Assembly: GCA_016212085.1 (NCBI GenBank)
Contig: JACRHL010000020.1
Coordinates: 1-64,000, forward strand
Direction of reading: 5' to 3'
Source: Nitrospirota bacterium
GTDB taxonomy: Bacteria > Nitrospirota > JACRHL01
Length of the DNA stretch: 64,000 bases
The number at the start of each line of letters is the position of its first letter. Positions within the stretch are counted from its first letter, which is position 1. The translations under genes were made by a program, and so were the position numbers. This document shows positions 1 through 64,000 of the stretch, one piece after another. A model generated the notes under the pieces. That model saw only the letters and a list, made by a program, of their open reading frames with translations. It was not told the origin of the DNA and did no database searches.

Positions 1-51
1 CAATGGTACTGCGCGGGCCACTGCGTGGGAGAGTAGGTCACTGCCAGGATT
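1..51 (+). rRNA. rrf: 5S ribosomal RNA, 3' end (partial)
   Basis: The first 51 bases match the conserved 3' part of bacterial 5S rRNA: a GAGAGTAGG block followed by the terminal CTGCCAGG. The 5' part lies outside the window, so an rRNA operon presumably ends here. A strong intrinsic terminator follows directly, as expected for the last gene of an rrn operon. The exact 3' end is estimated by comparison with the E. coli 5S end. Confidence 0.85.
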
Positions 52-56
52 TATCC

Positions 57-91
57 AAAAAGCCCCCCGGCCCAAACCGGGGGGCTTTTTC
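57..91 (+). terminator. Rho-independent terminator of the rRNA operon
   Basis: A perfect stem AAAAAGCCCCCCGG / CCGGGGGGCTTTTT with a 6-nt loop runs into a T tract. The A tract before the stem and T tract after it make it potentially bidirectional. Confidence 0.93.
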
Positions 92-124
92 GTGCCCAAT
101 CGCACACCCGACCGCCGTCTTCCA

Positions 125-156
125 TTGACAGAAACGCCCCCGCTGGTTACCGTAAA
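125..156 (+). promoter_or_regulatory. possible promoter upstream of the methyltransferase gene
   Basis: A consensus -35 hexamer TTGACA lies at 125-130. The -10 is weak: TACCGT at 148-153 or the overlapping GTAAAC. The position directly after the rrn terminator fits a new transcription start. Only the -35 is convincing. Confidence 0.35.
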
Positions 157-191
157 CCCTTTGATGTCCGCCAAGTTTGGATGCCCCGGCA

Positions 192-983
192 ATGGTCGAC
201 CCCATTCCACACAGCGCGTCGCCCGGCGACGCCCATGCGCCGTCGGCCGACACCATGAGCGAGGCCGCCCTGCGGGAGGGCGTGGCCCGCTTCAAGTGGT
301 ACTCCCCCATCGATTTTGGCGGCGGGGTGATCGCCCGTGGCAACTTCAACGGCTCGGACCTCAACTCCATCAATTTCGGGCTGGGGCGCTGGGATTACAT
401 CCTGCGCCGCAACCTGCCGAGCCTGGTGGGCAAGCGGGTGCTGGACATCGGCTGCAACAGCGGCATCTTCTGCGTGGAAATGGCGCGCATGGGCGCGGTG
501 GACGTGGTGGGCGTGGACAGCTCGGCGGCATGGCCCGGCTGGGTCGCGCAGGCGGAGTTCGTCAAGGCGGCGCTGGAGTGGCGCTGCCAGACCCGCTACC
601 CGGTCCGCTTCGTGGACGCCGACATGGCCGCCATCCCCGACCTGGACCTGGGCCGGTTCGACGTGGTCATCGCCCTGTGCTGCATCTATTACCTCAAGGA
701 CGAGCCGCTCCAGCGGCTGGTGAACCATCTGGCCAGGAATACGGAAACGCTGGTCCTGCAAGGCAACACCAACCGCAACGACCAGTCACCCGAGGTGCTG
801 CGGCGGGCCACCCCGGGCTACCTGAACCGGGCGATGCGGCAGGCCGGTTTTTCCCATGTTTCCGTGGACCGGCCGTTGTTTTACGGCCGGCCGTGCGTGG
901 TCGCCTCGCACCGGCCGCCGCCCCGCCTGGCGCCCTTGCCGCGCCGCGACCGGCTGCGCCTTTGGCTGCGGCGCTGGATTTAA
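192..983 (+). CDS. SAM-dependent methyltransferase (class I)
   Basis: The product is a class I methyltransferase of about 260 residues. The SAM-binding motif I reads VLDIGCNSGIF, motif II ends in VVGVDSS, and a motif IV-like segment FDVVIALCCIYYL follows. This resembles the CmoB/DUF1698-like group that acts on small molecules or tRNA wobble positions, but the substrate cannot be read from sequence. The C-terminal tail is rich in Arg and Pro. The start is uncertain: TTG at 177, ATG at 192 and ATG at 255 (MSEAALREG) are all in frame and none has a clear Shine-Dalgarno. It lies 61 bp before the next gene. Confidence 0.8.
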   Translation: MVDPIPHSASPGDAHAPSADTMSEAALREGVARFKWYSPIDFGGGVIARGNFNGSDLNSINFGLGRWDYILRRNLPSLVGKRVLDIGCNSGIFCVEMARMGAVDVVGVDSSAAWPGWVAQAEFVKAALEWRCQTRYPVRFVDADMAAIPDLDLGRFDVVIALCCIYYLKDEPLQRLVNHLARNTETLVLQGNTNRNDQSPEVLRRATPGYLNRAMRQAGFSHVSVDRPLFYGRPCVVASHRPPPRLAPLPRRDRLRLWLRRWI

Positions 984-1044
984 GGCCGCGTGGCGGCGCG
1001 CCTGATGCGTGCCAATCTGGGTCGCATGACCGGTTAGGGAGACC

Positions 1045-2118
1045 GTGGCGGGGCTGATTCAACGCATGTGGCGCAACCGGCACACCTACCGGGCGGAGGA
1101 CGCCGCGGCCGACGCGGACACCGTGGCGGTGGCCGGCTGGCTGGGTGGTCTGATGGGCTCGGAGCCGTGGCGGGCGGTGGGCGTGTCGCAGAATTTCGCC
1201 AGTCGTTCGCTGGTGTTCGAGCGGCCCGATGGGGCGGGCGGTGATCTGCCGCCGCGCATCTTCGTCAAGCGTTTCGCGGAGGACGACCGGGGCCCGGACC
1301 GGCGCATGGCGCGGGAGCTCCACGCCCTGGCGGTGTGCGGCGCGCTGGCGGCGCCCCCGGTGGTGGCCACCCCGAGGGTGTTCGGCGGCGACGCGGAACT
1401 GGGGTGCGTGGCCCTGGCCCACGTGCACGGGCCGTCCCTGTTCAACGTCCTTTGGAACGGGCGCGGGCGGCGTGGCCCGGTGCCGCCGCTGGCGGCGGTG
1501 GGCGCCTGGCTGGCGGCGCTGCACGCCACGGCGCCGGCCGCCGGCGGGCCGGGCGCCGAAATCGCCGACGGCGCCGCCGCCCTGGCGGAGGACCGGCGGG
1601 TGGTGGCGCGCAAGCTGGCCTTTCTGGCGGAGCGCCGGCCACGGGATTTCGGGGCCGGGCGGGCGGCGCGCATCGAGCGGGAGTGGGAGCGCCTGGCCGC
1701 GCCGCTGGCGGCGCGGCCGGTGGTGCCCATCCACGGCGACTTCACCGCCGCCAACAGGATCGTGCGCGACGATGGCGGCGTGGCGGTCATCGACCTGGCC
1801 GCCTTCACCCACGGCCACCCCCTCAACGACGTGGCGCGGCTGTGCGCCGAGCTGCTGCTCATCGAGCGGGCCATGCCGGACCACCCCGGCCCCGCGTGCC
1901 GTGCCTTCCTGGAAGGCTACGCGGCGGCGGGCGGGGAGGAGTGGCTCGCGGAGGGGGGCCTGTCCACCGGTCTGCATGCCCACCTGGTCAAGCACCTGCT
2001 CATCAACTGCACCATGATGGTGGCGCACGTGGGCAGCCGCAACTTCCTCAACCCGCTGCACTGCATGCTGCTGTACCGGGCCTACCGAGGGATGCTGCGG
2101 GCGATCGTGCCGGGCTGA
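1045..2118 (+). CDS. aminoglycoside phosphotransferase/choline kinase-like family protein
   Basis: A 357-residue protein with the protein-kinase-like fold of the APH family. The catalytic loop HGDFTAANRIV and the downstream metal-binding VIDLAAF segment are present about 230-250 residues in. IFVKRF near residue 75 could supply the ATP-contacting lysine. The GTG start is supported by AGGGAGA 3 nt upstream. Members of this family phosphorylate small alcohols, sugars or lipopolysaccharide parts as well as antibiotics. Its partner here is the preceding methyltransferase, so a surface-glycan or metabolite role is more likely than drug resistance, but this is inference. Confidence 0.72.
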   Translation: MAGLIQRMWRNRHTYRAEDAAADADTVAVAGWLGGLMGSEPWRAVGVSQNFASRSLVFERPDGAGGDLPPRIFVKRFAEDDRGPDRRMARELHALAVCGALAAPPVVATPRVFGGDAELGCVALAHVHGPSLFNVLWNGRGRRGPVPPLAAVGAWLAALHATAPAAGGPGAEIADGAAALAEDRRVVARKLAFLAERRPRDFGAGRAARIEREWERLAAPLAARPVVPIHGDFTAANRIVRDDGGVAVIDLAAFTHGHPLNDVARLCAELLLIERAMPDHPGPACRAFLEGYAAAGGEEWLAEGGLSTGLHAHLVKHLLINCTMMVAHVGSRNFLNPLHCMLLYRAYRGMLRAIVPG

Positions 2119-2155
2119 CCCGCCCCCTTTTTTGCGGGACCGCCCCGGGCCGGGC

Positions 2156-2184
2156 TTGCCGCCACCGGCGCGATTCCTTATAAC
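2156..2184 (+). promoter_or_regulatory. sigma-70 type promoter for the UvrD-like helicase gene
   Basis: TTGCCG at 2156-2161 and TATAAC at 2179-2184 are separated by 17 nt. The ATG at 2191 lies only 6 nt after the -10 box, so transcription would begin at or next to the start codon. Confidence 0.6.
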
Positions 2185-2190
2185 GTGCGC

Positions 2191-4245
2191 ATGAAATCCT
2201 ACCGGCTGGTCCCCATGACCCACACCCCCCGCGCCGACGGCACCGCGGCGCTGCTGGCCGAGCTCAACGCCGAGCAGGCGGAGGCGGCGCGCACCACCCA
2301 GGGCCCGCTGCTGGTGATCGCCGGCGCCGGCACCGGCAAGACGCGCACCCTCATCTACCGTACCGCCGTGCTGGTGGACCAGGGCATCGCCCCGGAGCGC
2401 ATCCTGCTGCTCACCTTCACCCGCCGCGCCGCCGAGGAGATGCGCCAGCGGGCGGGCCTGCTGCTGGATACCCGCTGCGACCGGGTGTCGGGCGGTACCT
2501 TCCACGCCACCTGCGCCGGGCTGCTGCGCCGCTTTGGCGGCGCCGTCGGCCTGGACCCGGCCTTCACCATCATGGACCGGGCCGACGCCGAGGAGGTGGT
2601 GGGCTACGTGCGCGCCGAGCTGAACCTGGGCGACCGCTCGCGCCGCTTCCCCAAGAAGAAGGCGCTGCTGGACATCCTGAGCAAGGCCGTCAACCGCGAC
2701 GTGGCGGTGGCGGACACGGTGGCGGAGGAGTATCCCCACTTCCTGGAATACGTGGGTGACATCGAGCGCGTGGCGGGCGCCTACCGCGAGCAGAAGCGCC
2801 GCCGCCAACTGGTGGATTATGACGACCTGCTCACCCTCACCGTGCAGCTTCTGGAGCGGCACCCCCACGAGCGGGAGCGGGTGGGGGCCCTGTTCAGCCA
2901 CATCATGGTGGACGAGTATCAGGACACCAACCGCCTCCAGGCGCGGCTGGTGCGGCTGCTGGCCAACGGCCACGACAACGTGATGGCGGTGGGCGACGAC
3001 GCCCAGAGCATCTACCGCTTCCGGGGCGCGTGCTTCCGCAACATCATGGATTTTCCGCGGGAGTTCCCCGGCACGCGCCTCGTCAAGCTCACCCGCAACT
3101 ACCGCAGCACGCCCGAGGTGCTGCACCTGGCCAACCGGGTGATCGCCGGGGCCCGCGAGCGCTACGAGAAGGACCTGACCAGCACCTGCGGCCCCGGCGA
3201 CGTGCCGGCGCTGATCTGCGCCCCCACCGAGAACATGCAGTCGCGCTTCGTGTGCCAGCGCATCCTGGAGCTGCACGAGGCGGGGGTGCCGCTGCACGAG
3301 GTCGCCGTGCTGTTCCGCAGCGCCTACCACACCTTCGACCTGGAGGTGGAGCTGGCGCGCCACCACCTGCCCTTCACCAAGCGCGGCGGCCTCAAGTTCA
3401 TGGAGACCGCCCACGTGAAGGACGTGGTGGCCTACCTGCGGGTGCTGGGCAACCCCCACGACGCCATCAGCTGGGGCCGCGTGCTGCGCCTGCACGCGGG
3501 CATCGGCGAGGTGACCGCGCAGAAGATCTTTGGCCACCTGGAGGATCGGGCGGACCCGTGGGCCGCCTTGCTGGCCATGCCCGCGCCGTGGACCGAAAGG
3601 CTGCGCCCCCTGGGCGAGGTGCTCGCCCCCCTGGCGCGGAGCCAGAAGCCGCCGGCGGACATGGCGGCGGCGGTGATCGAATACTACACGCCACAGCTCA
3701 AGGCCCAGTTCGACGACTATCCCAAGCGCATCAAGGACCTGGACCAGGTGGTGGCCGTGGCGGAGCGCTACGCCGCCCTGGAGCCGTTCCTGACCGACCT
3801 GGCCCTGGAGCCGCCGGAGGCCAGCGTGGCGGGCACGGAGGCGGAAGGGCGGGACGACCATTTGATCCTGTCCACCATCCACTCCGCCAAGGGGCTGGAG
3901 TGGCAGGCGGTGTTCGTGATCTGGGCGGTGGACGGCCGCTTCCCGTCCGCCTACGCGGAGGGGTCGGACGAGGAGCTGGACGAGGAGCGGCGCCTCATGT
4001 ACGTGGCCCTCACCCGCGCCAAGCGGCACCTCACCATCACCTATCCCATCAACGTGTACGACCGGGCCACGGGGATGGTCCTGTCGAAGCCGTCGCGCTT
4101 TGTCGCCGGGCTGCCCGCCGAGGTGCTGGAGCCGTGGGCCCTGGCGGACGATGCCGGCCCCGCCCGCGCCGGCGGGACGGCCGGGCGGGCGGCGGGCGCC
4201 GACGACGAGTGGGGCGAGTACTTCAACCAGGACGGCGGCTGGTAG
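2191..4245 (+). CDS. ATP-dependent DNA helicase, UvrD/PcrA superfamily 1
   Basis: This SF1A helicase of 684 residues translocates 3'-5' on single-stranded DNA during repair or restart. Visible motifs in order are Walker A GAGTGKT (about residue 45), motif II VDEYQDTN, motif III GDDAQSIYRFRGA, motif IV LTRNYRST, and motif V/VI STIHSAKGLEW and ALTRAKRHL. The C-terminus is acidic and glycine-rich and ends in a short tail. It is close in length to UvrD/Rep. I chose ATG 2191 because the promoter -10 box ends at 2184; GTG 2185 and ATG 2215 are alternatives. A primase-helicase gene follows 107 bp later on the same strand, suggesting a DNA-metabolism module. Confidence 0.9.
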   Translation: MKSYRLVPMTHTPRADGTAALLAELNAEQAEAARTTQGPLLVIAGAGTGKTRTLIYRTAVLVDQGIAPERILLLTFTRRAAEEMRQRAGLLLDTRCDRVSGGTFHATCAGLLRRFGGAVGLDPAFTIMDRADAEEVVGYVRAELNLGDRSRRFPKKKALLDILSKAVNRDVAVADTVAEEYPHFLEYVGDIERVAGAYREQKRRRQLVDYDDLLTLTVQLLERHPHERERVGALFSHIMVDEYQDTNRLQARLVRLLANGHDNVMAVGDDAQSIYRFRGACFRNIMDFPREFPGTRLVKLTRNYRSTPEVLHLANRVIAGARERYEKDLTSTCGPGDVPALICAPTENMQSRFVCQRILELHEAGVPLHEVAVLFRSAYHTFDLEVELARHHLPFTKRGGLKFMETAHVKDVVAYLRVLGNPHDAISWGRVLRLHAGIGEVTAQKIFGHLEDRADPWAALLAMPAPWTERLRPLGEVLAPLARSQKPPADMAAAVIEYYTPQLKAQFDDYPKRIKDLDQVVAVAERYAALEPFLTDLALEPPEASVAGTEAEGRDDHLILSTIHSAKGLEWQAVFVIWAVDGRFPSAYAEGSDEELDEERRLMYVALTRAKRHLTITYPINVYDRATGMVLSKPSRFVAGLPAEVLEPWALADDAGPARAGGTAGRAAGADDEWGEYFNQDGGW

Positions 4246-4352
4246 GGGTGGCACCTCCGGCACCCCGCCCGCGCAACCGGGGCGCCCGCGCCGTCGGTTG
4301 GCGTCGCCCGGATTTGCCGCGCGCGGCGGCGCTCCATGTAGAATAGGCGGCC

Positions 4353-6683
4353 ATGTACGACATCAAGGACATCTTCGACGACCACGTCTATCCGAAGCTC
4401 GACCGTCGGGAACTGCTTTCCCCCCTGGAGCCGGAGGACCTGGGCCACGCCTTCCGGGTGAACTGCCCGGAGTGCGGCCGCCACACCGCCGTGATCTCCA
4501 AGGAGGGGCGCTACATCCGCTGCCGCGGGGAGGGCGGCTGCGGCTATGTGGAGGGCATCTGGTCCTACGTGCAGAAGAGCCGGGGCCTGTCGCACACGGA
4601 GACCTTTCTGTATCTGGCGGACCACGTGGACTACGTGGTCACCCACCCCGGCCCCTACGATTTTTCGCGCCTGTTCGCCGCCCAGCGCAAGTCGCTGCTG
4701 CTGGAGGACTTTTTGGCCTGGAGCGGCACCCAGCTGGAAACCGCCGCCGACGCGCTGGAGTACCTTACCAAGCGGCGCGGCTTCACCCTGGCCGCCATCC
4801 GCGAGGTGAAGCTGGGGTACTACCCGTCGCAAAAGGCGGCCCTCACCTATCTGACGGAGCGCGGCTACGGCCGCGACGCCATCGAGGAGGCGGGCCTCTT
4901 CACCAAGGGGCTGGGCGACACCCACCGCCTGGTGACCGGCTACCGCGACCGGGTGGGGCGCCTCACCGGCATCGCCTGCCGCTACGTGGGCGATCCGCCC
5001 GCCGGCACCCCCAAGTACCTGTACAGCTACGGCATCGACAAGAGCACCCCGTACAACCTGCACAAGGCGCGGGACTTCATGGAGCTCATCATCGTCGAGG
5101 GCATCTTCGACGTGCTGTCCATGCGCGTGCACGGCATCGACACGGTGATCGGCGTGGAGGGCGCGCGCCTCACCCGCGAGCAGGTGCGCCAGCTTGCCGG
5201 CTGCGGCATCCGCAAGGTGATCCTGGGCTTCGACCGCGACGACGCCGGCCGCAAGGCCACCGAGGCGGCGCTGGACATCCTGCTCGGCCAGACCGGCATC
5301 CGCTCCTACGTGCTGGAGCTGCCGGAGGGGTATACCCACCCGGACGAACTCATCGAGGACGAAGGGGTCGAGGCGTACTGGGAGCGCATCAAGGGCGCCG
5401 AGCAGGGGGCCGTGTGGAAGGCCCGGCGGCTGCTGTCGCGCTACAGCCTGGACACCGACATCGGCCGCGACGGCGCGTTCCGCGAGGGCATGGGCTTCGA
5501 GGAGACCATCCGCGACCCGGCGGACGGCCAGCACTTCCGCGAAACCCTGGCCGAGGCCCTGGAGATGCCCCTCGACCAGCTTCTGGTCACCCTGCGCACG
5601 GAGCGCGACGTGCAGCTGCGCCGCCACCTGGAGGCGGGCTACCGCGACCTGCTGGACGAGGCGGGGCGGCTGCTCCAGGCGGGGCGCTTCACGCGGCTGC
5701 GCGAGCACCTCCAGAACGGCCTGTACGCCCTGCGCAGCCGCGAGATGGTGCGCCGGGTGCGCTACTTCGACCGCAACGAGTTCCTGGAGCGGGTGAAGGC
5801 CGTGCCGGTGGACGAGGTGGACCTGGGCATCCCCGGCCTCACCCGTCTCGTCAACCTGCGCCGGGGCGACCTGGTGGTGGTGGGCGCCCGCGGCCGCCAC
5901 GGCAAGAGCACGTTCGCCTACAACCTGTTCCTGAACCTGGTGGAGCGCTACCCGGAGGCGCCGTCCCTGTTCTTCGGCTACGAGATCCCGGACCACATCG
6001 CCATGGCGCGGCTGGCCACCATCTGGGCGCGCAAGCACCGGGGCGCCCGCTACGCCTACCGGGACGACGTGATCGCCAACTACCGGGACGGGCGCTTCCC
6101 CAAGGAGGTGTTCGAGGCCTTCAACGGGCTGGGGCAGTACGGGCTGGAGAAGCGCTTCGGCTTCGTCTACCGGCCCGGCTCCACCGTCGACCAGGTGGTG
6201 AGCTACGCCCAGAAGGCCGCCGACGAGCGCGGCAAGGTGGGCGCCGTGCTGGTGGACTACCTGGAGCTGGTGCGCACCGCCACCCTGCGCGACGAGGAGT
6301 TCCGTGCCGCCGAGGTGATGAGCAAGCTGCGCCAGCTGGCCCAGGAGCTGTCCACCCCCGTGTTCGTGTTCACCCTGATGGCCCAGGCCCGGGGCGCGGC
6401 GCAGGAGATCTCCGCCATGGACACGGTGGCGGTGGGCCGCGAGCTGGCGCGCCGCCGGCCGACGCTGGAGGACTTCGTCCACCCGCGCCGCTTGCAGATG
6501 GAGTCGGCCACCGTGCTCGGCATCTACAACCACGAGCGCGAGAAGGACACCTTCCTGCGCGGCGTGGAGCCGCGCGACACGTCGCCCCTCGACGTGTTCG
6601 TGGTGGCCAACCGGGAGGGATCCGCCGGATCCCTCACCCTATCGTTCGACATGAAGAGTGGCTGGATCGGAGAGGAGAAATAG
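4353..6683 (+). CDS. TOPRIM primase fused to DnaB-like helicase (T7 gp4/Twinkle type)
   Basis: A 776-residue fusion. A zinc-ribbon primase domain comes first (C38-X2-C41, C57-X5-C63). A TOPRIM domain follows, with the acidic VEGIFD near residue 248 and FDRDDAGRKA near 292. The C-terminal RecA fold carries Walker A GARGRHGKST near 512 and a Walker B-like segment LVDYLELV near 633, the DnaB/KaiC pattern. Cellular bacteria normally encode DnaG and DnaB separately, so this resembles phage T7 gp4 or mitochondrial Twinkle. No integrase, structural phage gene or shift in base composition is visible nearby. A TAGAAT -10-like box at 4339-4344 lies 8 nt before the ATG. A small basic protein follows 6 nt after the stop. 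Confidence 0.85.
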   Translation: MYDIKDIFDDHVYPKLDRRELLSPLEPEDLGHAFRVNCPECGRHTAVISKEGRYIRCRGEGGCGYVEGIWSYVQKSRGLSHTETFLYLADHVDYVVTHPGPYDFSRLFAAQRKSLLLEDFLAWSGTQLETAADALEYLTKRRGFTLAAIREVKLGYYPSQKAALTYLTERGYGRDAIEEAGLFTKGLGDTHRLVTGYRDRVGRLTGIACRYVGDPPAGTPKYLYSYGIDKSTPYNLHKARDFMELIIVEGIFDVLSMRVHGIDTVIGVEGARLTREQVRQLAGCGIRKVILGFDRDDAGRKATEAALDILLGQTGIRSYVLELPEGYTHPDELIEDEGVEAYWERIKGAEQGAVWKARRLLSRYSLDTDIGRDGAFREGMGFEETIRDPADGQHFRETLAEALEMPLDQLLVTLRTERDVQLRRHLEAGYRDLLDEAGRLLQAGRFTRLREHLQNGLYALRSREMVRRVRYFDRNEFLERVKAVPVDEVDLGIPGLTRLVNLRRGDLVVVGARGRHGKSTFAYNLFLNLVERYPEAPSLFFGYEIPDHIAMARLATIWARKHRGARYAYRDDVIANYRDGRFPKEVFEAFNGLGQYGLEKRFGFVYRPGSTVDQVVSYAQKAADERGKVGAVLVDYLELVRTATLRDEEFRAAEVMSKLRQLAQELSTPVFVFTLMAQARGAAQEISAMDTVAVGRELARRRPTLEDFVHPRRLQMESATVLGIYNHEREKDTFLRGVEPRDTSPLDVFVVANREGSAGSLTLSFDMKSGWIGEEK

Positions 6684-6689
6684 GACCCG

Positions 6690-6968
6690 ATGGCTGAAAC
6701 CGTGGATGAGCTGACCGTTTCCTATTCGGAGGACGGCAGGGAGGTGGTGAAGGAGCTCGACAAGGAGGTCCTGACCAAGGGCGCCTGGGCGACGCTGATG
6801 TTCAAGTATCAGGACATGGACAAGGCCACGGGGGAATACGGCCCCACCAAGGTGACCATCCGCCGCTACAAGAAGATGGGCGGCAGCTACCGCCCCCAGA
6901 GCAAGTTCAACATCTCCGGCGAGAAACAGGCCAAGCAGATCGCCGACGTGCTGAACCGCTGGTTCTAG
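6690..6968 (+). CDS. conserved small protein, possibly PC4-like ssDNA-binding
   Basis: A 92-residue lysine-rich protein with no signal peptide or membrane segment. The central part, from GAWATLMFKYQ through KVTIRRYKK to KFNISGEKQAKQI, reads as a beta-sheet half followed by a C-terminal helix. That layout recalls the PC4/YdbC single-strand DNA-binding fold, but the match is by eye only. It begins 6 nt after the primase-helicase stop codon and is surely co-transcribed, which favours a nucleic-acid role. Its TAG stop forms part of a CTAG that borders a 162-bp inverted-repeat element. Confidence 0.65.
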   Translation: MAETVDELTVSYSEDGREVVKELDKEVLTKGAWATLMFKYQDMDKATGEYGPTKVTIRRYKKMGGSYRPQSKFNISGEKQAKQIADVLNRWF

Positions 6969-7130
6969 CAGGCTGTTGAAAACACCGCTTTTCGGCATGC
7001 CTGCGTCCGGCACAGGGATGTGCCGGCGGATTGCGAGCGCGTAAGCGCCTGGAATCCGGAGGAACCGGAACGCCGCGCGGTTCCGGTTCCGGGTTGAAAA
7101 AATCCAGGGAAGGACTGTTTCAACATCCTG
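6969..7130 (+). repeat. 162-bp palindromic MITE-like element, copy 1
   Basis: The ends CAGGCTGTTGAAA and TTTCAACATCCTG are inverted repeats with one mismatch, flanked on both sides by CTAG (6965-6968 and 7131-7134), which looks like a 4-bp target duplication. Inside are a perfect hairpin CCGGCACA-GGGA-TGTGCCGG and an 11-bp stem GGAACCGGAAC / GTTCCGGTTCC. The same element occurs inverted at 50307-50466. It lies between convergent genes, so its hairpins could also end transcription from both sides. No transposase gene is present. Confidence 0.85.
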
Positions 7131-7170
7131 CTAGCGCCGGGGGGGCCGCCGGGCCGCCCGGCGCGGCGGG

Positions 7171-8769
<1,599 letters not shown>

Positions 8770-8925
8770 CGGTTGGTTTCGTTGGATGGGGTGTTGAGCG
8801 CCTTGCGCGCCGCCCGCGCCGTGCGCGGCGGCGGCCCGTTAGGTCATAATTATACCCCAAGGCCCGGTGCCCGGGCGCGCATGGCGGGCCGGGCGGGCGA
8901 TTTTGTCGTGACCGAAGGCGGATGG

Positions 8926-9771
8926 ATGTCGAACCGGAATCCCCAGCATGTCGTTCTGTACCACGCTGACTGCATCGACGGCTTCGGCGCCGCCTGGGCC
9001 GCCTGGCGCCGCCTGGGCGCCGCCGCCGAGTACGTGGCCGTCACCCATGGCGACGCGCCGCCGGACGTGGCCGGCAAGCGGGTGACCATCGTCGATTTCT
9101 CCTACAGTCGCCCGGTGCTGCTGGAAATGGCCGCCAAGGCCGCCGCCCTGGAGGTGGTGGACCACCACAAGACCGCCCTGGAGAACCTGGCGGGGCTCGA
9201 CTTCTGCACCTTCGACATGGCCAAGAGCGGCGCGGTGCTGGCGTGGGAGCACTTCCATCCGGGCGAGCCGGTGCCGCCGCTGCTCATGCACGTGCAGGAC
9301 AAGGATCTGTGGCAGTGGAAGCTGCCCGGCAGCGCCGAGATCACCTGCGCCCTGCGCGCCTATCCGTTCGAGTTTTCCCGCTGGTCCATGTGGGCGGGGG
9401 ACTGGCCCAAGTGGGAGCGCGCCCTGCGCGCCGAGGGCGACGCCATCCTGCGCTACCAGGCCGAGGTGGTGAAGGGCATCGTGGCCAGCGCCGCCGAGAT
9501 CGTCCTGGCGGGCCACCGGGTGCTGTGCGCCAACACCCCCATCCTGCAATCGGAGGTGGCCGGGGCCCTGGCCCAGGGGCGGCCGTTCGGCGTGGCCTGG
9601 TACGAGGCGGGCGGGCGCCGCTACTACTCGCTGCGCTCCCGCGACGGCGGCATCGACGTGGCCGACCTGGCGCGCCACTTCGGCGGCGGCGGCCACGCCA
9701 AGGCGGCCGGCTTCTCGGTGGACGTGGCCGACACCGTGCCCGCGCCCACCCAGGGCCGACCGGGTTCCTAA
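8926..9771 (+). CDS. DHH/DHHA1 family phosphoesterase
   Basis: A 281-residue protein of the DHH superfamily, which includes oligoribonucleases and cyclic-dinucleotide hydrolases. The metal-binding motifs are visible: HADCIDG near the N-terminus, IVDFSYS, and the DHH signature VVDHHKTA. The C-terminal DHHA1 motif GGGGHAKAAGF closes the substrate site. The ATG at 8926 is preferred over ATG 8881 because GAAGG lies 7 nt upstream and the family begins with HxDxD close to the N-terminus. Its stop codon overlaps that of gltX on the opposite strand (CTAA). The substrate is not predictable. Confidence 0.88.
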   Translation: MSNRNPQHVVLYHADCIDGFGAAWAAWRRLGAAAEYVAVTHGDAPPDVAGKRVTIVDFSYSRPVLLEMAAKAAALEVVDHHKTALENLAGLDFCTFDMAKSGAVLAWEHFHPGEPVPPLLMHVQDKDLWQWKLPGSAEITCALRAYPFEFSRWSMWAGDWPKWERALRAEGDAILRYQAEVVKGIVASAAEIVLAGHRVLCANTPILQSEVAGALAQGRPFGVAWYEAGGRRYYSLRSRDGGIDVADLARHFGGGGHAKAAGFSVDVADTVPAPTQGRPGS

Positions 9772-11186
9772 CCCGCCGGGTTGGCGCGAATCCACTCCTT
9801 GGCGGCCGCCAGCCGGGCCAGGGCGCGCTCCTTGCCCAAAATCTCCAGCACCTCGTAGATGCCCGGCGACACCTGCCGGCCGGTGAGGGCCGTGCGCGCC
9901 GGCTGGGCCAGCTTGCCCAGCCCCTGGCCGGTCTCGTCCATCAGTTCCTGGAACGCCTGTTCCAGGGTGGGCTGGTCGAAGGCGGGCAGGCCCGCGAGCT
10001 TCTCCATCACCTTGTCGAGCACCAGCAGCGGTTCGCCCTTGAAGCCCTTTTTCGCCGCCTCCGGGTCGATGGTGACCGTGTCCCGGTAGAAGCTGGCCAC
10101 CATGTCGGCCATCTCGGGAACGGTGCGGCTGCGCTCGCAGGCGGCGGCGAACACCTTGCGGCGGAAGGCGTCGGCCACGTCGGCGCCGATGGCGATGCCG
10201 TCCCGCACCAGCCGTTCCTCCACCATCCTCATGATGCGGATCGGGTCGGCGGCCTTCAGGTGCTGGGCGTTGAGCCACAACAGCTTGGCGCGGTCGAACA
10301 CCGCCGGGCTCTTGCCCACCGCCTCCAGGGAGAATTTCTGGATCAGCTCGGCGACGGTGAAAAATTCCTGGTCGCCGTGGGACCACCCCAGGCGCGCCAG
10401 GTAGTTGACCAGCGCCTCGGGCAGCATGCCCTCCTCGCGGTAGTCGGTTACCGAGGCGGCGCCGTCGCGCTTGGACAGCTTGCGCTTGTCGGGCCCGTGG
10501 ATCATGGGCAGGTGGGCGAACTGGGGCAGCTCGTGGCCCAGGGCCTTGAACAGGGCCGCCTGGCGCGGTGTGTTGTTCAGGTGGTCGTCGCCACGGATCA
10601 CGTGGGTGATGCCCATGTCGGCATCGTCCATCACCACCGTGAAGTTGTAGGTGGGGGTGCCGTCGGAGCGGGCGATGATGAGGTCGTCGAGCTGGGCGTT
10701 GTCGAAGGTGACGTCGCCGCGGATCAGGTCGTGCACCACGGCGACACCCTCCTGGGGGGCGGCGAAGCGCACCGTGTGCGGCCGCTCCGGCTGGTGTTCC
10801 AGGTGGCGGCAGCGGCCGTCGTACTTGGGCACGCGCTTCTCGGCCAGGGCGTGGGCGCGCTGCGCCTCCAACTCCTCCGGGGTGCAGTAGCAGCGGTAGG
10901 CGTTGCCGTCCGCCAGCAGCTTTTCCACCCCCTTTTTGTACAGGTCGAAGCGCCGGGTCTGGTAGTAGGGGCCCTCGTCCCAGTCCAGCCCCAGCCAGCG
11001 CAGGCCGTCGAGGATCAGTTCCACCGCCTCGGGGGTGGAGCGGGCCTGGTCCGTGTCCTCGATGCGCAGGATGAAGGTGCCGCCGTGGTGGCGGGCGAAC
11101 AGCCAGCAGAACAGGGCCGTGCGCACGCCGCCGACGTGCAGGAAACCGGTGGGGCTGGGGGCGAAGCGGACACGGACATTGCTCAT
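9768..11186 (-). CDS. gltX: glutamyl-tRNA synthetase
   Basis: This class I synthetase charges tRNA-Glu, also the first substrate of C5-pathway heme synthesis (hemL is in this window). It is 472 residues, normal for the bacterial enzyme. The HIGH-equivalent is APSPTGFLHVGG at residues 8-19 and the KMSKS-equivalent is KLSKRDG. A zinc-binding CYCTPEE segment is present. The ATG start is preceded by GGATCCCG. It converges on the DHH gene with a 4-nt overlap and is divergent from the ATP synthase operon. Confidence 0.97.
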   Translation of the reverse strand: MSNVRVRFAPSPTGFLHVGGVRTALFCWLFARHHGGTFILRIEDTDQARSTPEAVELILDGLRWLGLDWDEGPYYQTRRFDLYKKGVEKLLADGNAYRCYCTPEELEAQRAHALAEKRVPKYDGRCRHLEHQPERPHTVRFAAPQEGVAVVHDLIRGDVTFDNAQLDDLIIARSDGTPTYNFTVVMDDADMGITHVIRGDDHLNNTPRQAALFKALGHELPQFAHLPMIHGPDKRKLSKRDGAASVTDYREEGMLPEALVNYLARLGWSHGDQEFFTVAELIQKFSLEAVGKSPAVFDRAKLLWLNAQHLKAADPIRIMRMVEERLVRDGIAIGADVADAFRRKVFAAACERSRTVPEMADMVASFYRDTVTIDPEAAKKGFKGEPLLVLDKVMEKLAGLPAFDQPTLEQAFQELMDETGQGLGKLAQPARTALTGRQVSPGIYEVLEILGKERALARLAAAKEWIRANPAG

Positions 11187-11337
11187 GAAACGGGATCCTG
11201 CGGATTAAAAAACAACGGGCGGCCCGGGCGGAGTGTGTCGCGAAACGGGCGCGCGCGGGCGCCGGAACCCGTGGCGGCGCGGCCGGGGCAGGGGGCATTA
11301 TCGCCCCCGGTTCGCGGCCTGTAAAGCCGGTTTGTTG

Positions 11338-11367
11338 TTGACACCACCCGCCAGAGAACGGTATAAA
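11338..11367 (+). promoter_or_regulatory. promoter of the atpIBEF operon
   Basis: Consensus TTGACA at 11338-11343, an 18-nt spacer and TATAAA at 11362-11367. It lies between divergent gltX and the atp genes. Transcription should begin near 11374, which excludes the ATG at 11367 as a start codon. Confidence 0.8.
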
Positions 11368-11467
11368 TGCCTCCCTTTCTGGCCGTACAGGGCGGTATCA
11401 CTCGCGGGGGCCGGCGATCGCGCGGAACGACAACAGCGTTGGCGCCGGCATCGGCGTCGCGGCCCGC

Positions 11468-11656
11468 ATGGGCGTGGAGATGGTGGTCGCCACCTGTCTG
11501 GGTGGGGGCCTGGGCTACTGGGCCGATGGCCGGCTCGGCTCCCTGCCCTGGCTGACCCTGGTCGGCGTGCTGCTGGGAACCGCCGCGGGGATACGCAACG
11601 TGCTCCGGCTGAGCCACGGGATGGACCGGGGCCGGCCGGACGACGAGGACCGATAA
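11468..11656 (+). CDS. atpI: AtpI/AtpZ-family ATP synthase assembly protein
   Basis: Short membrane protein with two predicted helices (GVEMVVATCLGGGLGYWAD and LTLVGVLLGTAAGIRNV), the pattern of AtpI/AtpZ proteins that help assemble the c-ring. The listed start is the first ATG of the frame. Family resemblance (GAGIGVAARMGVEM) continues upstream of it to about 11435, yet that frame has no ATG, GTG or TTG after the promoter. Either an unusual start such as AUC is used, the protein is really shorter, or the sequence has an indel. It sits 32 bp before atpB, as is usual. Confidence 0.7.
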   Translation: MGVEMVVATCLGGGLGYWADGRLGSLPWLTLVGVLLGTAAGIRNVLRLSHGMDRGRPDDEDR

Positions 11657-11688
11657 CGGGCCCCTGGGGCCCAACAGGTGGAACAGGC

Positions 11689-12417
11689 GTGGAAAATCCG
11701 CTTCATCACTTCGAGCTGCACAACGTGGTCGACCTGCACCTTGGCGGGCTGGACCTGTCGATCAGCCAGGGGGTGATCACCATGTGGGTGGTGGTGGCCG
11801 CCGTGTTCATGCTGTTCGCCGCCGCCGCCCGCCGCCGCGCGCTGGTGCCGGTCGGGGCGCAGAACGTGGTGGAGATGGGCGTCGAGTTCATCCGCAACAT
11901 GGCCGAGGACAACATCGGCAAGGCGGGCGTCAAGTACGTGCCGTTCCTCATCTCCCTGTTCTTCTTCGTGCTGTTCGGCAACCTGCTGGGCCTGGTGCCG
12001 GGCGTCTTCACCATCACCAGCCAGCTGTTCGTCACCGCCGTGCTGGCGGTGGTGGTTTACGTCATCAGCCTGGTGGTGGGCTTCAGGAAGCACGGCAGCC
12101 ACTTCCTGAGCATCCTGGTGCCGGGCGGCACGCCGGGCTGGCTGATCCCGCTCATGATCCCCATCGAGATCCTCAGCCAGCTGGCGCGTCCCATCTCGCT
12201 CGCCGTGCGTCTTTTCGCCAACATGACCGCCGGCCACACCATCCTGGCGGTGCTGTTCGGCATGACCGTCAGCCTGCCCTTGTGGGCCAAGTGGCTGCCG
12301 TTCGGCTTTACCGTCATCATCTACGGCCTGGAGCTGTTCATCGCGTTCATCCAGGCCTATATCTTCGTCATGCTCAGCTGCGTCTACCTGGGAGACGCGG
12401 AGAACCTCGCCCACTAG
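11689..12417 (+). CDS. atpB: F0F1 ATP synthase subunit a
   Basis: Subunit a forms the proton half-channels against the c-ring in the inner membrane. The 242-residue product starts at GTG with MENPLHHFELHN and has five or six hydrophobic helices. The essential arginine lies in the motif SLAVRLFANMTAGH, and the C-terminal helix LELFIAFIQAYIFVMLSCVYL is typical of the family. AGGTGG precedes the GTG. It belongs to the atpI-B-E-F transcription unit; F1 genes are not nearby. Confidence 0.95.
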   Translation: MENPLHHFELHNVVDLHLGGLDLSISQGVITMWVVVAAVFMLFAAAARRRALVPVGAQNVVEMGVEFIRNMAEDNIGKAGVKYVPFLISLFFFVLFGNLLGLVPGVFTITSQLFVTAVLAVVVYVISLVVGFRKHGSHFLSILVPGGTPGWLIPLMIPIEILSQLARPISLAVRLFANMTAGHTILAVLFGMTVSLPLWAKWLPFGFTVIIYGLELFIAFIQAYIFVMLSCVYLGDAENLAH

Positions 12418-12480
12418 CGAGGGCGTGACCGGATCGCATTTTCATCGCCTGTCAGGTTTCGTTTTAAGGAGGAAAGTCAA

Positions 12481-12708
12481 GTGGAAACCGATGCCGCTGC
12501 TTTGATTGGTATGGGAATGGCCGCCGCGGGCTTCGCCGGTTCCGGTGTGGGAATTGGCTACGTGTTCGGCAAGATGATCGAGGCCGTCGCCCGCCAGCCA
12601 GGGAGCGAGCCCCGCGTGAGCAAGTACCTGTGGATCGGCTTCGCGCTGACCGAGGCCATCGCGCTGTACGCGCTGGTGGTGGCCTTCATCATCATGGGCA
12701 AGGCCTAG
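12481..12708 (+). CDS. atpE: F0F1 ATP synthase subunit c
   Basis: A 75-residue hairpin of two helices joined by the polar loop RQPGSEP. The ion-carrying carboxylate is Glu58 in FALTEAIALYAL. No obvious sodium-binding pattern accompanies it, so protons are the likely ion. The GTG start is unequivocal because TAAGGAGGAAAG lies just upstream, the strongest ribosome site in the operon, fitting the high c-ring stoichiometry. Confidence 0.96.
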   Translation: METDAAALIGMGMAAAGFAGSGVGIGYVFGKMIEAVARQPGSEPRVSKYLWIGFALTEAIALYALVVAFIIMGKA

Positions 12709-12776
12709 GGATTTGGGGTGGCGCCGGGCCCAACCGCCCGGCGCCCCACCGAACCCGGCGCGTGAGGATCTGACGC

Positions 12777-13283
12777 ATGCCACAGTTTGAATCCCACTTT
12801 CTGACCCCCACGCTGATCTGGACGATCATCTCGTTCGTCCTGCTGCTGGTGCTGCTCAAGAAGTATGCCCTGCCCGGCATCATGGCGGTGCTCGAGGAGC
12901 GCAGCGAGCGCATCCGCGAGGACCTGGAGGCCGCGGAGCGGCTGCGCAAGGCCGCCGACGCCCTGAAGGCGGAGAACGAGGCCGGTGTGCAGCGCGCCAA
13001 GGTCGCCGCCGACGAGGTCATCGTCAAGGCCCAGGAGAAGGCGGCGCTGCTGTTGACCCAGAACGAGGCGCGCATGCGCGAGGAGGCGGAGCGCATCATC
13101 GCCGACGCCCACCGCGCCATCGAGCAGGAGCGCACCCAGGCGCTGGCCGACCTGCGTGGCCTGGCCGCCGACCTGGCGGTCGCCGCGGCCCGGAAGTTCG
13201 TGGCCGGCAGCCTCGACGACGCCACCCGCCAGCGCCTCGTGGAGGAGTCGCTGACGGAGTTGCAGGGCCAGTACCGCGGCTAG
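12777..13283 (+). CDS. atpF: F0F1 ATP synthase subunit b
   Basis: The peripheral stalk subunit: one N-terminal membrane helix (LIWTIISFVLLLVLLKKYALP) followed by about 130 residues of charged coiled coil rich in Glu, Arg and Ala. At 168 residues it is of normal length. Only one b-type gene is present here; no b' precedes it, unlike photosynthetic and many alphaproteobacterial Fo operons. The delta, alpha, gamma, beta and epsilon genes do not follow; rho does, so the ATP synthase genes are split. Confidence 0.95.
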   Translation: MPQFESHFLTPTLIWTIISFVLLLVLLKKYALPGIMAVLEERSERIREDLEAAERLRKAADALKAENEAGVQRAKVAADEVIVKAQEKAALLLTQNEARMREEAERIIADAHRAIEQERTQALADLRGLAADLAVAAARKFVAGSLDDATRQRLVEESLTELQGQYRG

Positions 13284-13298
13284 CGCGCCCACCCGCGA

Positions 13299-13325
13299 CC
13301 CCGGCCGCATGGTGTGCGGCCGGGG
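13299..13325 (+). terminator. hairpin after atpF, probable transcription end
   Basis: A perfect 11-bp stem CCCCGGCCGCA / TGCGGCCGGGG with a 5-nt loop lies 16 bp after the atpF stop. No T tract follows, so it may act as an RNA 3' end stabiliser or a factor-dependent stop rather than a classic intrinsic terminator. Confidence 0.55.
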
Positions 13326-13333
13326 TGCGCCGC

Positions 13334-13362
13334 TTGACAGCCCCGCCGTCCGTATCTAAACT
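13334..13362 (+). promoter_or_regulatory. promoter of rho
   Basis: TTGACA at 13334-13339 and TAAACT at 13357-13362, spacer 17 nt. It gives a leader of about 240 nt before rho (to 13608). In E. coli the rho leader mediates autoregulation by Rho; the long leader here would allow the same. Confidence 0.75.
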
Positions 13363-13608
13363 GCTTCTTGAAGGCGCCATGGTGCCGCGCGGGGCGCGGC
13401 GTGATCCCGGCGCCCAACACCTTCCCCCGACCGTTGGTTGAACCGAAGGCCCCATGGGGGCAGCCGCGTGTGCGCGGCGTTCCGGCGGCGGGCCCCGCTT
13501 CCCTACCAGATATTCCGTCTCCAAGGGGCCTCGCCCCGTCCAGAATGGCGCACCAGGCGTCGAACCGATGTTTCGGACCCCCCCAGAAAGCCAAAAAAGA
13601 GTTGAGCC

Positions 13609-14874
13609 ATGTTGACCAGTGATTCGTTGGACCTTGCCGAACTGAAGGCGCTCAGCATGCAGGGCCTGAGCGACTTCGCCTCGGAGCTGGGCGTCCAGAA
13701 CGTGGGCGGCATGCGCAAGCAGGACCTGATCTTCGCCATCCTCCAGGCGCACACCGCCGCCAGCGGGCAGATCTTCGGCGCCGGCGTGCTGGAGACCCTT
13801 CAGGACGGCTTCGGGTTCCTGCGCTCGCCGGACTACAACTACCTGGCCGGGCCGGACGACATCTACGTGTCGCCCAGCCAGATCCGCCGCTTCAACCTGC
13901 GCACCGGCGACACGGTCTCGGGCCAGATCCGCCAGCCCAAGGAGGGGGAGCGCTACTTTGCCCTGCTGAAGGTGTCGAAGATCAACTTCGACGAGCCGGA
14001 GCGGGCGCAGAAGAAGGTCCTGTTCGACAACCTCACCCCCCTCTACCCGGAGGAGCGGCTCCAGACCGAGTACGACACCAAGGAGTACTGCACCCGGGTG
14101 ATGGACCTCATCACCCCCATCGGCAAGGGCCAGCGCGGCCTGATCGTGGCGCCGCCGCGCACCGGCAAGACCGTGTTCCTGCAGAACATCGCCAAGGGCA
14201 TCCTGAAGAACCACCCGGAGGTGATCCTCATCGTGCTGCTCATCGACGAGCGCCCGGAGGAGGTGACCGACATGCAGCGCCAGGTGAGCGCCGAGGTGAT
14301 GAGCTCCACCTTCGACGAGCCCGCCGAGCGCCACGTGCAGGTGGCCGAGATGGTGCTGGAGAAGGCCAAGCGCCTGGTGGAGCACGGCAAGGACGTGGCC
14401 ATCCTGCTCGACTCGATCACCCGTCTGGCGCGGGCCTACAACGCGGTGATGCCGTCGTCGGGCAAGATCCTGTCCGGCGGTCTGGATTCCAACGCCCTGC
14501 ACCGCCCCAAGCGCTTCTTCGGTTCCGCCCGCAACATCGAGAACGGCGGCAGCCTGACCATCATGGCCACCGCCCTCATCGATACCGGCAGCCGCATGGA
14601 CGAGGTGATCTTCGAGGAGTTCAAGGGCACCGGCAACATGGAGGTGCACCTGGACCGCCGCCTGGCGGACAAGCGCACCTTCCCGGCCATCGACATCGCC
14701 GCCTCCGGCACCCGCAAGGAGGAGCTGCTGATTCCGCAGGAGGACCTGCACAAGCTGTGGATCCTGCGCAAGGTGCTGTCGCCCAAGGACACGGTGGAGA
14801 ACATGGAGTTCCTGCTCGACAAGCTGGCGCGCACCAAGACCAACCGCGAGTTTTTGGACACCATGAACCGCTGA
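13609..14874 (+). CDS. rho: transcription termination factor Rho
   Basis: Rho is a hexameric RNA helicase that ends transcription at rut sites. The 421 residues include the N-terminal helical RNA-binding entry ([18 protein letters not shown]), a cold-shock-like RNA-binding domain ([14 protein letters not shown]), the Walker [13 protein letters not shown] near residue 180, Walker [17 protein letters not shown], and the Q/R loops. The length equals the E. coli protein. It is transcribed from its own promoter with a long leader. Confidence 0.97.
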
Positions 14875-14953
14875 CGCCCGGCACGATCCGCCCCCGGGCC
14901 GGGTTCCCGTCCGGCCGGCGGGCCGCGGCCTTTCTGTTATGCTTCCCGTTGCC

Positions 14954-15712
14954 ATGAGCGCCCCCGATCCAACGCTGCCGGTGGGCATCCCCCAGGGGGT
15001 GCGCGCCGTGTTCCTGTCCGACGCCCACCTGCGCCGGCCGGAGGACGCCAACTACCGGCGCATGCTGGCCTTCCTGGCGCAACTGCCGGGGCTGCCGGAC
15101 CTGTTCATCCTGGGCGATTTCTTCGATTTCTGGTTCGGCTTCAAGGCGGTGGTGCCGGGCCACTACGTGCCGCTGCTGTCCGCCCTGGGACGGCTGGCGG
15201 AGGGGGGCACGCGCATCCACTTCGTGGAGGGCAATCACGACTTTGCCGTGGGCGAGTATTTTTCCCGCACACTGGGCGCGGTGGTGCACCCGGACGAGGC
15301 CGAGGTGAACCTGGACGGCCACCGCCTCTACCTGGCCCACGGCGACCTGGTGGACCAGGGTGACCGGGGTTACCAGCGGCTGCGCCGGGCGCTGCGCTCG
15401 GTGCCGGTGACCTGGCTCGCCCACCGGGTGCCGCCGCGCTCCCTGCTGGCGTTCGCCGACCGGCTGCACCGGGTGGCGGGGGGCGAGGTGGGTGGTGGCC
15501 GCGGCCTGCCGGCGCGCTTCGTGGCCTTTGCCCGCGACAAGTGGCGCGCGGGGTACGACGGCGTGCTGATGGGCCACTGCCACGTGCCGGACCTGCTGCG
15601 CGAGCAGGTGGGGGGGCGGCCGTGCTTTTACGCCAATTCCGGCGACTGGCTCGGCCACTTCACCTACGTGGCCTACGACGGCAGCGGTTTCTCCCTGCGG
15701 CGCGCGGCCTGA
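14954..15712 (+). CDS. lpxH: UDP-2,3-diacylglucosamine diphosphatase
   Basis: LpxH hydrolyses UDP-2,3-diacylglucosamine to lipid X in lipid A synthesis at the inner membrane face. All calcineurin-like metal motifs are present: FLSDAHL, ILGDFFDFWFG, EGNHDF, a central LAHGDLVD and MGHCHVP. The 252-residue length fits. ATG 14954 is chosen because an extended -10 (TG-T-TATGCT, 14935-14943) overlaps the alternative ATG 14939, leaving the later start almost leaderless. Its presence indicates an LPS-containing outer membrane. Confidence 0.9.
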   Translation: MSAPDPTLPVGIPQGVRAVFLSDAHLRRPEDANYRRMLAFLAQLPGLPDLFILGDFFDFWFGFKAVVPGHYVPLLSALGRLAEGGTRIHFVEGNHDFAVGEYFSRTLGAVVHPDEAEVNLDGHRLYLAHGDLVDQGDRGYQRLRRALRSVPVTWLAHRVPPRSLLAFADRLHRVAGGEVGGGRGLPARFVAFARDKWRAGYDGVLMGHCHVPDLLREQVGGRPCFYANSGDWLGHFTYVAYDGSGFSLRRAA

Positions 15713-15819
15713 CGAGTCGGGCACGACCCCTGGCGTCCGGGGCGTGATGTGTGATAACATACTCCGCTTTTCTGAACTTTCCTTGTGCAAGGCACCCCGG
15801 CTGGAGAATTGGCAACGCC

Positions 15820-16020
15820 ATGAAAGCTGACATTCACCCCAATTACACCGACACCAACGTGCACTGCGCCTGTGGCAACGAGTTCGTCACCCGTTCCACC
15901 ATGCCGCGGATCGACGTGGAAGTCTGTTCCGCCTGTCACCCGTTCTTCACCGGTACCCAGAAGATCATGGATACCGAGGGCCGGGTGGAGCGGTTCAAGA
16001 AGCGCTACGCCAAGCAGTAA
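15820..16020 (+). CDS. rpmE: 50S ribosomal protein L31
   Basis: A 66-residue L31 of the zinc-binding type: Cys pairs in HCACGNEF and VCSACHPF, followed by the standard [24 protein letters not shown] 15820 gives the family N-terminus MKADIHP. Upstream at 15752-15763 a GATAACATACT stretch could hold a -10 box. A short intrinsic terminator follows immediately after its stop codon. Confidence 0.96.
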
Positions 16021-16041
16021 CCGGCAGCGCCGGCCTTTTTT
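16021..16041 (+). terminator. small hairpin with T tract between rpmE and prfA
   Basis: CCGGC-AGC-GCCGG followed by CC and six T residues. It begins at the base after the rpmE stop and ends 2 nt before the prfA ATG. It could end rpmE transcripts or attenuate read-through into the prfA-his unit. Confidence 0.55.
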
Positions 16042-16043
16042 CC

Positions 16044-17144
16044 ATGGCCGCCGACGTTAAGGGCAGCATCTCCGGGGCCCTGCTGGACAAGCTTCGGGCC
16101 ATCTCGGAAAAGCACCTGGAGCTGACGGACCGGCTGGCCGACCCGGTCATCGCCGCCAACCCGGAGCGTTACCGCCGGTACGCCCAGGAGGCCGCCGAGA
16201 TCGCCGAGGTGGTGGAGGCGTTCGCGGCCTATCAGACCCTGCTCGGCCAGATTGCCGAGGCGCGCGAGCTGAAGGCCGGCGACGATCCGGATCTGCGCGA
16301 GCTGGCGGACCTGGAGCTGGCGGAGCTGACCGTGCGCGAGCCGGTCCTGGCGCAGGACCTGAAGTCCCTGCTGATCCCGCGCGACCCCCACGACAAGAGC
16401 AACGCCTTCCTGGAGATCCGCGCCGGCACCGGCGGCGACGAGGCCGCCCTGTTCGCCGGCGACCTGCTGCGCGCCTACATGCGCTACGCGGACGCCCGGC
16501 GCTGGCGGGTGGAGGACGTCAGCGCCTCCGAGTCCGACGCGGGCGGCTTCAAGGAGGTGGTGGTGGCCGTCTCCGGCCAGGAGGTGTACCGCCGCCTCAA
16601 GTACGAGGCGGGCGTGCACCGGGTGCAGCGGGTGCCGGCCACCGAGGCGCAGGGGCGCATCCACACCTCCACCTGCACCGTGGCGGTGCTGGCCGAGGTG
16701 CCGGAAACGGAACTCAAGCTCGACCCCAAGGACCTGCGGGTGGACGTGTACCGCTCCTCCGGCGCCGGTGGCCAGCACGTCAACAAGACCTCGTCGGCCA
16801 TCCGCATCACCCACATCCCCAGCGGCCTGGTGGTGCAATGCCAGGACGAACGCTCCCAGCACAAGAACCGCGACAAGGCCATGGCCATGCTGCGCTCGCG
16901 GCTGGCGCAGGCGGACGAGGCGAAGCGCCACGCCGAGGTGTCGGAGGCGCGCCGCTCCCAGGTGGGCTCCGGCGAGCGCAGCGAGAAGATCCGCACCTAC
17001 AACTACCCCCAGAACCGGGTGACCGACCACCGCATCGGCCTCACCCTGCATAAGCTCGACCAGTTCATGGAGGGGCACTGCCTGGACGAGATGACCGACG
17101 CGCTCATCGCCCACGATCAGGCGGAATCCCTGAAGGCGCTTTGA
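16044..17144 (+). CDS. prfA: peptide chain release factor 1
   Basis: RF1 recognises UAA and UAG and hydrolyses peptidyl-tRNA. The tripeptide anticodon PAT is visible in [16 protein letters not shown] and the catalytic GGQ in [17 protein letters not shown]. The 366-residue length is slightly above the usual 360. No Shine-Dalgarno is visible because a terminator-like hairpin fills the upstream space. It overlaps prmC, which methylates the GGQ glutamine, by 4 nt. Confidence 0.97.
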
Positions 17145-18046
17145 CGGCCCGCCCGCTCGCATCCGCGCAGGTGCCGCCGTCGGTTCTCGATGTCCTGAGG
17201 AAAAGCGCCGCCTACCTGGCCGCCAAGGGCGTGCCCGAGGCGCGGCTGGACGCGGAGCTGCTCGTCGCCCGCGCCCTGAACTGCGACCGGCTGGCCCTGT
17301 ACCTGGCCTTCGACCGCCCGCTTGCGGAGACGGAGCTGGCCGCCTGCCGCGCCGCCATCCGCCGCCGCGCCCGGCGCGAACCGGTGCAGCACATCCTGGG
17401 CGATCAGGCGTTCCGCGCCCTCACCCTGGAGGTGACGGCGGACACCCTGGTGCCGCGCCCGGAAACCGAGGAGGTGGTGGACCACGTGCTGGCCGAGGTG
17501 GACCGGCTCATGACCGCCGGCGTGGCGGCGCCGGCGCTGCTGGACCTGGGCACCGGCAGCGGCTGCATCGCCCTGGCGGTGGCCACGGAGCGGCCGGCCG
17601 CACGGGTGACGGCGGTCGACCAGAGCGCCGCCGCGCTGGCCGTGGCCCGGCGCAACGCCGTGCGGGCCGGGGCATCCGTGCGCTTTTTGCAGGGCGACTG
17701 GTACGCGCCGCTGGAGGCCGCCGAGCGCTTCCACCTGATCGTTTCCAATCCCCCTTACCTCACGCCCGTCGAGTGGGAAGCCGCCCAGCCGGAGGTGCGT
17801 GACTTCGAGCCGCGCGCCGCCCTGGTGGGCGGGGACGATGGCCTGGACGCCTACCGGCACATCCTGGAGGACGCGCCGGCGCGGCTGCACCCGGGTGGCG
17901 GGGTGGTGGTGGAGATCGGCCACACCCAGGGCGAGGCGGTGGCGGCCATCGCGCGCCGGGCGGGATTTGACGATGTGAGGCGGGAACGGGATATGGAAGG
18001 GCGCGAGCGGGCGGTGATCGCCCGCGGCGCCGTGAGGGGAGGGTAA
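17141..18046 (+). CDS. prmC: protein-(glutamine-N5) methyltransferase, release factor-specific
   Basis: PrmC methylates the glutamine of the GGQ motif in release factors. SAM motif I is [16 protein letters not shown] and the catalytic motif is SNPPYL. The N-terminal helical substrate domain ([13 protein letters not shown]) is intact. The 301-residue product starts at TTG inside the prfA stop (TTGA overlap), which is the only start fitting the translational coupling. murA begins 1 nt after its stop. Confidence 0.95.
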
Positions 18047-18047
18047 C

Positions 18048-19307
<1,260 letters not shown>

Positions 19308-19328
19308 CGCGCCGCACCGGAGCAGCCG

Positions 19329-19976
19329 ATGACCCCGCTCACCGTCGCATTCGCCAAGGGCAAGCTGCTGGACGATACCCTGCCGCTGTTCCAGGCCATC
19401 GGGCTCTATCATCCGGACCTGGCCAACCCCGGCCGCAAGCTGCTGTTCGAGAACGCCCAGGGCGACCGCTTCCTGGTGGTGCGCGCCACCGACGTGCCCG
19501 CCTATGTGGACTATGGGGGGGCCGACCTGGGGGTGGCGGGCCTGGACGTGCTGATGGAATACCCGGACGATCTCTACCAGCCGGTGGACCTGGGCATCGG
19601 CTACTGCCGCATGTGCGTGGCGGCCCCCGCCGGCCACGGCCTGGACGACCGGCCCGGCACCCGCCTGCGGGTGGCCACCAAATACCCCCGGACCGCCGAG
19701 GAGCACTTCCTGGCCAAGGGCATGGGCGTCGAGATCATCAAGCTGTACGGCTCCATGGAGCTGGCGCCGCTGGTGGGCATGGCCGACTGCATCGTGGACC
19801 TGGTATCCACCGGGCAGACCCTCCGGGAGAACGGCCTGGTGGAGCTGGAAACCATCTGGGAGTCCACCGCGCGGGTGGTGGTCAATCGCGCCAGCATGAA
19901 GATCAAGCACGGCCGCCTGGCCCCCCTGCTGGAGGGGCTGCGCGAGGCGGCCGCCGGATTGAAGGCGCGGTCATGA
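19329..19976 (+). CDS. hisG: ATP phosphoribosyltransferase, short form
   Basis: HisG starts histidine synthesis by joining ATP and PRPP. At 215 residues this is the short form, which lacks the C-terminal regulatory domain and needs the HisZ partner; hisZ is not in the window. The N-terminus TVAFAKGKLLDDTLPLF and the DLVSTGQTLRENGL PRPP-loop region are clear. It starts 21 bp after murA and overlaps hisD by 4 nt. Confidence 0.95.
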   Translation: MTPLTVAFAKGKLLDDTLPLFQAIGLYHPDLANPGRKLLFENAQGDRFLVVRATDVPAYVDYGGADLGVAGLDVLMEYPDDLYQPVDLGIGYCRMCVAAPAGHGLDDRPGTRLRVATKYPRTAEEHFLAKGMGVEIIKLYGSMELAPLVGMADCIVDLVSTGQTLRENGLVELETIWESTARVVVNRASMKIKHGRLAPLLEGLREAAAGLKARS

Positions 19977-21286
19977 AGCTGGTTCGCGTGGGCACCCCCG
20001 GGTACGAGGCGGCCCTCCGCACCCTGGCGGGGCGCGGCGACGCGGAGGACCTGGGCGTCGGGCAGATCGTCCGCGACATCCTGGCCAAGGTGAAGGCCGA
20101 GGGCGACAACGCGGTGATCGGCTACACCCACAAGTTCGACAAGGTGCGCCTGACCCCCGAGACCCTGGCCTTCTCCCGCGCCGACTACGAGGCGGCCTAC
20201 GCCAGGGCCGATGCCAGGGTGGTGGACGCGCTGCGCTACTCCGCGGACCGCATCCGCGCCTTCCACGAGCGCCAGGTGCGCGCCGGCTACCGCTACCAGG
20301 CGGAGGACGGCGTCAGCCTGGGCCAGATCATCCGCCCGCTGGCGGCGGTGGGGGTGTACGTGCCCGGCGGCAAGGCGGCCTACCCCTCGACGGTGCTCAT
20401 GAACACCATCCCCGCCAAGGTGGCCGGGGTGGGCCGGGTGGTGATGGTCACCCCCACGCCCGGTGGCCAGGTGAACCCCTACCTGCTGGTGGCGGCGGAC
20501 ATCGCCGGGGTGGACGTGGCGTTCCGCATCGGCGGCGCGCAGGCGGTGGGGGCGCTGGCCTTCGGCACCGAGCGGGTGCCACGGGTCGACACCATCGTGG
20601 GCCCCGGCAACATCTTCGTGGCCACCGCCAAGAAGCAGGTGTTCGGCCACTGCAACATCGACATGATCGCCGGCCCGTCGGAGATCCTGGTGATCGCCGA
20701 CGACTCGGCGAACCCGGACTTTGTCGCCGCCGACCTGCTGTCCCAGGCGGAGCACGACGAGCTGGCGTCGGCCATCCTGGTCACCCCGTCCGAACGGCTG
20801 GCCACGGCGGTGGCGGCGAGCGTGGCCAGGCAGCTCGCGCAGCTGGAGCGCACCGAGATCGCCCGCAAGTCCATCGCCGCCTACGGCTTCGCCATCGTCA
20901 CCGAAGGGCTGGCGCAGGCGGCGGAGGTGGCCAACCGGGTGGCGCCGGAGCACCTGGAGCTGGCCGTGGCCGACCCGGAGGCGCTCTTGCCCGCCATCCA
21001 CAACGCGGGCGCCGTGTTTCTGGGGCACTACACGCCGGAGGCCATCGGCGACTATGTGGCGGGGCCGGACCACGTGCTGCCCACCGGCGGCACGGCGCGC
21101 TTCTCGTCGCCCCTCAACGTGGACGACTTCATCAAGAAGATGAGCGTGCTGTCTTACTCCCGCGCGGCGTTCACCCGCGCGGCGGAGACCTGCATCACCC
21201 TGTCCGACGCCGAGGGCTTGTTCGCCCACAGCCGCTCGGTCAAACTGCGCCTGAGCACGCCGCCCGAGGCGTGCCCGCCCGGCTGA
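19973..21286 (+). CDS. hisD: histidinol dehydrogenase
   Basis: HisD carries out the last two oxidations to histidine with NAD+ and zinc. The 437 residues include the signature DMIAGPSEILVIAD and the zinc and substrate residues in SQAEHDE, PEHLEL and GDYVAGPDHVLPT. ATG 19973 overlaps the hisG stop (ATGA), which fixes the start. hisB follows after 34 bp. Confidence 0.97.
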   Translation: MKLVRVGTPGYEAALRTLAGRGDAEDLGVGQIVRDILAKVKAEGDNAVIGYTHKFDKVRLTPETLAFSRADYEAAYARADARVVDALRYSADRIRAFHERQVRAGYRYQAEDGVSLGQIIRPLAAVGVYVPGGKAAYPSTVLMNTIPAKVAGVGRVVMVTPTPGGQVNPYLLVAADIAGVDVAFRIGGAQAVGALAFGTERVPRVDTIVGPGNIFVATAKKQVFGHCNIDMIAGPSEILVIADDSANPDFVAADLLSQAEHDELASAILVTPSERLATAVAASVARQLAQLERTEIARKSIAAYGFAIVTEGLAQAAEVANRVAPEHLELAVADPEALLPAIHNAGAVFLGHYTPEAIGDYVAGPDHVLPTGGTARFSSPLNVDDFIKKMSVLSYSRAAFTRAAETCITLSDAEGLFAHSRSVKLRLSTPPEACPPG

Positions 21287-21320
21287 CCGGGCCGCCGGGC
21301 CAGCCATTAGGAGCCACCCC

Positions 21321-21917
21321 ATGACCGCACCGCGCAAGACCACCCTGTCGCGCAAGACCCAGGAGACCACCGTCACCCTGTCCCTGGGGCTGGACGGCTC
21401 CGGGCAGGGATCGAGCGACACGGGCCTGCCGTTCCTCGACCACATGCTCGACCACATCCGCAAGCACGGCTTTTTCGACCTGGACGTGAAGGCGGCGGGC
21501 GACCTGGAGATCGACGAGCACCACACGGTGGAGGACGTGGCCATCGTGTTCGGCCAGGCCATCGCCGAGGCGGTGGGCGACAAGCGCGGCATCCACCGCT
21601 TCGGCCACTTTCGGGTGCCCATGGACGAGGCCCTGGCCGACGTGACCGTGGACCTGTCGGGCCGCGCCGCCTTCGTGTGGCAGGTGCAGTTCCCCCACGG
21701 CATGCAGGTGGGGCAGATGAACGGCGCCATCTTCAAGCACTTCTTCGAGACCCTGGCGGCCAGGGCGGCCATGAACCTGCACGTGGTGGTACCCTACGGC
21801 GAGAACGCGCACCATATCTTCGAGGCCATCTTCAAGGCCTTCGGCCGCGCCCTGGACCAGGCCACCCGCCTGCACGGGCGTGGCGACCAGGTGCCGTCCA
21901 CCAAGGGGGTGCTGTAA
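21321..21917 (+). CDS. hisB: imidazoleglycerol-phosphate dehydratase
   Basis: Monofunctional HisB of 198 residues. Both manganese-binding motifs of the repeated half-domains are visible: DHMLDHIRKHG with DEHHTVEDV, and the C-terminal ENAHHIFEAIFKAFGRAL. It lacks the N-terminal phosphatase domain seen in enterobacterial HisB, so histidinol-phosphate phosphatase must be encoded elsewhere. Confidence 0.97.
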   Translation: MTAPRKTTLSRKTQETTVTLSLGLDGSGQGSSDTGLPFLDHMLDHIRKHGFFDLDVKAAGDLEIDEHHTVEDVAIVFGQAIAEAVGDKRGIHRFGHFRVPMDEALADVTVDLSGRAAFVWQVQFPHGMQVGQMNGAIFKHFFETLAARAAMNLHVVVPYGENAHHIFEAIFKAFGRALDQATRLHGRGDQVPSTKGVL

Positions 21918-21922
21918 CCGCC

Positions 21923-22555
21923 GTGGCGCGCGTCGTCATCATCGACTACGACCGGGGCAACCTGAGGTCCGTGCAGAAGGGCTTCGAGCGGGTGGGCTTC
22001 TCGGCGGCCATCTCCCGCGATCCCCAGATCATCGCCGACGCCAGCCACGTGGTGCTGCCCGGCGTGGGCGCCTTCGGCGACTGCATGGACAACCTGGAGC
22101 GCTTCGGCCTGATCGACCCGGTCACGGACGCGGTGCGGGCCGGCAAGCCGTTCCTGGGCATCTGCCTGGGATTGCAATTGTTGTTCTCGGAGAGCGAGGA
22201 GTTCGGCGACCGCAAGGGGCTGGGCATCATTCCGGGCCGGGTACGGGCCTTCCCCGCGGGCATGCTGCGGGACGGGGAGCGCCTCAAGGTGCCGCACATG
22301 GGCTGGAACCGCCTGCACATGACGCGCCGCCCGCCGGTGTTCGCGGATCTGGACGAGGGCGCCCACGTCTATTTCGTGCACTCCTTTCACGTGGTGCCGG
22401 ACGATCTGGACGTGGTGGCCTCCACCACCCAGTATGGCGTGCTGTTCGTGTCGTCCATCTGGAAGGACAACGTGGTGGCGTGCCAGTTCCACCCGGAAAA
22501 GAGCGACAAGGCGGGGCTCGCCATGCTCCGCAACTTCGCCCAATGGAAAGGCTGA
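21923..22555 (+). CDS. hisH: imidazole glycerol phosphate synthase, glutaminase subunit
   Basis: HisH supplies ammonia to HisF from glutamine. The class I amidotransferase nucleophile cysteine lies in FLGICLGLQLLF, and the His-Glu pair in CQFHPEKS. The 210-residue product starts with GTG (MARVVIIDYDRGNLRSV), 5 nt after hisB. The partner hisF is two genes downstream. Confidence 0.96.
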   Translation: MARVVIIDYDRGNLRSVQKGFERVGFSAAISRDPQIIADASHVVLPGVGAFGDCMDNLERFGLIDPVTDAVRAGKPFLGICLGLQLLFSESEEFGDRKGLGIIPGRVRAFPAGMLRDGERLKVPHMGWNRLHMTRRPPVFADLDEGAHVYFVHSFHVVPDDLDVVASTTQYGVLFVSSIWKDNVVACQFHPEKSDKAGLAMLRNFAQWKG

Positions 22556-22558
22556 ACC

Positions 22559-23290
22559 GTGCTTGACGTGATCCCCGCCATCGACCTGAAGGGGGGGCAG
22601 TGCGTGCGCCTGCGCCAGGGCCGCATGGACGAGGCCACCGTGTACGGCTCCGACCCGGTGGCCCAGGCCCGGGCCTGGGTGGACCAGGGCGCCGAGTGGC
22701 TGCACCTGGTCGACCTGGACGGCGCCTTCGCCGGCGAGCCACGCAACCTGAAGCCCATCACCGCCATCCTGCGCAACGTGAACGCCAAGGTGGAGGTGGG
22801 CGGCGGCATCCGCGACCTGGACCGCGTTCAGGCCTATCTGGACGCGGGGGTGACGCGGGTGATCCTGGGCAGCGCCGCGGTGCTCAACCCGGACCTGGTG
22901 GAGCGGGCGGCGCGCGCCTACCCCGGCCGCATCGTGGTGGGCATCGACGCGGTCAAGGGCATGGTCGCCATCTCCGGCTGGGCCGAGGTGACCGGCGTGG
23001 CCGCCGAGGATCTCGCAAGGCGCATGGCCGATGCCGGCGCCAGCGCCATCATCTACACCGACATCGACCGCGACGGCATGCAGACCGGCGTGAACACGGC
23101 GGCCACCGCCGCCGTGGCGCGGGCGGCGGGGGTGCCGGTGATCGCCTCCGGCGGCATCTCCACTCTCGACCACATCCGCGCCCTGCTGCCGCTGGTGGCC
23201 GACGGCGTCAGCGGCGTCATCACCGGCCGCGCCATCTACGAGGGCACCCTCGACCTGGCCCGGGCCATCGCCCTGGGCAAGGGCGCCTAG
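22559..23290 (+). CDS. hisA: phosphoribosylformimino-5-aminoimidazole carboxamide ribotide isomerase
   Basis: A TIM-barrel isomerase of 243 residues acting between HisIE and HisF/H. The catalytic aspartates fall in IPAIDLKGG near the N-terminus and [13 protein letters not shown] in the second half. It begins at GTG 3 nt after hisH and its stop codon abuts the hisF ATG. Confidence 0.96.
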
Positions 23291-24061
<771 letters not shown>

Positions 24062-24063
24062 CC

Positions 24064-24750
24064 ATGCCCTCCCCATTCGCCTCCCAGGTCAAGTGGAACG
24101 CCGACGGCCTGGTGCCCGCCGTGGTGCAGGACGCCCGTGACGGCCGCGTGCTGATGCTGGCCTGGATGAACGCGGAAAGCCTGGCCCTTACCCTGCAAAC
24201 CGGCTACACCCACTTCTGGTCGCGCTCGCGCCGGGAGCTGTGGAAGAAGGGGGCCACCTCCGGCAACCTGCAACGGGTGACCGAGCTGCGCCTGGACTGC
24301 GACGGCGACACCATCGTGGCCAAGGTGGAACAGGACGGCCCGGCCTGCCACACGGGTTCCCCCACCTGCTTCTTTTGGGTGGCGGACGGCGCCGGCGCCC
24401 TGCGCGAGGCGCCGGAGGCGGCGCCCCTGGGGGGCGTGCTGGACCGGGTGTACCAGGTCATCGAGGCGCGCCGCGCCGCCGCCGACCCGTCCGCCTCCTA
24501 CGTGGCCAGGCTGTTCGCCAAGGGGCGCGACGGCATCCTGAAAAAGATCGCCGAGGAGGCCGGCGAGGTGCTGCTGGCCGCCAAGGGCGGCGACCCCGAC
24601 GCCGTCACCCGCGAGGTGGCCGACCTGCTGTTCCACACCCTGGTGGCCATGGCCGACGCGGGGGTGCGCCCGGACGACGTGGCCGCCGAGCTTGCGCGCC
24701 GCTTCGGCACCTCGGGCATCGACGAAAAGGCCAACCGCCAGAAAGGATGA
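24064..24750 (+). CDS. hisIE: bifunctional phosphoribosyl-AMP cyclohydrolase/phosphoribosyl-ATP pyrophosphatase
   Basis: A fused enzyme for the second and third steps of histidine synthesis. The HisI half (residues 1-110) carries the metal site segments [10 protein letters not shown] and [13 protein letters not shown]. The HisE half (from about 125) carries [10 protein letters not shown] and [13 protein letters not shown]. The 228-residue length suits a fusion. It starts 2 nt after hisF and precedes the HIT gene by 4 nt. Confidence 0.96.
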
Positions 24751-24754
24751 CCGC

Positions 24755-25093
24755 ATGGGCGACTGCCTGTTCTGCAAGATCGCGCGCAAGGAGATCCCCG
24801 CGACCATCGTGCACGAGGACGCGCACTGCCTGGCGTTCGCGGACATCAACCCCCAGGCGCCCACCCACGTCCTCATCATCCCCCGCCAGCACCTGGCGGA
24901 CCAGCGCGCCCTGGCGGACGCCCCGGCGGAGCTGATGGGTCACCTGTACGCCGCCGCCAACCGGGTGGCCGCCGCCAAGGGGCTGCAAAGCTTCCGCACG
25001 GTGGTCAACACCGGCGCCGGGGCGGGGCAGAGCGTGTTCCACCTGCACCTGCACCTGCTGGGCGGCCGGCCCATGCACTGGCCCCCCGGCTGA
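24755..25093 (+). CDS. HIT family protein
   Basis: A 112-residue histidine-triad nucleotide hydrolase/transferase, HinT type. The zinc-type N-terminal CLFCKIARKEIP and the catalytic triad HLHLHLLGG are intact. Such proteins hydrolyse nucleoside phosphoramidates or adenylates. ATG 24755 gives the family N-terminus, 4 nt after hisIE, so it is the last gene of the long prfA-his unit. A HIT gene at the end of a his cluster is a recurrent arrangement. Confidence 0.93.
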   Translation: MGDCLFCKIARKEIPATIVHEDAHCLAFADINPQAPTHVLIIPRQHLADQRALADAPAELMGHLYAAANRVAAAKGLQSFRTVVNTGAGAGQSVFHLHLHLLGGRPMHWPPG

Positions 25094-25160
25094 CACCCCT
25101 CCAGGCCGCCCCCGCTTTCCGCGCCGGCCCGCGTTTCCGGCCGAAAATCGGCCGGGGCGA

Positions 25161-25190
25161 TTGACCGACCAAAATGGTCGCCATTATATT
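25161..25190 (+). promoter_or_regulatory. promoter of the iscA-hscB-hscA operon
   Basis: TTGACC at 25161-25166, an 18-nt spacer and TATATT at 25185-25190. A perfect palindrome fills the spacer. Confidence 0.75.
25166..25180 (+). promoter_or_regulatory. candidate operator, 15-bp perfect palindrome in the promoter spacer
   Basis: CGACCA-AAA-TGGTCG has two perfect 6-bp arms. It lies between the -35 and -10 boxes, where a bound repressor would block RNA polymerase. Given the genes, an Fe-S or iron sensing regulator is plausible, but the sequence is not an obvious E. coli IscR or Fur consensus. Confidence 0.5.
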
Positions 25191-25225
25191 TACTCACGGG
25201 CAACGTTTTTTTGGAGGTGCGTTCC

Positions 25226-25567
25226 GTGACCACTGAAACCGATCAACTGACCATCGACGACTCCGCCACGCAGGCCATCAAGGCCCTGTTCAAGCGCCAG
25301 GGCAAGGAGGGCTACGCGTTCCGCATCGGCATCATCGGCGGCGGGTGCTCCGGCCTGCAATACCAGTTCTCGGTGGCCGATCGGCCCCACGCGGACGACG
25401 CGGTGTTCCAGCGCGACGGCGTGACCGTGGTGGTGGACCCGAAGAGCGCCGTGTTCATCGCCGGCTCGGTGCTCAGCTACGAGCGCTCCATGATGAAGGA
25501 GGGCTTCGTGGTGAAGAACCCGAGCGCCGGACAGAACTGCTCCTGCGGCGAATCCTTTTCCGCCTGA
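25226..25567 (+). CDS. iscA: A-type iron-sulfur cluster carrier protein
   Basis: A 113-residue A-type carrier that takes nascent Fe-S clusters to apo-proteins. The three cluster cysteines are in GGGCSGLQY and the C-terminal CSCGESFSA. GTG 25226 is preferred over TTG 25211 because GGAGGTG sits 7 nt upstream. It could equally be called ErpA by sequence; the hscB-hscA neighbours favour IscA. No iscS, iscU or iscR gene is in the window. Confidence 0.88.
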   Translation: MTTETDQLTIDDSATQAIKALFKRQGKEGYAFRIGIIGGGCSGLQYQFSVADRPHADDAVFQRDGVTVVVDPKSAVFIAGSVLSYERSMMKEGFVVKNPSAGQNCSCGESFSA

Positions 25568-25600
25568 CCGGGGCACCGCCGCCGGCTCATTTGGGGTGAC

Positions 25601-26299
25601 ATGAAAGAGATCAAGGTCAAATGCCTGAGCTGCGGCTCCCTGGAGGGGGGCGACTTTTGCGGCTCGTGCCACACGGTACTGCCCATCGAGGGCAATGACG
25701 TGGATTTTTTCGAGATGTTCGGCCTGGCCCCCCGGCCCTATGTGGACCCGGACCAGCTCAAGCGCACCTTCCTGATGCTCAGCCAGAAGCTCCACCCGGA
25801 CCACAACGTGGACGAGAAAGACGTCACCCGCGAGCAGGTGATGGCCGTGTCGGCCCAGCTCAACCGGGGCTACAACGCCCTGACCAACCTCAAGGAGCGG
25901 CTGCGCTACCTGGTGGGGCGGGAGACGGACACGGAGCCCATGGAGGCCAAGCAGGTGCCCACGGAGATGATGGAGCTGTTCTTCGAGGTGCACGACCTGA
26001 TGCAGGAGGCGGATGCCTACCTCAAGGCCCGCAAGCCCGCCGCCAGCCGCCTGCAAGCGGCCCTGGAAATGACCGATGCGGGCAAGCAGGCGCTGCTCGC
26101 CCGCATCGAGCAGCTGCGCCGGCGTGGCGCCCACCGCATCCAGGCGGTGGAGGACGAGGTGCGCGAGCTGGACCGCCGCTGGGACGTGGAGAGCCGGGAA
26201 CCCATCCTCGCCCGCCTGAGCGCCCTGGCGGACGTGCTGGCCTACCTGTGGCGCCTCAAGACCTCCCTGGACCAGAAGGAACTGGCCCTCAGGACCTGA
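25601..26299 (+). CDS. hscB: Fe-S co-chaperone HscB with N-terminal zinc ribbon
   Basis: HscB is a J-protein that brings IscU to the Hsp70 HscA. The J domain is recognisable from DFFEMFGL to RLRYLVGRE, with the HPD tripeptide in QKLHPDHN near residue 65. An extra N-terminal zinc ribbon is present, C8-X2-C11 and C20-X2-C23, as in eukaryotic HSC20 and some non-gammaproteobacterial homologues. The C-terminal helices match the IscU-binding domain. At 232 residues it is longer than the 171-residue E. coli protein, partly because of the ribbon. Confidence 0.92.
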
Positions 26300-26393
26300 T
26301 GGGCCTCGGATTGCCCGCCCATTTTTGCCCGTTCCACCGCGCCCCCCGGAGCGGCGGCCCGGTCTGGAGCGCAGACATGAAGACCGTACGCCA

Positions 26394-28205
26394 ATGAGCC
26401 AGATCATCGGAATCGACCTGGGCACCACCAACTCGGTGGTGGCCACCATCGACATGGGCATGCCCGTGGTCATCCCCGACTTGGGAGGCGCCCACCTCAC
26501 CCCGTCGGTGGTGGGCTACGCGGAGCCGGACAAGCCCCTGGTGGGCACCCCGGCGGTGCGCCAGGCGGCCCTCCATCCGGCGGACACGGTGGCATCGGTC
26601 AAGCGCTTCATCGGCCGCCGCGGCAGCGAGATCCAGGACGAGGAGATGCCGCGCACCTACACGGTGGTGGGCGTGGGCGACGCGCCCCTGAAGGTGGTGG
26701 CCGGCGGCCGCTCCCTGCGCCCCGAGGAGGTATCGGCGGAGGTGCTCAGGAAGCTCAAGGCCGACGCGGAGCGCTACCTGGAGCAGCCCGTGTCGCGCGC
26801 GGTGATCACCGTGCCCGCCTATTTCAACGACGCCCAGCGCGCCGCCACCAAGCGTGCCGGCGAACTGGCGGGGCTGACCGTGGAGCGCATCATCAACGAG
26901 CCCACCGCCGCCTGCCTGGCCTATGGCGTGGGCCGCATGCGCAACGGCACCGTGGCCGTGTACGACCTGGGCGGCGGCACCTTCGACATCTCCATCGTCG
27001 AGATCCAGGACAAGGTGTTCAAGGTGCTGTCCACCACCGGCAACACGCGCCTGGGCGGTGACGACTTCGACCACGCCATCATGGAGTGGCTGCTCAACCG
27101 CCTGCCCGGCGTGGACCTGGCGGACAACCTGCAAGCCCAGGCGCGCCTGAAGGAGGCGGCGGAGGCGGCCAAGATGGCGCTGTCCGAGCAGGCGTCGGTG
27201 GACATCGACATCCCGTTCCTCACCGGCACCGTCAACCTGTCGGCCACCCTCACCCGCGCCACCTTCGAGTCGCTCATCGCCAACCGGCTCGACGAGACCC
27301 GCACCGCCTGCCTGCACGCCCTGCACGACGCCGGGCTGGCGCCGGAGCGGATCGACACGGTGATCCTGGTGGGCGGCTCCACCCGCATCCCGCTGGTGCG
27401 GCGGCTGGTGACCCAGGTGTTCGGGCGCGATCCGGACACCAGCGTCAACCCGGACGAGGCGGTGGCGCTGGGCGCCGGCATCCAGGCGGGCATCCTGTCC
27501 GGCGGCGTGACCGACACCCTGCTGCTGGACGTGACCCCCCTGTCCCTGGGCATCGAGACCTTTGGCGGCCTGATGAACGTCATCATCCCGCGCAACACCA
27601 CCATCCCCACCAAGGCCGGCGAGCTGTTCACCACCGCGGTGGACGACCAGACCTCGGTGAACATCCACGTGCTCCAGGGCGAGCGCGAGATGGCGGCGGA
27701 CAACTGGACCCTGGGGCGCTTCTCGCTGGTGGGGGTCGATCCCTCGCCGGCGGGGGTGCCGCGCATCGGCGTGCAGTTCACCATCGACGCCGACGGCATC
27801 CTGCACGTGCTGGCGCGCGACACCCGCACCGGCAAGGAGAAGCAGGTGCGCATGAAGGCCGCCGCCGACATCTCCGACGACGACGTGGAGCGCATGGTGC
27901 GCGAATCCGTGAACCATGCCCGGCAGGACATCCTGAAGCGTCAGCTGGTGGAGGCCCAGATCGCCGGCGAGGACATGCTGAAGGCCACCGAGAAGGCCCT
28001 GGACCGCTACGGCGACCGCCTGCAACCCGGCGAGCGCGCCACCGTCGACGCCGCCTGGCGCCAGGTGCGCCGCGCCATCGACGCCGACGACCTGAACGCC
28101 CTCAAGTCCGGCAAGCAGGCCCTGGACGAGGCCACCCAGCGCCTGGCCGACATCATGTTCGAGGATGCGGTGAGGGAGCGGGCGGAGCAGGAGCGGGGCG
28201 GTTAG
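26394..28205 (+). CDS. hscA: Hsp70-family Fe-S chaperone HscA
   Basis: A 603-residue Hsp70: nucleotide-binding motifs [24 protein letters not shown] and LVGGSTRIP, followed by the substrate domain [12 protein letters not shown] and a C-terminal helical lid. The length and immediate linkage to hscB and iscA favour HscA over DnaK. ATG 26394 gives the family start [10 protein letters not shown]. Its TAG stop overlaps the TAA of the opposite-strand EI24 gene by sharing TTAG. Confidence 0.93.
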
Positions 28206-28915
28206 GCCAAGGGGCCTTCGGCCTCCACCACCAGCAGGGTGGCGGCCATCACGATCACCGGCAGGGTGAGCAGGTTCAGGAACGGCACCGGCGACACCGC
28301 CAGCACCCCCAGCGACAGCCCCGCCACCTGCGGCAGGCGGCGCCACGCGAAGGCGGCCTTCTGGCGCAGGGTCAGCTCGTGGCGGGCCAGGGGCACGTCC
28401 AGAATCCCCAGGGTGAGCACCAGCGCCGAGAGCAGCGCGAACAGCACGTGCCCCACGCCCGGGAACAGGAGCAGCGGCAGCAGCGCCACCTCCAGCACCA
28501 ACAGCACCGCCGCCGTCCTGGCCCCCTCGCGGAACGCGGCCAGCACCCCCATGCGCCGGGCGGGCCCCGCCGAGGCGGGGCGGGCGGCCCGTTCCACTGC
28601 GGCGCTCAACCGATCGTGGAACGGTGCCGCCACCAGCACCGCGCCGATGATGGTGATGAGATACGCCACCCCCGCCGCCAGCACCACCGCGACAAAGTTG
28701 CCGAACCCCACCAGCAGCGCTTGCCACCAGCCGGACGCCAGGGACTCCAGATAGGGATCCACCATGCCGGTCATCCACACGGTGAGCACCGACCAGCCGC
28801 CCAGGAACAGGATCAGGTTGATGGTCCACGGCGCCAGCATCAACAACAGCAGCAGGCGCGGGTGGACGCGGAACAGCCCCAGCGCGCGAAACAGGGAGAG
28901 CAGGCCGGACAGCAC
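28202..28915 (-). CDS. EI24-domain (CysZ-like) membrane protein
   Basis: A 237-residue protein with about five hydrophobic segments, starting [17 protein letters not shown] and with a central [11 protein letters not shown] that is typical of the EI24/CysZ family (sulfate uptake in enterobacteria). Assignment to CysZ function is uncertain because no sulfur genes are near. The GTG start lies 1 nt after the ogt stop, so the two are translationally linked. Confidence 0.78.
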
Positions 28916-28916
28916 G

Positions 28917-29462
28917 TCAGGACGCCCGCTCGATGGCGCGGCCGGGGGCGGCCTCGTGGGCCAGCAGGCGGGCCTTGAGCGCGGTGCCGCCGGTGAAGCC
29001 TCCCAGGGCGCCGCCCGCCGCCACCACCCGGTGGCAGGGCACCAGCAGCGGCACCGGGTTGGCCCCCAGCGCCTGGCCCACGGCGCGCGCCGCGCGCGGG
29101 CGGCCGATGGCCCCCGCCAGCTCGCCATAGGTGCGCACCTGTCCGGGGGGGATGCGCCGCGCCGCCTGCCACACGGCAAGCTGGAACGGTGTGCCCGGCG
29201 GGTCCAGCGGCACGCCCCCCAGGGCGTCCAGGAAGCCGTTCAGGTAGGCCACGATGGCCTTGCCGCCGGGGAAGGCGTGGGGGAACACGTGGGCCACCCG
29301 CTCACCGGGGTAGGCCGCGTAGGCCCAGCGCGGTCCGGCCCCCAGCTCCACCCGGCACACGCCGCGCGGCGTGGCCGCCATGCCGATGGGGCCGATGGGG
29401 GTGATGATGTAGGTCCACGACAGGCCCGGCGGCAGGGGGATCACCGGTATACTGCTGTCCAT
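28917..29462 (-). CDS. ogt: methylated-DNA--[protein]-cysteine S-methyltransferase
   Basis: Repairs O6-methylguanine by irreversible transfer to its own cysteine. The active site PVPLLVPCHRVV is intact, as are the helix-turn-helix region (YGELAGAIGRPRAARAVGQALGANP) and the N-terminal TPIGPIGMAAT. At 181 residues it fits Ogt/MGMT. The likely ATG at 29462 overlaps by two bases the divergent apbE ATG at 29461; a later in-frame GTG is possible. Confidence 0.92.
   Translation of the reverse strand: MDSSIPVIPLPPGLSWTYIITPIGPIGMAATPRGVCRVELGAGPRWAYAAYPGERVAHVFPHAFPGGKAIVAYLNGFLDALGGVPLDPPGTPFQLAVWQAARRIPPGQVRTYGELAGAIGRPRAARAVGQALGANPVPLLVPCHRVVAAGGALGGFTGGTALKARLLAHEAAPGRAIERAS
29448..29453 (+). 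promoter_or_regulatory. -10 box TATACT before apbE
   Basis: TATACT lies 7 nt before the apbE ATG. No matching -35 is visible at 16-18 nt. If used, the transcript would be leaderless or nearly so. Confidence 0.4.
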
Positions 29463-30456
29463 GCGCATCGGCTCGCCTTGCATCGCCCGTCTCCTGGCAT
29501 CCCTTCTGGTGGTGCTGGCCGGGTGCAGCCGTCCCGGCCCCCTGATCGTACACCGATCCGAGCCGCACATGGGCACCACCGTGACGATTACCGTGGTGGC
29601 CGCGTCGGAGCCGGCCGCCGGGCCGGCGCTGGACGCGGCCTTCGCCGAGGTGGCGGCCATGGAGCGGATGTTCTCGAGCTACCGCACCGACAGCGACCTG
29701 TCGCGCCTGAACGCCCTGGCCGGCCAGGGGCCGCAGCCGGTGCCGGCGCCGTTCGCGGAGCTGGTGGCGGCGGCGCGGGACACGGCGGCGCTCACCGGCG
29801 GGGCCTTCAACCCCATGCTGGGGCCGGCCATCAAGCTGTGGGGCATCCCCGAGAACCCCGCCGTGCCGGACGCGGCGGCCCTTGATGCCCTGCGCCCGCT
29901 GCTGGACCCGGCCGGGATCACGGTGGACGTGGCGGGCGCCCGGGTGACCCTGGCCCGGCCCGGCATGGCGCTGGGGCTGGGCGGCATCGCCAAGGGGTTC
30001 ACCGCCGACCGGGTGCAGGCGCTGCTGCGGGGCATGGGGGTGGGGGCGGGCATCGTGGCGGTGGCGGGCGATATCCGGGTGTGGGGTACCCGGCCCGACG
30101 GCACCCCCTGGCGCATCGGCGTGCGCGACCCGGACGGCGGCCATAAGCCGCGCGCGCGGCTGGCGCTCACGGCGGGCGCCGTGTCCACCTCCGGCGATTA
30201 CGAGCGCTTCTTCGAGCTGGACGGGGTGCGCTACCACCACATCCTGGACCCGCGCACCCTGTTCCCCGCGCGCGGGGTGCGCAGCGTGACCGTGCTGGCC
30301 CCCACCGGCACCCGGGCGGACGGCCTGGCCACGGCCCTGTTCGTGATGGGCGTGGCCGACGGGCTGGCCCTGGTGGAAACGCTTCCCGGCGTGGAGGCCC
30401 TGTACATCGCCGAAAACGGCGCCGTGACCACCAGCGCCGGCTGGCCGGGCACGTAG
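29461..30456 (+). CDS. apbE: FAD:protein FMN transferase, lipoprotein
   Basis: ApbE attaches FMN from FAD to threonines of membrane redox proteins such as NqrB/C and RnfD/G. The 331-residue product has a lipoprotein signal peptide ending LVVLAGC (Cys22). Typical motifs are MGTTVTITV, MERMFSSYRTDSDLSRLN, LGGIAKGFTADRV, and the C-terminal YHHILDPRT. No Nqr or Rnf gene is in the window. Confidence 0.94.
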   Translation: MRIGSPCIARLLASLLVVLAGCSRPGPLIVHRSEPHMGTTVTITVVAASEPAAGPALDAAFAEVAAMERMFSSYRTDSDLSRLNALAGQGPQPVPAPFAELVAAARDTAALTGGAFNPMLGPAIKLWGIPENPAVPDAAALDALRPLLDPAGITVDVAGARVTLARPGMALGLGGIAKGFTADRVQALLRGMGVGAGIVAVAGDIRVWGTRPDGTPWRIGVRDPDGGHKPRARLALTAGAVSTSGDYERFFELDGVRYHHILDPRTLFPARGVRSVTVLAPTGTRADGLATALFVMGVADGLALVETLPGVEALYIAENGAVTTSAGWPGT

Positions 30457-30460
30457 GCGG

Positions 30461-31585
30461 TCAGGGGTTCAGGATTTTCGAGTGGTTCTTCACCTGGGGG
30501 CGGATGTGGCGCCCGCAGATCTCGCTGAGGATGCGCTCCATGGCCTCGGTGAAGTCGAAGATGGGGCGGGTGGTGAGCGTCTTGTAGAGGGTCACGTCGT
30601 CCACGTAGATCTCGAGGATCGCCTTCTCGGTGTTGAAGTGGTGCGGGATCAGGTTGCCCGGGTTGAACGGGGCGAACTGCTCGTCCGCGTGCAGGCGGCC
30701 GATGATGCGGTCCCACAACAGCTCGAAGCTGTGCAGGTCGAGGTTGGCGTAGAACTGGTCGATCATGGCGCTGGCGTGCGCGCCCAGCCCGGCGTGGATG
30801 TTGGAGTAGAGATCGATGTAGTGGGGCAGGGTGTCGCTGCGGATGATGTTCACGGAGTGGAAGTTGTCGTAGGCGGGGGAGCGGTAGCGGTTGACGTACT
30901 GCACCTCCTGCACCTCGGCCAGGTCCAGGTTGCCATCGGGGCCGGTCTGGGCCTCGATGATGTCGCCGTTGAACACCACCAGCGGAAACACGGTGTAAAA
31001 GCGCTTCTCGTTGCGGGCGATGCGCCGGTTGCGGTAGAAGTCCAGCTCCGACATCTGCGCCTTGATGACGCCGAAGATGGCATTGTAGATGGTGTTGGTG
31101 GCGACGGCCCGGAAGAAGCTGGCCCCGGCGCCCTCGCGGTCGTCGGTGATCTCGGCGAAGGTGTAGGCCTTGCGCGGAAAGTTGAACAGGTCGATCTGCT
31201 CCCGCTCCGCCATGCCGTTCAGCAGGACGTTCGGGCTCAGGTAGCGCCCCACCTCCTCGATCTCGTTGTGGTAGTAGAGCGGGGCGGTGTGCATGTTGAT
31301 ATCGCCCGAATAGCCGCCCTTGGTGAAGAACACCCACTTGTTCTTGCTGCTCTGCTTGGCCTCGATGACCACCACGGTGATGTAGGCGGTTTCGTCGCGG
31401 ATCTCGGTGATCTTGTAGGCCACCAGGTCGATCTCGCGGCCCTTGTTGTCGTCGCGGTCGATATAGAACTTGTTGGGGATGATCATCCACCCCTTGCCCT
31501 CGAACAGGGCGCCGATCTGGTGCTCGAAGAGGTGGCCCGTCTTGCTCAGGGCACGCTTGATCTTATCGAGGTCGCCGGTATTCAT
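30461..31585 (-). CDS. uncharacterised protein with PD-(D/E)XK nuclease-like N-terminus
   Basis: A 374-residue soluble protein. The N-terminal part reads like a PD-(D/E)XK endonuclease core: a conserved-looking helix FEHQIGALFEGKGW (Glu21), then REIDLVAYK (Asp53), then VVVIEAKQSSK (Glu75, Lys77), giving D-X21-ExK. The rest has no motif I recognise. No methyltransferase or specificity gene is adjacent, so a classic restriction system is not evident. The nuclease call is inference from the motif. It has its own promoter and lies beside a short inverted-repeat element, which hints at acquisition. Confidence 0.7.
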   Translation of the reverse strand: MNTGDLDKIKRALSKTGHLFEHQIGALFEGKGWMIIPNKFYIDRDDNKGREIDLVAYKITEIRDETAYITVVVIEAKQSSKNKWVFFTKGGYSGDINMHTAPLYYHNEIEEVGRYLSPNVLLNGMAEREQIDLFNFPRKAYTFAEITDDREGAGASFFRAVATNTIYNAIFGVIKAQMSELDFYRNRRIARNEKRFYTVFPLVVFNGDIIEAQTGPDGNLDLAEVQEVQYVNRYRSPAYDNFHSVNIIRSDTLPHYIDLYSNIHAGLGAHASAMIDQFYANLDLHSFELLWDRIIGRLHADEQFAPFNPGNLIPHHFNTEKAILEIYVDDVTLYKTLTTRPIFDFTEAMERILSEICGRHIRPQVKNHSKILNP

Positions 31586-31601
31586 GGGGAGTGGTGGGGG
31601 C

Positions 31602-31630
31602 AGTATATGGGCACCTCCGGGGTTCGTCAA
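31602..31630 (-). promoter_or_regulatory. promoter of the PD-(D/E)XK-like gene
   Basis: On the minus strand TTGACG (31630-31625), a 17-nt spacer and TATACT (31607-31602). The ATG at 31585 lies 16 nt after the -10, giving a very short leader. Confidence 0.65.
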
Positions 31631-31659
31631 ACGGGTGCCTGGGCCCGGACCGGGGCATG

Positions 31660-31804
31660 TGGGCACCTCTATTAACCGTCGCGAGCGGTCCGAGTGCAAA
31701 GCGGACGGAGCGGAGAACCCGAGACATATCTTGGTGATAGGCGAGGGTTCGAGCACCGCCCAACGCAGCAATTGGAGCGCGCGGCAGGTTAATAGAGGTG
31801 CCCA
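31660..31804. repeat. 145-bp element with perfect 18-bp terminal inverted repeats
   Basis: TGGGCACCTCTATTAACC (31660-31677) is exactly complementary to GGTTAATAGAGGTGCCCA (31787-31804). The interior has a further stem pairing GAACCC with GGGTTC. A partial third copy of the end, GGGCACCTC, lies at 31609-31617. It has no coding capacity that I trust and fills most of the gap between the nuclease-like gene and the NHL gene. A non-autonomous mobile element or a structured RNA are both possible. Confidence 0.7.
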
Positions 31805-31861
31805 TGTGGCCCCCCGATGAATGTAGCATAAGGCCATTTCCATGGAAGGGGAGGGCTTCCC

Positions 31862-32995
31862 ATGAGCGCAACCCGCTGCCTGTTCGCCGTTGCCGCCGTG
31901 GCCCTGGCCGTGGGGGGCGGCTGGGCGGGCCCGGCGGCGGACCCGGCCGTGGACCGGCCGTGGGGGGTGGCCCCCTTCGCCGGCGAGGGCGTTGCCGGGT
32001 TCCGCGACGGGCCCCGCGAGGCGGCCCGCTTCAACTGGCCCACCGCCGTGGCGGTGACACCGGACTGGAGCGTGTACGTGGCCGACTTCGGCAACCACCG
32101 CATCCGCCGGGTCGACCCCGGGGGGCGGGTGACCACCCTGGCCGGATCGGGGGCGGACGGCTTTGCGGATGGCACGGGCCCGGCTGCCGCCTTCTCCGGC
32201 CCCAACGGCCTGGCCCTTGGGCCGGACGGCGCCCTGTACGTGGCCGACGCGGGCAACGCCCGCATCCGCCGCGTGGCCCTGGACGGTGCCGTGACCACCG
32301 TGGCCGGCGACGGCGTGCGCGGCGTGCGCGACGGGCCGGCGGCCCGGGCGCGCTTCGTCTACCCCACCGGTCTCGCCTTCGACCGGAAGGGCCTGCTGTA
32401 TGTGGTGGACCGCTGGGCCAACAACGTGCGCGTGGTCACGCCGGAGGGGGTGGTGGGCACCCTGGCGGGGGATGGCACGCCGGCCCTGCGCGACGGGCCC
32501 GGCCCGGTGGCGCGCTTCAACAACCCCCTGGCGGCGGTGTGGGACACGCACTGGGGGCTGGTGGTGGCGGATTCCGGCAACCACGCCCTGCGCCGCGTCG
32601 GGCCCGACGCGGTGGTCACCACCCTGGCGGGCGGGCCCGAGCCGGGCACCATGGACGGCCCCGCCGATGTGGCCGCCTTCGCCTGGAACACGGGGCTGGT
32701 GGGCGACGGGGAGGGCGGCTTCTTCGTGAGCGACGCCCACAACCACCGCATCCGCCACATGAGCCACGGGCGCGACGTGTCCACCGTGGCGGGAACGGGC
32801 GTCGCCGGGGAGCGCGACGGCCCGGCGGAGGTGGCCAGCTTTCGCTTCATCACCGGCATCGCCCGCGACCTGGCGGGCAACCTGCTGGTGGCCGATTCCG
32901 GCGCCCACCGCATCCGCCGGGTGGTGCGGGGCGACGCCCAGGTGGTGCGGGCGGGGCCGGGAATCGCCGTTGCGGCCCCCCTGGCCGATGATTGA
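31862..32995 (+). CDS. NHL-repeat beta-propeller protein, probably exported
   Basis: A 377-residue protein made of about six NHL-type blades. Each repeat carries variations of YVADFGNHRIRRV followed by TTLAGSGADGFADGTG. The N-terminus has a hydrophobic stretch (LFAVAAVALAVGGGWAG) consistent with a signal peptide. Such propellers are binding scaffolds in the periplasm or cell surface; the ligand is unknown. AAGGGGAGGG precedes the ATG. Confidence 0.85.
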   Translation: MSATRCLFAVAAVALAVGGGWAGPAADPAVDRPWGVAPFAGEGVAGFRDGPREAARFNWPTAVAVTPDWSVYVADFGNHRIRRVDPGGRVTTLAGSGADGFADGTGPAAAFSGPNGLALGPDGALYVADAGNARIRRVALDGAVTTVAGDGVRGVRDGPAARARFVYPTGLAFDRKGLLYVVDRWANNVRVVTPEGVVGTLAGDGTPALRDGPGPVARFNNPLAAVWDTHWGLVVADSGNHALRRVGPDAVVTTLAGGPEPGTMDGPADVAAFAWNTGLVGDGEGGFFVSDAHNHRIRHMSHGRDVSTVAGTGVAGERDGPAEVASFRFITGIARDLAGNLLVADSGAHRIRRVVRGDAQVVRAGPGIAVAAPLADD

Positions 32996-33067
32996 AGGCA
33001 GCCGGGTCCGTCCGCTACTGGGAGGTGGCGGATTCGGGGCATCCGGGCGCCCGCGCACCCCATCCGA

Positions 33068-33631
33068 TCAGAATTCGATGCCCTTCTGCGCCTTGATGCC
33101 CTGCTGGTAGGGGTGCTTGACCGCCACCATCTCGGTGACCAGGTCGGCGGCGTCGATCAGCGCCTGGGGCGGGTTGCGGCCGGTGAGCACCAGGTGCAGG
33201 TCGGCGGGTTTTCGGGCGATGAAGTCCAGCACCTCCTGGAGCGGAAAGTAGTCGTAGGACAGCACGTACAGCAGTTCGTCCAGGATCAGCATGCGGCAGC
33301 CGCCGGCCGCCACCTTGTCCATGGCCAGTTGCCACCCCGCGCGCACGCGGCGCATGTCGGCCTCCCGGTCCCGGGTGTCCCAGGTGAAACCGTCGCCCAT
33401 GGGGTGGATCTCGAACAGCTCGCCCAGCAGCGGGGCCGCGTGGTGCTCGCCGCACTGCCACTTGCCCTTGATGAACTGCACCATGCACACCCTCATGCCG
33501 TGCCCCACGGCGCGCAGGGCCAGCCCCAGGGCGGCGGTGGTCTTGCCCTTGCCGGCGCCGGTGTGCAGGATCACCAGGCCGTCCTTGCGGCGGCGGGCGG
33601 CGGGCGGCGCCTGCTGGGGCGATTCGGGCAC
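33068..33631 (-). CDS. cobO: cob(I)yrinic acid a,c-diamide adenosyltransferase
   Basis: Adds the adenosyl group to corrinoids (CobO/BtuR/CobA family). The 187-residue product has the P-loop HTGAGKGKTTAALGLALRA, the FIKGKWQCGE segment, ILDELLYVLSYD and the C-terminal HPYQQGIKAQKGIEF. It begins with GTG 8 nt after cobJ and is the last gene of the minus-strand SDR-uspA-cobJ-cobO group. Confidence 0.95.
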   Translation of the reverse strand: MPESPQQAPPAARRRKDGLVILHTGAGKGKTTAALGLALRAVGHGMRVCMVQFIKGKWQCGEHHAAPLLGELFEIHPMGDGFTWDTRDREADMRRVRAGWQLAMDKVAAGGCRMLILDELLYVLSYDYFPLQEVLDFIARKPADLHLVLTGRNPPQALIDAADLVTEMVAVKHPYQQGIKAQKGIEF

Positions 33632-33639
33632 GGCCCGGA

Positions 33640-34476
33640 TCAGCCGGACAGGCCGGAGGAGAGGGAGCGGCCCGGCGTCTCGCCGGCGCGCACGGCGCCG
33701 GTCTCCAGGTCGTACTTGTTGCTGTAGCCGCGCGGGGTGACCATCAACCCCTCGAAGGTGAAGGTGTTGGAATTGCCGATCAGCACGGTGGTGAGCATGC
33801 CGATCTTGTGGTCGAGCATGCCTTGCAGGTCGGTGAGCACGATGTCCTGCCGGTCGCGGTAGGCGCTCTTCACCAGGGCCACCGGCGTGTCCGCCTTGCG
33901 GCAGGCCAGGAAGATGTCGCGCGCGCGGACGATCTGCTCGGTGCGGCGGCCGCTCTTGGGGTTGTACAGGGCCACCACGAAGTCGCTCTCCGCCGCCGCC
34001 TTCAGGCGTTTTTCGATCACCGCCCAGGGGGTGAGCAGGTCCGACAGGGAGATGGACGCGAAGTCGTGGGTGAGCGGCGCCCCCACCAGCGCGGCGCAGG
34101 CGGACAGGGCGGTGACGCCGGGGATCACCTCCACCGCCACGTCGCCCTGGGGGTGCCAGCCGGCGGCCCTCAGCACCTCGTAGGTGGGGCCGGCCATGCC
34201 GTAGATGCCCACGTCGCCGCTGGAGATCAGCGCCACGGCCTTGCCCTTTCGGGCCAGTTCCAGGGCCGTCTCGCAGCGGTCCAGCTCCTCGGTCATGCCC
34301 TTCTCGATGACCTCCTTGCCCGCCAGCAGGTGCTGCACCAGCTCGATGTAGGTGCTGTAGCCGATCACCACGTCCGCCTCGCGGATGGCCTGGTGGGCGC
34401 GGAAGGTCAAATGGTCCGGGTGGCCGGGGCCGAAGCCCACCAGCAGGATGCGGCCGGGGGTGTGCGGGGTCAACAT
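33640..34476 (-). CDS. cobJ: precorrin-3B C17-methyltransferase
   Basis: CobJ/CbiH contracts and methylates the corrin ring in cobalamin synthesis. The 278-residue tetrapyrrole methylase has GFGPGHPDHLT near the N-terminus, ISSGDVGIYGMAG, the EVIPGVTALSACAALVGAPL loop and LYNPKSGRRTEQ. ATG 34476 is backed by GGGAG upstream. Other cobalamin ring genes are not in the window. Confidence 0.94.
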   Translation of the reverse strand: MLTPHTPGRILLVGFGPGHPDHLTFRAHQAIREADVVIGYSTYIELVQHLLAGKEVIEKGMTEELDRCETALELARKGKAVALISSGDVGIYGMAGPTYEVLRAAGWHPQGDVAVEVIPGVTALSACAALVGAPLTHDFASISLSDLLTPWAVIEKRLKAAAESDFVVALYNPKSGRRTEQIVRARDIFLACRKADTPVALVKSAYRDRQDIVLTDLQGMLDHKIGMLTTVLIGNSNTFTFEGLMVTPRGYSNKYDLETGAVRAGETPGRSLSSGLSG

Positions 34477-34487
34477 GGCTGCTCCCG

Positions 34488-34940
34488 CTATGGCATCTTG
34501 AATTCGTGGCCGGGCATGCGCACGGAGAGCACCGGGCACGGGGCCTTGCGCACCACCTTCTCGGCGATGCTGCCCAGCAGCACGTGCTCCAGGGCGGTGC
34601 GGCCGTGGGTGCCGATGATGATCAGGTCGCTGTCGTCCTCGCGCGCGGCGCGGCAGATCTCCTTGACCGGATCGCCTTGCAGCACCTCGCCGGTGACGGC
34701 GAACGGCGCCTCGGCCAATTCGTCCAGCAGCTTGTCCATCATCTCCCGCAGGGAGTGCAGCACCGACTCGTACTGGGTGCTGCTGTCGACGCCGAAGTCC
34801 ACCACGTAGGAGAACAACTGCGCCACGTGGATGACGTGCAGGTGCGCCCCGTACTGGCTGGCCAGCGACACGGCGTAACGCTGGGCGTGGGCGGCATGGT
34901 CCGAAAAGTCGGTGGGAAACAGGATGCGTTCGAATTTCAT
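34488..34940 (-). CDS. universal stress protein (UspA family)
   Basis: A 150-residue UspA-like protein. The ATP-binding pattern G-x2-G-x9-G-S appears in IIIGTHGRTALEHVLLGSIAEKV, so it is probably the nucleotide-binding subtype. The N-terminus RILFPTDFSDHAAHAQRYA is canonical. It lies 11 nt before cobJ and 22 nt after the SDR gene, on the same strand. Confidence 0.92.
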   Translation of the reverse strand: MKFERILFPTDFSDHAAHAQRYAVSLASQYGAHLHVIHVAQLFSYVVDFGVDSSTQYESVLHSLREMMDKLLDELAEAPFAVTGEVLQGDPVKEICRAAREDDSDLIIIGTHGRTALEHVLLGSIAEKVVRKAPCPVLSVRMPGHEFKMP

Positions 34941-34962
34941 GGATACCTCGCTTGGTTTCCCT

Positions 34963-35697
34963 TCAGGTTGCCGCCACTTCCAGCGGGATGATCGTGCCGC
35001 TCTCCGGGGCGTCCCCGGTGAGCAGTTCCAGCACCCGCTCCGCCACCACCCTGGGGGCGAGCATGGGCGTGCCGTCCACGTCCAGCATAGCGCGCAGGGC
35101 GGCGGTGTCCACGATGTCGGGGCAGAGGGCGTGCACGGTGATGCCGAAATCCGCCAGCTCCGCCGCCCACGACTGGGTGAGCGACACGAGCGCCGCCTTC
35201 GACGCGCAATAGGCCGACAGGAACGGTGCCCCGCCCAGCCCCGCCATGGCGGCGATGTTGACGATGTGGCCGCGCCGGTTCCGCATCATCTCCTCCACCA
35301 GCGCGCGGGTGACCAGGAACGGCCCGCCCACGTTGGTGCCCAGGGTCTCGGTGAACCGGGCCACATCGGCGCCGAGCAGCTGGTCCATGTGCATGACGCC
35401 GGCGTTGTTGACGATGATATCGATGCGCATGAAGTACTTGAGCAGCTTCTCGGCCATGTTCTGCACGCTGGGCGGCTTGGTCACGTCCAGCTCGATGGGC
35501 AGCGCCTTCACGTGGTGGGCCTTGACCAGTTCCTTGGCGAGCGCCTCCGAGCGGTGCAGGGTGCGCGAGCCCACCGCCACGTTGCAGCCGGCCCCGGCCA
35601 GGGCGTGGGCGATGGCCAGGCCGATGCCCTGGGAGGCCCCGGTGACCAGGGCCACCTGGCCGGCCAGCGGGCGGTTGTCGGATCGGGATCGGGGCAC
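34963..35697 (-). CDS. short-chain dehydrogenase/reductase
   Basis: Classical SDR: cofactor loop TGASQGIG, NNAG, catalytic tetrad parts in the HIVNIAA and YCASK segments. Note that the usual catalytic Ser two turns before Tyr is not obvious in IAAMAGLGGAPFLSAYCASK; S in LSAYCASK is too close, so activity may differ. GTG 35697 is chosen; an upstream TTG at 35727 is also in frame, and a TATAGT -10 box sits at 35747-35742. FabG-like, but the substrate is unknown. Confidence 0.85.
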   Translation of the reverse strand: MPRSRSDNRPLAGQVALVTGASQGIGLAIAHALAGAGCNVAVGSRTLHRSEALAKELVKAHHVKALPIELDVTKPPSVQNMAEKLLKYFMRIDIIVNNAGVMHMDQLLGADVARFTETLGTNVGGPFLVTRALVEEMMRNRRGHIVNIAAMAGLGGAPFLSAYCASKAALVSLTQSWAAELADFGITVHALCPDIVDTAALRAMLDVDGTPMLAPRVVAERVLELLTGDAPESGTIIPLEVAAT

Positions 35698-35807
35698 GGC
35701 TGTTCGCGTGGGTCGGGGTGATCTCAAACGGGGTGCCCTAGACTATAAGCCCGCGCGGGAAGGGCGCGCAACACGGCGCGGGGCGCCCGGCCGGATCGTG
35801 CCGCGCC

Positions 35808-35837
35808 TTGACAGAGGGGGGGGCAGGTCACTAGATT
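35808..35837 (+). promoter_or_regulatory. promoter of hemL
   Basis: TTGACA at 35808-35813, an 18-nt spacer and TAGATT at 35832-35837; hemL starts 34 nt after the -10. Confidence 0.75.
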
Positions 35838-35871
35838 CGCCCCTCCCTCATCCCCCTTTTGTGGATCCGGC

Positions 35872-37155
35872 ATGAACCATTCCATCTCCCAGGCCCTTTT
35901 CGAACGCGCCCAGCGGGTGCTGCCCGGCGGCGTCGACAGCCCGGTGCGCGCCTACCGCTCCGTGGGCGGCACGCCGCCGTTCGTGGCGCGCGCCGATGGG
36001 GCGCGCGTGTTCGACGCGGACGGCAACGCCTACATCGACTACGTGGGTTCCTGGGGGCCGATGATCCTGGGCCACAACCACCCGGCGGTGCGCGCGCGCC
36101 TGGCGGCGGCGCTGGAGAACGGCACCAGCTTCGGCGCCCCCACGGAGCTGGAGATCCAGCTCGCCGAGGCGGTCATCGGCGCGCTGCCGTCCATCCAGAT
36201 GGTGCGCTTCGTCAGCTCCGGCACCGAGGCCACCATGAGCGCCCTGCGGCTGGCGCGGGGCTTCACCGGGCGCGACCTGATCGTCAAGTTCGAGGGGTGC
36301 TACCACGGCCATGCGGACGCCCTGCTGGTGAAGGCCGGCTCCGGCGCCGCCACCCTGGGCGTGCCCGACTCCGCCGGGGTGCCGGCGGACGTGGCCCGCG
36401 CCACCCTGACCGCCCCCTACAACGACCTGGACGCGGTCCGGACGCTGTTCGCCGCCCAGGGCGACCGCATCGCCTGCGTGATCGTGGAGCCGGTGGCCGG
36501 CAACATGGGGCTGGTGACGCCCGCCGCCGGTTTCCTGGAGGGGCTGCGCGAGGTCACCGCCCGCCACGGCGCCCTGCTCATCTTCGACGAGGTGATGACC
36601 GGCTTCCGCGTGGCCTACGGCGGCTACCAGGCCCTGTGCGGCGTGACGCCGGACCTGACCACCCTGGGCAAGGTGATCGGCGGCGGCCTGCCGGTGGGCG
36701 CCTTCGGCGGCCGCGCCGACGTGATGCGCCACGTGGCGCCGCTGGGGCCCGTGTATCAGGCGGGCACCCTGTCCGGCAACCCGCTGGCCATGACCGCGGG
36801 CCTGGCCACCCTGGAGGCGCTCCGCGCCCCCGGCGTGTACGACCGGCTGGAGGCCCTGGGGGCGCGCCTGGGGGCGGGCCTGGCCCGGGCGGCGGCGGAC
36901 GCGGGCATCCCCGTCACCCTGCCGCGCCAGGGGGCCATGGGCTGCATGTACTTTGCCGACCGCCCGGTGCGCAACTATGCCGATGCCACCCGCTGCGACG
37001 TTGGCCGCTTCCGGCGCTATTTCCACGGCATGCTGGAGCGCGGCGTGTGGCTGGCGCCGTCCCAGTTCGAGGCGGGCTTCGTGTCGCTGGCGCACTCGGA
37101 CGCGGACATCGACGCCACCGTGGCCCGCGCGGCGGAGGTGATGCGCACCCTGTAG
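35872..37155 (+). CDS. hemL: glutamate-1-semialdehyde 2,1-aminomutase
   Basis: HemL makes 5-aminolevulinate from glutamate-1-semialdehyde in the C5 heme pathway. The 427-residue PLP enzyme has the cofactor lysine in [18 protein letters not shown], the class III signature [17 protein letters not shown], and the N-terminal [15 protein letters not shown]. It has its own promoter and is followed by a strong bidirectional terminator. Confidence 0.97.
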
Positions 37156-37176
37156 CGGCGGATCTGGCTGGGCAAC

Positions 37177-37217
37177 AAAAAAGGGCGCGCCCCGTGCACC
37201 GGGGCGCGCCCTTTTTT
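37177..37217. terminator. bidirectional Rho-independent terminator between hemL and speE
   Basis: An 18-bp perfect stem, AAAAAAGGGCGCGCCCCG pairing with CGGGGCGCGCCCTTTTTT around a 5-nt loop. The A and T tracts serve both hemL and speE, which converge here. Confidence 0.95.
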
Positions 37218-37237
37218 GTGCGCGCAAAAAAACGCCG

Positions 37238-38200
37238 TCAGCCGCGCACGATCCTCAGCTCGTCCGTGTCCTCGGTGAGGGCGGTGATGGGGTCGAAGCG
37301 GTCGATCTGGTCCAGGTGGATCGGTTCCGCCGGCTGGGCCAGCAGCCGCCGCACGAAGTTGGACTGCGCATAGGCGGCCCGGTGGGTGTCGCCATTGTAG
37401 ACCTGCAAGTCCGTCAGGCCGCGCCGTTGCACCCGCGCGTCCACCTCCGCGGCCGACAGGGCGCGCGGGTCGATGGTTTGCGAGGCATTGCAGAACGACC
37501 ACAGGGTGCCGTACAGCGGCACGTACTGGAACAGGGGGTGCACCTGGGCGTAGGCGGCGCGCAGGTTGGCCACCAGCTGGGCGAACAGCGCCTTGCGGGT
37601 GATGGCGTTCTCCACGTGCTGCACGTGGATGCCCGTGTCGCCCAGCAGGGTGGCGATGGCCCGGTAATACTCCACCGTGTACAGCGGCCGGCTGGGGCCG
37701 ATGGGGTCGGTGAGGTCAAGGATCACCACGTCGAAGCGCTCGCCGCGGTCGGCGGCGCGCATGACGTAGTCGAAGCCGTCGCCGATGACCAGCTTCATGC
37801 GCGGGTCGTCGAAGGCGCCCCGGTGGATCTCCGCCAGGTGCTCCTTGGAGAAGGTGACCACCTGCTCGTCCAGCTCCACCATCACCAGCTCGGTGACCGT
37901 GTTGTGCTTGAGCGCCTCCTCGGCCATGCCGCCGTCGCCGGCGCCGACGATGAGCACCCGCCTGGGGTCGGGGTGGGCGATCATGGCCGGGTGGACCATC
38001 ATCTCGTGGTAGAAGTACTCGTCTCCCACCGAGGTCTGGAACACGTTGTCGAGGCGCAGGGCCTTGCCAAACTGCGCGCAGTCGAACAATTCGATTTTCT
38101 GGAACGGCGTCTGCCCCTCGTGGAGCAGGCGGGTGGCGCGGACGAAGTGGCCGAAATCCTTGGTGAGGGACTCGATCAGGTAGCGCTCTCCCCCGCTCAC
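37238..38200 (-). CDS. speE: spermidine synthase
   Basis: Transfers aminopropyl from decarboxylated SAM to putrescine. The 320-residue enzyme shows GDEYFYHEMMVHPAM, VLIVGAGDGGMAEE, VELDEQVV and the catalytic ILDLTDPIGPSRPLY. The GTG start overlaps the speD stop by 4 nt, so speD supplies its co-substrate from the same transcript. It is somewhat longer than E. coli SpeE. Confidence 0.95.
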   Translation of the reverse strand: MSGGERYLIESLTKDFGHFVRATRLLHEGQTPFQKIELFDCAQFGKALRLDNVFQTSVGDEYFYHEMMVHPAMIAHPDPRRVLIVGAGDGGMAEEALKHNTVTELVMVELDEQVVTFSKEHLAEIHRGAFDDPRMKLVIGDGFDYVMRAADRGERFDVVILDLTDPIGPSRPLYTVEYYRAIATLLGDTGIHVQHVENAITRKALFAQLVANLRAAYAQVHPLFQYVPLYGTLWSFCNASQTIDPRALSAAEVDARVQRRGLTDLQVYNGDTHRAAYAQSNFVRRLLAQPAEPIHLDQIDRFDPITALTEDTDELRIVRG

Positions 38201-38595
38201 CGGTTCACTTCCTGCACGCGGGCGTCCTCGGGCTGGAACAGGGCGATCAGGCGGCTGGCCAGGTTGCGGGCCTTGGCGGTGTTGTCGGAGCTGTAGTTGC
38301 ACACAAACACGTCGAGGGAGACGTAGCCGTGCTCGGGCCAGGTGTGCAGGGCCATGTGCGACTCGGCCAGCACCACGGTGCCGGTCACCCCCCCCTCGCC
38401 GGGGAACTGGTGAAACATGCGGCCCACGTCGAACAGGCCGGCCTCGCGCACGTATTCAACGCACGTTCGTTCCAGACGTTCCCCGTTGGTCATCTCGTCA
38501 AGCGCCTGGCAACCGTACAGGTCGGCGATGACGTGGATGCCGGTGACAGCGCGACGACCCGCAGGGTCGGGGGCGGAAACCTCGGGAGCGTGCAT
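38197..38595 (-). CDS. speD: S-adenosylmethionine decarboxylase proenzyme
   Basis: The 132-residue product is the small prokaryotic class, which cleaves itself to form a pyruvoyl group. The processing serine is in LAESHMALHTWPEHGY; the acid/base cysteine is probably in FVCNYSS. A minus-strand -10-like TATAGT (38671-38666) is about 70 bp upstream. It is co-transcribed with speE. Confidence 0.93.
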   Translation of the reverse strand: MHAPEVSAPDPAGRRAVTGIHVIADLYGCQALDEMTNGERLERTCVEYVREAGLFDVGRMFHQFPGEGGVTGTVVLAESHMALHTWPEHGYVSLDVFVCNYSSDNTAKARNLASRLIALFQPEDARVQEVNR

Positions 38596-38987
38596 GGCAG
38601 GTACCCTTCATTCAAGAAACGGAAGGCAACGAGTGATACATGAGCCCTTTTTAGGGAAGCGAAGAACTATATCGGAAAACGGGTGGCGCCGCACTACTTT
38701 TTTTGCGATGGGCACAGATATTGCCCTTGTTGAACGGATTGGTCGCAACAAAGACAAAAGCGCAAGTTTTATGACGGAATGCGCATGACGACGCCCTTTC
38801 GGTGCGCTGGGTCCGATCTGGGGCGTCGCCGCTCAACTTCTTGTTTATCCGGGTTTTTTTTGATATTCCGGCGAGATGTCGCGCATGGCATGGGGGTTGC
38901 TAGTCATCGGAGCGCCAGCGTCTGCCGAAGGGTTCGGGGCGCGGTACCACGCAAACCATCTCTCGAGTGAATTGAAAGGAAGCAGCG
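38596..38987. other. 392-bp intergenic region, relatively AT-rich
   Basis: Divergent regulatory region between speD and an outer-membrane protein gene. Its base composition is visibly more AT-rich than its surroundings, with tracts such as TTTTTTTT near 38862. It holds a TATAGT box for speD and a sigma-54-type promoter at 38886-38901. The AT-rich stretch could hold activator or IHF sites, but I cannot name one. Confidence 0.6.
38886..38901 (+). promoter_or_regulatory. sigma-54 (RpoN) type -24/-12 promoter
   Basis: TGGCATGGGGGTTGCT fits the consensus TGGCACG-N4-TTGCW with one change; GG and GC are exactly 12 bp apart. The start would be near 38912, about 75 nt before the ATG of the outer-membrane protein gene. 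Confidence 0.6.
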
Positions 38988-39740
38988 ATGCAATTCTGGT
39001 TCAAGCGTATCCTGTCCGGCGCCGTGCTGTTCGGTGCCCTGCTGCCGGTAGCGGCCCACGCCACCCCCTCGACCCACATCTGGGCCCCATCCACCGACAC
39101 CCAGGCGTTCGGTACCGTTCACCTGACCCACGACGTCTACGCCCCCGTGGACAAGGACTCCGCCGGCAACCGCGTGGCGCCGGTCATCAACCTGGGGCTC
39201 GAGGCGGGGGTCAGCCCGTCGGATAAAGTCGGGGTGGAGGTTGGGTTCGACGTTATCCAGGCTGGCGTCGCCGCCGATGCCAGCCCGGCATACTACAACG
39301 CCAAGGTGGCCACCCCGGAGAACGCCCTGGGCGAGGGCATGCCCGCCATCGCCGTGGGCGGTTACCTGTTTGGCACCAGCAGCGACAAGACCGATTACAA
39401 CGTCATCTACGGCAAGGTGGGGCGCACCTTCGGGTCGCTGGGGCGGCTGTCGGTGGGCTATTACACCGGCAACGACAAGCTGTTGTTGGACGAACTGGGC
39501 AACAAGGCCAACAACGGCGTGATGGCGTGTTGGGAGGACACCCTGTCGAGCGTCTCGGACAATCTGTGGGCCGCCGTGGAGTACATGGGAGGCGACAACT
39601 TCCTGGGCACGCTCAATATCGGCGTTGCCTGGGTATTCACTCCGGAGGTGAGCGTGCTGGCGGGCTATGACCGCCTGAACAACCGCGACCTGACCGGCGT
39701 CGCGGACACGTTCACCCTGCAACTGGACCTGAACTTCTGA
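38988..39740 (+). CDS. putative outer-membrane beta-barrel protein
   Basis: A 250-residue exported protein. The signal peptide runs to VAAHA, with cleavage probably before TPS. The mature part alternates polar and hydrophobic residues as in a small beta barrel (VINLGLEAGVS, VGVEVGFDV, RLSVGYYTG), and ends in a terminal Phe (LQLDLNF), the outer-membrane assembly signal. I do not recognise the family. GAAAGGAAG precedes the ATG. A sigma-54-type promoter upstream suggests control by a specific activator. Confidence 0.8.
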   Translation: MQFWFKRILSGAVLFGALLPVAAHATPSTHIWAPSTDTQAFGTVHLTHDVYAPVDKDSAGNRVAPVINLGLEAGVSPSDKVGVEVGFDVIQAGVAADASPAYYNAKVATPENALGEGMPAIAVGGYLFGTSSDKTDYNVIYGKVGRTFGSLGRLSVGYYTGNDKLLLDELGNKANNGVMACWEDTLSSVSDNLWAAVEYMGGDNFLGTLNIGVAWVFTPEVSVLAGYDRLNNRDLTGVADTFTLQLDLNF

Positions 39741-40041
39741 TTGACGGAGGGCAAGTTTGATGCGTCAGAGGGGCCTGGCGACCCATCTGTGGCCCCGAAA
39801 ATCGTGAGCAACCTGGAGAGGGCTTCCTGCCCGCCTGGAGCATGATGGTGCCGCCCCCATCCATTGGGCGGCACCATGAACAAGAGGCCGCGTTGGGATC
39901 GCTTGCCGGCCCTCAAGGCGGGAAGGCGACGATGAAAGCCGTCACGGGAGGCTTGCCCTGAGGGAACTGTCCCCGCGTCACGATGTCCACACAGGCCGGA
40001 TCATCCGGCGGAAAAAAGCGTGCGCAACCTGACGAATGTGG

Positions 40042-40070
40042 TTGACACGTCCTTTTTGCGCCGATATGTT
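40042..40070 (+). promoter_or_regulatory. promoter of the porin-like gene
   Basis: Consensus TTGACA at 40042-40047, 17-nt spacer and TATGTT at 40065-40070. It predicts a 5' leader of about 150 nt. Confidence 0.8.
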
Positions 40071-40083
40071 ACGGCCACAATAC

Positions 40084-40169
40084 GGCTGCCCGCCTTGGGC
40101 TCAAAGGTGCTGCCGCGTCTCCGGCCAGTGTTTGACCGGAGACGCGGCGTTCCGAAAGGGCGGGCAGCC
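40084..40169 (+). promoter_or_regulatory. structured 5' leader: nested stem-loop in the porin mRNA
   Basis: Outer stem GGCTGCCCGCC (40084-40094) pairs with GGCGGGCAGCC (40159-40169). Inside it CCGCGTCTCCGG (40113-40124) pairs perfectly with CCGGAGACGCGG (40136-40147). The fold ends 60 nt before the ATG. It could stabilise the mRNA, act as a regulatory RNA, or respond to a ligand; it matches no riboswitch I know. Confidence 0.65.
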
Positions 40170-40229
40170 GGGACAGTGTTAGGGCTGACCGCCCTGGGCA
40201 TCGTAAAACGCAACATGAGGAGGACAGGG

Positions 40230-41195
40230 ATGAAAAAGTCTACCATTGCAGCCGTTGCCGCTGCAGCCATGTTCGGCTTTGGCGCAGTGGGCAGCGCCAT
40301 GGCTGACACGACGCTTTCCGGCTTCGCCGACATCAACTACAACGCGTTCCATTCCGACGCCGAGGAAGGTACCTTCGGCGCTGCCGGTGAGTTGGACGTC
40401 GCCGCCGGGGACGACAGCGCCTCCGTGCGCTTCGACCTGGACATCGTCGACGTGCTGAGCACCAACGGCGCATCCGGTGCCGCCGCCCAGACCGCCGGCG
40501 TGGACGTGGAGCAGGCCAACGTGGTCCTGAAGCTGAGTGACATGCTCGGCCTGACCGCCGGTATCGCCAACTCGCCGTTCGGGCGTGAGGGGCAGGATGC
40601 CACCGACATCAACTTCGCTGGCAATGGTCTGCTGTTCGCCCAGCGGCCGCACAACGTGGCCGGTGCCCTGGCTTCGGTGACCCTGAACGAGCAGATCTCC
40701 GCCAACGTGGGTTACATCAACTCGCTGAGCGACATCACCGGCACCGTGAACGCCGCCAACGACGTGGTGGTCACCGTGGCCGCCAACGTGGTGGACGGCG
40801 TGTCCTTGAACCTGGGTTATCTGACTGACTCCACCGATGGTATGAACGGTGACATGATCAACGCCTACGTCAACCTGGGCTTGGTGGAGAACCTGGACGT
40901 GGCGGTGGAGTTCCTGAGCGGCGATCCGGTCAACGGTTCCGGTAATTTCGACAGTGGCTACGGCGTCGTTCTGGGCTACAACCTGGGTAAGGCCAGCGTG
41001 GATGCCCGGTACGAGACCACCACGGCCGAGGGTGCCGGTTCGGACCAGACCCAGTTCTCGCTGGCCGGGAACCTGCACATGTCGGACAATTGCGTGGTGC
41101 GTGCTGATTTCACCAGCCACAACATCGACACGCCGACTGTGCTCCAGACCGCCAACGAGGACACCCTGACCGTGCAGATGGTCCACTCGTTCTAA
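40230..41195 (+). CDS. porin-like outer-membrane beta-barrel protein
   Basis: A 321-residue protein starting MKKSTIAAVAAAAM with a signal peptide cleaved near SAMA-DT. The mature sequence has repeated amphipathic strands (SLNLGYLTD, NAYVNLGLVENLDVAVEF, YGVVLGYNLGKASVDARYE) and ends in Phe (VQMVHSF). This is the general porin pattern; no specific family is recognised. AGGAGG sits 8 nt before ATG 40230. Codons here are less GC-biased than in neighbouring genes, which fits high expression. A terminator follows. Confidence 0.85.
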   Translation: MKKSTIAAVAAAAMFGFGAVGSAMADTTLSGFADINYNAFHSDAEEGTFGAAGELDVAAGDDSASVRFDLDIVDVLSTNGASGAAAQTAGVDVEQANVVLKLSDMLGLTAGIANSPFGREGQDATDINFAGNGLLFAQRPHNVAGALASVTLNEQISANVGYINSLSDITGTVNAANDVVVTVAANVVDGVSLNLGYLTDSTDGMNGDMINAYVNLGLVENLDVAVEFLSGDPVNGSGNFDSGYGVVLGYNLGKASVDARYETTTAEGAGSDQTQFSLAGNLHMSDNCVVRADFTSHNIDTPTVLQTANEDTLTVQMVHSF

Positions 41196-41230
41196 GCGAA
41201 CGGGCAGACCGGACGGTCATCCGTCACAGC

Positions 41231-41264
41231 AAGGCCCCGGGGAGCAATTCCCGGGGCCTTTTTG
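41231..41264 (+). terminator. Rho-independent terminator of the porin-like gene
   Basis: AAGGCCCCGGG / CCCGGGGCCTT, 11-bp stem with an 8-nt loop, followed by TTTG. Confidence 0.92.
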
Positions 41265-41284
41265 TTGGGCGCGGGGGCCGGCAT

Positions 41285-41313
41285 TTGACAGAAACGGCCA
41301 GTTGGGACATAAG
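41285..41313 (+). promoter_or_regulatory. promoter of the Kelch-like protein gene
   Basis: TTGACA at 41285-41290, 17-nt spacer and CATAAG at 41308-41313. The ATG at 41322 lies 8 nt after the -10, so the mRNA would be leaderless or nearly so. Confidence 0.6.
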
Positions 41314-41321
41314 TTGCGCTT

Positions 41322-42569
41322 ATGAACGGGATCGCTCCAACGGGACGCACGGGCCGGCGGCGCCATTCGCCCCTGGCCCGCGCGGGCCTGCTGGCCGCCC
41401 TGCTGCTGGCCGGCGGCTGCTCCGGCACGTCGATCGTGCCGGACACCTTCGACATCATGCCCAGCCGCGTCAACAACGGCATGGGCCGCGCCTTCCACGC
41501 GGCGGTGTGGATGCCGGACCAGCAGAACCTGATGCTGGTCGGCGGTCAGGACAAGGACGGCATCGCCCTGTCCGGCAGCCAGTTCGCCGAGCGCATCGCC
41601 TGTTCCACCTGTAGCTTCATCCCCGAGGGTGCCCTCGATCCCGGCGTGGGGCGGGTGAACCCGGCGCTGGCCACCACCGCCGACGGGGTGCTGATCGCCG
41701 GCGGCCAGGCCTCCGGGGTGGAGCCCGCCAATCCGGGCGCGCCGCCCGCCGTGCTGCCCGTGTCCAGCGCCGTGGCCGACGCGCTCCACTACCGGCCGAT
41801 CAGCGCCTTCGTCGATACGGTCGCGCAGCCGGCCGGGGCCGCCGGGGCCGCCCTGGGCACGCTGAACGGCACCCCCTACCTGAGCGGCGGGCGCGACACC
41901 ACCGGCAACGTGTCCGCCGCCATCCTCGCCTTTAACGGTGCCAGCTTCCTCCACAACTGGGACATGGTCCGCGAGCGCGAGGGCCACACGGTCACGCCCC
42001 TGGCGGACGGCTCGCTGCTGATCGTGGGCGGCTTCGGCCTGGGCGGGTTCGCCCTGCGCTCGGCGGAGTTGTTCGATCCGGTCAACGGCGCGGCGGAACT
42101 GCCGGGCATCGACGGCCCCTGGGAGGATCGCGCCCTGCACACGGCCACCGCCAGCACCGACGGCTGCCAGGTGCTGATCTACGGCGGCGTGAACAGCGGC
42201 GGCCTGGTGGCCGGCCCCGAGCTGTTCACCAGCGCGGGCGCGGGCTGCGCCGGTGACGGCCGGTTCCACGTGGTGCCCCTGGCGGGGCCGGAGGATCGCC
42301 GCGTCTACCACAGCGCCACGCGCCTCGATAACGGCGACGTGCTGATCGTCGGCGGCGTGCTGGACGACGTGGGCACGGTCACCGGCACGGCGCGCCTGTT
42401 CAACTTCGCCTCGCAACTGTTGCGCGACACGGCGGGGCCCCTGTCGTTCCCGCGCTTCGGCCACAGCGCCTCGGTGATGCCGGACGGCTCGGTGCTGGTG
42501 GCCGGCGGCCTGGACGGGGTGTTCGTTCCGGTGACGGAGGTGGAGCGCTATGTGCCCACGTCGTTCTAG
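41322..42569 (+). CDS. Kelch-like repeat protein, probable lipoprotein
   Basis: A 415-residue exported propeller. Repeats read like Kelch/galactose-oxidase blades: GHTVTPLADGSLLIVGGFG, AELFDPV, HSATRLDNGDVLIVGGV, ARLFNF, HSASVMPDGSVLVAGGLDG. The N-terminus is basic (GRTGRRRH) with a hydrophobic core and LAGGC at residues 29-33, an imperfect lipobox; a Tat signal is also conceivable. Function unknown; the NHL protein at 31862 is a second propeller in the window. Start chosen from the promoter spacing; no Shine-Dalgarno. Confidence 0.82.
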   Translation: MNGIAPTGRTGRRRHSPLARAGLLAALLLAGGCSGTSIVPDTFDIMPSRVNNGMGRAFHAAVWMPDQQNLMLVGGQDKDGIALSGSQFAERIACSTCSFIPEGALDPGVGRVNPALATTADGVLIAGGQASGVEPANPGAPPAVLPVSSAVADALHYRPISAFVDTVAQPAGAAGAALGTLNGTPYLSGGRDTTGNVSAAILAFNGASFLHNWDMVREREGHTVTPLADGSLLIVGGFGLGGFALRSAELFDPVNGAAELPGIDGPWEDRALHTATASTDGCQVLIYGGVNSGGLVAGPELFTSAGAGCAGDGRFHVVPLAGPEDRRVYHSATRLDNGDVLIVGGVLDDVGTVTGTARLFNFASQLLRDTAGPLSFPRFGHSASVMPDGSVLVAGGLDGVFVPVTEVERYVPTSF

Positions 42570-42620
42570 GGTGCCCGGCACCCGGCGCGCGCGGCGCATC
42601 TAGGCGGGAACCGGAAGCAG

Positions 42621-44006
42621 GTGGCCAGCGCATCCGGCGTGTCGCCGCTGGCGCGGTTGCGGGGCCTGAAGGCCTCGCCCGCGCGCATCCTGATGGGTGG
42701 CGCGTCCGCCGTGATCCTGCTGGGCACCCTGCTGCTCAGCCTGCCCCAGGCGTCCGCCACCGGCGTGCGCATCGGCTTCGTGGACGCCCTGTTCACCGCC
42801 ACCTCCGCCGTGTGCGTCACCGGCCTGATCGTGCTCGACACGCCCACCGAGATGTCCACCTTCGGGCACGTGGTGCTGCTGTTCCTGTTCCAGGTGGGGG
42901 GGCTGGGCTACATGACCTCCGCCACCTTCGTGGCGGCGGTGCTGGGGCGCCGGGTGGGGCTGCGCAACCGCCTGGTGCTCAAGGAGGCCATGGCCTCGCC
43001 CACCATGGAGGGGCTGCTGCGCTTCGCCACCCTGACCGTGAAGGTGACGCTGGTGGTGGAGGGGCTCATCGCCCTGGTGCTGGCGGCGCGTTTCGCCACC
43101 CGGATGGAGCCGGGCCAGGCCCTGTGGTACGGGGTGTTTCATTCGGTGTCGGCGTTCAACAACGCCGGCTTCGCCCTGTTTTCAGACAGCCTGGGCGGCT
43201 TCCGGAACGACCCGCTGGTGATCGTGTCGATCATGGTGGCGCTGGTGATCGGCGGCCTCGGCTTTCTGGTGCTGAGCGACCTGGAACGCCTGTTCAAGGG
43301 CGAGGTGAAGCGCCTCAGCCTGCACTCGCGCCTCACCCTGTGGATGAGCCTGTGGGTGGGGGTGGTGGGCGCCGTGCTGCTGCTCCTCATCGAGACCAGC
43401 ACCGGCGGCCCGCTGGCCGATGCCGCGGGGCTCGGGCAGCACGCGGAGCTGGCCCTGTTCCAGTCCATGACGGCGCGCACCGCCGGGTTCGCCATCATCG
43501 ACATGAGCTTCCTGTCCATTCCCGCCCTGTACCTCACCATCATGCTGATGATGGTGGGCGGCGGCTCCGGCTCCACGGCGGGGGGCATCAAGGTGACCAC
43601 CATGGGGGTGGTGCTGGCCAGCCTGTGGTCCACCCTGCGCGGCCGGGAGCGGGTGAGCATCTTTTATCGCACGGTGCCCCAGTCCATCGTGCAGAAAAGC
43701 TTCTTTCTGGCGTTCATGGCGTTCTTCCTGGTGACCGGGGTGACCTGGCTGGTGCTGCTGCTGGAGGATTCCCGCTTCATGCCCACCCTGTTCGAGGTGG
43801 CCTCGGCGGTGGCCACCGTGGGCCTCAGCATCGGGGATGGTGCGGGCCGCAGTTTTTGCGCCGGGTTCGGCGATTCCGGCAAGCTGCTGGTGGCGCTGTG
43901 CATGTTCATCGGCCGCCTGGGGCCGCTGACCATCGGCATCGCGGTGCTGAAGACCGAGCACCAGCAGCATTACCGCCGCCCCGAGGAGCGGGTGTTGATC
44001 GGCTAA
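42621..44006 (+). CDS. TrkH/KtrB-family potassium uptake protein
   Basis: The membrane subunit of a potassium transporter. The 461 residues have about ten hydrophobic segments and the four pore loops with filter-like glycines, e.g. TATSAVCVTGL, SVSAFNNAGFAL, MTARTAGF and ASAVATVGLS. It is shorter than E. coli TrkH and closer to KtrB. GTG start with GGAAG upstream. The RCK regulatory gene follows 18 bp later. Confidence 0.92.
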   Translation: MASASGVSPLARLRGLKASPARILMGGASAVILLGTLLLSLPQASATGVRIGFVDALFTATSAVCVTGLIVLDTPTEMSTFGHVVLLFLFQVGGLGYMTSATFVAAVLGRRVGLRNRLVLKEAMASPTMEGLLRFATLTVKVTLVVEGLIALVLAARFATRMEPGQALWYGVFHSVSAFNNAGFALFSDSLGGFRNDPLVIVSIMVALVIGGLGFLVLSDLERLFKGEVKRLSLHSRLTLWMSLWVGVVGAVLLLLIETSTGGPLADAAGLGQHAELALFQSMTARTAGFAIIDMSFLSIPALYLTIMLMMVGGGSGSTAGGIKVTTMGVVLASLWSTLRGRERVSIFYRTVPQSIVQKSFFLAFMAFFLVTGVTWLVLLLEDSRFMPTLFEVASAVATVGLSIGDGAGRSFCAGFGDSGKLLVALCMFIGRLGPLTIGIAVLKTEHQQHYRRPEERVLIG

Positions 44007-44024
44007 CGGGAGGCAGAGGGATTC

Positions 44025-44711
44025 ATGCGCACATTCGCGGTGATCGGATTGGGACGCTTCGGGACGGCGGTGGCCGAAACCCTCGTGGCCAACGGCCAGG
44101 AGGTACTCGCCATCGACATCGACCCGGACAAGGTGGAGCAGATCGGCGACCTGGTCACCCACGCGGTGCAGTGCGACGCCACCGACGAGCGCGCCCTCAA
44201 GGCCATCGGCATCGACAACGTGGACGTGGCGGTGGTCAGCATCGGCGAGGCCATCGAGGCGAGCGTGCTGGTGGTGATGACCTGCATGGAGCTGGGGGTG
44301 CCCGAGGTGATTGCCAAGAGCGGCACCGTCAAGCAGGGCAAGGTGCTGGAAAAGATCGGCGTGCACCGGGTGGTGTATCCGGAGCGCGAGTCGGCCATGC
44401 GCCTGGCCCACGCCCTGGCCACCCCCAACCAGCTGGAGCACCTGGAGCTGGTGAAGGGCGTCGGGGTGGTGGAGATGCCGGTGCCGCCTCGCTACGTGGG
44501 CATGCTGCTGCGCGAGACCCAGATCCGCACCCACTACAACGTGAACGTGGCGGCGGTGGTCCGCTCCCACGGGCTGGACCCGCGCGTGCCCCTGAACGAG
44601 CAGGATCGGGTGAACTTCATCCCCTCGCCGGACGACCTGCTGCGCGAGGGCGACATCCTGCTGCTGATCGGCCACGAGCACGACCTTGCGCGCTTCCAGG
44701 AAGAGCAGTAG
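44025..44711 (+). CDS. TrkA/KtrA-family potassium channel regulator
   Basis: A 228-residue cytosolic ring protein with an RCK N domain (FAVIGLGRFGTAVAETLVANG, the nucleotide-binding GxGxxG) and an RCK C domain. The single-repeat length is that of KtrA rather than double TrkA. GGGAGGCAGAGGG precedes the ATG. It gates the TrkH/KtrB pore encoded just upstream. Its 3' end overlaps coaE by 26 nt. Confidence 0.94.
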   Translation: MRTFAVIGLGRFGTAVAETLVANGQEVLAIDIDPDKVEQIGDLVTHAVQCDATDERALKAIGIDNVDVAVVSIGEAIEASVLVVMTCMELGVPEVIAKSGTVKQGKVLEKIGVHRVVYPERESAMRLAHALATPNQLEHLELVKGVGVVEMPVPPRYVGMLLRETQIRTHYNVNVAAVVRSHGLDPRVPLNEQDRVNFIPSPDDLLREGDILLLIGHEHDLARFQEEQ

Positions 44712-45324
44712 CCGCGTCCTCGGGCTCACCGGCGGCATCGCCGCGGGCAAGTCCACCGTGTCGGCCCTGCTCACGGAGCTGGGCTGCAAGGTGATCTGCG
44801 CCGACGCGCTGGCGCGCCGGGTGGTGGCGCCGGGCAGCCCCGCCCTGGCGGAGATCGCCCGACGCTTCGGGCCCGAATACCTGGACGCCCACGGCGCCCT
44901 GGACCGCGCGCGCATGGGGGAGCTGGTGTTCCACGACGCGGACGCGCGCCGCGCCCTGGAGGCCATCCTGCACCCGCGCATCCGCCAGGCCTTCGCCGCC
45001 GACGTGGCGGCCATCCGCGCGGCCGACCCGCGCGCGGTGATCGTGTACGACGCCCCGTTGCTGCTGGAGGTGGGCGCCGACAAGGAGGTGGAGCGGGTGA
45101 TCGTGGTGCACGTGCCGCGCGCCATCCAGGTGGCGCGCCTGATGCACCGCGACGGCCTGACGGAGGACGCGGCGCTGCGCCGCATCGACGCCCAGATGCC
45201 CGCCGAGGAGCGCCTGCGGGCGGCGGACCACGTGCTGGACGGCACCGCCCCGCCGGACCTGCTGCGCCACCAGCTCGCGGCGATCGTCGCCGCCCTGGAC
45301 GGGCCGGATGCGGGCGCGCCGTGA
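44686..45324 (+). CDS. coaE: dephospho-CoA kinase
   Basis: CoaE phosphorylates dephospho-CoA in the last step of CoA synthesis. Visible are the P-loop LTGGIAAGKSTVS, the CADALARRVV segment and YDAPLLLEVG. The TTG at 44686 is the only in-frame start, giving 212 residues and a 26-nt overlap with the RCK gene. The odd start and overlap leave a small doubt about the exact N-terminus. Confidence 0.92.
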   Translation: MRASRKSSSRVLGLTGGIAAGKSTVSALLTELGCKVICADALARRVVAPGSPALAEIARRFGPEYLDAHGALDRARMGELVFHDADARRALEAILHPRIRQAFAADVAAIRAADPRAVIVYDAPLLLEVGADKEVERVIVVHVPRAIQVARLMHRDGLTEDAALRRIDAQMPAEERLRAADHVLDGTAPPDLLRHQLAAIVAALDGPDAGAP

Positions 45325-45416
45325 AATGGCCGGCGGCGGGTTGCTACACTTGACCCATACGGATACCACCGCGCCGCCATGAGGGCGGCGCCCACAGAGG
45401 GGATCTTTTACCGCGC

Positions 45417-46289
45417 ATGAGCATCAAACCGATCCGCAAGGCCGTCCTGCCCGCCGCCGGGCTGGGCACCCGCTTCCTGCCCGCCACCAAGGCGTCTCCC
45501 AAGGAGATGCTGCCGCTGGTGGACAAGCCGCTCATCCAGTATGTGGTGGAGGAGGCGGTGGCCTGCGGCATCACCGACATCATCATCGTCACCGGCCGCG
45601 GCAAGCGCGCCATCGAGGACCACTTCGACGTGGCCTTCGAGCTGGAGGTGCTGCTGCGCGACAAGGGCAAGGACGACATCCTCAAGGAGGTGCGCGCCAT
45701 CTCCGACATGGCCAACTTCAGCTACGTGCGCCAGCCCGAGGCGCTGGGGCTGGGCCACGCGGTGAACTGCGCCCGCAACCTGGTGGGCGACGAGCCGTTC
45801 GCCGTGCTGCTGGCGGACGACATCATCCACCATGTGCCCACGGCGCTGGAGCAGATGATGGCCGTGTACCGGGAAACCGGCTCATCGGTCATCGGCCTGC
45901 AACAGGTGCCCCTGGCCGAGGTGATCAAGTATGGCGTGATCCTCCCCGAGACCATCTCCGCCGGCTTGCACCGGGTGGTGGACATGGTGGAGAAGCCGCG
46001 TCCGGCGGACGCCCCCTCCAACCTGAGCGTGATCGGCCGCTACATCCTGCAACCGGCCATCTTCGACTGCCTGGACCGCATCTCCGCCGGGGCCGGCGGC
46101 GAGCTGCAATTGACCGACGCCTTGAAGCGCCTGCTCAAGACCCACCAGATCCACGGCCTGGAACTGGTGGGCGACCGCTACGACGCGGGCAGCAAGATCG
46201 GATTTTTAAAAGCCACCGTCGCGCTGGCGCTCGACTCTCCTGAACTGGGCCCGGAATTCCGATCTTATCTTAAGGGCCTCGATATCTGA
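45417..46289 (+). CDS. galU: UTP--glucose-1-phosphate uridylyltransferase
   Basis: Makes UDP-glucose for glycans and LPS. The nucleotide-binding N-terminus KAVLPAAGLGTRFLPATKASPKE is perfect, and VEKPRPADAPSNLSVIGRYIL follows. The 290-residue length is usual. The leader contains a stem GCGCCGCC / GGCGGCGC (45371-45391) ahead of a GAGGGGAT ribosome-binding region. Confidence 0.97.
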   Translation: MSIKPIRKAVLPAAGLGTRFLPATKASPKEMLPLVDKPLIQYVVEEAVACGITDIIIVTGRGKRAIEDHFDVAFELEVLLRDKGKDDILKEVRAISDMANFSYVRQPEALGLGHAVNCARNLVGDEPFAVLLADDIIHHVPTALEQMMAVYRETGSSVIGLQQVPLAEVIKYGVILPETISAGLHRVVDMVEKPRPADAPSNLSVIGRYILQPAIFDCLDRISAGAGGELQLTDALKRLLKTHQIHGLELVGDRYDAGSKIGFLKATVALALDSPELGPEFRSYLKGLDI

Positions 46290-46357
46290 CCCGGCGTCAG
46301 CCCCCCGGCCCTCCCGACCCGTTCCCACCCGGCCCCGCGCCGAGCCAAGGCTCTGTT

Positions 46358-48709
46358 ATGACCGATCTCGAAGACATCGACCCGGAAGGCCTGGAGATTC
46401 CCGCCGAGCTGCCGTTGCTGCCGGTGCGCGACATCGTGGTGTTCCCCTACATGGTGCTGCCGCTGTTCGTGGGGCGCGAGCGCTCCATCGCCGCCATCGA
46501 GGCGGCCCTGGCCGGCGACCGCATGCTGCTGCTGGCCACCCAGAAGGTGCTGGAGGTGGAGGAGCCGAGCCCGGCGGAGATCCACCGCATGGGCACGGTG
46601 GGCCTGATCATGCGCATGCTCAAGCTGCCCGACGGCCGCATCAAGATCCTGGTGCAGGGCATGGGCAAGGCGCGCATCACCGGCTACCGCCAGCTGGAGC
46701 CGTATTTCCAGGTGGCGGTGACGCCGGTGCCGGACGAGCCGGCCACCGAGATCGACATCGAGACCGAGGCGCTGATCCGCAACGTCACCGAGCAGGTGGA
46801 GCGCATCGTCGGCTTCGGCAAGTCCATGGCGCCCGATATCCTGGTGCTGCTGGAGAACATCAAGGAGCCGGGCCGCCTGGCGGACATGATCATCTCGAAC
46901 CTGGGCCTCAAGGCCGAGGTGTCCCAGGAGGTGCTGGAAACCATCGACCCCGTGGCGCGCCTGCGCCGGGTCAACGAGATCCTGGCCACCGAGCTGAGCG
47001 TGCTCACGGTGCAGCACCACATCCAGACCACCGCCCGCAGCGAGATCGACAAGTCCCAGCGCGAATACGTGCTGCGCGAGCAGATGAAGACCATCAAGCG
47101 CGAGCTGGGCGAGGAGGACGACCGCGACCAGGAGCTGGCGGAGCTGAAAAAGGCCATCGAGGCCGCCGCCATGCCCGACAAGGTGGCGAAGGAGGCCCTC
47201 AAGCAGCTGGGCCGCCTGGAGCGCATGCACCAGGACTCCAGCGAGTCGTCCATCACCCGCACCTATCTGGACTGGATGGTGGAGCTGCCCTGGTCGGTGG
47301 CCACCGACGACAAGCTCGACCTGAAGGCCGCCAAGGCGGTGCTGGACGAGGACCACTACGGTTTGGAGCGGGTCAAGGAGCGCATCCTCGAATACCTGGC
47401 CGTGTGCAAGCTCAAGGGGGCGATGAAGGGCCCCATCCTGTGCCTGCTCGGCCCCCCCGGCGTGGGCAAGACCTCGCTGGGCCGCTCCATCGCCCGCGCC
47501 GTGGGGCGCAACTTCGTGCGGGTGGCCCTGGGCGGCATGCGCGACGAGGCCGAAATCCGTGGCCACCGGCGCACCTATGTGGGGGCCATGCCGGGGCGCA
47601 TCGTCCAGTCGCTCAAGGGTGCCGGTTCCAACAACCCGCTGTTCATGCTCGACGAGATCGACAAGCTGGGCTCCGATTTCCGGGGCGACCCGGCCTCGGC
47701 ACTCCTGGAGGTGCTCGACCCGGAGCAGAACAACGCCTTCACCGACCACTACCTGGGCGTGCCGTTCGACCTGTCGAAGGTGATGTTCATCACCACCTGC
47801 AACCAGATCGACACCATTCCCGGCCCCCTGCGCGACCGCATGGAGGTCATCCCCCTGTCCAGCTACACCCTGGACGAGAAGGTGCAGATCGCGCGCCGCT
47901 ACCTGCTGCCCAAGCAGCTGGAGGAGCACGGCATCGGTCCCCAGTACCTGACCCTGTCGGACGCGGTGCTGGCCCTGGTGGCCACCCGCTACACCCGCGA
48001 GGCCGGGGTGCGCAACCTGGAGCGCGAGGTGGCGCACATCTGCCGCAAGGTGGCGCGCGACGTGGCCGAGGGCCGGGACCGGTGCCACCGTGTCACCCCC
48101 CAGAACCTGGCGGGCTACCTGGGCGTGCCGCGCTTCCTGGACGAGACCGACGCCATGCGGCAGGACGAGGCGGGCACCGCCACGGGCCTGGCCTGGACGC
48201 CGGTGGGCGGCGACCTGATCCGCATCGAGTCCACCCTCATGCCCGGCAAGGGGCAGCTCACCCTCACCGGCCAGCTGGGCGACGTGATGAAGGAGTCGGC
48301 CCAGGCGGCCTACACCTGCGTGCGCTCCCGCGGCGACGAGCTGAACATCTCCGCCAGGGCCTTCGCGGAGCAGGACATCCACATCCACGTGCCCGCCGGC
48401 GCCATCCCCAAGGACGGCCCCAGCGCCGGCGTGACCATGGCCGTCGCCATCGCGTCGGTGCACACCGGCCGCCCCGTGCGACGCGACGTGGCCATGACCG
48501 GCGAGATCACCCTGCGCGGCCATGTGCTGCCGGTGGGTGGCATCAAGGAGAAGGTGCTGGCCGCCAAGCGCGCCGGCATGAGCGCCGTGATCCTGCCCCG
48601 TGCCAACGAAAAGGATCTGGCCGACGTTCCGAAAAAGGTTCGAAACGATATAGAATTCGTGTTCGCGGATTCCCTGAACGACGTGTTCGCGGCGGCCTTC
48701 CGCCACTAG
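46358..48709 (+). CDS. lon: ATP-dependent protease La (Lon)
   Basis: Lon degrades misfolded and regulatory proteins. The 783 residues comprise the N-terminal substrate domain ([22 protein letters not shown] begins it), an AAA+ module with Walker [10 protein letters not shown] near 364 and Walker B FMLDEIDK, and the serine-lysine protease domain. The catalytic Ser is near 688 in [11 protein letters not shown] and Lys near 731 in [10 protein letters not shown], 43 apart as in E. coli. Together with the Pup-proteasome operon it is one of two energy-dependent proteolysis systems in the window. Confidence 0.97.
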
Positions 48710-48876
48710 GCGCGTTTTCGCCACGGGGTGGCGCGGCACCCCGCCGGTGGCGGCCCGCGTGCCGCCGGGGCCTGTTCCGCGTGGAGGCTGTTTCCATCAT
48801 GTGGGCCGGGGGCCGCGCGGCCCGACGGCCAGCGCCGGGAGGGGTTGCTGCGTGCGGAATCTGGAAGGGGCCGGCG

Positions 48877-49860
48877 ATGGGGGGTGAGTTCGATTTCATC
48901 GCCACCATCCGTGCCGGCGCCGCCCGGGCCTCCGGCGCCCTCCGGCTGGGCATCGGCGACGATTGCGCCGTGTGGGCGCCGCCCGCCGGCCACGATCAGC
49001 TGGCGAGCACCGACCTGCTCATCGAGGGCGTGCACTTCGAGCGGGCCACCACCTCCCTGGCCGACCTGGGCCACAAGGCCCTGGCGGTCAACCTGAGCGA
49101 CATCGCCGCCATGGGCGGCACCCCCCGTTACGTGATCCTGGGGCTGGGCATGCCCGGCGACCCCTCCGCTCATGCCGAGCTGGTGAACGGCCTGCTGCGC
49201 CACGCGGCGGAAACCGGCGTGACCCTCATCGGGGGTGACACCTGCGCCAGCCGCGCCGGGTTGCTGATCAGCATCACCGTGCTGGGGGAGGTGCCGGCTG
49301 GCCGCGCCATCCCCCGTGGCGGGGCGCGGCCGGGGGATGCCGTGTACGTGACCGGCACCCTGGGCGACAGCGCCGCCGGCCTGGCGCTGCTGGCGGACGC
49401 CGCCCTGGCGCCGGCGGCGCCCTGGCGCGACGCCCTGATCGGCCGTCACCGCCGCCCCGCCGCGCGCCTGGAATGGGGCCGCCTGCTCGGCGGGGAGCGG
49501 CTGGCCAGCGCCATGATCGACGTGTCCGACGGCCTGCTGGCCGACCTGGGGCATATCCTGGACGAAAGCGGCGTGGGGGCCGAGGTGGCCGCCGAGCGGG
49601 TGCCCATGTCGGACGCGCTGCGCGCCTTCGGCACGGCGATGGGCCGCGACCCGCTGGCGCTGGCGGTGGGGGGTGGCGAGGATTACGAGCTGCTGTTCAC
49701 GGTGCCCCCGGAGCGGGAGGCGGCGCTGGCCCGCCACGTCGCCGCCGGCGAACTGGCGGCCACCGCCATCGGCCGCGTGACCGGGGGGGGCGGCCTGCGG
49801 GTCAGCCGCGACGGGGCGGCCTATGTGCCGCCCCGCGCCGGCTACGAGCATTTTTCATGA
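48877..49860 (+). CDS. thiL: thiamine-monophosphate kinase
   Basis: Phosphorylates thiamine monophosphate to the cofactor. The 327-residue product has the family start GEFDFIATI, the GDDCAV metal site, the STDLLIEGVHF segment, LSDIAAMGGTP and LIGGDT. ATG 48877 has GGAAGGGG upstream. The rest of the thiamine path in this window, thiS-thiG-thiE, is 9 kb downstream. It overlaps the DUF2062 gene by 4 nt. Confidence 0.95.
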   Translation: MGGEFDFIATIRAGAARASGALRLGIGDDCAVWAPPAGHDQLASTDLLIEGVHFERATTSLADLGHKALAVNLSDIAAMGGTPRYVILGLGMPGDPSAHAELVNGLLRHAAETGVTLIGGDTCASRAGLLISITVLGEVPAGRAIPRGGARPGDAVYVTGTLGDSAAGLALLADAALAPAAPWRDALIGRHRRPAARLEWGRLLGGERLASAMIDVSDGLLADLGHILDESGVGAEVAAERVPMSDALRAFGTAMGRDPLALAVGGGEDYELLFTVPPEREAALARHVAAGELAATAIGRVTGGGGLRVSRDGAAYVPPRAGYEHFS

Positions 49861-50306
49861 TCGCCAGCGTGCGCGAGAAGCTGCGCGCCGTCCTCACCCT
49901 GGGTGAAACGCCGCACCAGCTGGGCGTCGCCTTCGGCGTGGGGGTGTTCATCGCCTTGTCGCCGTTGATCGGCCTGCATATCGTGCTGGCCGCCGCCTCC
50001 GCCTGGGCGTTTCGCCTCAACCCCGTGGCGTTGTTTGTCGGGGTGCTGGTCAACAACCCGTGGACGATGGTGCCCCTCTATGCGGCTTGCCTTTGGCTGG
50101 GAACGGCCATCTGGCCCACCGACGCGGTGTGGTCGGACATTGCGTGGCAGGGGCTGACGCTGGTGGACTTCCTGAGTCAGTTCCGGCCCTATCTGATGCC
50201 GTTCGTGGTGGGAACCACCGTGGCGGGCGCGGCCTGCGGCCTGCTTGGATACGTGGTGATGAAGGCCGTGGTGACCGCCTACCGGCGCCAGCGCGGCCGC
50301 GGCTAG
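49857..50306 (+). CDS. DUF2062 membrane protein
   Basis: A 149-residue protein with two or three hydrophobic segments and the DUF2062 pattern: TPHQLGVAFGVGVFIALSPLIGLH near the start and LNPVALFVGVLVNNPWTMVPLYAACLWLG in the centre. Function unknown; some members are fused to glycosyltransferases. ATG overlaps the thiL stop (ATGA). Its TAG stop, within CTAG, directly borders the second copy of the 162-bp repeat. Confidence 0.88.
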   Translation: MIASVREKLRAVLTLGETPHQLGVAFGVGVFIALSPLIGLHIVLAAASAWAFRLNPVALFVGVLVNNPWTMVPLYAACLWLGTAIWPTDAVWSDIAWQGLTLVDFLSQFRPYLMPFVVGTTVAGAACGLLGYVVMKAVVTAYRRQRGRG

Positions 50307-50466
50307 CAGGGGGTTAAAGTCCATCCGTGGCCTTTTTCAACCCGGAACCGAAACATCGCGGTGTTCCGGTTGTTCCGGATTTCAGGCGCTGACGCGCATG
50401 AAATCCGCCGGTACATCCCTGTACCGGACGCAGGCGGGTCAAAAAATGCCGTTTTTAAACAGCCTG
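50307..50466 (-). repeat. 160-bp palindromic MITE-like element, copy 2
   Basis: Read on the minus strand, most of it aligns with 6969-7130: terminal CAGGCTGTTTAAA, GCCTGCGTCCGGTACAGGGATGTACC-type hairpin, and the GGAACACCG stem region. The hairpin CCGGTACA-GGGA-TGTACCGG differs from copy 1 by a paired substitution (C-G to T-A), preserving the fold. CTAG flanks the 50303-50306 side but not the other. It lies between convergent genes, like copy 1. Confidence 0.85.
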
Positions 50467-50477
50467 CCCGGCGCGCG

Positions 50478-52553
50478 TCAGCCGGCGGCGGCGCGGCGCG
50501 CCAGCCAGTCGTTCACCCAGCGCTCCACGCCCAGCAGGCCGCCGCTCAGGGCATCCAGCTCCCGCGCCTCGGCGCCGACCCGCTCCGCCGTCCCGGCGGG
50601 GTCGGCCCCGAGCAGCGGCGCCATGTGGGTGAGCAGGTCGCTAAGCTTGCCCATGAGGTGGCAGGTCATGGCCCACTCGCGGGCGATCTCCGGGTGCGGG
50701 TTGGCGCCCCTCAGCTTTTCCACCAGCCCGGTGAGGGATTCGGTGAAGGCGCCGAAGCGCCCGCCGCCGGCGTGGGTCAGGTAGGCCTCCGCCATTTGCA
50801 GGATGTTGGGCAGGGCGGCCGTGGCCACCCGCGGGCTGACGCCGAACGCCACGCTCACCGCCTCGCGCACGCGATCCAGGCTTTCCTCCTCGTCACCCAG
50901 CGCCAGGGCGGCGCGCGCCAGGCCGAACAGGGTGTTCAGGCGCAACTCGATGCTGATGGTCTGCTCCTGGTAGAGGGCCATGGCGTCGGACAGGGTGTCG
51001 TGGGCGAGCCGGGCGTTGCCCTGGCCCAGGTGGATCTGCCCCAGGAAGGTGGTCGCCTGGGCCGCGAAGGCGCGGTTGCTGGAGCCGCGCAGCAGCGGCA
51101 GCACCTCCTCGAACAGGTTCTGGGCCGTCGCAAGGTCGCCGCCGCGGAAGGCCAGGAGACCCAGGTGGTAGCCGGCGGAGGCGATGCCGCTCTGCTCGCC
51201 CAGCCCGCGGAAGGCGGCCAGCGCCGCCTCCAGCTCGGCCTGGCCCGCCTGGTCGTTGTGGAGGTAGATGTCGAGGATGCCGATGTAGTCGCGGATCAGC
51301 GCCAGCTCGTGGGGCTTGCCCACCTCCAGGGCGGCGGCGCGGCCGACCTCCATCCACGCCAGCCCCTCGGAGAACATGAAGCGGTTGGTGAACAGGTGGA
51401 ACAGCACGAAGCAGTAGTCGAGGATCAGCTCGCAGTCCTCGTCCAGGTCCACGCCGGCCTTTTCCATGCGCGCCACCGCCCAGGTGAAGGCGGCGCGCAG
51501 GTTGGGCCACTCGCGGAGCATGAACTGCATGGCCGGGGTCACGTGGCCCGCGTCCACCTGGTTGCGGCACTCGCGCAGCATCTGGTGCAGGAACACCGCC
51601 GCCTGCTCGCGGAAGGCATCGGCCCGCAGGGGGCCCAGGCGCTCGGCGACGAACCGGCGCAGCGCCGGGTGCAGCGTGTGGCGCTGGTCCGACGCGGCCA
51701 GCAGCCCGGCCTTGCGCAGCCGCGCCAGGGGCTCGGCGGACTCGGACCCGAAGGTGCTGTCCACGGTCTCGGCGGTGGCGCCGCCGGGGAAGGCGTGCAG
51801 CAGCGCCAGCAGGCGCATGGGTTCGTCGCCCAGGCCGTGCAGCGCCACGCCCAGCATGCGCGCAAGGCCGTCGGGCTCGGTGCGTTTTTGCAGCGCCAGC
51901 TCCAGGTCGTCGGTCCAGTTGGGCGGGTGGCACCAGCCGGCGGCCACCTGGATGGCCAGGGGGTTGCCGCCCAGGATGTCCAGGGCGGCGGCCAGGGCCG
52001 GGTCGTCGTCCGCCGGGCGGGCGGAGACGCTCTGCGGCAGGTTGGCCGTGAACACCGCCCGCGTCACCGCCGGGTCCAGCGGGCCCAGCGCCATGGCGGG
52101 GACATCCGCCATGCCGGAGCGGCTCACCACCAGGTGGTGCAGGGTGTCCACGCCGCCCAGTTTGATGTTCAGCGCCTCGGCCACCGCCTCGGGCCGGGTG
52201 GCCAGCAGGGTGTCCATCTGGTCCCAGATGACCAGGATGCGGCGGCCGCCGAGGGATTTATTGAAGTCCTTGGTCTCGTCGAAGCGCAGCAGCAGCACCA
52301 GGTCGCCGATCAGGGTGGCGGGGTGCCCCGCGTCGTCCATGGCGATGTGGAACACCCCGTGGGGAAAGGCGCCGCCCTGGCGCGCCCGGTGCCCCACGGC
52401 GCGCACCAGCTCGGACTTGCCGATGCCGGCGGGCCCGGTGAGCTGGCACACGCGCCCGGCGGTCACCATGCCGAGCAGGCGGTCCAGGTCCGCCTCGCGG
52501 CCGGAGAAGGCGCGGCAGACGGGCAGCAGGTTGTGGGGCGTGTTGTCGTTCAT
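50478..52553 (-). CDS. STAND-type NTPase with C-terminal helical (TPR-like) repeats
   Basis: A 691-residue signalling ATPase. The N-terminus has FSGRE (residues 16-20), Walker A GPAGIGKS (40-47), a Walker B-like segment RRILVIWDQMD (104-114), a sensor VVSRSG, and the GxP motif ILGGNPLAIQVAAG. A winged-helix region follows, then about 350 residues of TPR-like helices (AGYHLGLLAFRGGDLATAQNLFEEVLPLL). No effector or DNA-binding domain is attached at the N-terminus, so it probably acts with a partner. It starts after divergent 75-residue gene; co-function is not shown. Confidence 0.82.
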   Translation of the reverse strand: MNDNTPHNLLPVCRAFSGREADLDRLLGMVTAGRVCQLTGPAGIGKSELVRAVGHRARQGGAFPHGVFHIAMDDAGHPATLIGDLVLLLRFDETKDFNKSLGGRRILVIWDQMDTLLATRPEAVAEALNIKLGGVDTLHHLVVSRSGMADVPAMALGPLDPAVTRAVFTANLPQSVSARPADDDPALAAALDILGGNPLAIQVAAGWCHPPNWTDDLELALQKRTEPDGLARMLGVALHGLGDEPMRLLALLHAFPGGATAETVDSTFGSESAEPLARLRKAGLLAASDQRHTLHPALRRFVAERLGPLRADAFREQAAVFLHQMLRECRNQVDAGHVTPAMQFMLREWPNLRAAFTWAVARMEKAGVDLDEDCELILDYCFVLFHLFTNRFMFSEGLAWMEVGRAAALEVGKPHELALIRDYIGILDIYLHNDQAGQAELEAALAAFRGLGEQSGIASAGYHLGLLAFRGGDLATAQNLFEEVLPLLRGSSNRAFAAQATTFLGQIHLGQGNARLAHDTLSDAMALYQEQTISIELRLNTLFGLARAALALGDEEESLDRVREAVSVAFGVSPRVATAALPNILQMAEAYLTHAGGGRFGAFTESLTGLVEKLRGANPHPEIAREWAMTCHLMGKLSDLLTHMAPLLGADPAGTAERVGAEARELDALSGGLLGVERWVNDWLARRAAAG

Positions 52554-52789
52554 GGGGCCGCCATGCTCCAGGGATTGCGGTTTCCGCCGGCGCTTGGGCG
52601 CCCGCGCGGGCGGAACGGGAATGGTCTTCTATCGGAGCCCCGGCGCGCGGCCTTGAGCCGGGTGCCGTGCCGTGCCGGGAGCCCCTTGTTCAACGGAAAA
52701 GCACCATGTTAGCATGCCCCGCATGCGCCGTGTTTCTTGGGGGCGCATGCGGCCGCCGGGCCGCCATCCGAACCTGGGGAAGGAAGTCC

Positions 52790-53017
52790 ATGGCCAACCT
52801 GAACATGACCGAGGCGTTCCGCGCCCGCTGCACCGAACTGGGAATCACCGAGGAGCTGCTCCACCAGTCGCTGACGCGCAGCGGCCTGTCACCGGCGGAG
52901 CTGTTGACCATCGACACCACCACCTCGGCCCGCAACTTCCGCGTGTCGTACCGGAACAAGGCGGGGGAGACCAAGTGGGCCCACCTGTTCATGGTGGCGC
53001 ACGCCGCCAGCGCCTGA
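52790..53017 (+). CDS. small hypothetical protein
   Basis: A 75-residue soluble protein without recognised motifs. The sequence MTEAFRARCTELGITEELLHQSL suggests helices, followed by a strand-rich ARNFRVSYRNKAGETKW. GGGGAAGGAAG precedes the ATG. It is divergent from the STAND gene and converges on the PFL gene. A weak promoter (TTGTTC 52686-52691, TAGCAT 52710-52715) is possible. Confidence 0.65.
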   Translation: MANLNMTEAFRARCTELGITEELLHQSLTRSGLSPAELLTIDTTTSARNFRVSYRNKAGETKWAHLFMVAHAASA

Positions 53018-53033
53018 CGGCGCCCGCTTCCGC

Positions 53034-54395
53034 CTAGTTGCGCAGGCCCTGCAACGGCGCGGGGATGCGCCCGCCACGGGCGATCAGGCCGGCGGCGGAC
53101 TCCTTGTGCACCGGCATCACCGGCGCCTCGCCCAGCAGCCCGCCAAAGCGCACCGTGTCGCCCACGTCCTTGCCCGGCACGGGGATGATGCGCACCGCCG
53201 TGGTCTTGCGGTTGATGACGCCGATGGCCGCCTCGTCGGCGATGATGGCGGCGATGGTCTCCGCCGGCGTGTCGCCGGGGATGGCGATCATGTCGAGCCC
53301 CACGGAGCAGACGCTGGTCATGGCCTCCAGCTTGTCCAGGGTAAGGTGGCCGTCCGCCACGGCGCGGATCATCACCCGGTCCTCGCTGACGGGGATGAAC
53401 GCCCCGGAAAGGCCGCCCACGTAGCTGGAGGCGAACGCACCGCCCTTCTTCACCGCGTCGTTGAGCAGGGCCAGGGCGGCGGTGGAGCCGTGCATGCCCA
53501 CGCGCGACAGCCCCATCTTTTCCAGAATCTCGCCCACCGAGTCGCCCACCTTGTCGGTGGGGGCCAGCGACAGGTCGAGCACGCCGAAGCCCACCCCCAT
53601 GCGGCGCGACAGCTCGCGCCCCACCAGCTCGCCGGCGCGGGTGATCTGGAAGGCGGCGCGTTTGATGGTCTCGGCCACCACCCCCAGGTCGGCCCCCGCC
53701 ACCCCGTCCAGCGCCCGCGACACCACGCCGGGGCCGCTGATGCCCACGTTGATGGCCGCCTCCGGCTCGCCGAAGCCGTGGAAGGCGCCGGCCATGAACG
53801 GGTTGTCGCCCACCGCGTTGGCGAACACCACCAGCTTGGCGCAGGCGATGGCCTCTGCGTGGGCGGTGAGGGCCGCCGCCTCGGTGACGATGCGGCCCAT
53901 GCGCCCCACCACGTCCATGTTGATGCCCGCGTGGGTGGAGGCCACGTTGACGCTGGCGCACACCCGCCCGGTCTCCGCCAGGGCGTGGGGCAGGGCGTCC
54001 AGGTACACGCGCTCGGCGCGGGTGGTGCCTTTTTCCAGCAGGGCGGAGAAGCCGCCGATGAAGTCCACCCCCACCTCCTTGGCGGCGTCGTCCAGGGCGC
54101 GGGCGAGGCGGATGAAGTCGTCCGGCGTGGGGTTGCCGATCAGGTTGGCCACCGGCGTCACGGCCACGCGGGCGTTGACGATGGGGATGCCGTACTCGGC
54201 GGACAGGCGCGCGGTCTCGGGCTTCAGGCGCTCGGCCATGCGCCGCACCCGCTCGCCCACCTGGCGCGCCACCACGGCACCGTCCGGGTGGGCGCAGTCC
54301 TGGAGGTTCAGGCCCAGGGTGGCGGTGCGGATGTCGAGGTTCGCCTCCCGCACCATTTGCAGGGTGGCGTAGATCTCGTCCAGCGACAGGCGCAC
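53034..54395 (-). CDS. PFL family protein (UPF0210)
   Basis: A 453-residue protein of the UPF0210 family, a glycyl-radical-like fold of unknown function. Family features are the start [27 protein letters not shown] and the internal glycine-rich [26 protein letters not shown] and [15 protein letters not shown]. It begins with GTG 2 nt after the ACT-domain gene; the ACT (UPF0237) and UPF0210 pair is conserved in many bacteria and probably works together. Confidence 0.9.
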
Positions 54396-54397
54396 GG

Positions 54398-54696
54398 CTA
54401 CACGCGGTGCATGGCGCGGAAGATCTCCTCGCGCTGGAGGCGGATGTCCACCCCCAGCGTGGCGGCGGAGGCGGCCAGGGCGGCGCTCAGCTCGTCGAAG
54501 CCGGCGCCGTTCTCGGCCAGGTCGGCCACCGCCACCATCACGAACAGGTCGTCGCGCAGCACGGACTGGGAGATGTCGGTCAGGTTGGCCTTGCCCTCCG
54601 CCAGCACCCGCGCCACCTCGGCGACGATGCCCACCCGGTCGATGCCCTGCACGGTCACCACCACCCGGCCGGCGCCGGGATGCACGGGGTTCGCGC

Positions 54697-54700
<4 letters not shown>
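54398..54700 (-). CDS. ACT domain-containing protein (UPF0237)
   Basis: A 100-residue single ACT domain, a small-ligand binding regulator. The pattern [36 protein letters not shown] is the ACT core. It starts at GTG overlapping the trpE stop by 4 nt and precedes the PFL gene by 2 nt. Ligand unknown; an amino acid is usual. Confidence 0.9.
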
Positions 54701-56193
<1,493 letters not shown>

Positions 56194-56200
56194 GGGTGGA

Positions 56201-56680
56201 CTAGTGGCCCGCAAGCTCGCGGGCCGCCTCCAGCACCATCTCGGCGTGGTCGTCCACATTCACCTTGGCCCAGGAGCGCACCACCACGCCGCGCCGGTCG
56301 ATCAGCACGGTGGCGCGGGTGGTGCCCATGTAGGTGCGGCCGTAGTTCTTCTTCTCGCCCCACACGCCGTAGGCGGTGAGCATGGCGTGCGCCGGGTCGG
56401 ACAGCAGCGGGAAGTTGAGGCCCTGCCCCTCGATGAAACGGGCGTGAGACTCCAGCGAGTCGGCGGACACGCCGAACACGCGGACGCCGGCCTTGTCGAA
56501 CGCGGCCTTCAGGTCGCGGAAGCCGCAGACCTCGCGGGTGCAGCCGGGGGTGTTGTCCTTGGGATAGAAGAACAGCACCACCGGCTTGCCCCTCAGGGCG
56601 GAGAGGGTGACGGTTTCGCCGGTGCTGGCGGGGAGTTCAAAGTCGGGGGCCATGTCGCCGCGCTGGGGGAGGGTGCTCAT
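56201..56680 (-). CDS. bcp: thioredoxin-dependent peroxiredoxin, Bcp/PrxQ type
   Basis: Reduces peroxides. The 159-residue protein has the peroxidatic cysteine in YPKDNTPGCTREVCGF, with the second Cys 5 residues later as in the Bcp subfamily. It heads the operon with trpE, ACT and PFL. Promoter -35/-10 at 56760-56732. Confidence 0.94.
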   Translation of the reverse strand: MSTLPQRGDMAPDFELPASTGETVTLSALRGKPVVLFFYPKDNTPGCTREVCGFRDLKAAFDKAGVRVFGVSADSLESHARFIEGQGLNFPLLSDPAHAMLTAYGVWGEKKNYGRTYMGTTRATVLIDRRGVVVRSWAKVNVDDHAEMVLEAARELAGH

Positions 56681-56731
56681 CGGTATGCCTTTCCTGGTCG
56701 TCTGTCGCGTCGCGGGTGCAAAGAAGGGGGA

Positions 56732-56760
56732 ATTATAAGCCCCGGCCCGGCCACCTTCAA
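56732..56760 (-). promoter_or_regulatory. promoter of the bcp-trpE-ACT-PFL operon
   Basis: On the minus strand TTGAAG (56760-56755), a 17-nt spacer and a perfect TATAAT (56737-56732). Confidence 0.8.
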
Positions 56761-56828
56761 ACGAAAGCGGGGGCGCCGGCCCGCCCGCGCCGGAACCCTG
56801 CGCCCCGTGGCCCGGTGATCGGCGGGGG

Positions 56829-57626
56829 TCAGGCGGGGACGGCGATGGGCTGGTCGTCCAGCCACACCCTCTTGCCGCACACGCAGACGAAGCGCGCCGC
56901 GGGCTCGGTGAAGACGCGCAGGTGGGCGGCCACCAGCCCCTGCTCGTCCGTGTGGGTGTCGCCGAACCGCGTGCGCTCCTCGTCGAACACCGCCTGTTGC
57001 AGGCTGTCCACCGCCTCGGACGCCTTGGCGCCGTTGAAGTGCTTGCGCAGGATGGGATCGTCCATCTCGGCCAGCTTGGCGGCGTTGCGGCGCACCAGCA
57101 GCTTGATGGCGTGGGACGACCCGGAGTGAAAGGCCCCGGCGCGGATGCACACCCGGCGGCTCTTGCCCGGCTGGGCGGTCCACGCCTCGATGGCGGCCTT
57201 GGAGTGCGCCATGGCGCCGTAGGTGACGAGCTGGTGCGCCAGGTCGAAGAAGGTGGAGTAGGCCACGATCAGGTCCGCCCCCAGCTCGCGCTCGATGACC
57301 GGCAGGGGGTCGAACGACAGCACGTTGGAGGCCTCGATCTGCTCGCCGGTGGCCATGCGCGCGGGAAAGCCCACCTCGCCCATGGCGGTGGCGTAGAACA
57401 CGCCGTCGTAGTGCCTGCCGGAGGCGCCGATGATCTGCTTCCAGATGGCCGGCGAGGAGATGTCGCCAAACAGCACGGTGTCGGCCCCGTCGATGGCGAT
57501 CTCCTCGAACTTGCGGCCATACCAGACCGCCGTCACGCGCGCGTCCGCCCCGAAATGCTGCCGGATGGCCTTGATGGCGGCGGTACCCGCCACCCCCGTG
57601 CCGCCGATCACCAGAAACTGCTTCAT
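56829..57626 (-). CDS. NAD(P)-binding Rossmann-fold protein
   Basis: A 265-residue protein starting MKQFLVIGGTGVAGTAAIKAI, a clear GxxGxxG dinucleotide loop. A following YGRKFEEIAIDGADTVLFGD and YGAMAHSKAAIEAW (tyrosine-type SDR region, not a canonical YxxxK) suggest an extended SDR relative. I do not recognise the substrate. ATG 57626 has AAGG upstream. It is divergent from the small membrane protein gene. Confidence 0.72.
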   Translation of the reverse strand: MKQFLVIGGTGVAGTAAIKAIRQHFGADARVTAVWYGRKFEEIAIDGADTVLFGDISSPAIWKQIIGASGRHYDGVFYATAMGEVGFPARMATGEQIEASNVLSFDPLPVIERELGADLIVAYSTFFDLAHQLVTYGAMAHSKAAIEAWTAQPGKSRRVCIRAGAFHSGSSHAIKLLVRRNAAKLAEMDDPILRKHFNGAKASEAVDSLQQAVFDEERTRFGDTHTDEQGLVAAHLRVFTEPAARFVCVCGKRVWLDDQPIAVPA

Positions 57627-57666
57627 CGCCTTGGTTGTTCCCCGATTGCCGTGGGCGGCCGTTGTG

Positions 57667-57695
57667 TTCAAACACGGCCGCGGTTAAGGTAAAAT
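57667..57695 (+). promoter_or_regulatory. promoter of the membrane protein/cytochrome pair
   Basis: TTCAAA at 57667-57672, 17-nt spacer and TAAAAT at 57690-57695. Confidence 0.55.
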
Positions 57696-57794
57696 GCCTT
57701 TCAAATAGAATAGGATATGAAAAAGGGCCCGAAAACGGAAGCCCTCCACCGACCACCCGGCCCTCGCCACGCGGGCGCAATCACCACCTGGATC

Positions 57795-58013
57795 ATGGAC
57801 GTCTTGGACCCCAACAACGTTTTTGGCTACAGCATATTCGGCTTTTTCCTGCTGGCGGTGCTGACGTTCTTCTTCGTCAGCTACAAATTCATGACGGACG
57901 CGGGCGAGAAAACCAAGCCGGGTGAGCGCTTCATCATGTGGATGGCGGTGGCGGGGGTGATCGTCGTGCTCGTCTACGCCGTGCTGGCGTTCATCTTCAA
58001 GATCATCATCTAG
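57795..58013 (+). CDS. small two-helix membrane protein
   Basis: A 72-residue protein (MDVLDPNNVFGYSIFG...) with two hydrophobic helices separated by a charged loop (DAGEKTKPGERF) and ending KIII. An upstream ATG at 57717 would add 26 low-complexity residues. It lies 6 nt before a membrane-anchored cytochrome c, suggesting a joint respiratory role. No family recognised. Confidence 0.7.
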   Translation: MDVLDPNNVFGYSIFGFFLLAVLTFFFVSYKFMTDAGEKTKPGERFIMWMAVAGVIVVLVYAVLAFIFKIII

Positions 58014-58019
58014 GGCGGC

Positions 58020-58502
58020 ATGGCGACGCGTCTACCCGATCGGTTGCGGCATTACTGGCAGCGGCTGCGCACCGGCGAGCGGGTGCTGTTCTTCACCGTC
58101 GGCGTGCTGCTGGTGTTCGGCTTCTTCTTCTGGCTCGCCGCCATCACCGGCACCAGCGACGTGATGCGCGTGCGCGACGTGTACGAAAGCAGCCCCGAGG
58201 CGGACCGGGGCCTGCAACGGGTCAAGGCCTACGGCTGCCGCAACTGCCACACGGTGCTGAAGGTCGGCGAGTGGGGGCTGGCGCCGGTGCTGGATGGCGA
58301 GGGCACGCGCCGCACCTACACCTGGATCCGCGCCTACCTGGAGGATCCCAACCGGCAGATGCGCGGCAAGACCCTGCACGACGGCCGCTACGCCACCAAC
58401 TTCGCGGAGGTGCCGGAGGCGGAAAAGAACGCCATCGCCGCGTTCCTGTTCGCCCAGAAGGCCATGCCCGGCTCCGCCAACTACGGCTCGCCGCCCGAGT
58501 GA
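58020..58502 (+). CDS. membrane-anchored c-type cytochrome
   Basis: A 160-residue protein with one N-terminal membrane helix (GERVLFFTVGVLLVFGFFFWLAA) and a periplasmic monoheme domain. Heme binding site CRNCH is at VKAYGCRNCHTVLK; the Met ligand may be in QMRGKTLH. The layout resembles NorC-like subunits of heme-copper oxidases, but no catalytic subunit is adjacent, so the partner is unknown. Confidence 0.82.
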   Translation: MATRLPDRLRHYWQRLRTGERVLFFTVGVLLVFGFFFWLAAITGTSDVMRVRDVYESSPEADRGLQRVKAYGCRNCHTVLKVGEWGLAPVLDGEGTRRTYTWIRAYLEDPNRQMRGKTLHDGRYATNFAEVPEAEKNAIAAFLFAQKAMPGSANYGSPPE

Positions 58503-58526
58503 GCGGGCGCCGGGGCCGCCCCGGCG

Positions 58527-58556
58527 TTGACCGGCACGCACGCCAGCCTTTAGGCT
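58527..58556 (+). promoter_or_regulatory. promoter of thiS-thiG-thiE
   Basis: TTGACC at 58527-58532, an 18-nt spacer and TAGGCT at 58551-58556, predicting a start near 58563. No TPP riboswitch is visible between it and thiS. Confidence 0.55.
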
Positions 58557-58583
58557 GTGCCCAACGTACCCCCTTACGGTTTG

Positions 58584-58793
58584 GTGGATGTGGTGGATAT
58601 CGTCGTGAACGGCCAGCCGCGCCAGGTGGCAACCGGCTGCACCGTGGCCGCCCTGCTTCGGGAACTGAACATCCGGCTGGAACTGGTGGCCGTGGAACGC
58701 AACCTCGACATCATCGCCCGGGAGCGCTTCGCCGACACGGCGCTGGCCCCCGGCGACCAGGTCGAGATCATCCAGTTCGTGGGGGGCGGCTGA
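58584..58793 (+). CDS. thiS: sulfur carrier protein ThiS
   Basis: Ubiquitin-like sulfur carrier for thiazole synthesis, ending in the required GG (FVGGG). About 69 residues from GTG 58584 (VDVVDIVVNGQPRQ). A GTG at 58557 is also in frame but directly abuts the predicted -10 box. No clear Shine-Dalgarno separates the choices. thiG follows after 45 bp. Confidence 0.88.
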   Translation: MDVVDIVVNGQPRQVATGCTVAALLRELNIRLELVAVERNLDIIARERFADTALAPGDQVEIIQFVGGG

Positions 58794-58838
58794 CGCGCAT
58801 CGGCCGCCCCGCGCGGACCTGATACGGAGATTCGGGAG

Positions 58839-59624
58839 ATGACGGACGCACTGGTCATCGGCGGCATCACCCTGCGCTCGCGCCTGTGGGTGGGCACCGG
58901 AAAATACAAGGACTTCGCGGAGACCAAGGCCGCCATCGACGCCTCCGGGGCCGACGTGGTCACCGTGGCGGTGCGGCGCGTCAACATCACCGACCCGAGC
59001 CAGCCCAACCTGCTCGAATACCTGGACCCCAAGGTCTACACGATCCTGCCCAACACCGCCGGCTGCTACACGGCGGATGACGCCATCCGCACCGCGCGCC
59101 TGGCGCGCGCCGCCGGCGTGGGCGACCTGGTGAAGCTGGAGGTCATCGGCGACCAGAAGACCCTGTTCCCCGACAACGAGGCCACCTTCCAGGCGGCCAA
59201 GGTGCTGGTGAAGGAGGGTTTCATCGTGCTGCCCTACATGACCGACGACCCGATCATGGCCCGGAGGTTCGAGGACATCGGCTGCGCCGCGGTGATGCCG
59301 CTGGCGGCGCCCATCGGCTCTGGCCTGGGGGTGTGCAACCCCTACACCATCCGCATCATCAAGGAGATGGTGAGCGTGCCGGTGGTGGTGGACGCGGGCG
59401 TGGGCAGCGCCGCCGACGTGGCCGTGGCCATGGAGCTGGGGGTGGACGCGGTGCTGCTGAACACCGCCATCGCCGGCGCCAGGGACCCGATCCGCATGGC
59501 GCGCGCCATGAGCCACGCGGTGATCGCCGGGCGCGAGTCGTACCTGGCGGGGCGCATCCCCAAAAAACTGTACGCCACCGCCAGCTCCCCGCTGGAGGGG
59601 GTGATCGCGGCGGCCGCGGGCTGA
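58839..59624 (+). CDS. thiG: thiazole synthase
   Basis: ThiG makes the thiazole phosphate from DXP, ThiS-thiocarboxylate and dehydroglycine. The 261-residue barrel has the Schiff-base lysine in [11 protein letters not shown] and the phosphate loops [14 protein letters not shown] and [22 protein letters not shown] precedes the ATG. Confidence 0.96.
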
Positions 59625-59645
59625 CCGCCGGCCCCCGGCGCCGCC

Positions 59646-60275
59646 GTGGCGACGCTGCCGCCCCTCTATCTCATCACCGACCGCCGCCAGGTACCCGGCG
59701 GCGACCTGCTGGGCGCCCTGGACGCGGCGCTTGCCGCCGGCGTGCGCCTGGTGCAACTGCGCGAGAAGGACCTGGATGCCCGCGCCCTGCACGACCTGGC
59801 GCGGCGCGTGAAGGTGCTGGCCGACCGCCACGGCGCAGGCCTGCTGGTCAACGGCCGCGCGGATATCGCCCTGGACCTGGGGATCGGCGTGCACCTGCCC
59901 GGCGCCACGCCGCCGGTGGCGGCGGTGCGGGCGCTGCTGGGGCCGCGGGCGCTGATCGGCGTCTCCACCCACCGGCTGGACGAGGTCCGGCGGGCGGCGG
60001 ACGGCGGCGCGTCGTTCGTCACCTTCGGCCCGGTGTTCGACACCCCCTCCAAGCGCGCCCTGGGCGCCCCGGTGGGCACCGCCCTGCTGGCGCGGGCGGT
60101 GGCGGCCGCCGGCCCCGTGCCGGTGTTTGCCCTGGGGGGGGTGAGGCGGGCCCGACTGGCGGAGCTCCGGGGTACCGGATGCCACGGCGTGGCGCTGATT
60201 TCCGAGGTGCTGGCCGCTCCCGATCCGGGCCCCGTGGCGGCGGACCTGCTGGCGGCCCTTAGCACGGGTTTCTGA
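59646..60275 (+). CDS. thiE: thiamine-phosphate synthase
   Basis: Joins HMP-PP and thiazole phosphate. The 209-residue barrel has PPLYLITDR, VQLREKDLDARAL, LLVNGRADIALDLGIGVHLPG, and the GPVFDTPSKR loop. It starts at GTG 21 bp after thiG. Confidence 0.94.
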   Translation: MATLPPLYLITDRRQVPGGDLLGALDAALAAGVRLVQLREKDLDARALHDLARRVKVLADRHGAGLLVNGRADIALDLGIGVHLPGATPPVAAVRALLGPRALIGVSTHRLDEVRRAADGGASFVTFGPVFDTPSKRALGAPVGTALLARAVAAAGPVPVFALGGVRRARLAELRGTGCHGVALISEVLAAPDPGPVAADLLAALSTGF

Positions 60276-60324
60276 CGCAGTCAATCCTGTTAAAATAAGC
60301 AGATAGAGCGAAAGTGGCGGGCAT

Positions 60325-60353
60325 TTGACCTAATCCGGGATGCCTCGTATGCT
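60325..60353 (+). promoter_or_regulatory. promoter of the Pup-proteasome operon
   Basis: TTGACC at 60325-60330, 17-nt spacer and TATGCT at 60348-60353. The 60-nt leader has a hairpin CCGGCCCG / CGGGCCGG (60371-60393) and AGGAGG before the mpa ATG. Confidence 0.75.
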
Positions 60354-60421
60354 TGAGCTTGGCACCCTCACCGGCCCGTGTTTCGCGGGCCGGACACTCA
60401 CGTCCACGGACAGGAGGTGTT

Positions 60422-62173
60422 ATGGCCAAGTCCCATCCGCGCAACAACGACGGCGGCGAGGAGCCGTTCCCCTCCGCGGCGCGCAATAACGCAAAATACG
60501 ATCCGGAACGCGAGGTGCAGAAGCTGCGCCTGCAAATGCAGTCGCTGGAGGCGGAGTTCCGTCACCTGGTGCCGGTGCGCAACCAGCTCGACCAGGCCTA
60601 CAACCAGAACCGCAAGCTGGCCGAGGTGCTGGAGGCGTCGCGCGGGCAGATCGAGGCCCTCAAGGAGGAGGTGGAGAAGCTCACGCTGCCCCCCAACCCC
60701 TACGGCTTCTTTTCCTCCTGCAACGACGACGGCAGCATCAACGTCTACGTGTCCGGCCGCAAGATGAAGGTGCACGTGCACCCGAGCATCGACCCCGCCA
60801 CCCTGCAACTGGGCCAGGAGCTGGTGCTCAACGAGGCGTTCAACGTGGTGGAGGTGAAGGGCTTCCAGGTGCAGGGCGAGGTGGTCTCCATCAAGGACCT
60901 GCTGCCCGACAAGCGCGCCATCGTGGCCCTGCACGCGGACGAGGAGCGCGTGGTGCGCATCTCCGACCGGCTGTACGTGGAGGACGGGCTGCACGTGGGC
61001 GACCACGTGCTGCTGGACACACGCTCCGGCTACCTGCTCGAACGGCTGCCCAAGAGCGAGGCCGAGGAGCTGGTGATCGAGGAGGTGCCCGACATCGACT
61101 ACACCCGCATCGGCGGCCTGAACAAGCAGATCGAGGAGATCCGCGACGCGGTGGAGCTGCCGTTCCTGTACCCGGAGCTGTTCCGTGAACACCAGCTCGA
61201 CCCGCCCAAGGGCATCCTGCTGTACGGCCCTCCGGGCTGCGGCAAGACCCTTATCGCCAAGGCGGTGGCCAACGCCATCGCCAAGCGCGTGGGTGAGCGC
61301 GAGGGCACCGACGAGCGGGCGCGGCGCAGCTTCTTTCTGCACATCAAGGGCCCGGAGCTGCTCAACAAGTACGTGGGCGAGTCGGAGCGCAAGATCCGCG
61401 AGATCTTCGAGAAGGCGAAGGAAAAGGCGGACAAGGGCGTGCCGGTGATCATCTTCTTCGACGAGATGGACTCCCTGTTCCGCACCCGCGGCTCGGGCGT
61501 GTCGTCGGACATGGAATCGACCATCGTGCCCCAGTTCCTGGCGGAGATCGACGGCGTGGAGCGGCTGCGCAACGTTATCGTGATCGGCGCCACCAACCGC
61601 CAGGACCTGATCGACCCGGCGGTGCTGCGCCCCGGCCGGCTGGACGTGAAGATCAAGGTGGACCGCCCCGACGAGGACGCGGCCCGCGCCATCTTCGCCA
61701 AGTACCTCACCGCCGACCTGCCCCTGCACCCGGACGCCTTCGAGCACAAGGGTGAACCGGCGGGGGATGCGGTGGCGCGCATGATCGACGGCGTGGTCGA
61801 GCACATGTACGCCGACACGGAGGACAACCAGTTCCTGGAGGTCACCTACGCCAACGGCGAGCGCGAGATCTGCTACTTCAAGGATTTCGCCAGCGGCGCC
61901 ATGATCGAGGGCATGGTGGCGCGCGCCAAGAAATATGCCATCAAGCGCGCCATCGAGCAGAACCAGAAGGGCATTCGCGTCGACGACCTGCTGGCCGCCA
62001 TGCGCCAGGAGTTCCGCGAGAACGAGGACCTGCCCAACAACACCAACCCGGACGACTGGGCCAAGATCGCGGGCCGCAAGGGGGAGCGGATCGCCAACAT
62101 CCGCACCATCACCAACGAGCCGGGCGGCGAGCCGAAGGAGATCACGCCGGTGTCGGCGGGCCACTACCTGTAA
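60422..62173 (+). CDS. mpa: proteasome-associated AAA+ ATPase (Mpa/ARC)
   Basis: The unfoldase that feeds pupylated proteins to the 20S proteasome. The 583-residue protein has an N-terminal coiled coil (about residues 30-85, Pup-binding in Mpa), tandem OB-type beta domains, and an AAA domain with Walker A GPPGCGKT near 268 and Walker [13 protein letters not shown] near 341. The C-terminal GHYL resembles the GQYL docking tail of M. tuberculosis Mpa. AGGAGGTG precedes the ATG. Confidence 0.95.
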
Positions 62174-62203
62174 TCGCGGCCCCTCGGCCAGGTGGGGACA
62201 GCC

Positions 62204-63688
62204 ATGTCGGAACGCCCCTTTCTGATGGGCAGCGAGACCGAATTCGGGATCGCCAGCCCCGACCCGCGCGAGCAGAACCACATCACCAACTCCATGCGGC
62301 TGGTGGGGTTCTGCCCCGGCCTGCCCGCCCCGGAGGCGCTGTGGGACTATCAGGGGGAGAACCCCCTGGTGGACCTGTATGGCCGGCGCATGGACGGTGA
62401 GCGGGAGGACCCGGACCCCCACGCCAACCGGGCCCTCAACAAGCCCCAGACCAACGGCGGCCGCCTCTACGTGGACGGCGCCCACCCGGAGTATTCCACC
62501 CCGGAGGTGACCGACCCGCTCGACCTGGTGCGTTTCGAGGCCGCCGGCGAGCTGATCGCCGACAACTGCCGCCGAACCGGCGAGCGGGTGCTGGGGGGGC
62601 GCGGCTTCTCCCTGTTCAAGAACAACTCGGACGGCAAGGGCAACAGCTACGGCTATCACGAGAACTACCTGGTGCCGCGCCGGGTGCCGGTGGACACGCT
62701 GCTCATGGCCACGGTGCCGTTTCTCATCACCCGCCAGGTGTTCTGCGGGGCGGGCAAGGTGGGGGCGGAGAACGGCCGGCCGGCGGTGCCGTTCCAGCTG
62801 TCGCAGCGGGCGGATTTCTTCGAGACCCTGGCGGAGCTGAACACCATGGTGCGCCGCCCCGTGTTCAACACCCGCGACGAGCCCCACGCGGACCCGGACC
62901 AGTACCTGCGCCTGCACGTCATCCCCGGCGACGCCAACATGAGCCAGGTGTCCACCTTCCTCAAGGTGGGGACCATGGCCCTGGTGCTGCGCCTGGTGGA
63001 GGACGGCGCCCTGGGGCCGGTGCCGCAGCCGGAAAGCCCGGTGGAGGCATTCTGGATATTCTCCCGCGACCTGTCGCTCAAGGCCACGGTGCCGGTGCGC
63101 GGGGGCCGGGGCCTGAGCGCCCTGGACATCCAGCGGGTGTACCTGGAGCGGGTTCAGGCATACGCCCGGGCGCACCCGCTGCCGGGCAGCTTCCCGGAGG
63201 TGGTGCGGCGCTGGGAGGTGGTGCTAGACGCCCTGGAGGCGGACCCGCTGTCCGTGGACCGGCAGGTGGACTGGGCCATCAAGCACCACATGATCGACAG
63301 CTACCTTGGGCGCAAGGGGATGGGCTGGGATTCGCCCCGCGCCAAGGCCATGGACATCCAGTATCACGACATCGACCCGGCGCGGGGCCTGTTCCACACC
63401 CTGCGGGCCAAGGGCTGGGTGGACGAGCTGGTGGCGCCGGAGGCCATCGCCCAGGCGGTCACCCAGCCGCCGGAGGACACCCGCGCCTGGTTTCGCGGCC
63501 AGTGCCTTGCCCGGTTCGGCAAGGGGGTTTACGGTGTAAGCTGGAGTTCGGTGCTGCTCGACGTGGGTGACGGGATCCGGCGCATCGCCACCCCCAATCC
63601 GTTCCGCGGCACCCGCGCCATCACCGGGCCGCTGTTCGACCGGTGCGCCACGCCGCGCGAGCTGGTCGCCATGCTCGAGCGCGGTTGA
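62204..63688 (+). CDS. dop: depupylase/deamidase of Pup
   Basis: Member of the Dop/PafA carboxylate-amine ligase family. The 494-residue protein begins with MSERPFLMGSETEFGIA, whose acidic residues bind magnesium and nucleotide, and has LGGRGFSLFKNNSDGKGNSYGYHENYLVPR and SSVLLDVGD. Position between mpa and pup favours Dop; PafA, the ligase, is normally a separate downstream gene. Since Pup here already ends in Glu, only the depupylase activity is needed. Confidence 0.92.
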   Translation: MSERPFLMGSETEFGIASPDPREQNHITNSMRLVGFCPGLPAPEALWDYQGENPLVDLYGRRMDGEREDPDPHANRALNKPQTNGGRLYVDGAHPEYSTPEVTDPLDLVRFEAAGELIADNCRRTGERVLGGRGFSLFKNNSDGKGNSYGYHENYLVPRRVPVDTLLMATVPFLITRQVFCGAGKVGAENGRPAVPFQLSQRADFFETLAELNTMVRRPVFNTRDEPHADPDQYLRLHVIPGDANMSQVSTFLKVGTMALVLRLVEDGALGPVPQPESPVEAFWIFSRDLSLKATVPVRGGRGLSALDIQRVYLERVQAYARAHPLPGSFPEVVRRWEVVLDALEADPLSVDRQVDWAIKHHMIDSYLGRKGMGWDSPRAKAMDIQYHDIDPARGLFHTLRAKGWVDELVAPEAIAQAVTQPPEDTRAWFRGQCLARFGKGVYGVSWSSVLLDVGDGIRRIATPNPFRGTRAITGPLFDRCATPRELVAMLERG

Positions 63689-63748
63689 CCACGGCCCGTC
63701 ACGACCATGCCGGACATCCGGGGGGCCTCACACAAAGGGATCACGCCC

Positions 63749-63946
63749 ATGGCACAGGAAAAGAGCACGCGTCCCAAGGAGTCGGCCAAGGACAAGGCGG
63801 ACGCAACCCAGCCCAAGAAGGAAGTCACCGAAAAGGGCAAGGAGATCGCCGAGGACCTGGACCAGCTCATGGACGAAATCGACGACGTGCTGGAAAAGAA
63901 CGCCGAGGAGTTTGTCCGCAACTACGTGCAGAAGGGGGGAGAGTGA
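63749..63946 (+). CDS. pup: prokaryotic ubiquitin-like protein Pup
   Basis: A 65-residue disordered, Lys/Glu-rich modifier. The C-terminus reads LEKNAEEFVRNYVQKGGE. It ends directly in Glu, whereas most actinobacterial Pups end in Gln and need deamidation. ATG 63749 gives MAQEKSTRP; an upstream ATG at 63707 is unlikely because it lacks a Shine-Dalgarno and adds an unconserved tail. Its TGA overlaps the next GTG. Confidence 0.93.
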   Translation: MAQEKSTRPKESAKDKADATQPKKEVTEKGKEIAEDLDQLMDEIDDVLEKNAEEFVRNYVQKGGE

Positions 63947-64000
63947 ACCCGCATCCGTTCGCGCCCGGCAGCGGCGCCAGCTTTTACGACTACCTGGTCG
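63943..64000 (+). CDS. prcB: 20S proteasome beta subunit, N-terminal fragment (cut by window edge)
   Basis: Translation from GTG 63943, overlapping the pup stop by 4 nt, gives MNPHPFAPGSGASFYDYLV, similar to the propeptide of PrcB (GSSSFTEFL-like). Only 19 residues are inside the window, so the assignment rests on context (mpa-dop-pup) and this short match. Confidence 0.7.
   Translation, partial: MNPHPFAPGSGASFYDYLV

What the first reader, a model, noticed from the sequence alone, without database searches (positions are those of the whole stretch)
6965..7134. Two copies of a 160-bp palindromic element with covarying hairpins and CTAG flanks
The elements at 6969-7130 and 50307-50466 share ends and internal stems. 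The loop hairpin is CCGGCACA/TGTGCCGG in one and CCGGTACA/TGTACCGG in the other, a compensatory pair change, so RNA or DNA folding is under selection. Copy 1 has CTAG on both sides. Both start at the stop codon TAG of the preceding gene and lie between convergent genes, so they may serve as mobile bidirectional terminators.
Basis: seen in the sequence. Interest (0 to 1): 0.7.

Follow-up and report, generated by a model that had tools for sequence, protein, structure and literature searches.

The report
Hairpin-rich MITE parked at stop codons
A 162-base non-coding mobile element, present in about 50 copies in this bacterium, carries the ends of IS5-type jumping genes and inserts into the four letters CTAG, which in this genome often contain a gene's stop signal; it is a new family of a known kind, and a role as a transcription terminator is not needed to explain where it sits.

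Summary
The two window elements (6969-7130 +, 50307-50466 -) belong to a family with 51 distinct copies or fragments in this 2.70-Mb genome. The family is a MITE of the IS5 group. Its ends, CAGGCTGTTGAAAAA / CAGGATGTTGAAAAAG, match those of autonomous IS5_4-type insertion sequences (DUF772 + DDE transposase). Of 106 transposase loci, 92 have such an end pair; of 87 with both flanks readable, 59 have identical 4-bp duplications, mostly CTAG, TTAG or CTAA. A relative (G001) shows the empty site of copy 1: the same convergent gene pair, an unoccupied CTAG at the same stop codon, no element. The host holds no intact cognate transposase, so the family looks orphaned. Hairpin covariation exceeds shuffled controls. 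The position at stop codons follows from the target: CTAG is 12-fold depleted here, and about a third of the CTAG sites outside coding sequence overlap a stop codon. 23 of 46 copies with a known end have a stop codon in the target duplication. The convergent-gene excess disappears against that null (p = 0.17). The U-tract of the terminator-like hairpin is broken in both window copies. "Mobile" is right, "bidirectional terminator" is unproven; a new member of a known kind.

The parts
6965..6968 (.). left target-site copy CTAG; contains the TAG stop codon of the upstream gene
   Evidence: unoccupied CTAG at the same stop codon in relative G001
6969..7130 (+). MITE copy 1 (162 bp)
6969..6983 (+). 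left terminal inverted repeat CAGGCTGTTGAAAAC
   Evidence: same ends on autonomous IS
7095..7130 (+). right-end hairpin GTTGAAAAA.TCC...GGACTGTTTCAAC plus tail CATCCTG; includes the right terminal repeat; U-tract interrupted in this copy
7007..7026 (+). loop hairpin CCGGCACA-GGGA-TGTGCCGG
7131..7134 (.). right target-site copy CTAG
50303..50306 (.). target-site copy CTAG beside copy 2, containing the TAG stop of gene 49857-50306
50307..50466 (-). MITE copy 2 (160 bp), reverse orientation; loop hairpin CCGGTACA/TGTACCGG
50467..50470 (.). decayed second target-site copy CCCG (CGGG read with the element)
6690..6968 (+). 92-aa gene (no Pfam hit) whose stop codon is the target
7171..8769 (-). convergent neighbour: peptide chain release factor 3 (Pfam RF3_C, GTP_EFTU)
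49857..50306 (+). DUF2062 gene upstream of copy 2
50478..52553 (-). convergent neighbour of copy 2, TPR / AAA-like protein

Best explanation
The element is a non-autonomous IS5-group transposon (MITE) about 163 bp long, made of five hairpins and bounded by imperfect ~15-bp inverted repeats. It has no gene. An IS5_4-type DUF772/DDE transposase acting in trans would cut at the CAGG ends and join them to a staggered cut around YTAR (mostly CTAG), leaving a 4-bp duplication (inferred from the ends and duplications, not assayed). CTAG is very rare in this genome outside spacers and stop codons, and an insertion into C|TAG regenerates the stop codon beside the element. Insertions there leave the protein intact and survive, while those inside genes are purged. 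The stop-codon copy of the duplication is then kept by selection while the other copy decays. The source transposase is now absent, so the copies are relics spread by past activity. Shown: ends, duplications, empty site of copy 1, copy number, target statistics, paired stems. Inferred: trans-mobilisation, purging, extinction of the transposase.
For: 51 copies or fragments, none inside a predicted gene. Autonomous IS with the same ends: L109:6239-7777 (CTAG on both sides, 367-aa ORF, NCBIfam IS5_4 266 bits against cut-off 140). In a wider set, 92 of 106 transposase loci have the end pair, and 59 of 87 with both flanks have identical duplications (38 CTAG, 10 TTAG, 9 CTAA). TAG plus the end sequence occurs in 101 of 296 genomes of the phylum; the same pattern read backwards occurs in none. 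Empty sites: copy 1 in G001, 92-aa ortholog 75% identical, ending TACTAG, then ordinary spacer, then RF3; for copy 2 the same gene order without the element in G002 and G003, exact site not resolved. Flanks of 26 G000 copies match more than when reshuffled (65 against 54.5 of 104 positions, p = 0.004). 23 of 46 copies with a known end have a stop codon in the duplication, mostly TAG. CTAG: 108 seen against 1288 expected in 464 kb, 30 at stops, 57 intergenic, 21 coding. E. coli IS5 duplicates YTAR, most often CTAG (PMC5493358, PMC10359306).
Against: No intact cognate transposase in this genome: only a short DUF772 remnant (25.5 bits, C21:52547-52696) without the ends. The genome is 23 contigs, so one could lie in a gap. 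Only 5 of 26 copies with both flanks still have identical 4-bp duplications. No transposition was observed. Between the element and any autonomous IS only the ends were compared; no internal derivation was traced.
Confidence: 0.93

Rival explanations
1. Mobile bidirectional transcription terminator, kept by the host after insertion because it ends both convergent transcripts.
For: 18 of 48 copies lie between convergent genes against 41 of 404 spacers (p = 4e-6). The right-end hairpin has A-tract / GC / U-tract order (AAAAAGTCC..GGACTTTTT). Stems covary.
Against: Against usable CTAG sites the convergent excess is not significant (22 of 86, p = 0.17), and 26 copies lie between tandem genes. The U-tract is broken in 7 of 24 copies, including both in the window. 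The consensus scan finds no terminator in copy 1 and one weak site in copy 2 (the scan is insensitive to this layout). On a poorly resolved tree the terminal/internal split of changes does not differ between stems and loops (p = 0.12).
Confidence: 0.15
2. mRNA 3'-end stabiliser or processing site (YPAL- or Correia-like): transcribed with the upstream gene, its hairpins alter mRNA decay.
For: Half of the copies with a known end directly follow a stop codon; strong paired stems. YPAL elements are reported to be linked to the transcripts of upstream genes and possibly to affect their stability (PMC2229807).
Against: No expression data here; placement is already explained by the target; no conserved orientation relative to the upstream gene was seen in the table.
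Confidence: 0.2
3. REP/BIME-type repeat or IS200/IS605-like element moved by a Y1 (HUH) transposase that reads hairpins.
For: Hairpin-rich, with xTAG tetranucleotides at the foot of the hairpins.
Against: 4-bp duplications, an empty site with a single CTAG and DDE-type IS with the same ends; Y1 elements make no target duplication (general knowledge) and REPs are 20-40 bp (PMC3733652 abstract).
Confidence: 0.03
4. The covariation comes not from selection on a fold but from template switching within palindromes, which copies a change from one arm to the other.
For: Symmetric double changes occur in single copies, e.g. L009 and L011.
Against: Many compensations are scattered over helices and copies, and stems vary less than loops overall (9.7% against 18.5% of cells).
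Confidence: 0.35

Closest known systems
MITEPsy1 of Pseudomonas syringae (PMC3189936)
   Same: Non-autonomous element with ends nearly identical to those of an IS5-family IS (ISPsy2); inserts at CTAG or YTAA with a 4-nt duplication; ends contain TCTGAAAAAGCC, resembling TGTTGAAAAAGTCC here
   Different: 100 bp, 6 copies, shown to transpose; here 163 bp, five hairpins, about 50 diverged copies, no intact partner in the genome
Chunjie MITE of Geobacter uraniireducens (as described in the review PMC10969869)
   Same: Multi-copy MITE (38 copies, 178-235 bp) with conserved ends and direct repeats
   Different: Its ends and transposase family were not compared here; different host
E. coli IS5 (PMC5493358, PMC10359306)
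   Same: YTAR target duplicated, CTAG commonest
   Different: IS5 encodes its transposase; end sequences were not compared here
YPAL of Yersinia (PMC2229807)
   Same: ~168-bp palindromic repeat, intergenic, multi-copy, linked to the transcript of the upstream gene
   Different: Duplications of 3-26 bp, inverted repeats internal rather than terminal; no sequence comparison made here
Multicopy palindromic sequences of Geobacter genomes (PMC2700814, PMC2996986)
   Same: Families of intergenic palindromic repeats in large numbers
   Different: Those families' sequences are in supplements that could not be opened; no match was shown

Membership tests
MITE of the IS5 family (IS5 group) | Terminal inverted repeats shared with an autonomous IS of the family | tested here: met
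   CAGGxTGTTGAAAAA-type ends on 92 of 106 DUF772-DDE transposase loci, and closely matching on L109, L152, L155 and L175-L177
MITE of the IS5 family (IS5 group) | 4-bp YTAR target duplication | tested here: met
   CTAG/CTAG at copy 1; 5 identical and 15 of 26 copies with at least 3 of 4 matching in G000; 59 of 87 identical for autonomous IS; single CTAG at the empty site
MITE of the IS5 family (IS5 group) | Short, multi-copy, no transposase gene | tested here: met
   163 bp, 51 copies or fragments
MITE of the IS5 family (IS5 group) | Partner transposase belongs to IS5 by curated model | tested here: met
   NCBIfam NF033581 above cut-off for 6 of 7 transposases tested (L166 just below, 124 of 140); IS1182 model below its cut-off for all
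Currently mobilised IS5 MITE (usual, not defining) | Intact partner transposase in the same genome | tested here: not met
   none at E <= 0.01 with L109 protein; only a DUF772 fragment
MITE of the IS5 family (IS5 group) | Transposition in the presence of the transposase | not testable with these tools
   needs an assay
Bidirectional intrinsic terminator | GC stem followed by an intact U-tract in each direction | tested here: inconclusive
   17 of 24 copies keep TTTTT; both window copies do not; scan finds none in copy 1, one weak in copy 2
Bidirectional intrinsic terminator | RNA 3' ends at the element | not testable with these tools
   no transcript data
REP / BIME | 20-40 bp palindrome without target duplication | tested here: not met
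   163 bp with 4-bp duplication
Rfam RNA families | Match above gathering score | tested here: not met
   0 matches in the window

The most novel reading that the evidence does not exclude
One IS5-type end sequence has repeatedly taken up unrelated hairpin cassettes. The same CAGG..TGTTGAAAAA ends and YTAR-like duplications enclose entirely different palindromic interiors in this genome, in genus g9 (L049, L056, L087, L098) and elsewhere in the phylum (L115, L119, L124, L133). The stems would then be kept because a folded interior helps transposition or shields the host at gene ends, and CTAG-at-stop targeting would be an evolved safe harbour rather than a by-product.
Probability: 0.15. Interest if true: 0.55.

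Novelty: new member of a known kind. Interest (0 to 1): 0.3.

Why it matters
It gives a simple rule for why some small repeats sit exactly at stop codons: a transposase that targets CTAG, in a genome where CTAG survives largely in spacers and at TAG stops, lands where the protein is left intact. It also shows how location bias can suggest a regulatory role that the target-site distribution already explains. And it links many unrelated-looking palindromic repeats of one phylum to a single IS5-type end sequence.

Tried and rejected
A 26-letter core pattern in genome contigs found nothing; no paper in the library prints the end sequence. Rfam: no match. A Y1/REP origin was considered because of the oriented xTAG flanks and rejected on the duplications and the empty site. 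I considered that mismatched flanks (TTAG/TCAG, CTAG/CCAG) might mean insertion into mismatched DNA. Rejected: in the asymmetric pairs where one flank holds an intact TAG stop codon, that flank keeps TA and the other has drifted, so selection on the stop plus drift explains it. IS1182 membership was rejected because the NCBIfam cut-off is not reached. Private-mutation and tree tests for selection after insertion were inconclusive. The excess of stop-codon insertions over the CTAG null (23 of 46 against 30 of 87) is not significant (p = 0.10).

Full report
What is there. Copy 1 is 6969-7130 (+), with CTAG immediately on both sides (6965-6968, 7131-7134). Copy 2 is 50307-50466 and runs in the opposite orientation. 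BLAST with copy 1 finds dozens of further places in the same 2.70-Mb genome, and a profile search resolves 51 non-overlapping copies or fragments; the fuller ones are about 78-90% identical to copy 1. Rfam has no family for it.

Anatomy. The full element is about 163 bp and can be written as five hairpins with terminal inverted repeats CAGGCTGTTGAAAAA (left) and CAGGATGTTGAAAAAG (right). On 24 aligned copies a five-helix structure pairs in 91.0% of cells (shuffled 88.7%), with 16 pairs changed on both sides (shuffled 7.1) and a covariation score of 0.126 (shuffled 0.092); none of 500 shuffles reaches these three, and sliding the partners drops pairing to 31-46%. Stems vary less than loops (9.7% against 18.5% of cells). 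Whether that constraint acted before or after insertion could not be separated, and correction between palindrome arms by template switching remains possible.

What moves it. The end sequence preceded by TAG occurs in 101 of 296 genomes of the phylum, while the same pattern read backwards occurs in none. In a viral-collection contig, L109, the same ends and CTAG on both sides bound a 1.54-kb insertion sequence with a 367-aa DUF772 + DDE transposase; its protein is identical to one on Sinorhizobium meliloti plasmids. The protein scores 266 bits on the IS5_4 model (cut-off 140) and fails the IS1182 cut-off. Homologues occur in 32 of 296 genomes of the phylum and across many phyla. Of 106 such loci, 92 have an end pair of this type, and of 87 with both flanks readable 59 have identical 4-bp duplications, chiefly CTAG, TTAG and CTAA. 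That is the YTAR rule of IS5, whose commonest duplication in E. coli is CTAG (PMC5493358, PMC10359306). The window element is therefore an IS5-group MITE. The host itself has no intact partner.

Empty sites. In G001 (same family, other genus) the primase neighbour, the 92-aa gene and RF3 keep the same order. The 92-aa gene, 75% identical, ends in TACTAG, followed by an ordinary spacer and no element. In our genome the same gene ends TTCTAG, then the element, then a second CTAG. For copy 2 the order AIRS-family gene / DUF2062 / convergent TPR gene is kept in G002 and G003 without the element, but the gene ends have diverged too far to place the exact site. Another copy (C14:107393) interrupts a palindrome: joining its flanks gives TGCCGCCCGCACTAGTGCAGGCGGCA.

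Why stop codons. A simple codon-model gene caller places 0 of 51 copies inside a predicted gene, and 18 between convergent, 26 between tandem and 4 between divergent genes. In 464 kb of this genome CTAG occurs 108 times against 1288 expected: 30 at stop codons, 57 in spacers, 21 in coding sequence. So about a third of the sites outside coding sequence overlap a stop. 23 of 46 copies with a known end have a stop codon in the duplication (mostly TAG), which is not significantly more than that null (p = 0.10). The convergent excess is strong against all spacers (p = 4e-6) but not against usable CTAG sites (p = 0.17). Target choice plus loss of harmful insertions is thus enough to explain the placement. 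In the asymmetric pairs where one flank holds an intact TAG stop, that flank keeps TA while the other has drifted, as expected if only the stop codon is under selection.

Terminator reading. The right-end hairpin has the order A-tract / GC / loop / GC / T-tract and could work in both directions. But the T-tract is broken in 7 of 24 aligned copies, including both window copies, and the consensus scan gives nothing in copy 1 and one weak site in copy 2. I rate a maintained terminator role at 0.15, and an incidental effect on the mRNA 3' end at 0.2.

Comparison. The nearest described case is MITEPsy1 (CTAG or YTAA target, 4-nt duplication, ISPsy2-like ends, transposition observed; PMC3189936). 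Chunjie in Geobacter is a comparable multi-copy MITE (PMC10969869). YPAL is comparable in size and shape but not in duplication or ends (PMC2229807). The family here is new as a sequence family in the sources searched, but of a known kind.

Wider pattern. Other genomes of the phylum hold elements with the same ends and duplications but different palindromic interiors. This is the most interesting open lead and was only described, not tested.

Noticed in passing
G000 C9:12109-12272 and at least 41 other places (L068:3110-3273): A second, less diverged repeat family of ~165 bp in the same genome; copies often lie next to or within copies of the first family, e.g. around C20:25570-26505 and C23:231973-232140.
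   Followed up: partly
L049, L050, L056-L067, L073-L099 (genus g9), L115, L119, L124, L133 (other genomes of the phylum): Elements with the same CAGG..TGTTGAAAAA ends and xTAG duplications but unrelated palindromic interiors, including common-looking repeats such as CGTCATTCCCG..CGGGAATGACG and CCCTCACCCC..; suggests repeated capture of hairpin cassettes by one end type.
   Followed up: partly
G000, 464 kb sampled: CTAG is depleted about 12-fold (108 against 1288 expected by base composition); 30 of the remaining sites are at stop codons.
   Followed up: yes
G000 C21:52547-52696 (L255): Short DUF772 transposase remnant (25.5 bits) without the element's ends; possible trace of a lost IS.
   Followed up: partly
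G000 C23:92747-93074 (L045): Two copies in tandem that appear to share one flank (TCAG), i.e. insertion of one element beside another.
   Followed up: no
L109:6239-7777: Full-length IS5-type element with CTAG duplication whose left end falls at the end of an ORF (5614-6249) that looks like a glycosyltransferase, in a viral-collection contig; transposase identical to S. meliloti plasmid copies.
   Followed up: no
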